Shown: positions 1-64,000 of the stretch, piece by piece | Numbering within the stretch: position 1 is the first letter of the stretch | Layout: each line of letters starts with the position of its first letter | Assembly (NCBI GenBank): GCA_946807835.1 | Contig: OX327711.1 | Location: forward strand, 19,627,501-19,691,500 | Origin: Ailanthus altissimus | Lineage: Eukaryota; Streptophyta; Magnoliopsida; Sapindales; Simaroubaceae | Length of the DNA stretch: 64,000 nt | Direction of reading: 5' to 3' | Notes under the pieces: generated by a model | Database searches by the model: none | The model's input: only the letters and a program-made list of their open reading frames with translations | Told to the model about the DNA's origin: nothing | Program-made: the position numbers and the translations under genes

Positions 1-1020
1 AAAAAGGTATTTTTTGTAATGGTACTTTTCGAATTCTTAGTTTTCTTCTTGGTCCTTGAATAAATTTGCAATGATTTGTTTCATTGTTTCATAATAATGA
101 ATTTTCTTTTGGTACATTCTTGTGATTGTATTGGATTTGTTATTTCACAGATTTTCTTGACTTGATGAAATTTTATGCTTTCATTGAAAGAAAGAAAGTT
201 AGATTATATTGGTGGACGTGGAGGATCACGAATTTAGATGGTAGGTATAAAATTTTCTATGCCACATATTGGAATAGGGTTAATTATCTACCTTAAACTA
301 AATTATAGAAGTTACATTCAGTGGATGCTGAGGATCACACAATTTAATCAGTAGGTGTAAAATTTTATATGCCACATATTGAACTAATAAGTTTAGTGTC
401 TAGAATTTTTGTAACTTAAACTAAACCAAAAAGTACTTCTAAAAATTCTGTTTTAAGGTGAAATTATTTGTCTTGCCATGAACGATTATTGTTGTATTAT
501 TTTATATATTATTATTATTATTTATTTTACATTGATGTAATATACAAATATCAGTCAATGTTATTTATTTTATTAATTTTTATATTTTATTTAATTAATA
601 TTTTCACCTAATATTAATTTGTATAAAAGAAAATTGTATATGTGTAGTGTTAATTATGTAATTATAATATTGTCCACTCTTCTTGTACCATAAGCATCAT
701 AAGGTAAGGGCCATCGTTACAACTTGGGAATTCTTTTGAGCTTCTTTAATTATTACATAATTTGTTCACAAACAAAAATAAAATGTAATCTTCCATTGAT
801 TTTGTGAATCATTAGATATCCAGCTTAAAGAGATTTAACTAATTAGACTGTATATACTTTTATTTATTTTCACTTGTGGCGATAATAGATATAAATTATA
901 GGTTAATTTCGGGAAGGCAAAGATATTATGAAATGGAAGCTAAAATTTATTTCTGAAAAAGAAAAAAAAAAAGAGAAGTTGAAATATCTAGAAAAAATAA
1001 AGAAAGAGGAATAATAAGAA
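1..1020. other. AT-rich intergenic DNA upstream of MAX2
   Basis: No coding region or RNA gene is supported here. Two short related segments, near 211-275 and 318-390, share a 'ggatcac(g/a)aattta' plus 'gtaggt(a)taaaatttt(c/a)tatgcc' pattern, so a small direct duplication is present. The rest is AT-rich, with short TTA/ATT runs around 505-600. Distal promoter elements of the downstream gene could lie here, but nothing specific stands out. Confidence 0.5.
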
Positions 1021-1138
1021 GGGTAGTGTAGTGGATGATGATGAAGATGAGCACCCGTTATGGCAAGTGGCAACCCACCAACCAGTGACTTTCATATTAT
1101 TTACCTAAATTTGCTTGCACTATTCAACTCTCCCCCCG

Positions 1139-1735
1139 CAGGCCACATTCACTTTCTCTAAGGCCACCAGTTTCAGTGATTTTACTGTATCTTTATCTTC
1201 ATCCTCAGGTTCAGTTTCCATGAGCTTATCTTCTCTTCAACGCCACCAGTTCCCACTTAATTCCCATTCCCCATACTCTCTGTCTCAAGTCTTAAGCCAC
1301 CAGTTTTTTGTTTTTGATTTTTTGGCAATTAAGTGTATCTTTATCTTCATTCTTAAGCCTTCCATGTCATATATATGCCTGGAAATTGATTTCTCATATC
1401 TTCAGGCCACCTGTTTCCACTAGCGTGTCTTTATCTTCATTTTGACACCTCTTGCCATTAGATTCCTCTTCTTTCTCTCTCTCCTCAATAGCCACCAATC
1501 TGATCTTTCCTTGAATCTTCATCTTCACCCTCACATAACATCGTCGTCGTCATCCATTCTCTTTCTAGGTAGCCGTTTGGATAGTTTTAGTTTCTCTCTT
1601 TTGATGTTGTGTTATCTTCCTTTTCATACATGTCACCAGTTTGTATTCTTGATCTTGATCTTGATCTTCATTATTCCCCATGGTCTCACTTCTTCTCGGC
1701 TTCCTCTCTCTACTTTTCCTATACAAAAAATGTTG
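1139..1735 (+). repeat. Degenerate ~100-130 bp tandem repeats, CT-rich leader of MAX2
   Basis: Five irregular repeats each start with a 'gccaccagttt'-like box followed by a 'gtatctttatcttcat'-like box. They lie near 1160, 1295, 1400, 1488 and 1627. The strand is strongly pyrimidine-rich. The stretch ends about 210 bp before the MAX2 start codon, so it is probably promoter-proximal or 5' leader DNA. The short ORFs that can be drawn through it (1115-1423 and 1442-1753) are low-complexity Ser/Phe/Leu translations. They look like products of the repeat, not genes. Confidence 0.5.
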
Positions 1736-1945
1736 AGACACATAGCTAGGTAAGAAAGTCTCCTCATCTCAATGAGTTGGGATTCCTAATGTGTTTAAAG
1801 GATTGACGGTTTTTATTTATTTAATTATTTATTTCTTTTGAAGAGAGACTGAGGGGTTAGTTTGAGTTGATGAGTTGAGTTGAGTTGAATGGAATAGAGA
1901 AAGAATTTTCAAGTTTCAGCAAAAGGTCATGCAGTTGAAGCCAAA

Positions 1946-4048
1946 ATGGCTGGAACTCTAAGCAATGTTCATTTCCATGATATCCCAGATGCCATTCTCT
2001 CAGACATATTCTCCTCAGTTACCGATACTCGTACACGCAACGCCATGTCCCTTGTGTGCCTTAAATGGCGCAATCTTGAGCGCTCAACCCGCACATCCCT
2101 CACTCTCCGTGGCAATATCCGTGATCTCTATCTCCTCCCTGATTGCTTCCAATCAATCACTAATCTCGATCTCTCTTATCTCTCGCCTTGGGGACACCCA
2201 CTTTTAGAATCTTCATCAAACCCACGACTCCTTGCCAAAATCCTCGGCAAGGCATTTCCTTCAGTTGTGTCTCTAACCATTTATGCCAGAAACCCTATTT
2301 CTCTTCATTTCCTTGCCCCCGAGTGGCCTAATTTAAGCCATGTCAAACTTGTTCGCTGGCATCAGCGTTTCAATGCTCCTTCAGGTTCCGACTTTTTTGC
2401 ACTGTTTGAGCATTGTAATTCACTTTCTTCTCTTGATCTTTCCCTTTTCTATTGCTGGACTGATGATTTACCGCCGGCACTTGAAGCATACCCTAATATT
2501 GCAACTTCTCTTTCCCAACTGAACATCCTAACTCATTCTTCTTCGGAGGGATATAAATCTAATCAGCTTTTAACCATCACTACTGCTTGTCCAAATCTCC
2601 GCCAATTTCTTGCGATATGTATATTTGACCATAGATTCATTGGCTTTGTTGGGGATGAAACATTGCTTTCTATTGCTTCAAATTGTCCTCGCCTTTCCCT
2701 TCTTCACCTTGTTGATTCTACATCCTTATATAATTCCAGGGCTAATCCTAGTATTGAAGGGTACGCAACTGAAGATGCTAAAATCAGTCATGTTGCTCTT
2801 GGAGACTTCTTTACTAATCTGCCTTCGCTTGAAGAGTTGGTACTTGACGTTGGTAACAATGTTAAAGATAGTTGGCCAGCGCTGGAGTTGCTTAGTTACA
2901 AATGCCCGCGGCTTAAGTCTTTGAAGCTGAGCAACTTCCATGGAGTTTGTAGAGGTATAGATGCCAGGCCAGATGGGGTTGCCCTTTGCAGAGGGCTAGA
3001 ATCCTTGTCCATAAAAAGTTCTGCTGATTTAACTGATTCTGGCTTGATTGCTATTTCTCTTGGCTGTTCAAATCTCACCAAATTTGAGGTTCAAGGTTGC
3101 GGGAGAATCACAGAAATGGGTATTTGGAAATTGGCTCGTATTCTTCAGAGGACTTTGGTTGATGTGAGAATATCTTCCTGCAGAAATCTCAATGCTGTGT
3201 GCTCACTGCAAGCCTTGGAGCCAATTCGGGACCGGATACAACGACTACACATAGATTGTGTGTGGGAAGCTGTCAAGCAATCAGAAGGAGGAGCTAGCAA
3301 TTCAAGTGAACCTGCTACCGGATTCAAAGATTTACAAACAGAAAAACGAATGACGATGTGGGAAGATGAAGCAAGCAGCTTGAAAAAGAAATCCGAGTAC
3401 TGCAGTGGAAATGGCAATGGCCATGGTGGTTTCTCTTCTAGTACGTGGGCCATGTTGCAATGTCTTTCCCTTTGGATTGCTGTTGGTGAGCTGCTGACTC
3501 CAATACGTTTAGCAGGCCTAGAGAATTGCCCTATGTTAGAAGAGATTAAAATAAAAGTAGAAGGTGATTGCAGGTATCAGCCAAAACCTTCCTTGGCTGA
3601 AATATTTGGGCTAAATTCACTCGTTAACTATCCTAATCTTTCAAAAATGCATTTAGATTGTGGTGATGCCATAGGTTTTGCACTTACTGCCCCAATGGGG
3701 CATGAAGATTTGAGCTTGTGGGAACGTTTTTACTTGACTGGGATTGAGAATTTGAATCTCACGGAGCTCAACTATTGGCCTCCACAAGACATGGATGTCA
3801 ATCAAAGAACCCTCTCTCTGCCAGCTGCTGGATTGCTTGCACAATGTCAAACTCTCAGAAAGCTTTTTATTCATGGCACGGCCAATGAACATTTCATGAT
3901 GTTCTTACTGAACATACCAACTCTCAGGGATGTGCAATTGAGAGAGGATTATTATCCTGCTCCGGAAAATGATACCAGCACGGAAATGAGAGAAGATTCT
4001 TGCTCTCGATTTGAGGACGCCCTCAACAGGCGTCAGATTCCTGATTAA
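1946..4048 (+). CDS. MAX2: MAX2/D3/RMS4-type F-box leucine-rich-repeat protein
   Basis: This is a 700-residue, intronless F-box/LRR protein matching the MORE AXILLARY GROWTH 2 family. In known members it is the substrate-recognition subunit of a nuclear SCF ubiquitin ligase. It pairs with the alpha/beta-hydrolase receptors D14 (strigolactone) and KAI2 (karrikin) to target SMXL/D53 repressors for degradation. The F-box lies at about residues 8-50, starting IPDAILSDIFSSV. It is followed by the family signature LERSTR and LDLSYLSPWGHPLL, then about 18 irregular LRRs. A low-complexity Ser/Gly insert occurs around residues 455-495, as in other MAX2 proteins. The C-terminus ALNRRQIPD corresponds to the helix that contacts D14 in D3, and the terminal Asp is present. 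Length, lack of introns and a complete frame all fit a functional gene. ATG 1946 is the only plausible start before the F-box. The family assignment is firm; function is by homology. Confidence 0.95.
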   Translation: MAGTLSNVHFHDIPDAILSDIFSSVTDTRTRNAMSLVCLKWRNLERSTRTSLTLRGNIRDLYLLPDCFQSITNLDLSYLSPWGHPLLESSSNPRLLAKILGKAFPSVVSLTIYARNPISLHFLAPEWPNLSHVKLVRWHQRFNAPSGSDFFALFEHCNSLSSLDLSLFYCWTDDLPPALEAYPNIATSLSQLNILTHSSSEGYKSNQLLTITTACPNLRQFLAICIFDHRFIGFVGDETLLSIASNCPRLSLLHLVDSTSLYNSRANPSIEGYATEDAKISHVALGDFFTNLPSLEELVLDVGNNVKDSWPALELLSYKCPRLKSLKLSNFHGVCRGIDARPDGVALCRGLESLSIKSSADLTDSGLIAISLGCSNLTKFEVQGCGRITEMGIWKLARILQRTLVDVRISSCRNLNAVCSLQALEPIRDRIQRLHIDCVWEAVKQSEGGASNSSEPATGFKDLQTEKRMTMWEDEASSLKKKSEYCSGNGNGHGGFSSSTWAMLQCLSLWIAVGELLTPIRLAGLENCPMLEEIKIKVEGDCRYQPKPSLAEIFGLNSLVNYPNLSKMHLDCGDAIGFALTAPMGHEDLSLWERFYLTGIENLNLTELNYWPPQDMDVNQRTLSLPAAGLLAQCQTLRKLFIHGTANEHFMMFLLNIPTLRDVQLREDYYPAPENDTSTEMREDSCSRFEDALNRRQIPD

Positions 4049-4716
4049 AAGTAATTGGAAACTGTAGTTCTGTATGACCTGTAAGTAAATACGTTCTTTC
4101 GTCATTACTTCAAATGGTGAAACATATGAAGTAGAAAAGGTTTAAATTTCTTGCAAGTCTGAGCAAATTTCTATGGTCCTTGAAAGTAGGGGGTACATTA
4201 ATTTCTAAAACAGTAACACCTCTAATGTAAGCTTTTATAATTAATCTGAAATTTCATTTGTTCTCAATACGCAAAATATAGTCTAACAATAATAACACCT
4301 TTTGATTAATGTTTTTTTAAATAAAAAAAAAAATAGAAAGTTTTATTAATGGAATTGGAAATCAAGATTAATATAGTGACTCAAACATAAGGGTATGAAT
4401 AATGTCCACACCTTGTTAACATCGTAACATACAGTAAGTTTCGACAAGTGAGCCTTATATTCCTGCTTCTCACAAAAGAACTAAAAACATTCTCCATGCC
4501 ACTTAATAGGTTAAAAATAAAAGAGAGGATTTCTCTCTCACCCGAAAAAGATGTTTGTGAAGGAGATTCAAAATGTTTTAACAATCCACCTCCACAATAT
4601 TTATTAGAAAATTATTGCATAAAACTGAGCATAGATATAGTAAACCGCCAAGCTCTCAGATACCGAAGGAGAAATTACCGACCAAAGTCTTTGACATAGA
4701 AAGCCAAACAATTCCA
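4049..4716. other. MAX2 3' flank and short intergenic region
   Basis: This holds the MAX2 3' untranslated region and AT-rich spacer up to the first copia LTR. Poly(A) signals are plausible in the A/T-rich stretch around 4230-4345, but none can be singled out. The ORFs at 4381-4584 and 4448-4699 show no family resemblance, and I treat them as chance. Confidence 0.45.
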
Positions 4717-5105
4717 TGTTAACATTAATGCCCTTTCTAAAAAAGTGGTCTAAATTATTTAATATTAAAAAGTTAGATAAATTTATAAATATTTAGATAA
4801 TTATGAAAAAATTATAATTATATAAAATAAAAAAAATCTAGAGATAAGTAATAATTGTGTGGTGTGTGTTTGATTGTGAAATAAACATTCATTATTGAAT
4901 TCTTGAGTAGGTGCAATAAACGTTCCTTCTTTTTATTTTAATAATTTTTTTTTTCAACTCAAATATTTTCTATTCTCCCATAAAATATATTTTCTCAAAA
5001 AAATCTCTAAACACTTCACTCAATAAATATCTCCAAAATTTCTATCAATAGAATAAGAGACCAAAAATACTATCAGTGATATCAGAGTATCCTAAAATTT
5101 TATCG
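4717..5105 (+). repeat. 5' LTR of copia-1
   Basis: It pairs with 13311-13775. Shared blocks include the start, 'aattgtgtggtgtgt', 'ctattctcccataaaa' and 'tatcag(a)gtatcct'. It lacks about 80 bp present in the 3' copy around 13500-13590. The end is set by the tRNA-Met-like primer site that starts at 5107. Confidence 0.75.
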
Positions 5106-5448
5106 GTGATATTAGAGCTTAGTTTGACCATAATTGGGTATAGAATTCATCGTGTCTAGTAGAGCCAACAAATCATAACAATCAATCCCCATTTTTTTGG
5201 AAAAATTTATGATTTTTAGAGCATCAAAATGAAAAATATAATTTTTATCCCAAGGCTTATGGGACATAGTTATTAATGGGGTTTCTACTCCAAATAGTAC
5301 ATTTACTATGTCTGAAGAGTAGAAGAAAAAAATTAGTGGAACTGACACAGAATGATGCTGAAGCACTCTTCATCATTCAGCAGTAGTGGATGATGCTATT
5401 TTTTTAAGAATTACTGGAGCCACTACAGCAAGGGAAGCTTGAAATATT

Positions 5449-5697
5449 TTGAAGGATGAGTTTGAAGACAATGTTAAGGTATGCACTATCAAACTCCAAT
5501 CTTTAAGAAGAGATTTAGAAAATCTCAAAATGCAATATTATTATTCAAGAGTGAAAAAAATAGTAAATTATTTAAGGGCTAATGGAGAAAATATAAGTGA
5601 TAACAAAATTGTGGAGAAAATATTAATTAGTGTTACAGAAAAATTTGATTCAATAGTCATTATCATTGAAGAGTCAAAAACATATCAACTCTTACAG
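5449..5697 (+). pseudogene. copia-1 gag fragment (UBN2-type)
   Basis: An 83-codon open stretch translates as a helical gag segment of the copia UBN2 type (LQSLRRDLENLKMQ ... RVKKIVNYLRANG). Further gag-like coding continues in other frames to about 6060, including a CCHC-like 'C..C....H' knuckle near 5920-6000. No single frame stays open, so this is a relic. Confidence 0.65.
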
Positions 5698-6412
5698 TGA
5701 CAGGATTAATGGGTTCTTTAGAAGTGTATGAGAAAGGTTGAGTATGAGAAATTAAAATTCAATTGAAAGTGTTTTCCAGTCTAAATTGAATTTATAGTCT
5801 CAAAATATAAAGAAGGGGATAATAGAGAAAACTCAATTAAAAAAGATAAAAATAGGAATGGAAAAAATCAAAGAAAAATAAAATAAAAGAAAAATTATCC
5901 ACCATATGATACATGTGGAAAAATATGTCATCTAGAAAAATATTATTGGTTTTGTGGGAAGCCAAAATGCCACAATTGCAAAACGTTCAGGCATCTAGAG
6001 AAGAATTTTCGATTAAAAAAAAATACCAAGCTGATTATATTAAAGAAAATGAGAAGGATGAGCTATTTTACACCTGTTAAACAACTATGGATGAGAAAAT
6101 GACACGTGGTACGAGGATAGCACTTGTAGCAATCATATGACAGGTGATGAGAGTATCTTTTACAACTTAGCCACATCAATAAAATCATAAGTCAAACTAA
6201 GAAATTGAGCATTAGTGGAAGCACAAAGAAAATGTACGATTACTATCTAAACTAATAAAGGAACTAAATATATTAATAATGTATTGCTGGTACCAAGTTT
6301 AAAATATAACTTGTTAAGCATTGGACAAATGATTGAAACAGAATATTCTTTGTAATTCACTAGAAATGCTTGTAAAATATATGGTAAAGATAAAAGCCAA
6401 ATAATATTTAAA

Positions 6413-6627
6413 GTGAAAATGCAGAATAGAAACTTCCCTCTACAGTGGAAAAGTATCTCTACTGCCATAAAAGTTAAAATTGAAGACTCGTGGCTATGGC
6501 ATAAGAAGTTTGGGCACTTCAACTTCCACAGACTAAAGATCCTTTTGCAGAAAAATATGAACAAACATATACCAAGCATACAAGAGATTAATGATGCATG
6601 TGAAGGCTATTTACAAGGTAAACAATA
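6413..6627 (+). pseudogene. copia-1 GAG-pre-integrase fragment
   Basis: The translation contains W-HKKFGHFNFHRLKIL, the conserved GAG-pre-integrase block that normally precedes the integrase core. The reading stops at 6626, and the downstream sequence jumps straight to reverse-transcriptase-like coding near 6880. The integrase catalytic core therefore appears to be deleted. Confidence 0.65.
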
Positions 6628-6879
6628 AGGACAATCATTTCTAACAGGAAGTATCTTAGTACTAGCAAAGCATAGGAAGACAATTACAAAAGAAGATAAT
6701 AGTGAAGGGACAAAATCAAAATTTCCTTCAGCATCATCAACAAGGTAAGATAAACCATCTTTTAAGTTACCATCAAGAAGAGTGAGAGAACTCAAAGACA
6801 CATACGAGACATGTAACTTCTCTACTGTAGAACTAGGAAGTTTTGAAGAAATAGCAAAACAAGAAATATAAAAGAAAGC

Positions 6880-7391
6880 TATGAAAAAAGATATTGAGAT
6901 AATTAAAAAGAATCAAACATGGGAACTCATAGAGCGCCCTCAAGACAAAGAGATTATGGGTGTTAAATAGATATACAAGACCAAGATAAATCTAGAAGGC
7001 TCGGTCTATAAATACAAAGTAAGACTTGTAGCAAAAGGTTACTCTCAACAATCAAGCATTGACTACAATGAAACTTTTACTCTAGTAGCACAACTAGACA
7101 TTTTAAGAGCACCCATGGCACTTGCAGCTCAAAACAAGTGGAAAGTTTATTAGCTCAATGTAAAGTTAGCATTCTTAAATGGTTTGCTAGAAGTTAAAGT
7201 ATATGTAGAGCAGCCACAAGGTTTGGTGAAATAAGGCAGTGAATGAAAACTTTTAAAATTGAAAAATACTCTATATGGATTGAAACAAGCGCCTCGAGTA
7301 TAGTACAATCATATAGATAATTACTTCATCATTTTAGGCTTCAGGAAGAGCAAAAGTGAGCCAACACTCTACACCAAGACTCAAGATGACT
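6880..7391 (+). pseudogene. copia-1 reverse transcriptase, first part (broken)
   Basis: Frames through this stretch give typical Ty1/copia RT blocks: NQTWELIERP, YKVRLVAKGYSQ, DYNETFTLVA, LNVKLAFLNG and LYGLKQAP. Several in-frame stop codons are present (for example at TAG 6967 and inside the 'K-L-A-F-L-N-G' region). The coding is interrupted at 7392-7396 by the target duplication of an inserted solo LTR and resumes at 10118. Confidence 0.75.
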
Positions 7392-7396
7392 CAAGC

Positions 7397-10112
7397 TGTC
7401 ACGCCCCAGACCCAAAAGATCTGACACACGACATCACTTACATTCATTCAATAATACTTAAACATTCATTTTAATTTCTTTTAGAATTATAGTAATTGAA
7501 TTATGACTGGGACAATTAGTAAACCGGAGATACGCAGAGTTTTCTCAGAGATTAACACTCTACTACGTCACCAGTAGCAACTTTATTACCGGAAGCCCAG
7601 AATATATTCATTGCAAATTCTTACTTAAAATCAATCCATTACTACACTTGGTGAAACTTAAACTAAATCCAACCACACACAATAAAATAATACATAAGTA
7701 TTTATTCACTAGGGACAAATCAAATATCTTATCCCACGTGTCCCCAAATGAAACACTTAGCAACCTAACAACTTAGGGAACCCAAGGAACAGCAGAAGCC
7801 TTGCCAAATCCACTAAGCACACATGTACCTTATTTACCTGAAATCACCATAAACTATAATGAGTATAAAACTCAGTAAGCATACTAGTTTTTCATATATC
7901 AAATACAAATACATATATGTACACAATGCATATGTATGATATGCTGTGATCAATCAAAATCATAATCTTATCAAATCACATATCATGTAAGCGCTTACAC
8001 ATTCTTTCAAAACACATAATAGGAATACCATTACTCGACTACTACTTAGTAGGACTTACATATCACATATCACATAATGAGCCAAATGTCACTCGTAGGT
8101 GACATACCATATGAGAGGAATAGTACAAGTGAGGTCTTTAAATCACACATATATAACGCTTATGCCCGAAGGTAAAAGCCAAACCCTCACCCTGATCATC
8201 GGTGAGTCCTCTCACATGTACCAATACGCCACCACACGAATGTGATGACTCACACTTCCTTTAGGTACCAATAGGATCCTCCCTACATACGGAACACATA
8301 ACATATACCAATCCCGAAGGAAAGGCCACACATAAAGGCTCCACAAATCACATAAAATGCCTGCTAAGTTAACAGTGAGTTCAAGTACCCTCAAATCACA
8401 AAATATTTCTCATGGACATATTACACTTCAAAAGCTTTCTTTGTTAAACGCATCTTATTTTGGAAAGCTCACTTTCAAAAACACATGTATGTCCATGCTC
8501 AATGTCAATGCTCACATTCATAAACATATATTCACATTTCATATCAAAATATACTTTGACATATCATAAACATATTCTTAACCCCATTTACAAAATCATA
8601 CAAAACAATTATTATGTTTATTGTGATTCCAGTAGTAAGTCTAGTATACTTACCTCTTAGCACTTACAGCTACAAGGCTTAAATCTCCTTAACCTATCAA
8701 TGGAGATCAATCCTTTCATAAGCCTCACAATTCACACAAATACTTAAATAGCTTACAAAATTATACACAATGCATTTAACACATCAAATTGGTCTAAATA
8801 CTTGATTTCTCAAAACTTGTCATTCTGACCACTTACACTTAACAAAATTTTCTAATACATCAAATGATGTCCAATTACTCCAAAATCAGAATGTATTAAT
8901 CTTGACTCATATATCCTTCCTATATATGAATATTATATCAAAATTCCTACACAATCCATTTCATACACATCATCAAATCCAAACTACAAACCTGACAGGA
9001 TCAAGATACTTACTGAACAGTATTCAATCTCCCAATTTTATAAACTCATATACTAACTCAAAAATTATAAAACTACCACATAATTACTCTTAACACATAT
9101 CTCAGTCCATGATAAATATTTCACTTCCAAATCACTGCCAAAAGTATTTTAAAACTATTTTATTCTATAACTTTAAAAATCTGTTAATCAAATATTACAA
9201 TGAGCTGATACACTTTAGAAATTCATAACACTTCAACCACATTGATCTAAATTCTCAATTCAGAGTATATCATATTAGACATATAAAATTATCATATTCT
9301 ACAAATTCATAATTTTTGAAGATCATTCAGTAGGACAAAAATTATTTTTCACTGTACTATACTGTTTACACAGGAAATTTCCAGAATTTCAGGGTCATTT
9401 TGGTAAATTCACTATAAATTCAATTTCCAGAATTTTCAATCGATTCAAAATCTCAGATGATCCTTAACATGTCTAATTTCATATACTCAAAATTCAAAAC
9501 CAGAATCGAATTACAACAATTTATAAAATTCCTAGATCAAGAGGTTATCCAGCAGAAATTCCATAATTCATCATGATTTATCAAACTATCTTATAGATCA
9601 TCATCAATTCTCATATGATCTTACGAAATACACAACAAATCCTCAATTATAAATATTTTCAGAAATCAAAACTTAAAGGAATTAACTTAATTAATACCAA
9701 TAAATTGAGAAATACGTATGATATACCTCTTGAAATTCAAAATTCCAATTTCTTCTTCTTTTTCTTCTTCTTCTCCTCTTTCTCTCTCCTCTATTTCTCT
9801 CTTCTCTCTCTTAAAATGGGTAGCTCGACCTAAAAATGGTAAATTAGAGTTTAAAAGTGTATTTTTATACTAAGAGGCTAATTTTTGGTATTTACGAATT
9901 TGCCCCCAAAACTTTCAAAGTATAACAATTTGGTCCCTAAAATAATTCCAAAGTCTTGCAAATAAACCCAATACTAATAGTATATCCTTAACCTATAAGA
10001 ACACTACTAATAATAATATATAAATCAGGGATCACCCACATACAAATAAAATACGTATATTTATATATATAATTATACATATTCTTACCGGTTATGGATA
10101 CTGGTTACTACG
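7397..10112 (-). mobile_element. Solo LTR of the LOG-carrying gypsy family, reverse orientation
   Basis: This 2716-bp segment is the reverse complement of the 2857-bp LTR at 21371-24227. It begins TGTCACGCCCC and ends GGTTACTACG, where the last base should be A. It is bounded by a perfect 5-bp target duplication CAAGC (7392-7396 and 10113-10117). No internal domain remains, so it is a solo LTR left by LTR-LTR recombination. It interrupts the copia-1 reverse transcriptase. Small ORFs inside it recur in all three LTR copies and are not genes. Confidence 0.9.
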
Positions 10113-10117
10113 CAAGC

Positions 10118-10351
10118 ACTCTCATTGTCTCCTTATATGTGGATTATCTCATCTACACAGGAAATAATCACAAAATATTGCAAGAATTTAAGGAAGACAT
10201 GATGAAGACATTGAAGATGACTAATCTTGGGTTGATGCATTACTTTCTTAGCATTGAAATAAGTCAAGAACCCGAAGAAATCTTTATATACCAAAAGAAG
10301 TACACGAAAAATTTACTAAAAAAATTCAAGATGTTTAGATGCAAAGCTGTA
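10118..10351 (+). pseudogene. copia-1 reverse transcriptase, second part
   Basis: Coding resumes after the solo LTR with LIVSLYVDYLIYTGNN, the RT active-site block. Here YVDD has become YVDY, which would kill catalysis. MTNLGLMHYFLSIEI follows, also conserved in copia RT. The stretch is cut again at 10352-10356 by the target duplication of the next insertion. Confidence 0.8.
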
Positions 10352-10356
10352 GCTAC

Positions 10357-12538
10357 TGTTGGGTGTGTTGGGCGAATTTACTATAGTGTTCTTGCATGTG
10401 GGTTGTGTTCATCATACAAACAATATACATATCTCATACATACATGTGCACAGCGGAAGATTAAATACAATGAACACAGAAAATAACATTTGATAAACTG
10501 AAATTCGAGATTGAGAAAATCACCAATGAAGCCTTTGGATTAATTTTCTTTGAAGTCCACCATGAAATGAATCTTTGATCAATTCTAGCAATCAACAAGG
10601 GTGGGTTTGATTGTCTAGAATGGCAGCATCTTAATCCAGCATATGTGTTTAACTCTTAAACATTTTACAAAGTTAAACCATTTAACTTAATTAAATTTGT
10701 TTTTCCTTTTATTCAACTCTTGAATAAATAAAACAAATCTTGTTTTTAGTTATTACATTTAGCAACCATTAATTCAATTTGTTTTGTTGTTCTAACACTT
10801 AAAACACAAAACAAACAATTTCAATTTCTCAAATTGAATTGGCTCCCAAAATGCAAAACCTAAAATCTAAAAACATTATTGATTTTCAATTTCATTTCAC
10901 TTTATATTCAAATGCATTAATTCCAAACTAATTTGAATTTCATTTGCATTTCATTTGGCTTAACCTAACCTTAGTTAACATTTAACCTTAGTTAGATTAT
11001 TTTAACTTAACCTTTAAGTTAATAAATATTTAATTAATTTAACCATAGTTAACTAACTTAACTATAGTTAGGTTAACCTTTACTTAACCTTTAAGTAAGG
11101 TTAACTTAATTAACCATATGATTAACCTTTAATCATAGTTAAATTAAATTATTTATTTAACAATTAAATAAATAAATATTTATTCTTATTATTTAACAAT
11201 TAAATAATCTTAAAGTAAAATTACTATTATATCCTTACTCGGTTACCAAGTTAACCTAAAGTGGGTCCCACCAATTTAACCACATACTTTAGTTAACGTA
11301 ACCTTAGTAATTGCTGAATTATACTGTATTGAACAATTCAATACGGTACACTGCCCAAGTGCTCAAAGAGTACATTTCATATTGGGACTCTCTAGGTCTA
11401 CACCCGATTTGTCAAATGGAACTGTTCCATTAATCCGTAATCGATGCCCCACGCACACGTTACGAATATTACAAATCAGCGTGTCAGACCATACAAGTTG
11501 AGGTCATAACGTATACGTATAATCCTTCCATCATTTATATCCTGGATGTGCAGGGATATAGATCAGTACCGTCAAATCCCCATTTGCTCATCCATAAACT
11601 TATCTCCAGATTCGTATATCGATAAACAATATACGCAAACACTTTTGCTATATTGTTTAACCCTATGGGAAACTCTTTTCCCGGGTTTATGCTTGTGGCC
11701 ACAAGACTTTATGAAATACAATCTCGGAGCATCGGATATACAACTTACCTACGTAAGCTGACGGATCCATTATCTACGCACACCGGACTCCATGAGCATC
11801 GGACCATACCCAGCGACACATAGCGGTCAGACCATAAAAGGTCTCTGACATATGTGGAACCAAAGCATGATGGATCACTCATAAGACCACCGTGGCACTC
11901 AGGTCAAAGGACCACAAATACTACTCAACTCGAGAGGACCTTCCTTTGACGGTGTCATAGGATATCTATTGGGGTCCTCATAAGTCTGTTCAGTATCCAG
12001 TCTTGACTGGATACCCGCATGCCTATACAAGCTCTAAGCTCATGGTCAGCTAAGAACAACCATCTGAACCAGTCAGATATAAACATACACTAATCTATAT
12101 AAAGTGAATCACCGATAGACCCGCATTGGTGATTATAGATCAGGAACATTATCTTTGAGACATACTTACATAATGATATTTCTTAACTCCTATTGCAACT
12201 CTTTACAATTATATCATTACAAGTATACTCTCAGGTCTTTGTCCCATTATAGAAAAGGTTCTAACTCTTTAGACCTCGCTGACTCTTATAACCTGCTAAC
12301 TCTTAACAGTGCTAACTTTTAGCATTTATAACTCTCAGCTTTGCTAACTATTAGTTCTGATCTAAACTCCTTTAGACCAGATCTGAACTCTTTCAGATCA
12401 AACAATGTCTCTAATGTTACAAGCATTATACCATATTAATATGATATTAACAATCTTTATTCGAAATGTTTATTGTATAAATATTAACAATTAATATTCA
12501 TACAATATTGGAATGGCACGTGAGCACCAGCTCCAACA
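10357..12538 (+). mobile_element. Solo LTR (TGTTGGG...CCAACA family, copy 1)
   Basis: This 2182-bp insertion starts TGTTGGGTG and ends CTCCAACA. It has a perfect 5-bp target duplication GCTAC (10352-10356 and 12539-12543). It carries no polyprotein and no internal LTR pair, so a solo LTR is the simplest reading. The 3' half (about 11340-12480) is clearly homologous to 35880-37060 in the second copy, whereas the 5' halves differ strongly. A 'gcgcagcggaag'-like motif near the 5' end recalls LTRs of large copia (SIRE/Maximus-like) elements; that family name is an inference. Confidence 0.82.
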
Positions 12539-12543
12539 GCTAC

Positions 12544-13310
12544 AACTTTGGTCACCGGTGAAATTTTTTATAAAAAAAAGATGGGTTGGAGAAGACTGAT
12601 GGATCGCTCTATAAAAGCTTAATTAAGAGCTTACTATATTTTATAGTAACTCGTCCAGACATCATGTATGCTACCAATTTTCTTTCAAGATTCATGCAAT
12701 AACCATCTCAAGTTCATTATGAAACATCAAAGCAAATTTTAAGATATCTAAAAGGTACAATAAACTATGAGATTTGGTACAAGTCTACTCTTGACTCAAA
12801 ACTAATTGGATATATTGACAGTGATTAGGCAGGATCACTATCGGGTGATCCTACCTAATTGGATATATTGATGACATAAAAAACATATTAGGCTATGCTT
12901 TCACTATCGGGTCTAGTGTGTTCTCTTGGTCATCAAAGAAACAAGTAACAGTGGCGCAATCATCAGATAAAGCAAAATACATAGCAACAACAAGTTTAGT
13001 GTGTCAAGCAATTAGCTGAGAAGAATATTTGAAGACATTGGAGAAAAAAATGAATGAAGCTACAATAATATTTTGTGACAACAAGTCTACAATAGCTATA
13101 GTAAAAAACCTCATGTTCCACATCAAGACTATGCATATTACAATCAAGCATCACTTTTTGACAGAAGCATCAACAAACAATGAGATTGAACTCAAGTATT
13201 GCAGAACAGAAGAACAAATTGCAAACATCTACACCAAGGAACTTTCAAGATCAAAGTTTGAGTTACTGCAAGAAATGTTAGGAGTTCAACGAAAGTGCAT
13301 TGAGGAGGAA
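12544..13310 (+). pseudogene. copia-1 reverse transcriptase end and RNase H relic
   Basis: The translation gives [16 protein letters not shown] and QILRYLKGTINY, then the RNase H part with FCDNKSTIAIVKN (13070-13110) and the C-terminal block EEQIANIYTKELSRSKFE. The last 95 codons (13029-13313) are open. The earlier part has stops and a small duplication of 'cctaattggatatattga' around 12800-12870. A polypurine tract and the 3' LTR follow directly. Confidence 0.75.
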
Positions 13311-13775
13311 TGTTGACATTAATGCCCTTTTCTAGAAAAGTGGCCTAAATTATTTAATACTATAAAATATAGACAAATCTATAAATATCTAAATAATTAT
13401 GAAAAGTTGTAATTATTTAGAAAAATCTAGAGCTAAGTGATAATTGTGTGGTGTGTATTTGATTGTGAAATGAGTGGTGATTATTGAATTCTCGAGTCAG
13501 TGCAACACCTATAAAATTGGGGGTAAGGCTAAGTGTTAGAGCATAGGTTGTAGTATAACAACCAAGTCCTCCTAAAATCATAAAATTTGTAATCCTCTTT
13601 CCTATTTCAATAAAATTTTCTTTTCAACTCAAATCTTTTCTATTCTCCCATAAAACATATTTTCTCACAAAAATCTCTAAATACTTCACTCAATAAATAT
13701 CCATAAAATTATTATTAATAGAATAAGAGCTCAAAAATATTATCAGTGTATCAGAGTATCCTCAAATTATTATCA
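13311..13775 (+). repeat. 3' LTR of copia-1
   Basis: It starts TGTTGACATTAATGCCC right after the polypurine tract and ends at ...TTATCA. It is homologous to 4717-5105, with substitutions and an extra segment at about 13500-13590. The divergence marks an old insertion. Confidence 0.75.
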
Positions 13776-14157
13776 CTCCATCATAATCTCAAATCACCAT
13801 ATCAATCATAATCTGGTTTCTAGAAGTAACTAGCATTGTATTTAAATATCTGAAAATTTTATTTGAAAAATAGAGAAAGAAATTATCCAGAAAATAACTT
13901 ATGGATCAAATCTCACCCTAAGAGAATTTTAGTTTCAATATAGCATTGATTGGGAGCTTACAATTAGTATCAGGGGGAGGTTACAATATCTACTAATAAG
14001 AAAAGAATTGAAAATTTAGAGACATGGCTAGAGGTAATCCAAGAAGCGTGAACTAAATGGAAGCTATGATTAACCAGTTATCTGTAGGGTTGTTGGCCGA
14101 GAAAAGCGAACATCACAAGGTAGAGGAACGCCAAATCCAAACTAAGGGAGCAAACAA

Positions 14158-14367
14158 ATGTTCTCATCCAAAATGGCTAAGATTGAGTTTCCAATGTATT
14201 TGGGTAATGACTCAATAGAATGGTTCAACCAAGTCAACCAATTTTTCAAATACCAAGACACTGCAAAAGTGCAAAAGGTTTCTCTAACTTTATTCCATCT
14301 GGTTGCAATGAGCTTACAACTTACGGCTACATTTTTATCACCGTTTTATCGAAAAGAAGTTGGTTAA
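14158..14367 (+). pseudogene. gypsy-like gag fragment
   Basis: A 69-codon stretch reads KIEFPMYLGNDSIEWFNQV and FFKYQ, the typical N-terminal gag block of plant Ty3/gypsy elements. The frame is then lost. A later segment around 14440-14490 (LEDKVLVKEGG) resembles the tail of a gypsy polyprotein, so most of pol appears deleted. Confidence 0.5.
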
Positions 14368-14522
14368 ATAAAGACTTCTCCCTAAAATTGTGCCATCTAG
14401 GAAGATGCTTAAGAATTGAGAGATTGGTTCTTTCATAGGGACCTCGAGGACAAGGTCCTAGTAAAAGAAGGAGGTTATGATAAGCCAAGAAGATCAATAA
14501 AGGCACGTGTCAGGAACCTAAA

Positions 14523-15346
14523 TGTTGGAAAATTGGTGATTCAACAATCTTGGTTGGTCAATAATTGAGATGAATACCAAAGTGAAGAGTTACAAGAAGT
14601 TTAAAACGTGTGGAATACGTATGGAGAAGTCTAGGACATGTGAGACACAAAGGGGGAAGCGAAACGGGACTCAAAGACGCGAAGGGAGCAAGAAAATGCG
14701 AATAGCTACAGGGCTCAGCGCCAATGGCTCAGCGCCGTGGCGCCCAGGACAGTAAAACCAGCGCCGCAGCGCTGGGCGCGATTCTGTCCAGCGCTGCAGC
14801 GCCCAATGACGAGCGCCGCAGCGCCAGAACGCGTGAAAAAGTCCATTTTGATTCAGAATTTCGAGTTTTGGGAAGTTTTGAACTTCCAAAACAAGTGGAC
14901 TCTTACTCCAATAAGGAATAGGGTTAATAGGCACGAAATATACTCTATATAAACACTTGTAAACCCTTGATTTCATATCAAGCATTGAGAGAAACTCTAA
15001 GAGAGGGGAAGAGCTGAGTAGACACTAAGTGCTTGTGTACGCTAGGGTGGAACCGTTGTTTGGGTGATCATTGTTCGTGGTAGAGTAAGGGTTCACTAAA
15101 CGTTTAGGTCCTTTTGAGGGTTCTTCATATTGTGTTTCCTTGTAAAATCTCTAGGGAGTTATAATAAGAGAGGCTAGGATCCTTGGATCCACCGTGAACG
15201 TAGGCGATTGGCCGAACCACGTAGATTGTGTTGTGCTCTTTTATTTTCTGCTTTGAATTCTTGTTAATTTTACTTGATTGATAGATTATTCCGCTGCGCA
15301 AGAAAGTTAGAGTTCTAAGCTGAATCTTGAATTTTTAGTTTTAACA
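14523..15346 (+). mobile_element. LTR-like insertion with GC-rich hairpin region
   Basis: The segment starts TGTTGGAAAATTGG and ends TTTTAACA. It contains a TATA-like TATATAAA (about 14945) and the block 'cgtgaacgtaggcgattgg'. That block matches 'ctgtggacgtaggcaagttg' of the copia-2 LTR, so the two LTR families are related. Around 14720-14830 it has many AGCGCCGCAGCGC-type inverted repeats in an otherwise AT-rich setting. There is no clean 5-bp duplication at these ends; AACCT lies close to both. The exact ends are therefore uncertain. Confidence 0.55.
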
Positions 15347-15973
15347 TAACCTTACGAGGTAGAAGAGCGTTACCTCCCTCAACACTAAAGTATTTGTGAA
15401 TGAGCATAATTGTGAATGAGCCAAACGTGTAGGAGTCCGAGCCTTAAGCCTTGAAGAAGTCTTACAGGATTAAAAGTCTTGAAGAATACTTTAAAGAAAC
15501 CAACAAAGCAACGAGACGTGGGTTGCATGAGAGATGTAAGGGGTGAGGAAAGTAAAAATTTAAGTGTTTAACTTGCAAAGAAATGTGAGCTTAGTGGAGT
15601 AGTGACCACGTGTATAGGAAAGCATGTAAAACGTAGATGGAGAGGAATAGAGGACAATTTGAAGATGTGATTACGTGCTACCTCTCTGAATGTGTATTTA
15701 ATTTACGTAACTATAGGATACTTATTAAATCATGTAATTGATGTAGAAGCAACTAGCATTGGATATAAATCTCTGAGAACTTTATTTTTAAAATAGAGAA
15801 AGAAATTATCTAAAAAACAACTTGTGATTTAATTCTCATCTTAAGAGAATTTTATTTTTAATATAGCTTTGACCGGACCTAACATTATCTCTAGTAAAAG
15901 TTCTGCGTTTGAATATCTTTTTTATGTCGAAGGGAAAAAAAAAATTATTATTAGTTAAGATTGCTTCATGATC

Positions 15974-15979
15974 CACGTG
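15974..15979. promoter_or_regulatory. G-box CACGTG upstream of the PYL gene
   Basis: A perfect CACGTG, in the ABRE-like context CCACGTGA, with a second ACGTG core at about 15994-15998. They lie roughly 620 bp upstream of the ABA-receptor start codon. ACGT-core elements are bound by bZIP/bHLH factors. Whether these are used is unknown. Confidence 0.3.
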
Positions 15980-16015
15980 ATTTATATGGATGTACGTGAT
16001 TTATTACAATTTGTT

Positions 16016-16324
16016 TTAGCAGGTAACTTCAAGCGACCAATTATATCAACGCTTATAAAATTAGTTACACAAATTGTAATATTTAATGTACTTATTGTTG
16101 ATTAATGTTATATAATTAATTAACACATAATAAATATTAAATAATGATATATTATATGCAATCTTTATATCCACTTTATAAATCTAACCCTACCACTATT
16201 TTGAACAAAAAGCAATCGGCAAAGGGTCGGTAGCAGCTTTAGAATAAAAGACAAAAGAGAGAATAATACCATAAAAAATCACATGGCAAGTTGAGCAAAT
16301 TGGCCGCTTGAAGTTACCTGCTAA
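16016..16324. repeat. 27-bp inverted repeat pair in the PYL upstream region
   Basis: TTAGCAGGTAACTTCAAGCG at 16016-16035, continuing to 16042, is repeated as the reverse complement at 16298-16324. There is one mismatch in 27 bp. The spacer of about 255 bp is AT-rich. The spacing suggests a small MITE or a partial inverted duplication. No convincing target duplication was found at the ends. Confidence 0.6.
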
Positions 16325-16481
16325 TTTTAGAACACAACTTGCAACACAAAACGAGAACCACCAGATGAAAGCAGATGAAGATAATCCAACACCCACCTCA
16401 AACTTTGCTAAATTTAGCATCAGCAATGACAATATCTCTAAATTCTATTAGCATCAACAAACAGCAATGACAACAGCCGAG

Positions 16482-16508
16482 CCCCCCCCCTCCCCCTCCC
16501 CCACCCCC
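16482..16508 (+). repeat. Poly-C tract upstream of the PYL TATA box
   Basis: The tract is runs of nine, five, five and five C separated by single T or A residues. It ends about 12 bp before the TATA box. The opposite strand is G-rich and could form a G-quadruplex. Length variation between alleles is likely. Confidence 0.7.
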
Positions 16509-16519
16509 AACTTGTTCAC

Positions 16520-16527
16520 TATAAAAG
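16520..16527 (+). promoter_or_regulatory. TATA box of the PYL gene
   Basis: TATAAAAG lies 79 bp upstream of the start codon. This implies a 5' leader of roughly 45-50 nt, which fits a compact intronless gene. Confidence 0.6.
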
Positions 16528-16598
16528 GAACAGAACTCGCCAACAACCAAAAAAGGGAAAAGGAAACCAAAACAAAACTCTAATAAGATCACAATACC

Positions 16599-17090
16599 AT
16601 GAAGATCGATCATCATAGCCACAATAAGGAGGATCTCTCACCAAACCAGTGTGGCTCAAACCTAGTTCAAACAATAGACGCACCGCTGCCGGTAGTTTGG
16701 TCCATACTTCGTCGTTTCGACAACCCTCAAGCATACAAGAAGTTCATACGGAGTTGCACTCTGAGCGCTGGCACGGGGGGCCCGGGGAGCGTACGTGAAG
16801 TGATGATTATATCGGGCTTGCCGGCGAGGACAAGCACGGAGAGGCTTGACAAGCTTGATGATGAGTTGCATGTTATGATGGTTAGCATAATTGGAGGAGA
16901 TCATAGGCTTGAAAATTACCATTCAACCACCAGCTTGCATGAAACTGAAGGTGGGAAAACGGTGGTGGTGGAGTCGTACGAGGTAGATGTTCCGATGGGG
17001 AGTAGCAAAGAGGATACGTGTACTTTTGCTGATATGATCATTGGGTGTAATCTTAGGTCACTTGCTACCCTTACCGAAAGGATGGTTTAA
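16599..17090 (+). CDS. PYR/PYL/RCAR abscisic acid receptor, PYL11/12-like
   Basis: A 163-residue START/Bet v 1-fold ABA receptor without introns. In this family, ABA binding closes the gate and latch loops, and the receptor then inhibits clade-A PP2C phosphatases, releasing SnRK2 kinases. The gate SGLPA is at residues 72-76 and the latch HRL at 102-104. The pocket lysine is Lys47 in QAYKKF, and Glu89 matches the conserved Glu of the pocket. The C-terminal helix residue Asn151 (CNLRSLATL) is present. [23 protein letters not shown] matches the short, monomeric PYL11/PYL12 group best. The C-terminus ends at TERMV, a few residues shorter than usual, but the fold core is complete. A TATA box and ACGT motifs lie upstream. 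The family is certain; the exact orthologue is inferred. Confidence 0.93.
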
Positions 17091-18489
17091 GTAGAGACCC
17101 GTCAATACCAAGTATGATGTTTTTGTTTTCAATTTTGGAGGTTGTAGTTTATTTATTTATTTATTTTTCCTCTTCTTTTCTTTTCGAAGGCGATGCTAGT
17201 AGTAGTAGTTTAGCTAATTTTGAGACATTTAAGTAAATGGTTAAGACATCGTTAATTTTAGTCTTTATTATTATCATGGTTCTTTCAATTAAGTTTCAAT
17301 GATTTGAACTTAGGTTTGAGAAGAGCTTGTGATCGTTTCAATTATATATTCAAGCTTTTTGTAAATGATAATCGAATGCAATGAAGAAATCTAACATAAT
17401 CGTCAACAGTGTTTTACCATGTGAGAAATTATTTTCGTTAAGATGAATAGATGGTAACTTTTTTGCCGATATGATTTTGTCTGAGACCTTGAATATCAAG
17501 TGTCTGAGTACTTTATTTTAAATTCGGCCTCTTTGGGCCAAACATAAAATGACCCATAAAACAACAGGCCTTAGAGCCTGTATTACGAAATACAAGAAAC
17601 CACCCAGGAAAATTGAACTAGAATAATATTGGGCTAAAGATAATTATAACCTATGAAATTAATTTAATAGATAAGTTTTGATCTAATTAAATTTGAAATA
17701 TTTATTTTTATCTTAATTCGTAAATTATTATTATCTGTTTAAATAATGTCAGGGTAAAAAAGTAATCTAATTATATGTTATTTTAAAAACACGTAATAAA
17801 GTCTAATTTGTTAAGGGAATAAAAATCACGTCCTTTTTCACATTGTCACTGGTTATCAATGGTCGTCATCTTTGTGTCGATCAACCGCCGATGATCAGCA
17901 GAGATTCCATTTAAAATTAACATTATCAAATTCAAAATTTTATAATTTATGCGATGATGAAAATTTCTTTTTAATAAAATATCGTAGAGGTGTTAAAAGT
18001 AGATAGAATTAGATGGGAGAGTGGTTGCCACTCCCCTTCATCGTCATATGGTGGTGGCGGTGCACATCATAACCATATATTTAACGGTCACTGCCATTCA
18101 TCATCATATAGTGGAGTGATGACATGCATAAGGTGGACCAATAAATAGATCGATTGTCAACCTTTTCAATGATGGTGACAGTACACATCATCGCTTAGTG
18201 CACTTGCTGCCCTCCTAATGTATTTGATCATCTTCTAATTTTTCTTAATTGAAAATGACCTACTATTATGTAGATCAAGAAAAAATGAGTATAATAATAT
18301 AAATTTTGATTATTTTCGTCATGAGGTCAATGGCGATAGCAACTCACCTTCCACGAAGAATTACCACAATTGGATGCTTCTTTAACAAATTTAATTAAAT
18401 TTATTTTTAAAATATTTATTAAACATAAGTTAATTATATAAAGATATGTTTCATTTTATAAATTTTAATTTTTTATTAAATTAAATAAA
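17091..18489. other. PYL 3' flank and AT-rich intergenic DNA
   Basis: No gene or RNA is supported. Around 18010-18240 short purine/pyrimidine phrases recur, such as 'catcatatggtggtgg' and 'catcatatagtggagtg', consistent with an old decayed duplication. A run of TTTA repeats follows the PYL stop at about 17150. From about 18370 the base composition drops sharply toward AT up to the foldback element. Confidence 0.45.
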
Positions 18490-18498
18490 TAAATAAAA

Positions 18499-20242
18499 GG
18501 GAAATTTTTTAAGTTAACCATTAATTTAATATAAAATTTTTTTTTGACCGAAGTCAAATATTTTAAATTTTATTAACCAAATAGATGTTACGTTGACTAT
18601 TTTACCCTTATTACAATTTTAATGATTTTTTAATTAATTATAAAAAAATATTTATAATGACAATAATAGTTTTAAAAAATCATAATATAATTAAATAATA
18701 TAAATTCTTTAATATTTTATTTTTTTATAAATAAATTAATATAAAAATAAGTAAAAATTAAAAATATAAAAAAAATTACTTGTTGGGCGCGCGCCCAGCG
18801 AGCATTTTGCTCACAGGGCGCATCGCTTGGCGCACGCGCCCAGCAACTAGGCAAAAGCTTAACAAAGCTTGGCTTTTGCCAAGCTTTGCTTTTATTTATT
18901 TATTAATTTAAATTAATTATATTTTAATTAATATATTAAAAAAATAATTAATTAATTAAAATAAATAATTTATTTTTATTTAATTATTTTAATTAATTTA
19001 TAAAAAAACAAAAAGTTATTAAACTAAATAATTTATATTATTAAAATATAACTTTTATTAAAATAATTAATTTAACTTTTTATTAAATTAATAAATAATT
19101 ATATTTTAATTATATAATATAAATTACTTAATAAAATAACTTTTTATTTTTTATAAAACAATTAATTTTAACTTTTTTATTAAATTAATAAAAAAATTAT
19201 ATTTTAGTTATATAATATAAATTATTTAATTAAATAACTTTTTATTGTTTTACTTAATAAATTATTTATTTTTTTAATACATAAATTTAAAATAATTAAT
19301 TTTAAAAAAAATTAATTTAAAAAAAATAAGCAAAGCTTGGCAAATATGAGCGCGGGTGGCGCGCCTCACACATGCGCCCCAAGTTTTTTTTTAATTTTAA
19401 TTATATAAATTATTTGAAAAATAAATTTAAAAATTTTAATTATATATATTTTAATTAATTGTTTTTAATTTATGTATTAAAAAAGAAAATAATTAATTAT
19501 AAAAAATAAAAATTTATTTAATTAAATAATTTATATTATATAATTAAAATATAATTTTTTCATTAATTTAATAAAAAAGTTAAAATTAATTATTTTATAA
19601 AAAATAAAAAAGTTATTTTATTAAATAATTTATATTATAAAATTAAAATATAATTTTTTTATTAATTTAATAAAAAGTTAAAATTAATTATTTTAATATA
19701 AATTATATTTTAATAATATAAATTATTTAATAAAATGACTTTTTTTATTTTTTATAAAACAATTAAAATAAATAAATAAAAATTAATTAATTATTTTTTT
19801 AATACAATAATTAAAATATAATTAATTTAAATAAAAATTAAATTAAAATTAAAAAATAAATAAAAGCAAAGCTTTGCTGGGCGCTAGGCGCGCGCCAAGC
19901 GATGCACCCAGCGAGCAAAATACTCGCTGAGCACATGCCTGAGCGCACGCCCAACAAGCATTTTTTTCCTTTATATTTTATATTTTTATTTATTTTTATA
20001 TTAATTATTTTTAATTCTTTTATAAAATATTAAATAATTTATATTATTTAATTATATTATTATTTTTTTAAACTATTATTGTCATTATAAATAATATTTT
20101 TTATACTTAATTAAAAAATTATTAAAATTGTAATAAGGGTAAAATAGTCAACGTAACATTGATTTGGTTAATAAAATTTAAAATATTTGACTTCGGTCAA
20201 AAAAAAAATACTAAATTAATGGTTAACTTTGGAGAATTTTCC
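18499..20242. mobile_element. Mutator-like foldback (giant inverted-repeat) element, 1744 bp
   Basis: The whole segment is close to one palindrome. The left end, with GTTAACCATTAATTTA and then GACCGAAGTCAAATATTTTA, is repeated as the reverse complement at the right end. Arms of about 870 bp meet near 19370. It is flanked by a perfect 9-bp duplication TAAATAAAA (18490-18498 and 20243-20251), the size typical of Mutator-like transposons. The arms are extremely AT-rich. Inverted GC-rich islands built of GGGCGCGCGCCCAGCG-like units sit at about 18782-18900 and 19865-19960, and a third lies near 19331-19383. There is no transposase ORF, so it is a non-autonomous MULE-type foldback element. Confidence 0.88.
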
Positions 20243-20251
20243 TAAATAAAA

Positions 20252-20473
20252 TTACACCACATGTTCAATGACAATAAATAAATAATTTAGTTATACATGT
20301 TTAAAGTATAAATTATCATACATTTAAGTTATAGGATAAAAAAAAAACTGGTAATAGTATGTTAAAATTATTATTTTGGTCTAAATTAACGGTAAAAATT
20401 AATAAATTAAAAATAAAAACGGATATTTCAAATTTAATTTAAACAAACTTATCTATTAGACAAATTTTGTAAG
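20252..20473. other. Short AT-rich spacer between foldback element and copia-2
   Basis: The pentamer just before the copia-2 LTR is GTAAG (20469-20473). It matches four of five bases of GTAAA after the 3' LTR. Nothing else is recognised. Confidence 0.5.
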
Positions 20474-21092
20474 TGTGAGAATATTGATTAAAAATCATCG
20501 ATATATGATTTGGAGAGTAAGCTAAGTGCGTAAGGTGCACACGGATCGAAGATGAAGGGAACAGTGGCCAGGTGTGGGCGCCGCGGCACCCAATCCAAAA
20601 CGTGAGCATTGCAGCGCTCAGACGGGCGCACAAGCACCACGGCGCTGGAGACGTGAACAGTATCCCAAAATAAAAAAAAAAAATTTCCTTATTTCGTCTC
20701 CCACTTATTTCAGGACTCTCTAAAACGACTCCCACATGTTTAGGGTAAACTTAGTACATCCTGAAGCCTATATAAAGGCTATCAATTGGCTTGTAAATTG
20801 CATCTAAGTGGTCATCAACAATCTTTGTGGTTCTTTGTGAGAGAAAATCCATAGAGTAAAAAAGAGGGTTTTCTTTGTGATCTTTTTTGTAAAATGCATA
20901 CTTTTATGAGTGTCTTGTGATTCATAATAAGAGTTGAGTGTGATCTTGATCCGCTGTGGACGTAGGCAAGTTGTCGAACCACGTAATTCTTTGTATGTTC
21001 TTTTTCTACCCTTTCTCTCTTTATTCCTTAATTACTTGTTCTGCATATATTGCTTGGGTGATTTTACTTGTTTGTGTGCTTCTGTTTCAACA
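20474..21092 (+). repeat. 5' LTR of copia-2
   Basis: A 619-bp LTR from TGTGAGAAT to TTTCAACA. It has a CpG-rich hairpin-like stretch around 20575-20650, a TATA-like TATATAAAG at 20769, and the block 'gctgtggacgtaggcaag'. The primer-binding site starts 3 bp after its end. Confidence 0.85.
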
Positions 21093-21123
21093 AATTGGTA
21101 TTAGAGCTTGGTTCTAAGCATAC

Positions 21124-21370
21124 ATGGCCACACCCAAGTATGAGGTAGATAAATTCAATGGTAAGAATGACTTCAATCTGTGAAAGATGAAGGTTAAGGC
21201 GTTGTTGGTGAGCCAAAGGCTTGGTTCGGATTAGAGGAGATTGCAGCTCCATCTAGTAATGATGAAAAGACGCCAAAGTTATCTAAAGCTGAAGCAGAAA
21301 GAAGGGACATTCAAGAAAGAGCTCATAGCACAATTGTTCTGTCATTGAGCGATGAAGTACTAAGGGAAGT
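21124..21370 (+). pseudogene. copia-2 gag, N-terminal part (split)
   Basis: The ATG at 21124 starts MATPKYEVDKFNGKNDF, the typical start of a copia gag. A stop (TGA at 21181, where a Trp codon is expected) and a frameshift follow. The reading is then interrupted by the 9.55-kb insertion at 21371. The continuation is at 30930. Confidence 0.8.
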
Positions 21371-24227
21371 TGTAGTAACCAGTATCCATAACCGGTAAGA
21401 ATATGTATATTTATATATATAAATATACGTATTTTATTTGTATGTGGGTGATCCTTGATTTATATATTGTTATTAGCAGTGTTTTTATAGGTTAAGGATA
21501 TACTATTAGTATTGGGTTTATTTGCAAGACTTTGGAATTATTTTAGGGACCAAATTGTTATACTTTAAAAGTTTTGGGGGTGAATTCGTAAATACCAAAA
21601 ATTAACCACTTAGTATAAAAATACACTTTTAAAAACCCTAATTCTCTCATTTTGGTCGAGCTACCCATTTTTAGAGAGAGAAGAGAGAAATAAAGGAGAG
21701 AGAAAGAGAAGAAGAAGAAGAAGAAAAAGAAGAAGAAAATGAGAATTTTGGATCTTTAGAGGTATATCACAACTAATTATCAATTTATTGGTGTTAATTA
21801 AGTTAATTTCTTTAAGTTTTGATTTCTGAAAATATGTATAATTAAGGATTTGATGTGTATTTCGTTTGATGTTGTGAGAATTGATGATGATCTATAAGAT
21901 AGTTTGATAAATCATGATGAATTATGGAATTTCTGCTGGATAACCTCTTGATCTAGGAATTTTATAAATTGTTGTGATTCGATTCTGGTTTTGAATTTTG
22001 AGTATATGAAATTAGACATGTTTAGGATCATCTGAAACTTTGAATCGACTGAAAATCTCGGAAATTGAATTTGTAGTGAATTTACCAAAATGACCCTGGA
22101 ATTCTGGAAATTTCCTGTGTAAACAGTATGATACAGTGGAAAATAATTTTTGACCTGCTGAATGATCTTTAAAAATTATGAATTTGTGGAATATGATAAT
22201 TTTATATGTCTAATATGATATACTCGGAATTGAGAATTTGGATCAATGTGGTTGAAGTGTTATGAATTTCTAAAGTGTATCAGCTCATTGTAGTATTTGA
22301 TTAACAGATTTTTAAAGTTATGAAATAAAATAGTTTTAAAATACTTTTGGCAGTTATTTGGAAGCCAAATATTTATCATGGACTGAGATATGTGTCAAGA
22401 GTAATTATGTGGTAGTTTTATAATTTTTGAGTTAGTATATGATTTTATAAAATTGGGAGATTGAATACTGTTCAGTAAGTATCTTGATCCTGTCAGGTTT
22501 GTAGTTTGGATTCGATGGTGTGTATGGAATGGATTGTGTAGGAATTTTGATATAATATTCATATATAAGAAGTATATATGAGTCAAGAATGATATATTCT
22601 GATTTCGGAGTAATTGGACATCATTTGATGTATTAGAAAGTTTTGTTAAGTGTAAGTGGTCAGAATGACAGGTTTTGAGAAATCAAATATTTAGACCCAT
22701 TTGATGTGATAAATGCATTGTGTATAATTTTGTAAGCTATTTAAAGTATTTTATGTGAATTGTGAGGCTTATGAAAGGATTAATCTCCATTGATAGGTTA
22801 AGGAGATTTAAGCCTTGTAGCTGAAAGTGTTAAGAGGTAAGTATACTAGACTTACTACTGGAATCACAATAAACATAATAATTGTTTTGTATGATTTTGT
22901 AAATGGGGTTAAGAATATGTTTATGATATGTCAAAGTATATTTTGATATGAAATGTGAATATATGTTTATGAATGTGAGCATTGACATTGAGCATGGACA
23001 TACATGTGTTTTTGAAAGTGAGCTTTCCAAAATAAGATGCGTTTAACAAAGAAAGCTTTTGAAGTGTAATATGTCCATGAGAAATATTTTGTGATTTGAG
23101 GGTACTTGAACTCACTGTTAACTTAGTAGGCATTTTATGTGATTTGTGGAGCCTTTATGTGTGGCCTTTCCTTCGGGATTGGTATATGTTATGTGTTCCG
23201 TATGTAGGGAGGATCCTATTGGTACCTAAAGGAAGTGTGAGTCATCACATTCGTGTGGTGGCGTATTGGTACATGTGAGAGGACTCACCGATGATCAGGG
23301 TGAGGGTTTGACTTTTACCTTCGGGCATAAGCGTTATATATGTGTGATTTAAAGACCTCACTTGTACTATTCCTCTCATACGGTATGTCACCTACGAGTG
23401 ACATTTGGCTCATTATGTGATATGTGATATGTAAGTCCTACTAAGTAGTAGTCGAGTAATGGTATTCCTATTATGTGTTTTGAAAGAATGTGTAAGCGCT
23501 TACATGATATGTGTTTTGATAAGATTATGATTTTGATTGATCACAGCATATCATACATATGCATTGTGTACATATATGTATTTGTATTTGATATATGAAA
23601 AATTAGTATGCTTACTGAGTTTTATACTCATTATAGTTTATGGTGATTTCAGGTAAATAAGGTACATGTGTGCTTAGCGGATTTGGCAAGGCTTCTGCTG
23701 TTCCTTGGGTTCCCTAAGTTGCTAGGTTGTTGTGTGTTTCATTTAGGGACACGTGGGATAGGATATTTGGTTTGTCCCTATTGAATAAATACTTATGTAT
23801 TATTTCATTGTGTGTGGATTGGATTTGGTTTAAGTTTTATAAAGTGTGGTTATTGGATGATTTTAAGTAAGAATTTGCAATGGATATATTCTGGGCTCAC
23901 GGTAACAAAGTTGCTACTGGTGACGTAGTAGAGTGTTAATCTCTGAGAAAACTCTGCGTATCTCCGGTTTAATAATTGTCCCAGTCATAATTCAATTGCT
24001 ATAATTCTGAAAGAAATTGAAATGAATGTTTAAATATTGTCAAGAGAAGTTTATATTTATATGTTAGGTTATGGTTGATTTTAGTGTTGAACTTACTAGC
24101 AACTTGCTAAGGATTTCTGTGTTGAATGAAAGTTGAAAATTTTGTGTAATATTATTTATGAGTGCACATGCAGTGAATGAATGTAAATGATGTCGTGTGT
24201 CGGATCTTTTGGATCTGGGGCGTGACA
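21371..24227 (+). repeat. 5' LTR of the LOG-carrying element
   Basis: 2857 bp, TG...CA. It is the same length as the 3' LTR and nearly identical in sequence. An internal GAGA/GAAGAA-rich stretch is at about 21675-21740. A related solo copy lies inverted at 7397-10112. Short ORFs inside (for example 23096-23278) are conserved only because the LTR is repeated. Confidence 0.93.
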
Positions 24228-24235
24228 GCTTGTAT

Positions 24236-24247
24236 TGGTATCAGAGC
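24236..24247 (+). promoter_or_regulatory. Primer-binding site (tRNA-Met type)
   Basis: TGGTATCAGAGC begins 8 nt after the end of the 5' LTR. It matches the usual plant initiator-tRNA-Met primer site exactly, so first-strand priming should still be possible. Confidence 0.85.
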
Positions 24248-24380
24248 TAAGATATGATTCTGTAGACTTTTAAGTGTCGTGTCAAGGGAACCGAGCAGAT
24301 GCCAAATCCTTAGGATTGTATTTATAGCTTTGTTGTGTAAAAGTTTGACATATTCCTTAAATTTTGTATGATTTTGTGAA

Positions 24381-24670
24381 GATGACACAGTATCCAAGAG
24401 CTGCTAAGATTGTTGTTGTTGTGGATAATGGTACCTTGTGGATCTTAATGTTACCATTCAGATTTTCTTTTAAGTTATGACTAATATGCTTAGTAAGAGT
24501 GATGTTGAATATCTTATAATGATAATTTGCATGTAATAGAGAAAATTGAGATAATTTTCTCAATGACAAAATATAGAGAAGTAGAGTATTGAAGACATCA
24601 ATTGAAACAACTTTTATTGAAAAGGAAAACAAAAACACAACAACAATAGCAGCAACAAAAATACAATAGA
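24381..24670 (+). pseudogene. gypsy gag remnant in the LOG-carrying element
   Basis: An ATG at 24381 opens MTQYPRAAKI and closes soon after. Near 24610-24670 one frame reads KRKTKTQQQ, stop, QQQKYNRGYG, like the Gln-rich, basic gag region before the zinc knuckle in plant gypsy elements. About 200 codons of gag are missing between these parts. The remnant runs into the 3' end of the LOG coding region, so a capture junction lies near 24670. Confidence 0.5.
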
Positions 24671-24672
24671 GG

Positions 24673-25326
24673 CTACGGAGTGAGATTTAAGTCTATTTTG
24701 CGCTTCTTCTGACTGTCATGAGTAGACCAATCTAACTGATGCAATGTTGGATTAGACAGAGGAATAAAAGACTGCAATTGATCAATCAGTTGATCAACAA
24801 TTGGAGCTGAAATAAGAATTCGTCGTGCTAGAAGTGGGATGAATTGTGTTCCCGCTGCATAGTCAAGAAAAGATATCAACCCGTCGTAAAAGCCATTAAC
24901 ATTTAACAAACCAATGGGCTTTTGGTGGATTTGTAATTGTGCCCATGAGACAATTTGAAAAATTTCCTCTAAGGTCCCGAAACCTCCTGGTAGAGCTATG
25001 AAAGCATCCGCATGCCTAAGCATTTGAGCCATTCGCTCGTGCATAGATGAGACTTGTAACTCATCCCCAACTGTTTTTCCTACAATATTTTCAATAGCTA
25101 GAGGTTTTGGAATGATACCCAAAACTCGACTACCTTTATTGTATGCAGCTTTTGCCACAGACCCCATTAACCCTCGGTTACCTCCTCCATATACTAAATG
25201 TATATTTCGCTCAGCTAATACCTTACCAAGATTTTCTGCAACTTTTGTAAACTCTTCAGTATTCCCAGGGTTAGATCCACAAAAGACACAAATTTTTGTG
25301 AATCGACGAGCTGAGGTTTCCTCCAT
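24673..25326 (-). CDS. LOG: LONELY GUY-type cytokinin riboside 5'-monophosphate phosphoribohydrolase, inside a retrotransposon
   Basis: A complete 217-residue LOG protein encoded without introns. LOG enzymes cleave ribose-5'-phosphate from cytokinin nucleotides and so release active free-base cytokinins in one step; they act in cytosol and nucleus. Signatures: CVFCGS at 13-18, YGGG at 46-49, the catalytic-region arginine Arg98 in MHERMAQM, and the PGGxGTxxE motif as PGGFGTLEE at 113-121 with Glu120/Glu121. Length is normal for plant LOGs (about 210-230). The start is ATG 25326; an upstream in-frame GTG is not a plausible start. The tail KKRKIDLNLTP carries a basic cluster and a terminal DLNxxP motif. 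It lies antisense to the retroelement that carries it. Known plant LOG genes I recall have several introns, so this looks like a retrocopy. No disabling change was seen; expression is unknown. Confidence 0.93.
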   Translation of the reverse strand: MEETSARRFTKICVFCGSNPGNTEEFTKVAENLGKVLAERNIHLVYGGGNRGLMGSVAKAAYNKGSRVLGIIPKPLAIENIVGKTVGDELQVSSMHERMAQMLRHADAFIALPGGFGTLEEIFQIVSWAQLQIHQKPIGLLNVNGFYDGLISFLDYAAGTQFIPLLARRILISAPIVDQLIDQLQSFIPLSNPTLHQLDWSTHDSQKKRKIDLNLTP

Positions 25327-25386
25327 TGTTATGCTCACCCTAATCTTTGAATGTTTTCGAGTTTATATAAGGATGCAATAATAATG

Positions 25387-25395
25387 TATTTATAG
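25387..25395 (-). promoter_or_regulatory. TATA box upstream of the LOG ORF
   Basis: CTATAAATA on the minus strand lies about 60 bp upstream of the LOG start codon. This implies a leader of roughly 30-35 nt. A second TATATAAA at 25362-25369 is too close to the ATG to be the main box. The element-borne LOG may therefore have its own promoter. Confidence 0.5.
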
Positions 25396-26036
25396 AGAAA
25401 CAAATTGATAATAGCTGTGGAGCATATATGTAAGTATGTTCAAGTATATATTTTTCTCGATTCTTGTGAGGTAAAACAAAAAAAAAAAGAGAATGAGTTT
25501 TACTTTATCATTTTATAAGGGACAATAGGTCGCAAAATCTTGAATAAATATATGTTTATATGTAAGTGTGATAAAAATTGTGTCGGAAGTGTGATAAGTT
25601 AGGTAAGATAATTAAGAAAAGTCAATAAAAGCCTATTTCATGGATTTAGGGACTTAGCCATTTTGGCACTAATGGTCGACAATACATCAATGACTTGAAG
25701 ACTTTTTGAGCTAACAATTGGACTTTGGACATGAGGCCAAATTAACTTTATTAATTACAAAGATTTTGTGGTCTTAACATTAATTTTTGGCCGATAGATT
25801 AAAAGCAGATATGAAGAAAGATAAAGCATACTTGACATAAAGATAAAGCAGTAATCAGTCTCTCTTTGATGTGATAGAGCAACACGGATCTAGTTTCTGT
25901 GAAAATAGAAACAGCAATGTAGGTCAAAATGAGTCTCCTTGGTCGCTTTTATCTGTGTCGTATCCGTGAGAGAGGAACTTATGGAGTTGTTGTTCCCATA
26001 CATTGAATGAGGGCTCTGGCGGAGTGGAATGTGGGT
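25396..26036. other. Spacer between the two captured ORFs
   Basis: 640 bp of AT-rich, non-coding sequence. It is presumably LOG promoter DNA and the 3' flank of the upstream minus-strand ORF. No retroelement protein relic was recognised in it. Confidence 0.45.
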
Positions 26037-27116
26037 CTACCATATCTTGATCTTCTCCAGGTGAGCTGGTCTGGATGAAGGATGTACTGGCTTCCTCTTG
26101 GATTTGGGTGTCGGTTGGATAAGGTTGGGAGTCTTGAAGAGGGATAAGTCAAGATTGGGTTGGTGTTGGTCAAGTTCTGTCGGGACAACTGGCTGAGATT
26201 GAGTAGGTTCTGTCGGGACAACTGGCTGAGATTGGGTAGGTTCTGTCGGGACAGTTAGCTGAGGCCATTGGTGAAGGTTATCCATTGCTTGTCTGTATCT
26301 GGCATAATAAGTCATGTTTGGGATATGGTGATGATGAGTAGAGTAATCTGTATTTCTGAGATGTGAAAGATGATATTTTTGTCTTTGTTGGAATTTGAGT
26401 ATATTGGCAAAATTCAGGTCTTCTGTAAAGTCAGCTTCAACTTGTTCCCAAGGTGCAGCATCTTCTGGGGAGATCCAAACAGACGGAGGAATTATTTGAT
26501 TTTCCTGAGCAAGAATTCTTTCAAGGTCTCTCTTTTGCTGAATTACTTCTTCAGGCCAGAGCTTAATTGATCCCTTTAGTGATAGGGTAAATGTGAAGTA
26601 ATCCTTAACAGTGGGGTAATAATGAATCTCGTGATCTGAAATAATCATACCCTTCCGTTGGAGAAGTAAGACTGACCAAAGATGTTGTCTGGGGACTGCA
26701 ACATTTGTGTTGTTTGCAATCATGTATTGAAATTTAGTTATCCACCATGTCTTTGGGTAAAACCATTGGAGAAAAATCAGGGCTGGATGATCTTCATCAC
26801 ATTTTTCTAATTTTTGGATGGTTCTAAGTAATAGGAATTCCATGGCGATTGTATACAGATCCAACAGGTACCATAACAAGTAAAGGACAGGTTTGGACCA
26901 TTGGGAAAATGGGAAAAAAGAGTGCAGGTGAAAGAAAGGGTATTCTAAGTTGAACAAAGGGCCACCAAGAACTGTGAGGCCGTGTTCTTGGACTGCTAAG
27001 ATGGCGTAGTGTCTGATGAATTCTTTGGCACGGGAATGGAGTGTTCTGGTTTTGATTAGGTCTGGAAATTGTGGTGGAGAAAAAGGAACAGGAGGAGTTA
27101 TGATAATGGGATTCAT
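26037..27116 (-). CDS. Unrecognised 359-residue ORF inside the LOG-carrying element
   Basis: An intact ORF from ATG 27116 to the stop at 26037, antisense to the element and in the same direction as LOG. I do not recognise the family. The N-terminal two thirds are rich in aromatic and hydrophobic residues (WFYPKTWWITKFQYMI, HLWSVLLLQRKGMI), like a globular or membrane-associated domain. The C-terminal third is low complexity, with 11-residue repeats PTEPTQSQPVV (two copies plus a degenerate third, from 33-bp DNA repeats near 26170-26270), then a basic KSKRKP segment. No reverse transcriptase, protease or CCHC motif is visible. A CTATAAATAG box sits 62-71 bp upstream. Codon use looks like real coding and the frame is long for this AT-rich DNA. 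It could be an element-specific antisense ORF or a second captured gene. Confidence 0.7.
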   Translation of the reverse strand: MNPIIITPPVPFSPPQFPDLIKTRTLHSRAKEFIRHYAILAVQEHGLTVLGGPLFNLEYPFFHLHSFFPFSQWSKPVLYLLWYLLDLYTIAMEFLLLRTIQKLEKCDEDHPALIFLQWFYPKTWWITKFQYMIANNTNVAVPRQHLWSVLLLQRKGMIISDHEIHYYPTVKDYFTFTLSLKGSIKLWPEEVIQQKRDLERILAQENQIIPPSVWISPEDAAPWEQVEADFTEDLNFANILKFQQRQKYHLSHLRNTDYSTHHHHIPNMTYYARYRQAMDNLHQWPQLTVPTEPTQSQPVVPTEPTQSQPVVPTELDQHQPNLDLSLFKTPNLIQPTPKSKRKPVHPSSRPAHLEKIKIW

Positions 27117-27177
27117 TATGAAGATGGTAAGAAGGTTGGTTTTATTTATTGCTAGAAAAGTGATTATGAGGTTTAGG

Positions 27178-27187
27178 CTATTTATAG
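27178..27187 (-). promoter_or_regulatory. TATA box upstream of the 359-codon ORF
   Basis: CTATAAATAG on the minus strand, about 62-71 bp before the ATG. Further upstream, at about 27232-27246, are ACGT/TGACG-type motifs (ACGTGGATGACGTTA on the plus strand) of the kind bound by bZIP factors. Together they look like a compact, independent promoter. Confidence 0.5.
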
Positions 27188-27834
27188 AGTTTTATGAAAG
27201 AAAATCAATAATCGTTTTGTCCTTTCCTTTTACGTGGATGACGTTAAAGGAATAGTTAAAAGAATCATATTTGCCATCGCAGTAATTGTGCTAGTAGAAT
27301 CTTTTCTATTTGAAATCGAGCATATTAGAAAAAGCAGACATGTCAATCTCAATGAGAAAATGATGTCCAATAAGGTGGACTATTTTTTTAAGAGTTAAAG
27401 TAAGAGATATAATGTTAAGATCTATAGTTTAAGAATCAGTTGAACTAAAGGTCTTTTTATTGAAGTTGATTTTTGATCGTTTAAGATAATGCTTTCAATA
27501 TTCTGATTTGAATGACAACTTAGTTGCGTAGAAATACTACATTTTTTTTTTAATGATATCAAGGTAGTGAATGATATTATGACGTATGAGTATATGTTGA
27601 AGGGATTAAAATTTTTAAAGGAGTTAAGAATTTTATGTAAGAGATTAGTATGGGTATTCTACATCTATGTTATTCTTTAATGAATGAAAGGTGAAGTGTA
27701 TAGATACCCATTAAATATTGAACGAATGGAAAAAAAAAAGAATAAAAATATGTGTGTATAATTTTATAAGTCCATAATGTGTGTCATATGTTTATTTTAT
27801 GGATATATGTTTCGTACTCCTCTCGTATACTCAG

Positions 27835-28050
27835 CTATGAGCCAACTTAGAGATAATCTAACATATGAATGAGTATTTATTAGGATTTTGGACCACAATG
27901 AGCAAATCCTATATACAAGGAAGATTGCTTTGTAAATGTTTTATGAATAAACTATACAGTTGAAAAGGAAAATTGAGAATGAAAAGAAGAAATGAGATCT
28001 AAGTATCCTCATGTATGTGCTTAAGTTATGAATTTCGAGGACGAAATTCT
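27835..28050 (+). pseudogene. Ty3/gypsy polyprotein C-terminal remnant
   Basis: Translation gives pieces that match the end of plant chromovirus (Tekay/Del-like) polyproteins: QLRDNLTYE, ILDHNEQILYTRKIALV and KEEMRSKYPHV, then NFEDEIL just before the polypurine tract. Stop codons interrupt it. It shows that the element descends from a Ty3/gypsy retrotransposon, even though most of pol has been lost. Confidence 0.75.
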
Positions 28051-28053
28051 TAT

Positions 28054-28067
28054 AAGGAGGGGAGAAT
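28054..28067 (+). promoter_or_regulatory. Polypurine tract of the LOG-carrying element
   Basis: AAGGAGGGGAGAAT lies directly before the 3' LTR. It is the usual plus-strand priming site and appears intact. Confidence 0.8.
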
Positions 28068-30924
28068 TGTAGTAACCAGTATCCATAACCGGTAAGAATA
28101 TGTATATTTATATATATAAATATACGTATTTTATTTGTATGTGGGTGATCCTTGATTTATATATTGTTATTAGCAGTGTTTTTATAGGTTAAGGATATAC
28201 TATTAGTATTGGGTTTATTTGCAAGACTTTGGAATTATTTTAGGGACCAAATTGTTATACTTTAAAAGTTTTGGGGGTGAATTCGTAAATACCAAAAATT
28301 AACCACTTAGTATAAAAATACACTTTTAAAAACCCTAATTCTCTCATTTTGGTCGAGCTACCCATTTTTAGAGAGAGAAGAGAGAAATAAAGGAGAGAGA
28401 AAGAGAAGAAGAAGAAGAAGAAAAAGAAGAAGAAAATGAGAATTTTGGATCTTTAGAGGTATATCACAACTAATTATCAATTTATTGGTGTTAATTAAGT
28501 TAATTTCTTTAAGTTTTGATTTCTGAAAATATGTATAATTAAGGATTTGATGTGTATTTCGTTTGATGTTGTGAGAATTGATGATGATCTATAAGATAGT
28601 TTGATAAATCATGATGAATTATGGAATTTCTGCTGGATAACCTCTTGATCTAGGAATTTTATAAATTGTTGTGATTCGATTCTGGTTTTGAATTTTGAGT
28701 ATATGAAATTAGACATGTTTAGGATCATCTGAAACTTTGAATCGACTGAAAATCTCGGAAATTGAATTTGTAGTGAATTTACCAAAATGACCCTGGAATT
28801 CTGGAAATTTCCTGTGTAAACAGTATGATACAGTGGAAAATAATTTTTGACCTGCTGAATGATCTTTAAAAATTATGAATTTGTGGAATATGATAATTTT
28901 ATATGTCTAATATGATATACTCGGAATTGAGAATTTGGATCAATGTGGTTGAAGTGTTATGAATTTCTAAAGTGTATCAGCTCATTGTAGTATTTGATTA
29001 ACAGATTTTTAAAGTTATGAAATAAAATAGTTTTAAAATACTTTTGGCAGTTATTTGGAAGCCAAATATTTATCATGGACTGAGATATGTGTCAAGAGTA
29101 ATTATGTGGTAGTTTTATAATTTTTGAGTTAGTATATGATTTTATAAAATTGGGAGATTGAATACTGTTCAGTAAGTATCTTGATCCTGTCAGGTTTGTA
29201 GTTTGGATTCGATGGTGTGTATGGAATGGATTGTGTAGGAATTTTGATATAATATTCATATATAAGAAGTATATATGAGTCAAGAATGATATATTCTGAT
29301 TTCGGAGTAATTGGACATCATTTGATGTATTAGAAAGTTTTGTTAAGTGTAAGTGGTCAGAATGACAGGTTTTGAGAAATCAAATATTTAGACCCATTTG
29401 ATGTGATAAATGCATTGTGTATAATTTTGTAAGCTATTTAAAGTATTTTATGTGAATTGTGAGGCTTATGAAAGGATTAATCTCCATTGATAGGTTAAGG
29501 AGATTTAAGCCTTGTAGCTGAAAGTGTTAAGAGGTAAGTATACTAGACTTACTACTGGAATCACAATAAACATAATAATTGTTTTGTATGATTTTGTAAA
29601 TGGGGTTAAGAATATGTTTATGATATGTCAAAGTATATTTTGATATGAAATGTGAATATATGTTTATGAATGTGAGCATTGACATTGAGCATGGACATAC
29701 ATGTGTTTTTGAAAGTGAGCTTTCCAAAATAAGATGCGTTTAACAAAGAAAGCTTTTGAAGTGTAATATGTCCATGAGAAATATTTTGTGATTTGAGGGT
29801 ACTTGAACTCACTGTTAACTTAGTAGGCATTTTATGTGATTTGTGGAGCCTTTATGTGTGGCCTTTCCTTCGGGATTGGTATATGTTATGTGTTCCGTAT
29901 GTAGGGAGGATCCTATTGGTACCTAAAGGAAGTGTGAGTCATCACATTCGTGTGGTGGCGTATTGGTACATGTGAGAGGACTCACCGATGATCAGGGTGA
30001 GGGTTTGACTTTTACCTTCGGGCATAAGCGTTATATATGTGTGATTTAAAGACCTCACTTGTACTATTCCTCTCATACGGTATGTCACCTACGAGTGACA
30101 TTTGGCTCATTATGTGATATGTGATATGTAAGTCCTACTAAGTAGTAGTCGAGTAATGGTATTCCTATTATGTGTTTTGAAAGAATGTGTAAGCGCTTAC
30201 ATGATATGTGTTTTGATAAGATTATGATTTTGATTGATCACAGCATATCATACATATGCATTGTGTACATATATGTATTTGTATTTGATATATGAAAAAT
30301 TAGTATGCTTACTGAGTTTTATACTCATTATAGTTTATGGTGATTTCAGGTAAATAAGGTACATGTGTGCTTAGCGGATTTGGCAAGGCTTCTGCTGTTC
30401 CTTGGGTTCCCTAAGTTGCTAGGTTGTTGTGTGTTTCATTTTGGGACACGTGGGATAGGATATTTGGTTTGTCCCTATTGAATAAATACTTATGTATTAT
30501 TTCATTGTGTGTGGATTGGATTTGGTTTAAGTTTTATAAAGTGTGGTTATTGGATGATTTTAAGTAAGAATTTGCAATGGATATATTCTGGGCTCCCGGT
30601 AACAAAGTTGCTACTGGTGACGTAGTAGAGTGTTAATCTCTGAGAAAACTCTGCGTATCTCCGGTTTAATAATTGTCCCAGTCATAATTCAATTGCTATA
30701 ATTCTGAAAGAAATTGAAATGAATGTTTAAATATTGTCAAGAGAAGTTTATATTTATATGTTAGGTTATGGTTGATTTTAGTGTTGAACTTACTAGCAAC
30801 TTGCTAAGGATTTCTGTGTTGAATGAAAGTTGAAAATTTTGTGTAATATTATTTATGAGTGCACATGCAGTGAATGAATGTAAGTGATGTCGTGTGTCGG
30901 ATCTTTTGGATCTGGGGCGTGACA
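28068..30924 (+). repeat. 3' LTR of the LOG-carrying element
   Basis: 2857 bp, the same length as the 5' LTR. The differences seen by eye are single bases near 23744/30441, 23898/30595 and 24186/30883. It ends at GTGACA and is followed by the duplicated GAAGT. Confidence 0.93.
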
Positions 30925-30929
30925 GAAGT

Positions 30930-31515
30930 ATCAGGTGAGACGACGGTAATAAGTCTTTGAAATAAGCTTAACTCTCTTTATATGAGGAAATTATTGGTCA
31001 ACAGATTGCATATGAAGAAGAAGTTGTATCAGTTGTCCATGTCAGAGGGGATGCCAATGAAAGATCATATAGACGCCTTTAATAAGATCATCATTGATCT
31101 TGAGTCTATCAACATCGAGATAGAAGATGGAGATAGAGCAATTATCCTGCTGAGTTCACTCCCCAAGAGCTATGAGAGTTTTGTTGATACGCTACTCTAC
31201 GGCAGAAAGAGTTTAACGATGAATGATGTGAAATCATCATTAAACTCAAAGTTATTAGGGAAGCAAATTGAGGGCAATGCAGAAAACTTATCTGTAAGAG
31301 GAAGGCTCTCATACAGAGATGAGAAGAAAAAAGGCTCAAGATCGAAGTTTAGGACTCCTAGAAAGTGCTATTACTGCAAGAAAGAGGGGCACTTCATAAA
31401 AGACTATCTTGAGAAGAGAGCACAAGACAAGAAGAAAGCAGATACTGCACTTGCCTATGATGATAGCTATAACAGTGCAGAGACACTCATCGCTACTAAT
31501 GATAAGAACTCTTAA
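30930..31515 (+). pseudogene. copia-2 gag, C-terminal part
   Basis: Continues the gag split at 21371. The open stretch 30982-31515 reads as a UBN2-type gag (LSMSEGMPMKDHIDAFNKI, AIILLSSLPKSYESFV, LNSKLLGKQ). It is followed by a zinc knuckle CYYCKKEGHFIKDY in which the final Cys of CX2CX4HX4C is replaced by Tyr, so nucleic-acid binding would be impaired. Confidence 0.85.
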
Positions 31516-32015
31516 CAATGGGATCTTGATTCTGGTTGAACTTTTCACATGTGCCCGCACAAGTCTTGATTTACAAATTTTCAGCCCATTAGTGGTGGTA
31601 GGGTCTTAATGGGTAATGACGTTGCATGTCAGATTATGGGAATTGGTAGTGTTAAGCTTATGCTACACGATGGGTGAGTGAGAGAATTAAAAGATGTTAG
31701 GTATGTTCCTGACTTGAAGAGAAACTTGATTTCACTAGGGACTCTAAACCAGAATGGGTGTTCCATCAGGATCGACGGAGGGATTTTAAGAGTTTTGAAG
31801 GGTTCCATGGTAGTGATGAGATGAGAGAAGCACAAAGGTGTTTATGTACTTAAGGGTAAAGTCGTGAGTGGTTCTGCACTATTCTCTGTAGTTGATGTGA
31901 GTATGCAAATCAAGTAGTGGCATCTTAGACTAGCATACCTAGGCAAGAGAAACCTAAAGGAGTTATTTAGTCAAAATGTGTTTATGTACTATTCTCTGTA
32001 CTTAAGGGTGAAGTC
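31516..32015 (+). pseudogene. copia-2 protease region with internal tandem duplication
   Basis: Contains the aspartic protease start (WDLDSG followed by a stop, in place of DSGA/C) and RYVPDLKRNLISLG, a conserved block before integrase. A tandem duplication of about 150 bp follows: 31837-31978 is repeated at about 31990-32135, both encoding WHLRLAYLG-RNLKELFSQ. Several stops are present. Confidence 0.75.
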
Positions 32016-32810
32016 GTGAGTGGTTCTGCACTATTCTCTATAGATGATGAAAGTATACAAACCAAGTTGTGGCATCTTAGACTAGCATACCTAGGCGAGA
32101 GAAACCTAAAGGAGTTATTTAGTCAAAAGGTATTTGGTGAAGATAAGTTACAGCTCTTGGAGTTTTGTGAGCAATGTGTGCTTGGGAGAGTACATAGGGT
32201 GAGGTTTAGTACCGGCGAGCACAAGACTAAGGGGACTCTTGACTACATATACTTAAATCTTTGGGGACCAGCTCAGACAGCTACTCGTGGTGGTGCCAGG
32301 TATTTTCTTAGTTTAATTGATGACTATTCAAGGAAGCTATGGGTTTATGTACTGAAGAATAAGGATCAAGTGTTTGAAGTATTGAAGACTTGGAAGGTTC
32401 TTGTTGAGAATCAAACTGGCAAAAGGGTGAAAAGGTTGAGAACTGACAATGGCCTTGAATATTGCAATAGAGAGTTTGATGGTTTTTGTGCCAAGCATAG
32501 GATTGCGAGGCATAGAACAATAAGATCAACACCACAGCAGAATGGCGTAGCTGAGAGAATGAACAGGACCCTACTTGAAAGGGTTAGATGCATGCTTACC
32601 AATGCGAAGATGTCCAAGATATTTTGGGGAGAAGCTGTAGTGACTGCAGCTTACTTGATTAATAAAAGTACATTCTTAGCAATTGACTTCAAGACGCCAA
32701 AAGAGAAATGGTCTGGCAATCCTTCGAAGTATGACCACCTCAAAATATTTGGTTGCCTTACCTTTGTACATATTAAGGAGGGGAAGTTAGAACCTAGAGC
32801 TATCAAATAG
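32016..32810 (+). pseudogene. copia-2 integrase
   Basis: 264 open codons: GAG-pre-integrase (WHLRLAYLGERNLKELF, CEQCVLGRVHRVRF), then the catalytic core. The first catalytic Asp, expected before LWGP, reads Asn (LNLWGP). The second Asp (RTDNGLEY) and the Glu (NGVAERMNRTLLE) are present. A TAG at 32808 ends the frame, and the integrase tail continues at 32835-33074 in another frame. Confidence 0.85.
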
Positions 32811-33358
32811 GTATTCATAGGATATCCCAAAGGAGTGAAAGGATACAAGGTGTGGTGTAAAAACTTGATACCACCAAAAAGTATCATAAGCTGTAACGTG
32901 ACGTTCGATGAGATGACGATGCTGAAAACCTCCCAAGAAGATGAGAAAGAAGAACCTGTGCCCAAGAAAGACTCAGCACCCGAGTCAATAGAAGTTGAAG
33001 TGGAGCTTGAAAGTGGATGTAATATGCCTCCCCAGATCAACACTTCAACGAGGAGATCCTTGAAGATGAACTAAGAACACCGACGAGTTCCTCCAAGTCT
33101 ACCCAAAGAAAGACTAGGACTCCTGAGATGGAACTTGAAGAGTACCAGTTAGCCAAAAACAAGCTAAGAAGAACGATTAACCCACCAGTCAAGTATGCAT
33201 AAGCAGATTTAGTTGCTCATGCTTTTAATTCTACTTACACTCTTGAGTATGATGAGCCTAGGACATATGGTGAGGCTATGAAGAGTGAAAATAAGAAAGA
33301 ATGGCAACAGGCCATGAAAAAAGAAATTAGTTCTCTTAGGAAGAACAATACTTGAAAG

Positions 33359-34512
33359 TTGGTGGAGAGACCTCAAAAGAAGCTAGTCGGGTGCAAGTGG
33401 GTGTATAAAGTGAAGGAGGGGATACCGGGGATTGAACCTACAAGATTCAAGGCTAAGTTAGTAGCACAAGGTTTTATTCAAAGAGAGAGAGTTGATTTTT
33501 ATGAGATATTCTCTCTAGTTGTCAAGCACACATCTATTAGGATTTTGTTAGCCATGTGTGCAAACCTTGATTTATATCTAGAACAGTTGGATGTAAAGAC
33601 AACTTTTCTACATAGAGAGCTTGAAGAGACGATATACATGGCACAGCCACAAGGGTTCGAGAAGCCCGAAAAAGAAAATCATGCTTGTTTGCTAAAGAAG
33701 TCATTATACGGGTTAAAGCAATCACCTAGACAGTGGTATAGGAGATTTGATGAGTTTATGATGGCTTGTGGCTTTAATAGGAGCAAGTATGACAAATGCG
33801 TGTACTTCAAGAACATAAGTTGTGGAATGATGTATTTGCTTTTATACGTCGACGATATGTTGATCGCATGCAAGCATATGAAAGAAATACAGAAGCTCAA
33901 AAAGCAGTTAAGTGGCGAGTTTCAAGAAGAGAATTTTGGGTATAGATATTGTGAGGGTAAGAAAAGATATTATCTTCTTATCCCAACAACGATATCTAGT
34001 CAACATTCTTGAGAAGTTTGGTATGTCCAACGCAAAGGCTGTCTCTACTCCTTTGGCCATGCATTTCAGACTTTCAGCAGCACAGTCGCCGACATCTAAA
34101 AAAGAGAAACTGCAGATGAGTAAAGTACCGTATTCAAGCGCTGTGGGGAGCATCATATATGCAACGGTTTGTACAAGACCAGACATAACACAGGCTATGA
34201 GTGTGGTGAGTAGATACATGACAAATCCAGGTAAAGATCATTTGCTTACAATAAAGTAGATTCTGAGACATCTTAAGGGGACGTCAAATCACAGGTTGAT
34301 ATATAAGAGAGATGAGGACATCAATGAAATGGTAAGAGGGTACGTAGACTCAGATTATGCATGTAATTTAAACAAGAAAAGATCGTTGACGGGCTACGTA
34401 TTCACAATGTTTGGGTGTAGTGTGTGTTAGAGATCAGTTCTACAACATGTGGGTGCACTCTCTACCACTGAGGCGGAGTACATAACTGTTAGTGAAGCTA
34501 TTAATGAGGTTG
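33359..34512 (+). pseudogene. copia-2 reverse transcriptase
   Basis: The first 200 codons are open: GCKWVYKVKEG, RFKAKLVAQGF, QLDVKTTFLHRELEE, LYGLKQSPRQWYRRFDEFM and the active site YVDDM (from about 33846). A frameshift near 33940 moves the reading to another frame (33912-34259: ILGIDIVRVRK, KVPYSSAVGSIIYA, RPDITQAMSVVSRYM). RNase H follows with stops. It is split at 34514 by a solo LTR. Confidence 0.85.
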
Positions 34513-34513
34513 T

Positions 34514-37066
34514 TGTTGGGTGTTTATCATAGAGTGTGTGATTATACGAGTGTATACGTAATTTCAAAAATTACCATATGCGCAGCGGAAGCATGTTACA
34601 AAATATACCCATTTTAACAATTTTAACATATATCACATATATGTATAAGTATAACAATTATACAATAATAAATGATGAACAATATTGTATTATAACATAA
34701 TGTAAAATACTTACCTAATGAAGGTAGCTTTACAAATTCTTCAAGTATTTCACCAATCCATGTGAAGAGCTCACCTTGAAGTATATGTTGAACAATTCTA
34801 GTCTATAACATTTGGTGGGATTATGAAGCTAGAATGGTAGCTTTAGAATTTTTCAGCAACTTGTATTCAACTTCTTTGAATACATATTCTTGTTTCATAA
34901 ACATTAATGTGGTTTGGCCATTCATGGAAGGAGAAGAAGATGATCTTTATTTTGTTCTTGTTGGTAACACTTTACAAACACAACAACAATAAATTCTCTT
35001 TGTCATTGCTAAGTTATCCAAGTGTGTAAAATTAATCAAACCAGAAAATTTTTTACACACTTATCATTCAACTCTTTGAAAGGAAAACAAGATAAAGTAT
35101 TTCTCTCTCCTTCTCTCCCCCCTCCTCTCTTCGCCGAGACCTTCACCTTGTAAGAATGAATTCAATTCATTCAATTCTTGTTTTCTCAATTGATGGCCAA
35201 GCAAAATGAAGTGCTTTCCCCACCATCATTTTAGTTGGTCTCCTACTCAATATTATTAACAATATGCCTAGGTCCCTCCACTTCCTTAATACTTAAAAGA
35301 ATAACAATAAATGAAGAAGTGTTCCCTCCACTAGTCAAAACATGGCCGGCCACTTCAATGAATGAAAATGAATCAAATTCATTTAATGGCTTATTATAAT
35401 ACATGTAATATAAAGAAATCCCCCGCCATTCATAATGGCCAAACATTAAATTCATTTAAATAACATTAATGCAATAAACTATATAATAATGTTTAGTGCA
35501 TTAAAAGTATATAATAAATAAATTAAAAACTATTTTTGATTATTTAATTAATATAATAAAATAAATCAAAAAACTATTTTATATTATTTTATTAATATAT
35601 CATGAAACAAAATGAAGGGCTTAGATCTTGCCATTTGTCATCATCCTATTGGTTAACAACTTTTGTTAACTAATTATTACTATCAATGTTAAATGGTAAA
35701 ATGGTAAAATTAAATCATGAAACAAATTTTACCATTTGTCAATATTCTATTAATTAACAACTCTTGTTAATTAATCAAGTGATGTACTTAACAATTAAGT
35801 CTTGACAAATGTACAATTCGAAGGATCCCTAAACAATCGTTCTCTTTTGCTGAAATTTATTGGATCGAACTATTCAATCCAATCTGCTACCCCAGTACAC
35901 AACGAGTACACTTCATATTGTGAGACTTTCTAGGTCCACACCTAATTTGTCATATGAGCTCCTCCATACGTCCGTGAACAATGTCCCACACATACGTTAC
36001 GGATATTACAAATTAGCATGTTAGACCATAAAAGTTGAGGTTATTACATATTCGTATAATCCTTCCATCATTTATATCATTGAAGAGCAGAGATATAGAT
36101 CATCACCGTCAAATCTCTATTTGCTCAACCACGAACTTATCTCCAGATTTATATTTCATAAAACAATATCCACAAACACTTTTGTGATATTGTTTATTCC
36201 TCTGGAATATCTTTTCCGAGGTTTATGCTTGCGGCCACAAGACTTTCTGAAATACAATCTCAGAGCATTAGGATATACAACCCACTCATATGAGCTGATG
36301 GATCCCATATCTATGCACACCGAACTCCATGAGCATCGGACCATACCCAGCGACACCCAGCGGTCAGACCATGAAAGGTTTCTGACATGTGTGGAACCAA
36401 AGCATGGTGGATCACTCACAAGCCCACCGTGGCGCTCAGGTCAAAGGACCACAAATACTACTCAACTCGGAAGACCTTCCATTGACGGCTTTATGAGATG
36501 TCTATTGGATGTCTTCGTGAGTCTGTTCAATATCCAGTCCTTACTGAATACCTGCATCTCTATACGAGCTTCCTACTAAGCTCATGGTTTGCTAAGACTA
36601 ACCATCTGAACCATCCAGATATAGACATACACTAATCTATAATAATGGGTTTCACCGATAGACCAGCATCGATGAAATTAGATCAGGAACATTATGTTTG
36701 AGAACATACTTGCATAATGACATTTCTTATCACCATCTGCAACTCATTGCAGCTATATCATTACTTATATATTCTCAGGTCATTGTCCCATTTCAGACAA
36801 GACTCTAACTCATTAGATTTTGCTAACTCTTAGTACCACTAACTCTTAGTGTTTATAACTATTAGCGTTTCTAACTCTTAGCCCTGGTCTAAACTCTTTT
36901 AAACCAAATCTGAACTCCTTCAGATCATACAATGTCTAAAACGTTACAAGCATCTTACCATTTAATAAAAATAATATTAACGATTTTATTAGAAATAATA
37001 ATTGTATAAATACAATCACTATATATTTATACATTATGGGATGGCACGTAAGCACAAATCCCAACA
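34514..37066 (+). mobile_element. Solo LTR (TGTTGGG...CCCAACA family, copy 2)
   Basis: A 2553-bp insertion with ends TGTTGGGTG and CCCAACA and a perfect target duplication GTTGT (34509-34513 and 37067-37071). The last ~1.2 kb is homologous to the insertion at 10357-12538; the first ~1.3 kb is largely different. There is no polyprotein. ORFs inside (for example 36121-36579) read through shared LTR sequence and are not credible genes. Confidence 0.85.
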
Positions 37067-37360
37067 GTTGTGTGGTTAAAAGGCATATGTTCGGAGATAT
37101 TGGCTAGTGAAGATGTGAACACCAGTGTATATTGTGATAGCCAGAGTGCCATACACCTAAGCAAGCATCAAGTGTTCCACGAGAGGTTGAAACACATTGA
37201 TGTGAGGCTCCATTACATTCGATAGATTGTCCAAAGTGGTGAAGTTAGTCTAACAAAGATAGCGTCATCTAAAAACCATGCTGATATATTGACTAAGCCA
37301 CTACCTTCGGTTAAATTCATCCTATGCAAGGACTTAACCGGATTCACTATTTTGTGAAGA
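37067..37360 (+). pseudogene. copia-2 RNase H C-terminal part
   Basis: After the insertion the reading resumes as VVWLKGICSEIL, VYCDSQSAIHLSKHQVFHER and KHIDVRLHYIR, the classic end of copia RNase H. HADILTKPLP-like sequence follows at about 37273-37300. The frame stops at TAG 37222. Confidence 0.85.
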
Positions 37361-37426
37361 TGACCGAAGGTGCGAAAATGAGAGATCAAGTTGCTTTGTG
37401 GATGATTTTGAATCAATGAGGGAATT

Positions 37427-38081
37427 TGTGAGAATATTGATTAAAAATCATCGATATATGATTTGGAGAGCAAGTCAAGTGCAGAGGGTGAGCACGGATC
37501 GAAGACGGACGCAAAATGAGGCGAAAGACGAAGGGAACAGTGGCCAGGCGTGAGCTCCGCAGCGCCCAGTCTAGAACGTGAGTGCCGCAGCGTTTAGACA
37601 GGCGCACCAGCGCTGCGGCGGTGAGAGCCCAGCGCCGTGGCGCTGGAGATGTGAACAGTATTTTAAAATAAGGAAACTTCCTTATTTCGTCTCCCACTTA
37701 CTTCAGGACTCCCTAAAATGACTTTCACACATTTAGGGTAAACATAGAACGTCCCAAAGCGTATATAAAAGCTATCAATTGACTTGTAAATTACATCTAA
37801 GTGATCATTAACAATCTTTGTAATTTTTTATAAAAAAAAAAAATTAAAGTAAAAAATTTTTTTTTTATGATTTTTATTGTAAAAAGTTTATTTTGTGAGT
37901 GACTTGTAATTCATAATAAGAGTTGAGTGTAATCTTAATCAACTGTAAACGTAAATAAATTATCAAACTACATAATTTTTTATATGTTATTCTCCTACTC
38001 TTTTTTTATTTATTTTTTAATTATTTATTCTACTTATATTATTTAAATAATTTTATTTATTTACATACTTCCATCTTTATA
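37427..38081 (+). repeat. 3' LTR of copia-2 with strongly AT-shifted second half
   Basis: The first ~380 bp align well with the 5' LTR, including the CpG-rich hairpin stretch at about 37555-37650. From about 37815 on, C and G of the 5' LTR are replaced by T and A almost everywhere while the alignment register is kept. The end at about 38081 is inferred from the alignment. Confidence 0.8.
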
Positions 38082-39040
38082 GTAAAATATAATTAACCTT
38101 ATCCCAATAATATTCTTGAATTTCAAGCATCATCGAAAATAACAAGTCCGACAAATTCAGAAACATTAGTCTGTCATCTAAACATATATATTCACAATAG
38201 TGAGCGAATCTTCTTAATTTAACTTTGAACATCATTTCGATTTTTAATTTTGTCATTGACGCCATAGTTCAAGCCAACCAACAATAGCTCAGCAACGATA
38301 AGACTAGGTAGGAAACTCCAAATCACACCCATCCATTTCTTAAGAATAAGCAATTAATAAACCCATGTGTTCCTTGAGCTTTGTGAACTTGCACGGTCGA
38401 AACAACTGACATTTACTTGGGCAACAAACTAATAGACCCTGCTCTGTATCTTTTCTGAAAATAAAAGATTATATAGAATTTGAGATTGAAATAGAACCAA
38501 ATTTCATGTGCTCTTGGAGTTTTTTTTTTTTTCTGTAATACTGAAATTTCTACTTCGATATGTTATTACTGGAATGAACTTTGGGGGGGTCCAAAATATA
38601 ATTTCACTTTGGTTCTTTCTGGTGAAAGAAAAACGTGCTTTCATAATTAGTATGCACCTTGTTGGCAATCTACGAAACCCATGTTGGCAATCTACGTACT
38701 TGTTTTGACCGTTAGATTTTCACTAAATTGACTCACTCCACTCGTAAGTCAAACTGTCTGAATGGTAGACATAGAGACCAATCACCGAATTAATTTGGTT
38801 CTAACAAGAAAGAATTGGTTTTAAATATTTAAAGACTCAAACAAAAAAACACACAAGTGGGTATTTGTAACTACAAAAATGCCCTGGGTAGCATCAATTT
38901 TCAGTCGCTTTCAACTGTTATTTTGGTCTCTTTGTAATACAAATTCTTATAATATTTTTGTTTGCGAAATTGAAAATGACTGTAGAAAAAGGAATACACC
39001 CGTTTTTGAGCTGACTGGTAGGCTTGAAGTTACTAGTTTT
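38082..39040. other. Intergenic region upstream of the cysteine protease
   Basis: No gene is recognised. The ORFs at 38508-38708 and 38879-39097 have no family resemblance. The last 300 bp should contain the protease promoter. Confidence 0.45.
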
Positions 39041-39045
39041 CCACC

Positions 39046-39053
39046 TTATATAC
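39046..39053 (+). promoter_or_regulatory. TATA box of the cysteine protease gene
   Basis: TTATATAC lies about 60 bp upstream of the start codon at 39107, giving a leader of about 25-30 nt. Confidence 0.5.
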
Positions 39054-39106
39054 ACCACGTAATGAAGATAGATGATCAATCATTAAAGGTAACCTAGTTG
39101 AGAAAA

Positions 39107-41858
<2,752 letters not shown>

Positions 41859-42746
41859 ATAAGTAAACTAAACTTATCGTCTCTTCCTTCACTCTTTCTA
41901 TTTCAATTTTTCGCTCCTCATGGGGGCATATCTCTGGTTTGCATTGGACCAAACATATGCAGCAGGCGAAATCTCAGAAAAAGAAGATAAAAGGTGGAGA
42001 AATTAATGTTTCTTTAGATTGTTTGTTGGAAACAGTATTTTAAATTCCATTGGTACAGCTATGTTTCATTTGGAGATCATGGCTTGAATGGTTGTTTAAG
42101 TTCAGGACACTGAGCATTAGGCCAGGTCTTGTGATATATCTATATGGGGTTTATTACAATAAGTGACTTGTTCTTCATTTTTGCTTTATTCTAATCCAAA
42201 ACCAACTTATCTAAATTGACAAAGGAATATCTGAAGCCTTCTTTAAGGTTTGCTTAATTGCTAAAAAATAAGAGAGATGAAAGAACATAAGAACGAATAT
42301 TTCAACTCTTTTGAACAGATGTGTGCTATTAGATTCTTCTTCACCACTTATGTAACCAGCAGATCCAAGTTTGCCAACAGGAAGCATAAAGAGCTTATGT
42401 GTTACAATGGTTATTGGCTTGCTCAAATTGTATTCGTTTGATATGGAGGTATTGTAGCTTTGAAGCCACGACTAACGTTAAAAAGAAATAAAGTGAGTGT
42501 TTGAAGAAACACATGGATTTAAAGTGAAAGTAGTGTTTACCAATCACTATATTATGCTTTAGAAGCATAGTAGAAGCCCCTTTATACTAAATGAACCCTT
42601 ACTCTTAGGCATCAAATTCCATTTCAATAATAAAGCACAAATTTCTATCTGAACAAGTATAAGCATTATACCACTTTTGAATCTTCATACCACCATTTTG
42701 TACGTTGGCCCCTTTTGTCTGCCTCTAATGCTCAAAACAACTTGGA
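41859..42746. other. Protease 3' flank and spacer
   Basis: 3' untranslated region of the protease followed by AT-rich spacer. No further exon or RNA gene was recognised. Confidence 0.45.
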
Positions 42747-43060
42747 TTAAATCTCTTTTCGGAAAATGAATTCATCACAAAATGACAAAGGTTCCACTTT
42801 CGCATCAATTTCCTGATAAGATGATGCTTCTGTCTTGTTTGACAGGCATCCACTCCATTCAAAACCTAAACCATAGTTGCTTTTTAAACATGAATGGAGC
42901 TCTACTACTAAAGTCTTTGCCATTACCACAATCATGGAATAAGCTGCCGTTTGCTTAAACTGCACTGAAGATGAGGATGCTAGCCCAGGTTTACAAATCC
43001 AGTAACTAAAAGAGCTCAAGTTGGCGCACGGGGGCTTGCCAAAATGGCAAGCGCCCCCTT
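42747..43060 (-). pseudogene. Possible C-terminal exon or gene fragment, unidentified
   Basis: A minus-strand open stretch of about 100 codons ends in a normal stop. It has balanced codon use and complex composition (FSYWICKPGLASSSSV, QTAAYSMIVVMAKTLVVEL, YGLGFEWSGCLSNKTEASS). It looks more like a real protein C-terminus than the surrounding chance ORFs. No start or upstream exons were found; GC-rich repeat-like sequence adjoins at about 43020-43080. It could be a captured or degraded gene fragment. I do not recognise the family. Confidence 0.3.
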
Positions 43061-43111
43061 GTAAGCGCACCCCCCTGAACACAATCAATCACTTGGAGCC
43101 TGGGAAGGGTA

Positions 43112-43437
43112 ATAGAATTAGAATCCAATGCTTAATTACAATGATGAAGACAAAGCTCATCCTCTGGACCACTAAGCCCACATGAGTCACGACGCAATTT
43201 GGCCCAGGGAGAGAGAAATTACGTATGTTCCATCACTTTCTCTTTGAGCATGGGGAAAAAAATTTCTAAGAACGTGTTTAATTACAATGCTTAATTACAA
43301 TTATGAAAACAAAGCTCGTCCTCTGGACCACTAAGCCCACATGGGTCACGACGCCATTTGACCCAGGGAGAGAGAAATTTCGTATGTTCCATCACTTTCT
43401 CTTTGGTTCCCCGTGCTCACATGGGGAAATTTCTTTT
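43112..43437 (+). repeat. Tandem duplication (~160 bp) next to tRNA-Val
   Basis: The block 'aatgcttaattacaat(g/t)atga...ctctggaccactaagcccacat...gacgc(a/c)atttg(g/a)cccagggagagagaaatt...gttccatcactttctctttg' occurs at about 43120-43245 and again at about 43280-43413. The copies differ at scattered sites, so the duplication is not new. Confidence 0.75.
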
Positions 43438-43446
43438 CAAAAAAAG

Positions 43447-43519
43447 TGTTGCTGCCCAGGATCGAACTGGGGACCTTTAGTGTGTAAGACTAACGTGATG
43501 ACCACTACACCACAGCAAC
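43447..43519 (-). tRNA. tRNA-Val (anticodon UAC)
   Basis: The minus strand folds as a 73-nt tRNA. The acceptor stem GTTGCTG pairs with CAGCAAC with discriminator A. The D-arm region is GTGTAGTGGTCATCAC. The anticodon stem TTAGT/ACTAA encloses the loop CTTACAC (anticodon TAC). The T-arm is CCCAG-TTCGATC-CTGGG with the conserved TTCGA. There is no intron and no encoded CCA. It decodes GUA and probably GUG valine codons. Confidence 0.93.
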
Positions 43520-45724
43520 TCGGTGATTGTGATTGTACTTCTTCTTTATATCTACTTATCGTCAAGAATAGTTTTCACACTGTTGTGAAATTTCGATATA
43601 GCCCACTTTATGAAATTCTGAAACACAGAGACGTGAAATTTGGAGTTACGGGTAAATGTGATAGAATGGGTCGCAGTATAATTATTTAATATATTTTAAG
43701 TAAATATAAATAAAAAAAATTAATATGATTAATAAATAAATTGAATTCGTATTATTTTTTTATTAATTATGTTGAATATATATTTAAAATTTATTAATTC
43801 ATTTAAGTCACATTTAATGAATAAAATTATATTTGTATTTATTCGTGTGTCTATTCATTTAAGTCAAGTTTAATTAAATGATAAAATTATAAATATATAT
43901 ATATATATAATTGAAAATTAAATTATAATATATCTAAATTCTAAATACTTTTATCTTTTAATTATGTTGGATAAATTTTATTTTTTTAATTGTGTTAGAA
44001 TAATTTTATTATTAGATGCATTAAATACTTTTTTTATAATTTTAAAATTTATTAATCGTAACATAAACGTGTTTTAAATGAATTGAATATTTCATATAAA
44101 GGAATCGAATTAGGTGTTATTATTCATTTAAATAAATAAAATCTTAAACGAATCAAATTGTGTATAATCGTATAAATAAATTAAATTTGATTTATTTATT
44201 TAAACATATCTAATCATATCATATAGTATTATGTAATTCGTTTATTAAATACATCAAATTTATATTTAAGTGTCTAATTCGTTTAATAAATAAACTATAA
44301 ACAAATATAATAACAAAAATTTAATATCTTATATTAATACGATACAAATAAAATTTAATTATACGAATTGTTGCCCTTAAATCGTGGGTGTTACTTAATA
44401 CTACTTATTAAATTGTATGTGTGGATAAGTTAAAGATAAGGGGCTCGATCAGTTTCAGGATCTTAGGGTCCAAAATCTCCATTGTGTCGCATGTTCATGA
44501 AAGTGGTAAAAGACAGACGAGAATTTAGATAGATAGGTGGGCTCTTCTTGGTACCATTGCGTGTCTCTTGGGCAATTAGAACCCCACTACAAATTTCAAA
44601 ACTAGAAGCAATGCAATGTTGATGTTACCATTTTATGTATAAAAAATAAAAAAATAAAAACTCACCTTTTGATTTGGTTTCGTCGTGTATATCTTTGCAT
44701 AATTTGTGGATCGGATGAATCATGTTATCCCCCTCCCCCCACAATAACATCTATATAATATTATAACCTAAGTCTCTAATGTACACGTTGTTATTTTTCA
44801 ATCACAATATTCACAAAAAAAGGCTAGTGTTATTTTTTTAAATTTTCGAATCTTATATATAAAATTATATATCGTAAATAACTAAACCAATTTAACTAGA
44901 TTTATAGATGTTAGAGTTTGTTTGGTATAATTTTCTAAATTTACATTTTATTTTATTTTATTTTTCAAGTATAGTTAATATTAATAGTTTAAAAAAAAAA
45001 GGAGAGATTTATACTCAAAAAATTTATTTTATTAAAGAGAAAGAAGAATTCTAATTTTTTTTACCATTACAAATGCAATATTAGTAAAATACTTAGTACA
45101 ACTTTTAATGAAAAAGTATTTAACATAACTTTTAATAAAACAAATATTTAACATTTAATTGTAACTCATAATTTTTAGTAAAATTTTTATTATTGTAATT
45201 GTCAAATTATAAATGATTAAATTTTATTTATGAGGCCGAACCATGCATAATAAAATTTTAAAAAAAATAATATTTAAACTCTTAACATTTTAAAAAAGAG
45301 ATATTTAAATATTATTAATTTTAAAACTTTTATCAATACTTTTGTCATGTAACGAATTTTATTTATTTTGACAGCAAAAAAATATTTGCATGTTCCTTCT
45401 TTTTTTAATCTTAAGAGTTTTGAAGTTATTTTTCTTATTAAAATTGACAATATTCATTATCCAATAAAAATATCAATAAAATTATTAAAATTTATATACC
45501 TCTTTTCTAAAGTATTAGAGATTCAAAATGTCTTTTTTCCTAAAATTTTTATTTGAAAGGAAATAAATGTAAGAATAGTAATATGACATGGCATGTGTAG
45601 CATATTATAAGGTTTGTGGTATCAGATTTCAGATATGGTCTAAATCTAATCGCGACTTAAGAGGAAGACAAATTGACCATGTTATCTTATCTTTTATTAG
45701 TCAAAAAACGTTGATGAGATTATG

Positions 45725-45760
<36 letters not shown>

Positions 45761-47400
45761 TCATAGACAAAAACACAACAATGGCAGACCGCCACAAATC
45801 AAGAGAAACGACTTTTTATTGGCTTTAAAAACTTGGAGCCACGTTACACATGGCCCTCTCCGCCAATCAAGGGAGAATTGGGTGAAATTTGCTGCCTAAT
45901 GCCTATGCAAACGGATACCAATTTGTACATTAGTTGAAATTGTTTGGTGCATATTGGACAAGAAGTTATGTCGTTTAGGTTCATACTTTGTACCAAGAAT
46001 ATTTGTGTAATGAATAGTTTTTTTAAAAAATGTTTATATAATGTTTTAGAATTTAGATTGGCAAATACTTTAGTTATTGATTTTATAGATATATATTAGT
46101 TTAATTTTTATTTTTTTAATATATATTTTGTTAATTTATACAGATACGAAAATAATAAAAAAAAATTATTTAAAATGTTTTTATTTAAATTAAAATAATA
46201 TATATTAAATTGATAAAATTAGCATTTTTCCTTATAAGTAAGTGTCTCTCAAGACATTAAAATTGAATTATTGATTGGCATGTGGATTGGAAAAAGGCAG
46301 ACAATTTTGGTTGGTCGGATGTACATCTACTCAATTGCCGAATTAATTAAAAGCACATTTGGCTCAACAACCGTCAATGTCTTTTCGCCCAACTGTGTGC
46401 CCGTGACTAAGTACTAGTACTACTCTTCCCTTTTGCATGCTCAATTATTATCACAATACCTACATCAGAACCCATTCTTTTTTTATTACAAGCATTTAAA
46501 GCTTTAATTCAACTCAAATTAATATTTATTTATCCTTTTATGTACAACTTAATAATACATAAATAAAATTAATTAGGATATAAATTTTGTATTTTAACTT
46601 TGTCAAAATTTATACATAAATAATAGTACATTTAATTGATTCAATCATAATTAATAAACACTTTCCTTCCTTTTTTTTTTTTTTGGTTATTAAAATTGTC
46701 CAATGTAACATATATATGCATTGATATAGAACAATGAAATACATAAACAAATAATGTATCAAAATAATTATTAATTTATGAATATTAATTAATTAAATTA
46801 TTAAGATAATATAAGAGATTTAAAATTTTGAATTTCATCCACACTAATTATATAAAGAAAATTTAATTTATAAATATAAAAAACTCTTAGTTGTGGATAT
46901 TTGTATTTTTTTTTAAAGATTTTGACTATGAATTCTTTGGATGTAAAAAAAAAAATCGGGAGTTTCAATTAATTTAGTATGTAATTCTTTATAAAAAGTA
47001 AAAAATAATCATTTTTTAAAAAGTTGAATAGGAGGAGAAATTTATAGTTATTAGTTACAAGTTAATCATGATTAAAAATTAATTGTCTTTTGATCTGATT
47101 CAATCAACAAATAAAAACATATTATGGACTTCAAATGGGCTGTGATTGTTTATTAATGGTTATATTTTAGTATAACGGTAATTTTAAAGATGGTATTACT
47201 GTAATATTTAATAATTATTTAATACGTTAATTTAAAATAATTTTTAAAAATGTTGCCTATTTAGTTATTTTTCGCCCAACCAAAAAAAAAGAAGGAAAAT
47301 GTAAAATTGTTGGCGCGTGAAAACCGTAACTGTAAATCAGCGAAGAAAGCAAAAAGGCGAATGAGCACGTGGTTCGTCTTCACTCCTCCGGTCTCAGCTC
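43520..47400. other. Long AT-rich intergenic region
   Basis: About 3.9 kb with no gene, RNA or intact transposon that I can support. It contains AT-rich low-complexity DNA, homopolymer A/T runs and one ATA microsatellite (about 45728-45761). A small 'aacataacttttaataaaa'-type repeat occurs at about 45100-45145. The last few hundred bases probably belong to the promoter of the DUF688 gene; a G-box CACGTG is at 47366-47371. Confidence 0.5.
45728..45761 (+). repeat. (ATA)n microsatellite
   Basis: Eleven or so perfect ATA/AAT triplets in a row. Probably polymorphic between individuals. Confidence 0.85.
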
Positions 47401-47479
47401 GACTCGTCTCTTTCGTCTGTAGTTGTAGATAGACGACTCGTATAATCAAAACCATGTACGCAGCAGCACAAAGCTAAAA

Positions 47480-48607
47480 AAGTACACACATTCTTCCCCA
47501 TTCTTTACTTTTTGACTTTTCTTTAGGCTTACTCATTCCCTTAACTCTTGGCATCATTTCAGGCTCAGCGCCACCCGCCCCCCTCTAACAATTAACCCAA
47601 CTCTCCAACAACGATCACAGGTATCCTTTCATTTCTCGTTTCTTATTCACCGATCAATCATTTATTTTCGTTAAACAAAGTTATCATTTCTATTAACTGC
47701 CTTGCGCTTCTTCACTGTTAAATACAAGTCTTGATTCCTCCTTTACATTTCTTCAGCTCCGTTTGGGCTTCTTCTCTGTCGATGTTCTTGTGTTGGTAAG
47801 TTTGCTTTTATGAATATATTTATGGGTTTAGTTTCTCTTGGCCAGAAGATATGATTTTTGATAATGTCACTTTTGGTAAAGTAGATGCATAGTTTGCATT
47901 CACTTCACTTCATATAGTAAATGCTTTCTGTTTGATAACACTGTGTTCAACGTCAGTGTCGCGTAAGTTTGTTCATTTAATAATCGAATTACTACTACGG
48001 AAAGCACTTTTGATTTTCACTTTGCTTTCCTTCCAATTATGAGAAAAACGATGGAAAATTACTAAAATATTTAGTCTTGGATCTATATATTTCTACTTTT
48101 ATATTAGTATGTTAAGTTTATCGGGATCATGCATTTTTTTTTAAAAAAATTTCTGCTTCCCACAGAAAGAGAATTACAAGGTTTTAATGTATTTTCCTCC
48201 TTTAGATAACAACCGACGCTGCATAATTCTTTTCCTTCTTTATCAGATCCCACATAATGAGCAACCAAGAAGGCGATAACGATAAATTTATCTAGCTGTT
48301 TAAGTTCTGCTGTATAATTGCTTGCTATTGTAGGGGAAAATGGGCGGAATTTATACTTGCTTGTGCTTGCTACATAGTTTGTTTTGTTTCATACATAGGG
48401 GAAACAGAGAATTACCAGTGCTAGATGTTTATTGATAAGGAGTTAAGATTATTTATCTGATTATTCTTTGTTCAATATCTTCTTGAGATATGAATGGCTT
48501 CACCATGATTTATTTCCCGTCTTTTATCATAGGTTATGAAAAAGTTTTTGTCTAGAGCACTTTGAATAAAAGAGTCTTCGAAGAATTTTCTCTGTTGTTA
48601 AACGGGT
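47480..48607 (+). other. Probable 5' leader and leader intron of the DUF688 gene
   Basis: A splice-donor-like CAG|GTATCC at about 47618-47626 follows a CT-rich segment. The next kilobase is T-rich and without coding, as in leader introns. Several AG acceptors precede the ATG at 48608, and the right one cannot be picked by eye. Confidence 0.4.
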
Positions 48608-51021
48608 ATGGAAGAAAGGAAATTGAATTTCAATGCACCGCTTCTGTCTGTGAGGCGATATTCTACAACAGCAGTGGCATCTTCAAATAGAGAGAATGGA
48701 AAGATAGATGAGAATTCTATGCCCAAGAGAAAATATACCATACCATTTTATAGAACAGACTTGTATTTGGAGCAGGTAACAGAACCAGCTGCAGTGCCAT
48801 TTATGTGGGAACAGATTCCTGGAAGACCAAAGGATGGTGGATCCGAATCTCAACACTCCGAAGAGGTTTCTGTTACTCCAAGGCTTCCACCACAAAGGGC
48901 TTTGGATATTATAAAGTATAAGGAAGTTGAAGATAGGCCACAAACTGAGTCATGTCCTTTGAATGAGTATGTGGCTAGATTGGACTCCACGAAAGAGGGA
49001 AATGATGAGAAGGAGAACTCAGATGTAGAGAATGACGATGATGTTTTTTCTGATGCACTTGACACTCTGTCACCAACTGATTCAGTCTCCATAAATTGTA
49101 GTGCAAGTGGTCTCAGTGGATGTGATGGCCAGGTAATGAAGCGGTCAGGAACCTTTTCTACAGATCCCCAAACACGAGATTTTATGATGAACCGTTTCTT
49201 ACCTGCAGCCAAGGCAATGACTCTGAAGCCACCTCAATATGCTTCAAAGAAGCAACCTATGGCAGTGGTAGTCGAGCAGCCAAGACAGGTTATGAAGGTG
49301 GTTAGTAAGGATAGGAGGCCTCTTATTGATGAGTCTATTATCATACCTCATTATGGGGAGAACATCGAAGAAGAAGAAGAAAGTGAAAGTGAAAGTGAAA
49401 GTGAAGTTGACGAGTGTGATGCTCCTGGCAATTTATCGGGAAAAGCTTGTGGGCTGCTTCCTCGGTTATGCTTTAATAAGTCTTTGTGCCTCTTAAATCC
49501 AGTGCCAGGTTTGAAAGTTAGAACCCACTCTTCGATGTCTTCTGGCTCTGATGCCAGAAATGCGGGCAAAGCTACTTATACTAAATCTCATAGCCAAATT
49601 GGCAAGAAGGTATGATGGAACTTTCTTTTCTCTTTAGTTACCATTTCACTGTTCTTGCTACAAGTAATAGAGATTACTGTTCATTGCTTTGTTTGGTTAT
49701 TCTCGACAGTGATAAGAGGATGAAAAAATAAAATCGTATATTTACTTTATTGAATCGGTACAGTATATATAGGCAAAAAAAAACCAAAAACAAAAGGAAA
49801 TCCTCATACTACTAGGAAATATGAATACTACTCTTAAGTAGGTATCAACTGAGTACACCCTAATCCTTTCCTAATTTGTTGTTAACAGTTATTGTATATC
49901 ATTTTCAGCATACCTATGATGCTGTTCATAAGCATCAAGCAGAAGGTGGAATTCAGTCACCGAAGCTGCTGGGGGTTGAGAATAAGGTGACCTATGGATC
50001 CAATCGGTTTGCTTGCTCGAGTGACCAACAGATTGCAAGCAGGTCATCTCCTTTCAGGCGAGGCATTTCTCCCTATCGTAATGAAAGACCTCAGTCTCCA
50101 TTCCGTGGAGGGGGGTTTCTTGGTGTGCCTAAAGAAGCTGAAATCGTGAGAGCCATTAAGTTGAATTCATATAACAGACCTATTAGCAAGTCTCAGGAAT
50201 TATTTCCCCATCAGAGCTTTAAAAGGGGGTCGGGCTCCCTAAGCCCAGCAGTTGAAAAGACACTGTATGTAGATACTGTAAATTTTACCAAAAGATCATG
50301 TTCAAATTCAAGTTCCTCAGATACCAAGAGGCAGATGGACTCTGTGGGAAAAAGTTCTCATACCTCAATGGAAATCAGGGGGATAGAAAGAACTGTTAGT
50401 ATAGAATCTCCTTTACAATTTCCGAAGTGCCTGAATAATGCAAAGGGTGAGAATACATCAGAAACTAAACTATCGGACTCTGTTGAAGGCAATCAATCTT
50501 CTTTCTCTGAGATATTGCATCCTGAAGATCAAGCAGATATGGTGCAATGCTCCAGACTGGATGGAGACCTTAATCAGGAATGCAAGGCTTTGGTATGTAT
50601 AAAAGTTACTGATGATGAAAATTTGAATAGCAGTGGTGAGCAGAAGTTTGATATAGATGATCCACTTCCCCCACCATTACCAAAGAAGCCTTCTGAGTCC
50701 TGGCTTTGGCGTACCTTGCCTACGGTTTCCTCGCGAAACTCTTTTTCACATTCAAATCCTGGCAGCCGATTTAATCCTAAAAGGCAGGATCCTAAAACAC
50801 CCTTGACTACTACCAAATGGGAAACCATTGTAAAAACTTCTTATGCACATCATGATCACATGCGTTACTCAGAGGTAATGTTACCACTATTGTACTTCTC
50901 AAGCTATTTTGTAATACAAGGTTTAATGATGAGGGAAAAAGAAGAGCTAACCTTTTCTTTTTTCCTTTCTATCCCTTTGCAGGAATTAACTGGCCGCTTT
51001 TCTCAGCAATCTAAAACATAA
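48608..51021 (+). CDS. DUF688 family protein of unknown function
   Basis: Three exons, 48608-49609, 49909-50874 and 50983-51021, join in phase 0 to give 668 residues. The N-terminus MEERKLNFNAPLLSVRR and the block QVTEPAAVPFMWEQIPGRPK (about residues 57-76) are the hallmarks of the plant DUF688 family (Pfam PF05097). The middle has acidic low-complexity stretches (EEEEESESESESE near 257-269). The end of exon 2 has a Pro-rich DPLPPPLPKKPSESWLWRTLP segment followed by conserved PKTPLTTTKWETIVK. No catalytic motif, membrane segment or signal peptide is visible, and most of the chain is probably disordered. Function is unknown. If the second donor at 50874 is not used, a read-through form adds an unrelated hydrophobic tail. 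Confidence 0.88.
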
Positions 51022-54000
51022 AATGTGAAGTCCCCATCGAAGTCCTTGAATTTGCCGTCTTTGATTGAACAGTTTTATCTCAAAATGGTCACCGATAGTT
51101 AAAAGTCTTCCAGCCTTAATTTTTTTTCCCTGGAAGATTATCCTCCGATTGATTCTTCCATGATATAGTTAGGCAAATAAAGTATAGTGTGCTCAGTTCT
51201 TGTTATTGTATAAGCTTATAACATGCTGTTGGGATTTTCTTTTACATCATTGTGGGTTAAGGCAGTAACTATATCAGGTCATATTCAATTTCTTCTGATG
51301 GCCGTAAATACTTGGAAGATCGATTGTTTGTGTCTTTGGTTTTCATTGATATTTGTGCAATTGTATTTGCATAGGAATCACTATTCACTAGCCCGTTTGG
51401 AAATGAATGGAGATACAATTTCCTTGATAACTGTAATGTATACTTGGTGCCAAATCATAGTATTTGTTTGGTACCTTAGCCTTAAAAAGTTACTTAAATT
51501 TGCTTGAGCTGTCATTTGAGAATTTTTTTTTTTTGTCTTTTCTTTTCGGAGTTATAATATGTAGGTACTGTACATGGTAATGATAACAACATTTGTTTGT
51601 TGGATGGAGGGTAAGAAATTTCACTCACAGACACTAATTTTTGCTTTTTATTTTTTCTTAATTTTGGATAATCGCAAATGAAAAGCACATTCATAACAAC
51701 ATTTGTTTGAACTGAAGAGAGTTGCTTGTAGTTTTCGGTTAAGAGGCGATTTAATAAGATGAGGTAAGGGGCCGAATACATTTGGGGCTTGTATGGGCTT
51801 GCTCAAGAACAATATCTAAACGACAGAACGAAAATAGTATAGACTCGAAAGTAACCGATTGCATCAATTTGGTGTGAGAACCCTCAACCTTAAATCAAAA
51901 CGACCAACCATTCTTAGGGAGGGTAAAATTGAGTATGAGTACGAGTTTTGCTTAACCTGGGCTAGGACTCAAATTTTTTAGGGTTCTCGAAATTTGAATT
52001 ACACCCGAATTTCTTTTTAGTATAGACTAAGTTTGAATTATTTAATTTAGGTTGAGTGTGATACCCAAAACTCAAATCTTAACTTGATTTTTATTTTTAT
52101 TTTTTATTTTTTATTTTTTAACCTATTCTTTCTAGTTTTCACATAAGGACTCGTTTGGTTGGAATTTTTTAATAATTTTTTTTAAAATTAAAATTTTTAA
52201 AAATAGAGTTTTTAAAAATAAAACTCTTAAAAAAAAGTCATTTATCATTTATTGTTAATTTTAAAAAAATTCTTTTATAGTATTGGATTCGACCGAACTC
52301 AAACGGCTGTTTCAATTTCAGACAATTGCTCAAATCAAAATTAAGTGATGTATATAATAGCGCTTACAATGATAAGGCTTTCATTGAAGTTGCAAAAACT
52401 TGCATCCATCTCATCTATATTTCAAAGGAGCTTTGGTAAGCAATGATATCAACACATCTCAGCATAAAGAAGCTATTTATGTGGTTTTACAGAAGAGGGC
52501 AAAAATAAAGAAACTTTTTTTCATTAAGAGCAATTGAAGTTGGCAATTCATGAACTGTCATGATGATAATAAGGTGAGTATTTGTCAGGGAAGTGGATAG
52601 CAGAGCATGAATCATTAACACAAAAGGGAATATCAGGAGCCATGGTCTGATGATTGAAGGTGATGATGCAACTCCATTAGCAATATTCTTGGTAAAAACT
52701 GATTTTTCGATGTAAAATCTTATTCCATCTAAGTGAAGTCAATAAGGAGACATGGTGGCTAATAGTATAAGCAGTGATAAGATGTTACAGTGCATCTGTC
52801 ATTGATTTTATAATTGAAACCAACTGAAACATAACATAGAAAGAGAGAGATCAGAGAAAGTGATTCAAAAAATTCAAGTTTCAGGTCAGGTTAATCTGAG
52901 TCCAAAAATATTTAGACCAACTGTAGATTTTTTTGGATTTTTTTTTAATTCTAATTTTTTTTATTCCTGGGTTTTTTTTTTAAAATTCAGCTCCATAAAT
53001 GAATTTTTTTTTATCATCCCTAATTAATTTTAAGTTTATTGGGTTTCGTAAATAAATTTTTTTTTACCATCCCTAATTTATTTTATATTAGTTGTTTATT
53101 TATTTTAATCATATTACTACAAAATTTACATAAATAATATAATTATTTAATAAAATTAAATTAAACTAAATAAATATAAATAAATTTCATAAATAAATAC
53201 AAATTTAATAATATTTTTTTATTAAAATTATATTTATTAATAATTAAATAAATAAAATTAATTATATATAAATAATAAAAAATTAAATAAATATAATCAT
53301 CACAAAAATCATCACTACCAACAAAATCCATCACACCGATTATGACCTTTAGATTCTTTTTATTCATTTTCATATTTGGTATCTCGGGATTCAAGCAACG
53401 ATGACGTTTCAAGAGTTAGATTTGCTGGTGTATTATACCCAGCAGCTGTAAACTGACTTCAGCATCTCTGCAAATCATGCAGACCCATAATTTCCATCGC
53501 AACAAGGTACAGCATACATTATATAATTAGTTGTATTTCTTCAATATTACATCTAAATAGAGAGAGGGGCTTTAGACAATAATGAAAATTCTCATGCGTG
53601 GACGTCTGTAAGAATAAAGACTACTTTAGAGAAGAATAACAAAATAAGAGATGAATATATGACATCTTTTGGAATTACCAAACAGCCTATTTATAAATAA
53701 TAAAAGGAAAAAAGAAGTTCACAAATTAATATTTTGTTTCAGTAGGACTCAGATCATAGTGGTAATTAGTTAGTTCTTTACAATCACAAACTCATATAAA
53801 TACATTCGATATATGATTAAAATGGGAACACAGCCCCAGTTACACGACATCATAGCACACTTTTTCTACAGTAGAATGCTAGAAGGAAATGGGTAAACAA
53901 AAAAAATATTATATGAATAGAATGAATCAATAACAGGAGAAATATGAAAATGAAGCAATCAAGAGAAATTGAAAAGCAAGTATAGGCAAGATACAGTTAC

Positions 54001-54099
54001 TTGGGGAGTATAAAAACCTTTTCCTTTGCATTAGACACAAAGTAATAGAAAAAAACTCAAGACTTGCAACACAGAGAGTCAGGGTCAGACACAACTTAA
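51022..54099. other. Intergenic region between convergent genes
   Basis: It holds the 3' ends of the DUF688 gene (+) and the LRR receptor-like kinase gene (-), which converge here. I see no other gene. AT-rich low complexity dominates at about 52080-52260 (including repeated TTTTTATTTTT units) and 52900-53290, where 'taaattttttttt(a/t)ccatccctaatt' occurs twice (about 52995-53025 and 53055-53080). ORFs of 60-94 codons show no family signals. Confidence 0.45.
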
Positions 54100-57000
54100 T
54101 TAAGTTGTCTCAGCAGACAAGATTTCAAGTTCAGCCCACCACAGGGGAGAAAGTCTTGGAACAGCTTGATCAGGTGAGATGTTAATCACTTCTCTCAATT
54201 TGGTTGCCGCATCTTTCATTGTCAGTCTGTGTCTTGGATCTGGCCGAATGCATTCTTTGGCAACTTCACAGACGATGTCTAGCTCGTTTTGTTTGAATGA
54301 TTTGAGGCTTGGATCAATCATGGAACTGAAATTCCGGTAATCATCTAAATATTGAGCAGCCTGGAAAAGTATAATGTTATTTATTGATCAAAACCTACTC
54401 ACCTGTGTAGTCATAGGGTAACAATGTAAGCTCATTTTGCTGCAATGTGAACTTACCCATTTCTCAATAGCCCCTTCTTCATCAGAGTATGCAAGCTTTC
54501 CAGAAACGAGTTCAAGCAGCAATATGCCAAAACTGTATACATTTGTCTCTAGATCCACGAGAGGAGGCAATTCAAAATTATCTTCATTCTGAGATGAGCT
54601 CTTTGATGACTTGGATAAAACTTGTGAATAGAAACTAACCTCTGCAACCTGAGAAAGCAAGGATATAGAAAGATGTAAAATAATCATGTTAGAGACTTGT
54701 TTTTAATATTAATATTAGGCTTTCACCTATCAACTTAAAATTTTGGGTTGAGTGATAAACTAACATGGTATTAGAGCTACGTTACGATCTTTCTTAGAGC
54801 TTTTAATCATTTCTAAGAGTTAGTTTTCATTACTTTCTTTATCTTTTATAATATGGAATCTCTCAACACACTTGTATTCATAACGGTTGATTTTTTGTCT
54901 CTTTATCAACATGTTTGCAATCGCAGTGGTTGATCTTCTCAACGCACTTGCACTCGCAACAGTTGTTTTTTGTTTTTTCTATTAACGCGTTTGCAATCGC
55001 AGTGGTTGATCTTCTCAACGCACTTATCACTCTGACAACATTGTCACTCTACGACAACATTGTCTCTCTTTCACAAGGGTTCTTTCTTCGACAAAGGTTG
55101 TTATTCGCCGACAGCTGTTGTATCTCAACGTATACCATTATGATCAAGAATGTTCCTTTTCAAACTCAAGCTTCTACCATCTTGAGTTTGAGGGGGAATG
55201 TTAAAGATATAAAGAAATCAAGACAATTAATTTCTACCATATATATTTTATAATTAATAGGTTATAATTGGTTTCAAAAAAAAAAAAAAAATTCTTTTCA
55301 ACACACTTGCACTCGCAACGGTTGATTTCTTGTTTTCTCTATCAACGCGTTTATAATCGCAATAGTTGATCTTCTCAACGCATTTATCACTTCGACAACA
55401 TCGTCACTCTACAACAACATTGCCTCTCTTTCATAAGGGTTGTCTCTCTCCGACAAGAGTTGTCATTTCCGACAACGGTTGTATCTTAATATGCACCATT
55501 AAAAAAAAGGGGAAGGGGAAGGGGAAGGGGAAGGGGAAGGCCGGGGGAGAAGGGGGACAGTTAGAAACTTGTCTTTAATACTAATATTGAGTTTTCACCT
55601 GTCAGCTTAAACTTTTGGGTCGAGTTAAACTAATATGGTATCAGAGTCAAGTCTTGAGTTCAAATCCCTATATCTTTGTTTTTAGTTAATTTCTTGATTT
55701 TTTAGAGATGGGGATTCACCTGGTTCAGACTTACTCAGATTCACATTTCACGTGAGGGGGACTGTTAGAGACTTGTCTTTAATACTACTATTGAGCCTTC
55801 ACCTATCAGTTTAAACTTTTGGGTTGAGTGATAAACTAATAAATCAAAGTAATACAAGGAAGTCAAAATTGTTAGAGGAAAAGGTATACCTAAGCAGCAT
55901 AATCATCTGTTAAAAAGATACAACGTGAACTCAAGGTAGAATGTGCTACAGGGGGATTCAGATCATGGTAATACAAGGAAGTCAAAATTGTGAGCGGAAA
56001 AGGTATACCTTAGCAGCATAATCATCTGTTAAAAAGATACAGCGTGAACTCAAGGTAGAATGTGCTACAGGGGGATTCAGATCATGGTGTATATATTGAA
56101 GACAATAAGCTGTTCCCATAATGATCCTCATTCTTGCATTCCAATCAAGATGTTCCATTTCTTTGACTGAAAAAAGAACAGAGTGAGAGATTTTCTTTAG
56201 CCTCTCAAGTATTAAGCCTCCATTTCGATTCCAATAAGACAAGGAGCATATAAGTTCAGAATATTACCATGTATATGCTCAAATACAGTGCCATTTGGAG
56301 CATATTCGAACACCATCATTCGATTAAAAGGTTCATCCTCCTCACAGTAACCAATAAGATTTACAAAGTTCTTGTGATTAATCCTTGACAATGTATCAAT
56401 CTATAGTAACCCAGACATGAAACTTCATTTAATGGGATAAAGAGTAATAATGAGAAAATAGAAAGAGTAGATGCATTTAGATGCTTTCAACGCAAAAAAA
56501 AATGTTGAAGTTTTCATTTCCAGTGATCATAGAAGAAACAAACCTTTTTCCGGTAGGCCATCTCTGAGGTCTTCAACCAGTCTTTCGAAGAAGTGATTGC
56601 AGTTGATGCAACGGCAATCTCAACTCCACTGGACAGTGTTCCCTTGTATACGGTGCAGCCATCATAGATGTCAATGATATTGCTGAAATCTTCACAGGCT
56701 GTTTCCAGCTCTGATCGATTCAGCTTAGGGACACCTGCATTTGGTAGATAAACACCATTAATTTCTCACTGGATTAAGCAAACACGATGGAGGCGAATGC
56801 TAATGTTCCAGGAAATTCTTTTTCTTTTTCCCATTGACTATGTATGGTTATTATTTGAAACAAATCAAGCAATAACCAGGAAAGTAACACAATTCCCTTT
56901 AGGTTTTAATTAACAGTTCAACACGACATATCAGTTCAGGGTTCAATGAATTAGAATAAAGAACTGAAAATCATACTGCATATCAAAAATCACCTGTAAC

Positions 57001-60000
57001 AAATGCTTTTTGCAATTGTCCACTGAGTCCAGTCCTCCAAGGAACTATGGAAATGGTTCTCACTGCACGAGTTCGGCATGCAAAGTATGCAACAGCAGCA
57101 ATCATGAGCAACGCAATCACAGAAGGAATAATAAGAAAATACTTCCATATGCTTCTGCCAGAATCTGATTGTGTTGGACCGGTTGGCTTGGGCAAAGACT
57201 GGACATTTGTATCATTACTCACTTGCACTATTGAAACAGCAGGTGAAGGCTGTGGTGCAGGAAAAGGCTGAGGTGCAGGTGATGGAAACTTTTTTTTCTT
57301 GGCGGTGGGTATAGCAGGGAAGGTTCCACTACTTCTGGCAGATGGAAGGGTAATGATCTGATCAGAGGTAGGCTCATCAACAGCAGGGAGGTTACTGGAC
57401 TGTTCAAGTAGCCTACGGCGTGCAACAATGACATGATGCTGTGTGTGATGAACCAAATGAGTCTCCGAGGAACCTGCTTAATGCGAAATACAATGTCAGA
57501 TTGTCTATTGGAAGCATAAACATGGATATCCGATAGTTAAACAATTTCTACTTACTAGGCATATCAGCACAACAATGGTCTCCGTGGGTATGCAGAGTGT
57601 CCTTTCTTAACTTGAACCTTGCAAGAAGGATAAGTAGTTTCAATAAAAAGAAAGATGATGAAAGGATAGAGAAATAATATGCCAAAAATAAATAGTTAAA
57701 GAAATATTTCAGCTCTGTACAATGGCAGTGGTAAGGCATTGAGGCAACGGGCTAGAACTCCTTTAATTGGAGTAATGAATGATTCCGCTTTGTTCAGCTG
57801 CTTCAAACTTCTATACCAGATGCTGTGAAAGATAACTAAATAATCAGAAAACTAGTCTATAAAATATGATTACTTGACTAGTACGAAGCAAAAGATATAA
57901 GAAATGCTTTGATCAGAGAAGAGAGAATATATAATAAGGTGACACTGGTTAATCTAGTAACTGTTCAATTAAAAAATTAATAATACTTACTCCACAACCA
58001 GGACACGCTGAAATATGGTCCATAATTACCTGACTGTTTGTTAATTGCCAATGAACTTACAGTTCATATGGCATGAAACAGAGTATCTTTAGAAAGAGGA
58101 GCTCAAAACTATAATTGAAGAAGCCTTTATATCTCTTTAAAAGCCACATGTACTTAAGCATCAGATATAATTATTTTATCAAGCAGATATCTGATAATTT
58201 AATTATCCAATTAGTTAGTCAGACTCTTATGGCCATAAACTTAAAGTGGAAGCAATTGGTTTGAATCAGTTCATATGATCACCAAAATCTTTTTCTGTAT
58301 TGATACAGACATAATCTTTAAAATTCAGGCGATAACTCATGAGCCGCATTCTTGTAAATATTTTGTACAATAGAAGACCTAAAGCCTAGGCTCTTCAAGT
58401 ACTTTTCTCATACATGCGTAGATGAAAAGGTATCAACCTGCTATAACTAACTAAATTTTCTTTCCCTATGTAGCTAAATTAAATATGCTCAAGCTGTAGC
58501 ATTTGCCAATTTCCCATAGTTGATAGCACAAATCTTGCAGGGTGAATTGATCATTTATGTGGTTAGAATAACAATCTCTTTTGATATGTCTTCTAATGGG
58601 AGGCGTGTATATGGGGTGAAGAAGCAAGGAGAGGGTTGGTAGATTCACAACAGGTCCATTGGTTTGGGCAAAATTCTTACCAATACTGACCAAACTTTCT
58701 ATTTGAACATCTGATGCCAGCAGCCACAACAGACGTAAAATGGTCATCAAATTCCAATTCAGAAGGTAAGGTGAGCCTGCGGAGCTCCACAGGAATACTG
58801 CCTTCAAATTTATTGTTGTCAAGCAACCTGGAATGGCATTTGAGTTTGTTCAGGTATCCATAAGTCCTAGAGCATCATATAAATATTAAAACTAAAACAA
58901 GTATCTTACAAGTGCTTTAGTGGTGGCAACCCACATAATTCTGCTGGAATTCTCCCGCTCAACTTGTTATTCCTTAAATCCAGCACCTCCAGCTTTATGA
59001 GCTGTCCAAGCTCTTTAGGAATTGCACCAGAGAAATGGTTTTTCAGCAGTACACTGTTAATGCAAATGGAGAGAGCAAGAAGAATAAAATTTAATAACCT
59101 TCAGAGAGCACTCCAAAGATTACCAAATATCAAGCTATAAATATCAAGATTCAGGGAGACAGTCTACGATTTAAGAAAACCCCTATCAGATAATAGCCTA
59201 TAAGAAGACCCTAATGGACACAAACTCTCTCAAGTCCAAATTGGCAATATGAAACACATTATGTTTGAGATATAATTCATAGAAACAAAAGGTAGCTTTT
59301 AGAAGGACACGAGTTATGCACCATTTACCATAATAAATGGAATATGATTATGAGTTGAAATCCCTACAGAAGAGCTTGTATTCAAGATCCAAAACTGAAT
59401 ATGTATCCCTTATGTCTTACCCGTGTACATTGAACAGCACAAGCATTTTCTTTTCCCATATTGAGTACCGACATGCATATAAATTTTAACTCAATCATAT
59501 ATAATTGAGTCCAGAGTTAATTCCAAAAAGGAAAAAAAAATCCCAGAAGTTAATTTTTCATCACTCATGTGGTATTAATCCTAAGTTTTACTATATTGTG
59601 GAACTTTGTAATCAGTGGGTACAACTGAGGAATCAATAATTGATGTATTAAATTATTGCAAATCATAGGGACCTGTGAATTAAAGAAAAATTAATCAACT
59701 AACTTGCTTAAAAACACTAATAAAAAGAGCAAAACCAGAAATTTTAGTTATGAGGAGAGTGAAAAGTTGTGAATTTTTACAGAAATCTCAAGTCACCAAG
59801 CTTCCCAAGTTCTGGTGCCAATGTTCCTCCCAAATGAAGTTCTCTCATATCCCTACACGCAGAAGTAAACAAAAAGGAAAATTACAACAATCCAGCATTT
59901 AACTTAAACCACAAGAAATATCCAAATTCAGAACCTCAAATCTACTAAAATCAACACTACACAATATCAAACAGTCACCATGTAAAAGAACAACATTACA

Positions 60001-60432
60001 GACTATTTAAAAGGACAAGATAAAAATATAATTATCAATGATATCTTTATCATTGAATACGTCTTAATGGAAAATTCAGAGAAGATACCATAGGAACTTA
60101 CAGCATGTGCACTTTACCGTCGAGACAATGAACACCAGACCACGAGCATGGGGTGCTATCATTTCTGTTCCAATTTGCAAAAACACCAATAGGATCTGAA
60201 ACAATTCTAGCCCGGAATTCCAACAAAGCCAATCCTGCACTTTCAGAAACAAAACAGCATCAAAGATTCATTAACCATATTCCAAAACCACCCTTCATAT
60301 AAACAACTTGTGTCAAATGACAGAGACGTTACCCTCAGCATTGAGAGACCAACAGCCTTGATTTTCGAGATTATTGATCAAAACCAACAAGCATAAGAGC
60401 TGGAATCCAATAGAATTCCATCTACCCCCCAT
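54100..60432 (-). CDS. LRR receptor-like pseudokinase of the MDIS1/MRH1 type
   Basis: Twelve exons by GT-AG reading, listed 5' to 3': 60333-60432, 60102-60234, 59781-59852, 58910-59053, 58681-58827, 57556-57617, 56994-57473, 56544-56734, 56268-56400, 56009-56166, 54457-54648, 54100-54360. All phases join to 690 residues. Order: signal peptide (about 1-30), LRRNT ([25 protein letters not shown]), about four LRRs encoded by 72/144-bp exons, a Pro-rich juxtamembrane stretch with KKKK, one membrane segment (about 329-351), then a kinase-like domain. The ATP lysine is missing (EIAVAS), HRD reads HHD, and no DFG is seen. It should therefore be catalytically dead, as is typical of this subfamily. 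Relatives MDIS1 and MRH1 act in pollen-tube attraction and root-hair growth. The orthologue is inferred. Confidence 0.88.
55190..55260 (+). mobile_element. copia-like LTR fragment inside the first TRIM interior
   Basis: 'TTTGAGGGGGAA' followed by TGTTAAAGATATAAAG has the look of a polypurine tract plus the start of a copia LTR. It stops after about 60 bp. The flanking 'ttctcaacgcacttatcac' phrases repeat irregularly from 54860 to 55500. Confidence 0.35.
55507..55541 (+). repeat. (GGGGAA)n minisatellite
   Basis: Five GGGGAA hexamers in tandem directly before the second TRIM LTR, in place of its polypurine tract. The G-runs could form a quadruplex on this strand. The repeat probably grew from the original purine tract. 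Confidence 0.8.
55850..56087 (-). repeat. Tandem duplication of the 3' end of exon 10 plus splice donor
   Basis: The 119-bp unit at 55969-56087, which holds the last ~79 bp of exon 10, its donor and 40 bp of intron, is repeated at 55850-55968. There are only a few differences (for example CTTAG versus CTAAG before the donor, and AAC versus AGC). The extra copy lies in the intron, starting 4 bp from the TRIM target duplication. It carries a second usable-looking donor, GTATACC. Confidence 0.85.
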
Positions 60433-63085
60433 TGCTTTAAGAACCAAATACTGGAGTTTGGTGGAGGTAGCAACAATATCCGCCAACAGTCAGGCCTCAG
60501 TTCAAAATCGCCAGGTTTTTTTTCCACAAAATCAAACAACTATTATCCTTCTTCTTCTTCTTTTTGTCGAAACGCGAAATTAAATGTCTGACTACAGTGC
60601 AAAAACTATATTACAATCAAATGCAAACGCTAAGACTCTGCCTTTGTCGATGATCATATCAGGGTCCCTCATTTTTTTCTTTTTAAAATTATATTTCAAA
60701 GCACCCTTTTGGCTGAAATGCACATAACCTGGCTCAAAACACTATCTTCTCCTCCTTCCTACGATCTCCTCGACTCAACAGAGCTGAAAAATATTTCAAA
60801 AAAGAAGTTAACATGATAAACAAAGAAAAAGAACAAAAGAATACCCTCCAGAGCAAGCAAAATGAAGAAGAGGGGAAAAAAACAGAGAGAATAATTTTAC
60901 CATAAGAAAATGACCAAAAGGGTACGAAAGAATCACTCTTTTTCCAATGTTCATGATGATCAAACAAAATATTAAAAAGATTGGTTAATAAGAGGAGAAT
61001 TGTAAAAGGTGGTGATGGAGAATTGAAGAGCTGAGCCTGAGACTCAAAAGGCCGCAGAGAAAAATTAATAATAGATTTAATATTTTTTTAAAAAGAAATG
61101 GTGATCAAATTATTACTTTTTTCAATTACTTCCCTTTTTTGCAGATGATCTCAGAGGATCTCCCTCTCTTCGACCCTCGTTCTTGTCCCTATCATGACCA
61201 AAATTCTTTTTTTCTTTTTTTTCTTTTTTCTCTCTCATGAAATTCTGTGAACCTTTTTTTTTTTAAATATTCTTTCTCTTTCTCGAGTAGACTATCTATA
61301 AATTTAGGAGTATAAACATTATATTTTTTAAATTTTAAATTATTTTTTATTATATTTAATATTAAATACTTACTTTTAAATTAAAATAAATTTATTTATT
61401 AAAATAAATAAATAAAATAAATAAATAATTTTATTATCACCACTTATTCAACTCAAATTTTTTTAATTTATATATAAATTTATCAAAATTTTAATAAAAA
61501 CTTATTATTTGAATTATAAATAAAATATGATAATTTAAATACTAAAATTTTTAAAAAAATTAACAGATTCAAATCACCCACTCATCATTCGCCATCTCAA
61601 CACTTTGGAGGTCATCTTCGCCAATGTCACTATCTAGTGAAACAATAGCTATTTACGTTTAACATTACGGTTGAAAAATATAACAAATTACAGTTTTTGC
61701 ATTAGCTGGCTTAATAACAAACTAAAAAATTCTCAAAATAATTTTTTTTTTTTAAAGGATAGCTTGAAGATCTCTCCTTTTTACTTTATTTTTTTGATAG
61801 AATTTTTCTTTTAATTTTTCGGGTCAAATTTGAGCTAAATTTTTAAAGGATTGTAATTCGTATTTAAATATTAAACTAACCTAAAAATTAATATTTTCAA
61901 TTCAATTAGAATTAGTTGGTATATGGATTAACCTTTTAATCGAATGAATAAATCTTAGGCAAACGATCCAAAAATTAATTTAAAAAAAAAAATAAATTAA
62001 ATAAACAATGGCATGCGACTACTATATGAATAGCAGACATGGCACCCACAAACAGAAAACATATATTCTTTGTACCAAATTTTTTTTTTTTTTTTAAATT
62101 TCTGTAGATCCATCCAGCTTAGCAATAAAATCTTAGTTTTGTTTTTAATATAACCGTTGGTTTGCAAATTTCGAGACGTAATATTATATTTTACGATGAT
62201 TTCGTATGGACATGTATGCCAATTTTTTTTTTTTAATTTTTCATATAGGTATGTGCCGCCAGGTGAATCCGTTTTATCCAACAACCATTCTTTTTTATTT
62301 GGGTTCGATAAAAAAAATAATAATTGGGATACTTGAATTAAATTAAATAAATAATTTTATTATTAATATCATATTTTTTCAGTATTATAAAATAATTATT
62401 TATTTTTATTAATATTTTTTTTTCTTGAACATTTGCGGTAGTAGTTTAATAGAAAATGAGTTTCAAAGCATTTGACTTTTATTGTAAAGGTGCTAATTCA
62501 AATCTCTCCTTTTAAAAAAAAATTATATTTTTTAATTTTAATTTTAATTTTAATATATTTTATTTTAAATATTTATTAAATAATAAAATAATATAATTAA
62601 TTATTTTAGAAGTTATAAAAATTAACTATTCATTAAATAATTGACATATCATTTGTGATGAAAAGTGTAATTTTCATTTCAAATTATGTGACATATTAAC
62701 TAGATGATAAATTTTTATAATGTATTTTTGTTTAAGATTAAAATACAATATTTTTAAAATTAAAATATAATATATTTTAACCAGATAAAAATAAAAAGAG
62801 CCACTAATATTATTTTAACCAAAAACGTTTATAATTTTATATGACACAAAATTTTTAAATTTTTATTACATATTTTAAATTTTTTGTTACTCATTTCAAT
62901 ATAAAAAAAATTATTTAACTCATTCATCATTGAATATTTTAAGAAGATGAATGAATATTCTTTGAAGATTTTGTTAAAAAAATTGATTATTGTAGAGTTT
63001 GTTTCTCTTTATTAAAATGATTGGATGGACATTGTAACAAAAATTAAAAGATCAAAATTTTAGGTCTACATCTAAATATTATTTT
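60433..63085. other. Upstream region of the LRR kinase gene and AT-rich intergenic DNA
   Basis: The first ~650 bp should be leader and promoter of the minus-strand kinase gene. It includes a CTT-rich stretch at about 60547-60567 and a purine-rich stretch at about 60800-60890 on the plus strand. From 61075 the DNA is AT-rich with poly-T runs. No gene or RNA is supported; the ORF at 61997-62284 has no family resemblance. Confidence 0.45.
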
Positions 63086-63089
63086 TTTA

Positions 63090-63460
63090 AGAGAGGGAGA
63101 ATGATGCAGTTTCAAGACTACAAGAATTCCTAATCAAATTTAAGTTTATTATTTTTAAGAATATTTTAATTAGTTTAAATTCTATTTTAATTAGTTTAAA
63201 TTTTATTTTAATTAATTTATTTTTATTAGTTTAGTAATTATTATTTGAGTTGTATTCCTAATTTATTATCAAATCTTATTTTAGTAGATTTATGATAATT
63301 AATAATTAGTATAAATATGTGTATTTTATAACATTAGAAGAAACTTGTTATTTTGGTTATTCAATTATGGGATAAATTATTTGAATTGTTCTTTATTATT
63401 TCTTAATATTTGTTTAATTAATAAGATCAAACGCCTTAAATTCATAAATATTTTTAAAAT
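63090..63460 (+). mobile_element. Possible LTR fragment
   Basis: AAGAGAGGGAGAATGATGCAG at about 63089-63109 resembles the polypurine tract plus LTR start of plant retrotransposons. The following 350 bp contain an LTR-like tail ('agtataaatatgtgtatt', 'gggataaattatttgaatt'). 'attttaattagtttaaat' is repeated at about 63163-63212. No partner LTR or target duplication is visible in the window. Confidence 0.3.
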
Positions 63461-64000
63461 CAACGTAAATTTAGATTAATTCTTTTTTTTAAAATATTCA
63501 TAAACTAAATAAAATATCAAATTTATCTCTTCATCTACTCTTTTACTGCATCAATATATAAATAATTAAGTTAACTTTGTAACTCATAAATATTAAATAT
63601 AAGCTAAAATTGGTCGAAAATCCAAATTTACTTTATGTTAATTTGTTAAAGACTAATTAAATATTTTGTTAATAAGGTAATCATATTATTTAATACCTAA
63701 TGTTCAGTTCATGCACTGTCATAGTCACATAATGAATGTAATTTTCCAATAAACATTGATATATTAAAAGTAATATTCTAATTTAATTTTCTTTGTTGTA
63801 TATAAGTTTCATATAAATTGATGTGCCAACTAACTTAATTAAATATTATTTGACATTTAGTTTGAGCATTTGATTCTGGTAGCATTTAAAAGGCTAAATA
63901 TTATTAACTAACAATGCAGCTCGACGTGGTAAAATATTAATCAAAATTCATGGTTTTAATTATGTGCATCAAAGTTTGACTCGGTCTAGAGTAAAGTTGT

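Follow-up and report, generated by a model that had tools for sequence, protein, structure and literature searches.

The window, that is, the whole 64,000-nucleotide stretch of Ailanthus altissimus contig OX327711.1 (939-Mb genome) that was analysed, contains an LTR retrotransposon with a complete LOG gene in its interior. The data presented below make it probable that this young element belongs to a non-autonomous family of high copy number that carries LOG as a permanent accessory gene, that the gene lies on a cassette shared with gag-pol elements and is selected in lineages that transpose, and that its pocket has been rebuilt to give what may be a hydrolase of altered preference serving the element. 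The relevant features of the window are as follows.

7397..10112, minus strand: solo LTR of the window element's family (approximately 95% identity, with a 135-base gap relative to the window's LTR)
21366..21370, unstranded: left target site duplication, GAAGT (5 bp)
21371..24227, plus strand: 5′ LTR, 2857 bp, with TG...CA ends
24235..24247, plus strand: primer binding site TTGGTATCAGAGC, downstream of the 5′ LTR
24613..24618, minus strand: polyadenylation signal AATAAA, downstream of LOG (21 of 21 copies; coordinates reckoned)
24673..25326, minus strand: LOG-like ORF, complete, intronless, 217 aa (Pfam PF03641, 133 bits)
25389..25394, minus strand: TATA box TATAAA, at −68 from the LOG ATG (21 of 21 copies; coordinates reckoned)
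26037..27116, minus strand: ORF2, 359 aa, of no known family
27837..28053, plus strand: decayed pol-like stretch, resembling by eye a chromovirus pol end (chromodomain region)
28052..28067, plus strand: polypurine tract ATAAGGAGGGGAGAAT, directly 5′ of the 3′ LTR
28068..30924, plus strand: 3′ LTR, 2857 bp
30925..30929, unstranded: right target site duplication, GAAGT (5 bp)
30982..31515, plus strand: copia gag fragment, the insertion target (Pfam; frame across the junction)

It is apparent that the element possesses the features by which LTR retrotransposons are recognized: near-identical LTRs (3 mismatches and no gaps over 2857 bp) with TG..CA ends, a 5-bp duplication, a primer site and a polypurine tract, the purine run AAGGAGGGGAGAA terminating immediately ahead of the 3′ LTR. 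The LTR pair, target duplication, primer site and polypurine tract described in the initial annotation were thereby confirmed. The primer site TTGGTATCAGAGC is presumably of the initiator-Met tRNA type. The element is inserted into an older copia gag, the frame of which becomes continuous across the junction when one GAAGT is deleted and reaches a stop 10 codons beyond. The solo LTR is flanked on both sides by the duplication CAAGC. The only ORFs of at least 80 aa from an ATG between the LTRs are LOG, ORF2 and an 89-aa ORF overlapping LOG; no gag-pol was found there, Pfam searches with LOG and ORF2 yielding no gag or pol match, and the element is thus non-autonomous. It would be mobilized by the enzymes of some other element. 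With regard to a possible Del/Tekay chromovirus origin, a Pfam search of the decayed pol-like stretch gave no match. The length of the LTR falls inside the range of 1.1–4.4 kb that the available part of PMC4029996 gives for Del.

The LOG gene is antisense relative to the element, and its complete, intronless reading frame of 217 codons on the opposite strand is as first annotated. The AlphaFold2 model of its product (mean pLDDT 85.7) matched AtLOG3 in Foldseek with a TM score of 0.94 by target length, and both the Rossmann-type LOG fold and the PGGxGTxxE motif are present. The proposal that the gene has a TATA box of its own was borne out by the −68 box, which sits in the least-divergent 20-base block (0.009) upstream of the ATG among 21 copies, as well as by the polyadenylation signal; a second TATA-like box, at −41, occurs in the window alone (1 of 21 copies). 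LOG would be transcribed antisense from this promoter. ORF2 is also antisense and was passed over in the initial annotation of the interior; 20 of the 21 copies have a TATA box of its own at −70. Only one protein relative, the 397-aa P0121, was found among 1058 candidates, and the C-terminal part of ORF2 is out of frame with respect to it. No family or structural relative of ORF2 was found in Pfam or the PDB, and its predicted structure has a mean pLDDT of 34.

The genome search for further copies that had been suggested earlier was carried out, and at least 150 LOG copies were scored in the host genome, 98–100% alike, with 147 of the 150 being free of stops. Twenty were fetched (the 10 heading the list after the window, 3 picked for a stop and 7 spread along the list), and in all 20 LTRs of the same family adjoin LOG. 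Eighteen of these could be scored. Each of the 18 has a perfect 5-bp target duplication, all of them different, as well as the primer motif TTGGTATCAGAGC and an identical polypurine tract ATAAGGAGGGGAGAAT; it is very unlikely, therefore, that the LTR pair is an assembly artefact. In 6 of the 18 the LTRs are free of substitutions. The spread of the family is very recent, in agreement with the young age first assigned to the element. A 601-bp non-coding stretch beside LOG gave 1247 first-look candidates, the best 40 of which scored at 99–100%. Among the 21 copies (the window plus the 20 fetched matches to the LOG protein), divergence is 4.1% in the LTR, 4.7% in the 3′ non-coding DNA, 3.5% in ORF2 and 1.4% in LOG, the last value being biased low because the copies were picked by LOG-protein matches.

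These results bear on the reading of the initial annotation under which a host gene was captured once, and recently. The lack of introns would suit a host LOG retrogene struck once, by chance, by an element; the at least 150 near-identical copies, with LTRs of one family adjoining LOG in all 20 fetched, the position of the protein in a separate clade on a long stem, and the occurrence of a homologous unit in elements of another kind (see below) refute such an origin, to which we assign next to no credence. No intron-bearing host LOG was singled out among the best 150 places scored per genome search, and the four places fetched in the hunt for one were all transposon copies.

Selection on LOG was assessed, as had been proposed in the form of dN/dS, by pN/pS. 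Values of 0.06–0.07 from the protein-chosen copies are biased and are superseded by those from a second sample, of 39 copies picked by their non-coding DNA. These are 99% alike there to the window and lie near its own subfamily, so the evidence covers that subfamily. Thirty-five of the 39 are full length and gap-free, and 32 of these 35 are also free of stops; the possibility that every copy is disabled is thereby refuted. Pairwise pN/pS is 0.23. Distinct changes (44 nonsynonymous, 38 synonymous and 2 stops) give 0.35, and a binomial test on them against neutrality gives p = 7e-6. Changes shared between copies number 12 nonsynonymous and 25 synonymous (pN/pS 0.145), as against 32 and 13 for private changes (0.74), a difference that points to selection on the lineages that transpose. 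The contrast rests on this single sample: the 21 protein-chosen copies show none (private, 5 nonsynonymous and 29 synonymous; shared, 3 and 14), as choosing by protein would itself produce. In transposing lineages the protein is kept working by selection, and after landing it decays at a near-neutral rate; the copies that show this are close to the subfamily of the window element.

A LOG transcription unit homologous to that of the window element, running from TATA box to AATAAA, is present in gag-pol elements of the host genome, which were examined at four loci (L068, L069, L071 and L072). There LOG is in sense orientation, downstream of pol and beside a carlavirus-type ORF. The homology with the window element extends over approximately 900 bp at 76%, from TATA to AATAAA, and no DNA similarity to these loci was found outside it; a complete gene cassette is, therefore, common to two dissimilar kinds of LTR element. 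The gag-pol loci have RT, RNase H and integrase domains and a primer site, TAGCGCCGTTGCCGGGG, that we take to be of the Asp tRNA type; by their features we provisionally regard these elements as Athila-like. Between two gag-pol subfamilies the dN/dS of LOG is 0.12–0.13, at a dS of approximately 1.9–2.1 that is near saturation. The LOG genes of L068 and L069 differ by few changes, at a dN/dS of 1.28, and have lost glycines to substitution within conserved LOG motifs, so that these two copies may be decaying. In a broader and more tentative proposal, Ty3/gypsy elements of eudicots would have carried LOG and the carlavirus-type nucleic-acid-binding ORF since ancient times as an accessory module, a toolkit comparable to that of retroviruses, which alters the nucleotide or cytokinin state of the host and perhaps silencing; the LOG unit might then have passed as a cassette to an unrelated non-autonomous family, where selection on the element retained it and its enzyme acquired a new specificity.

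Were LOG passive cargo, its copies would be intact merely through the youth of the family and a small number of source elements. The copies are indeed very young, and private changes in the non-coding-chosen sample are near-neutral. Yet the LTR and non-coding DNA are 4–5% apart while shared changes are mostly synonymous, the TATA box and AATAAA are conserved, and the gag-pol subfamilies have kept their LOG genes at low dN/dS, with dS near saturation. Purely passive carriage is rejected as unlikely, principally on the shared-change ratio and the gag-pol dN/dS. Selection could also act on the antisense transcript, or on some feature of the DNA or RNA, instead of on the protein, given that LOG and ORF2 are both antisense in the window family and that double-stranded RNA action has been proposed for antisense ORFs of plant LTR elements (PMC7264820, in the part available). 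This is very improbable: selection here distinguishes synonymous from nonsynonymous sites, and LOG is in sense within the gag-pol elements.

The pocket of the protein was compared with the residues reported for CgLOG (PMC4979012), the numbering of which is used here. The window LOG retains the catalytic Arg99 and Glu122, as well as Met96, His97 and Trp129, but Lys100 is replaced by Met and Glu125 by Gln, so that the full cytokinin-type set (Met96, His97, Lys100, Glu125 and Trp129) is broken in the adenine/prenyl pocket and the earlier statement that all LOG signatures are present was wrong. In the surrounding clade, Arg99 and Glu122 are both kept in 109 of 118 proteins and Trp129 in all 118, while Lys100 is absent in 108, Glu125 in 107 and both together in 107; Met, Leu or Ile stands for Lys100 together with, mostly, Gln or His for Glu125. 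Both residues are kept in all 109 ordinary plant LOGs sampled, which are of the LOG1, LOG3, LOG7 and LOG8 types by name (group III, LOGL10 proper, not knowingly included) and were picked by likeness to AtLOG3 or AtLOG8, a choice that favours invariance. The clade is separate from the ordinary LOGs, on a long stem, with an SH-like support of 1.0 (all 227 proteins) and an ultrafast bootstrap of 79 (75 proteins). P0002, P0003 and P0005 (long Xanthoceras gene models with repeated LOG parts) and the ORF2 relative P0121 were dropped from the trees. In viral contigs, stretches matching a pattern were present, none of which encodes a LOG relative.

The element protein could, of course, be an ordinary cytokinin-activating LOG that tolerates its pocket changes, the elements spreading hormone dosage as envisaged in the initial annotation. 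Its full LOG fold and the retention of Arg99, Glu122 and Trp129 across the clade are consistent with this, as are, in the available part of PMC11593424, plant LOG activities that do not track tree position and four wheat LOGs of equal critical residues and unequal activity. We consider it doubtful, given the nearly always joint loss in the clade of two residues that are invariant in the ordinary sample. Since Lys100 is listed among the AMP-binding residues of CgLOG, the alanine replacement of which nearly abolished activity (PMC4979012, in the part available), the window protein could even be inactive on AMP-like substrates. In our preferred interpretation it would be an active nucleoside-5′-monophosphate hydrolase of altered preference, which the element might use to its own advantage by altering the nucleotide or cytokinin state in cells that are dividing.

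Steinbauerova et al. reportedly described, in 2011, a pair of Athila-like elements with similarity to LOGL4. LOG within LTR elements is already published: YgdH/LOG-domain elements are listed for Citrus sinensis and C. clementina, and also for Populus trichocarpa when a filter is switched off (PMC9289625, in the part available, citing Steinbauerova et al. 2011). They share with the present case a LOG-type extra gene of eudicot Ty3/gypsy elements, and the four gag-pol loci look to be of the same kind. The window family differs in being non-autonomous, with long LTRs, the TTGGTATCAGAGC primer site, an antisense LOG and a very high copy number, features without counterpart in the available part of that account; selection, a shared transcription unit and a pocket change are added here. 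The window LOG resembles AtLOG3 (2a33) and AtLOG8 (1ydh) in fold, PGGxGTxxE motif and catalytic Arg and Glu, but is 43–49% identical to 12 aligned ordinary plant LOGs, lacks their Lys100 and Glu125, and is intronless and mobile. Antisense ORFs are also found in Grande (with its own promoter), RIRE2, Retand and PvRetro13; according to the available part of PMC7264820, these lie between pol and the 3′ LTR of gag-pol elements and mostly have no clear similarity to known proteins, whereas the window ORF is a recognizable enzyme. An AlkB-type RNA demethylase in orchid Ty3/gypsy elements likewise represents a host-type enzyme as an accessory gene of an LTR lineage; that is a different enzyme, with activity shown (PMC9289625, in the part available), while the window LOG is known from its sequence.

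Many proteins of Populus, Reevesia, Xanthoceras and Paulownia that are named 'LOGL10' or are unnamed fall in the clade of the window LOG, a warning for annotation. They may be transposon genes, in which case counts of the LOG family would be inflated. Genes captured by plant transposons are often regarded as passengers. Taken together, the many copies, the gene kept working and the altered pocket make this LOG look like an instrument of the element and not like cargo picked up by accident: a host-type hormone enzyme appears to act like a viral accessory gene, selected during transposition, released after landing, common to LTR families and rebuilt in its pocket. It thus becomes possible to test directly whether retroelements interfere with the hormone or nucleotide metabolism of their hosts to promote their spread.

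The window lies at positions 19627501–19691500 of its contig in a 939-Mb genome assembly of 37 contigs, which was also the genome searched. The features that concern the LTR element are as follows.

21371–30924: LTR element with two 2857-bp LTRs, TG..CA ends and the duplication GAAGT
24673–25326, minus strand: LOG ORF, 217 aa; Pfam Lysine_decarbox, 133 bits
26037–27116, minus strand: ORF2, 359 aa, the second antisense ORF of the element
7397–10112, minus strand: solo LTR of the same family, duplication CAAGC

The anatomy described in the initial annotation is in place, including the LTRs, the GAAGT duplication, the primer site (TTGGTATCAGAGC) and the polypurine tract (ATAAGGAGGGGAGAAT). The LTRs differ by three mismatches, with no gaps, over 2857 bp each; with 1.3e-8 substitutions expected per site and year, this corresponds to an age of about 40,000 years. 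The insertion target was an older copia element. When one copy of the duplication is removed, the copia gag frame continues through the junction and meets a stop ten codons on; the fragment of gag that follows the element on its right matches Pfam PF14223. Elsewhere in the window, a long ORF at 1898–4048 (plus strand) may code for the F-box protein MAX2, and pieces at 39098–41635 (plus strand) may derive from a cysteine protease gene of the papain type whose end would be granulin-like.

The interior of the element, 3840 bp in length, contains two antisense ORFs. The LOG protein scored 182 bits against the NCBIfam model TIGR00730, exceeding the cut-off, and 123 bits against the equivalog CtkRMPhLog, under the cut-off of 300. 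ORF2 had no match in Pfam or to a known family, and only one relative, the 397-aa protein P0121, was obtained from 1058 candidates scored. ORF2 of the window departs from the P0121-like frame past residue 327, the remainder being a separate tblastn piece. A gag-pol region was not found inside the element. The stretch ahead of the polypurine tract resembles, when read by eye, the decayed chromodomain end of pol; the stretch had no Pfam match, so that descent from a chromovirus is no more than a lead.

The genome was searched with the LOG protein, and the best 150 of 6200 first-look candidates were scored. These 150 places are all full length and 98–100% identical, with no stop in 147. At least 11 pairs of LOG copies among the matches listed were spaced 6.4–6.7 kb apart on the same strand, as expected of tandem copies with a common LTR. 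Twenty copies were fetched (the first ten past the window, three with a stop and seven spread across the list), and LTRs of the same family adjoin LOG in every one. Perfect 5-bp duplications, all different, were observed in all 18 copies scoreable at both ends (that is, excepting L012 and L020), and the LTRs of six of these 18 were free of substitutions over 2.7–2.9 kb, with two gap columns in one of the six. The family is young and has been mobile very recently.

In copies chosen by protein likeness, pN/pS for LOG was 0.06–0.07. Because that manner of choice biases dN downwards, a sample chosen by non-coding sequence was used instead. The query was a 601-bp stretch adjoining LOG; the best 40 of 1247 first-look candidates were scored, the window included, and LOG was taken from the 39 other copies. 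Thirty-five of the 39 were full length and gap-free, three of these having a stop, so that 32 were intact; of the remaining four, one was short by 9 bases, one had an extra base and two were partly matched. For the 36 sequences (window counted), pairwise pN/pS was 0.23, and the distinct changes (44 nonsynonymous, 38 synonymous and two stops) gave a ratio of 0.35 (binomial test against neutrality, p = 7e-6). Changes seen in single copies numbered 32 nonsynonymous and 13 synonymous (0.74), and those found in more than one copy 12 and 25 (0.145). Such a pattern fits a gene that is needed during the spread of the element and dispensable to a single copy once landed. The contrast was missing from the protein-chosen sample (private, 5 nonsynonymous and 29 synonymous; shared, 3 and 14), as choice by protein would produce. 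The TATAAA at −68 and the downstream AATAAA were each kept in 21 of 21 copies, and the least diverged 20-base block upstream of the LOG ATG is that holding the TATA box. ORF2, with a pN/pS of 0.30 in the first, protein-chosen sample, seems to be constrained too; it had stops in three of the 20 fetched copies (L010, L012 and L022) and was matched as two pieces in L018, L020 and the window.

Two further LOG searches of the genome were performed with pieces of AtLOG3, an ordinary plant LOG. Other LOG copies were recovered, and in many of them the open frame measured 250 or 253 aa; 11 of the 150 scored in the first of these searches, and 3 of the 150 in the other, had a stop inside the matched part. 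Four loci were examined. The order in L068 and L069 is pol (RT, RNase H and integrase domains), an ORF of approximately 181 aa, and LOG in sense; the rve integrase domain was found in L069. L068 and its neighbour L070 form a complete element, with 1.44-kb LTRs that are 97.9% alike, the duplication AGTAC, a primer site of the form TAGCGCCGTTGCCGGGG and gag (Retrotrans_gag). L071 and L072 represent a second gag-pol subfamily, with approximately 71–79% DNA likeness to L068 in the matched parts. The ORFs between pol and LOG are listed below.

L068, 3745–4287: PF05515 above cut-off
L069, 5744–6289: PF05515 above cut-off
L071, 972–1517: PF05515 and PF01623 above cut-off
L072, 1060–1605: PF05515 and PF01623 above cut-off

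Scores for PF05515 (Viral_NABP) were 26–34 bits, the cut-off of 23 being passed in all four loci, and PF01623 (Carla_C4) fell under its cut-off in L068 and L069. By these profile scores the ORF matches the carlavirus nucleic-acid-binding protein type, and would be a virus-like gene paired with LOG.

The LOG proteins of the window and of L068/L069 are 72% identical. About 900 bp, comprising the TATA box (CTCTATAAATACATT in both), the coding region, the AATAAA and sequence beyond, align at 76%; outside this unit, no DNA similarity was found between the window element and the gag-pol loci. Values of dN/dS were 0.30–0.32 for the window versus L068/L069 (dS 0.54–0.55), 0.21–0.22 for the window versus L071/L072, and 0.12–0.13 between the two gag-pol subfamilies, for which dS, at 1.9–2.1, is near saturation. 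Judged by dS, the LOG unit of the gag-pol elements would predate its sharing with the non-autonomous family; the direction of transfer between the two kinds of element is one that we infer. L068 versus L069 gave 1.28, on very few changes, and both LOGs are substituted at glycines of conserved motifs, so that these may be decaying copies.

The window protein and 117 of the best 120 of 3377 matches were compared with 109 newly listed plant LOGs, sampled by likeness to AtLOG3/AtLOG8. The 118 proteins form one clade relative to the 109 (SH-like support 1.0; bootstrap 79 in a reduced 75-protein set). Its members, among the matches listed, include at least 37 Reevesia pubescens proteins, which are spread over many chromosomes, as well as others from Xanthoceras, Paulownia and Populus. 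We infer that these are also element-borne, which for Populus is supported by PMC9289625. Three long Xanthoceras gene models (P0002, P0003 and P0005) contain repeated LOG parts, as if gene prediction had fused two copies lying side by side.

For CgLOG, PMC4979012 proposes Arg99 and Glu122 as the catalytic pair, has the adenine held by Met96, Lys100 and Glu121, and proposes Met96, His97, Lys100, Glu125 and Trp129 as prenyl-group contacts. All of these residues are present in 109 of the 109 ordinary LOGs sampled by likeness to AtLOG3/AtLOG8. The claim that the element's LOG has all LOG signatures was wrong. Within the clade, Lys100 is kept in 10 of 118 proteins, all 10 with Glu125, and Glu125 is also lost in 107 of the 108 without Lys100; His97 is kept in 64 of 118, Arg99 and Glu122 together in 109, and Trp129 in all 118. 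The proteins that keep Lys100 and Glu125 branch close to the base of the clade, so that the change in this pair probably came later than the origin of the clade. The window protein is predicted to have the LOG fold and is read as a putatively active hydrolase whose pocket has been rebuilt; it has probably ceased to be a cytokinin enzyme.

Steinbauerova et al. reportedly described two elements in 2011 that were Athila-like and resembled LOGL4. According to PMC9289625, which cites Steinbauerova et al. 2011 for YgdH/LONELY GUY, the YgdH domain, tied there to LONELY GUY, is present in LTR elements from two species of Citrus and, when a filter is switched off, in those of P. trichocarpa. LOG in LTR elements is already in print. 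The available portions of two reviews, which deal with additional ORFs and captured genes, contained no mention of LOGL, cytokinin or YgdH (PMC7264820) or of cytokinin, LOG or lonely (PMC13317346). The mainly open-access literature searched yielded no description of a LOG-bearing family that is non-autonomous, of selection acting on such a family or of the pocket change. The selection pattern, the cassette sharing and the pocket change would surprise a specialist. The find is larger than first noted: LOG is a selected, mobile, many-copy accessory gene, and within this single genome at least two kinds of LTR element carry it.
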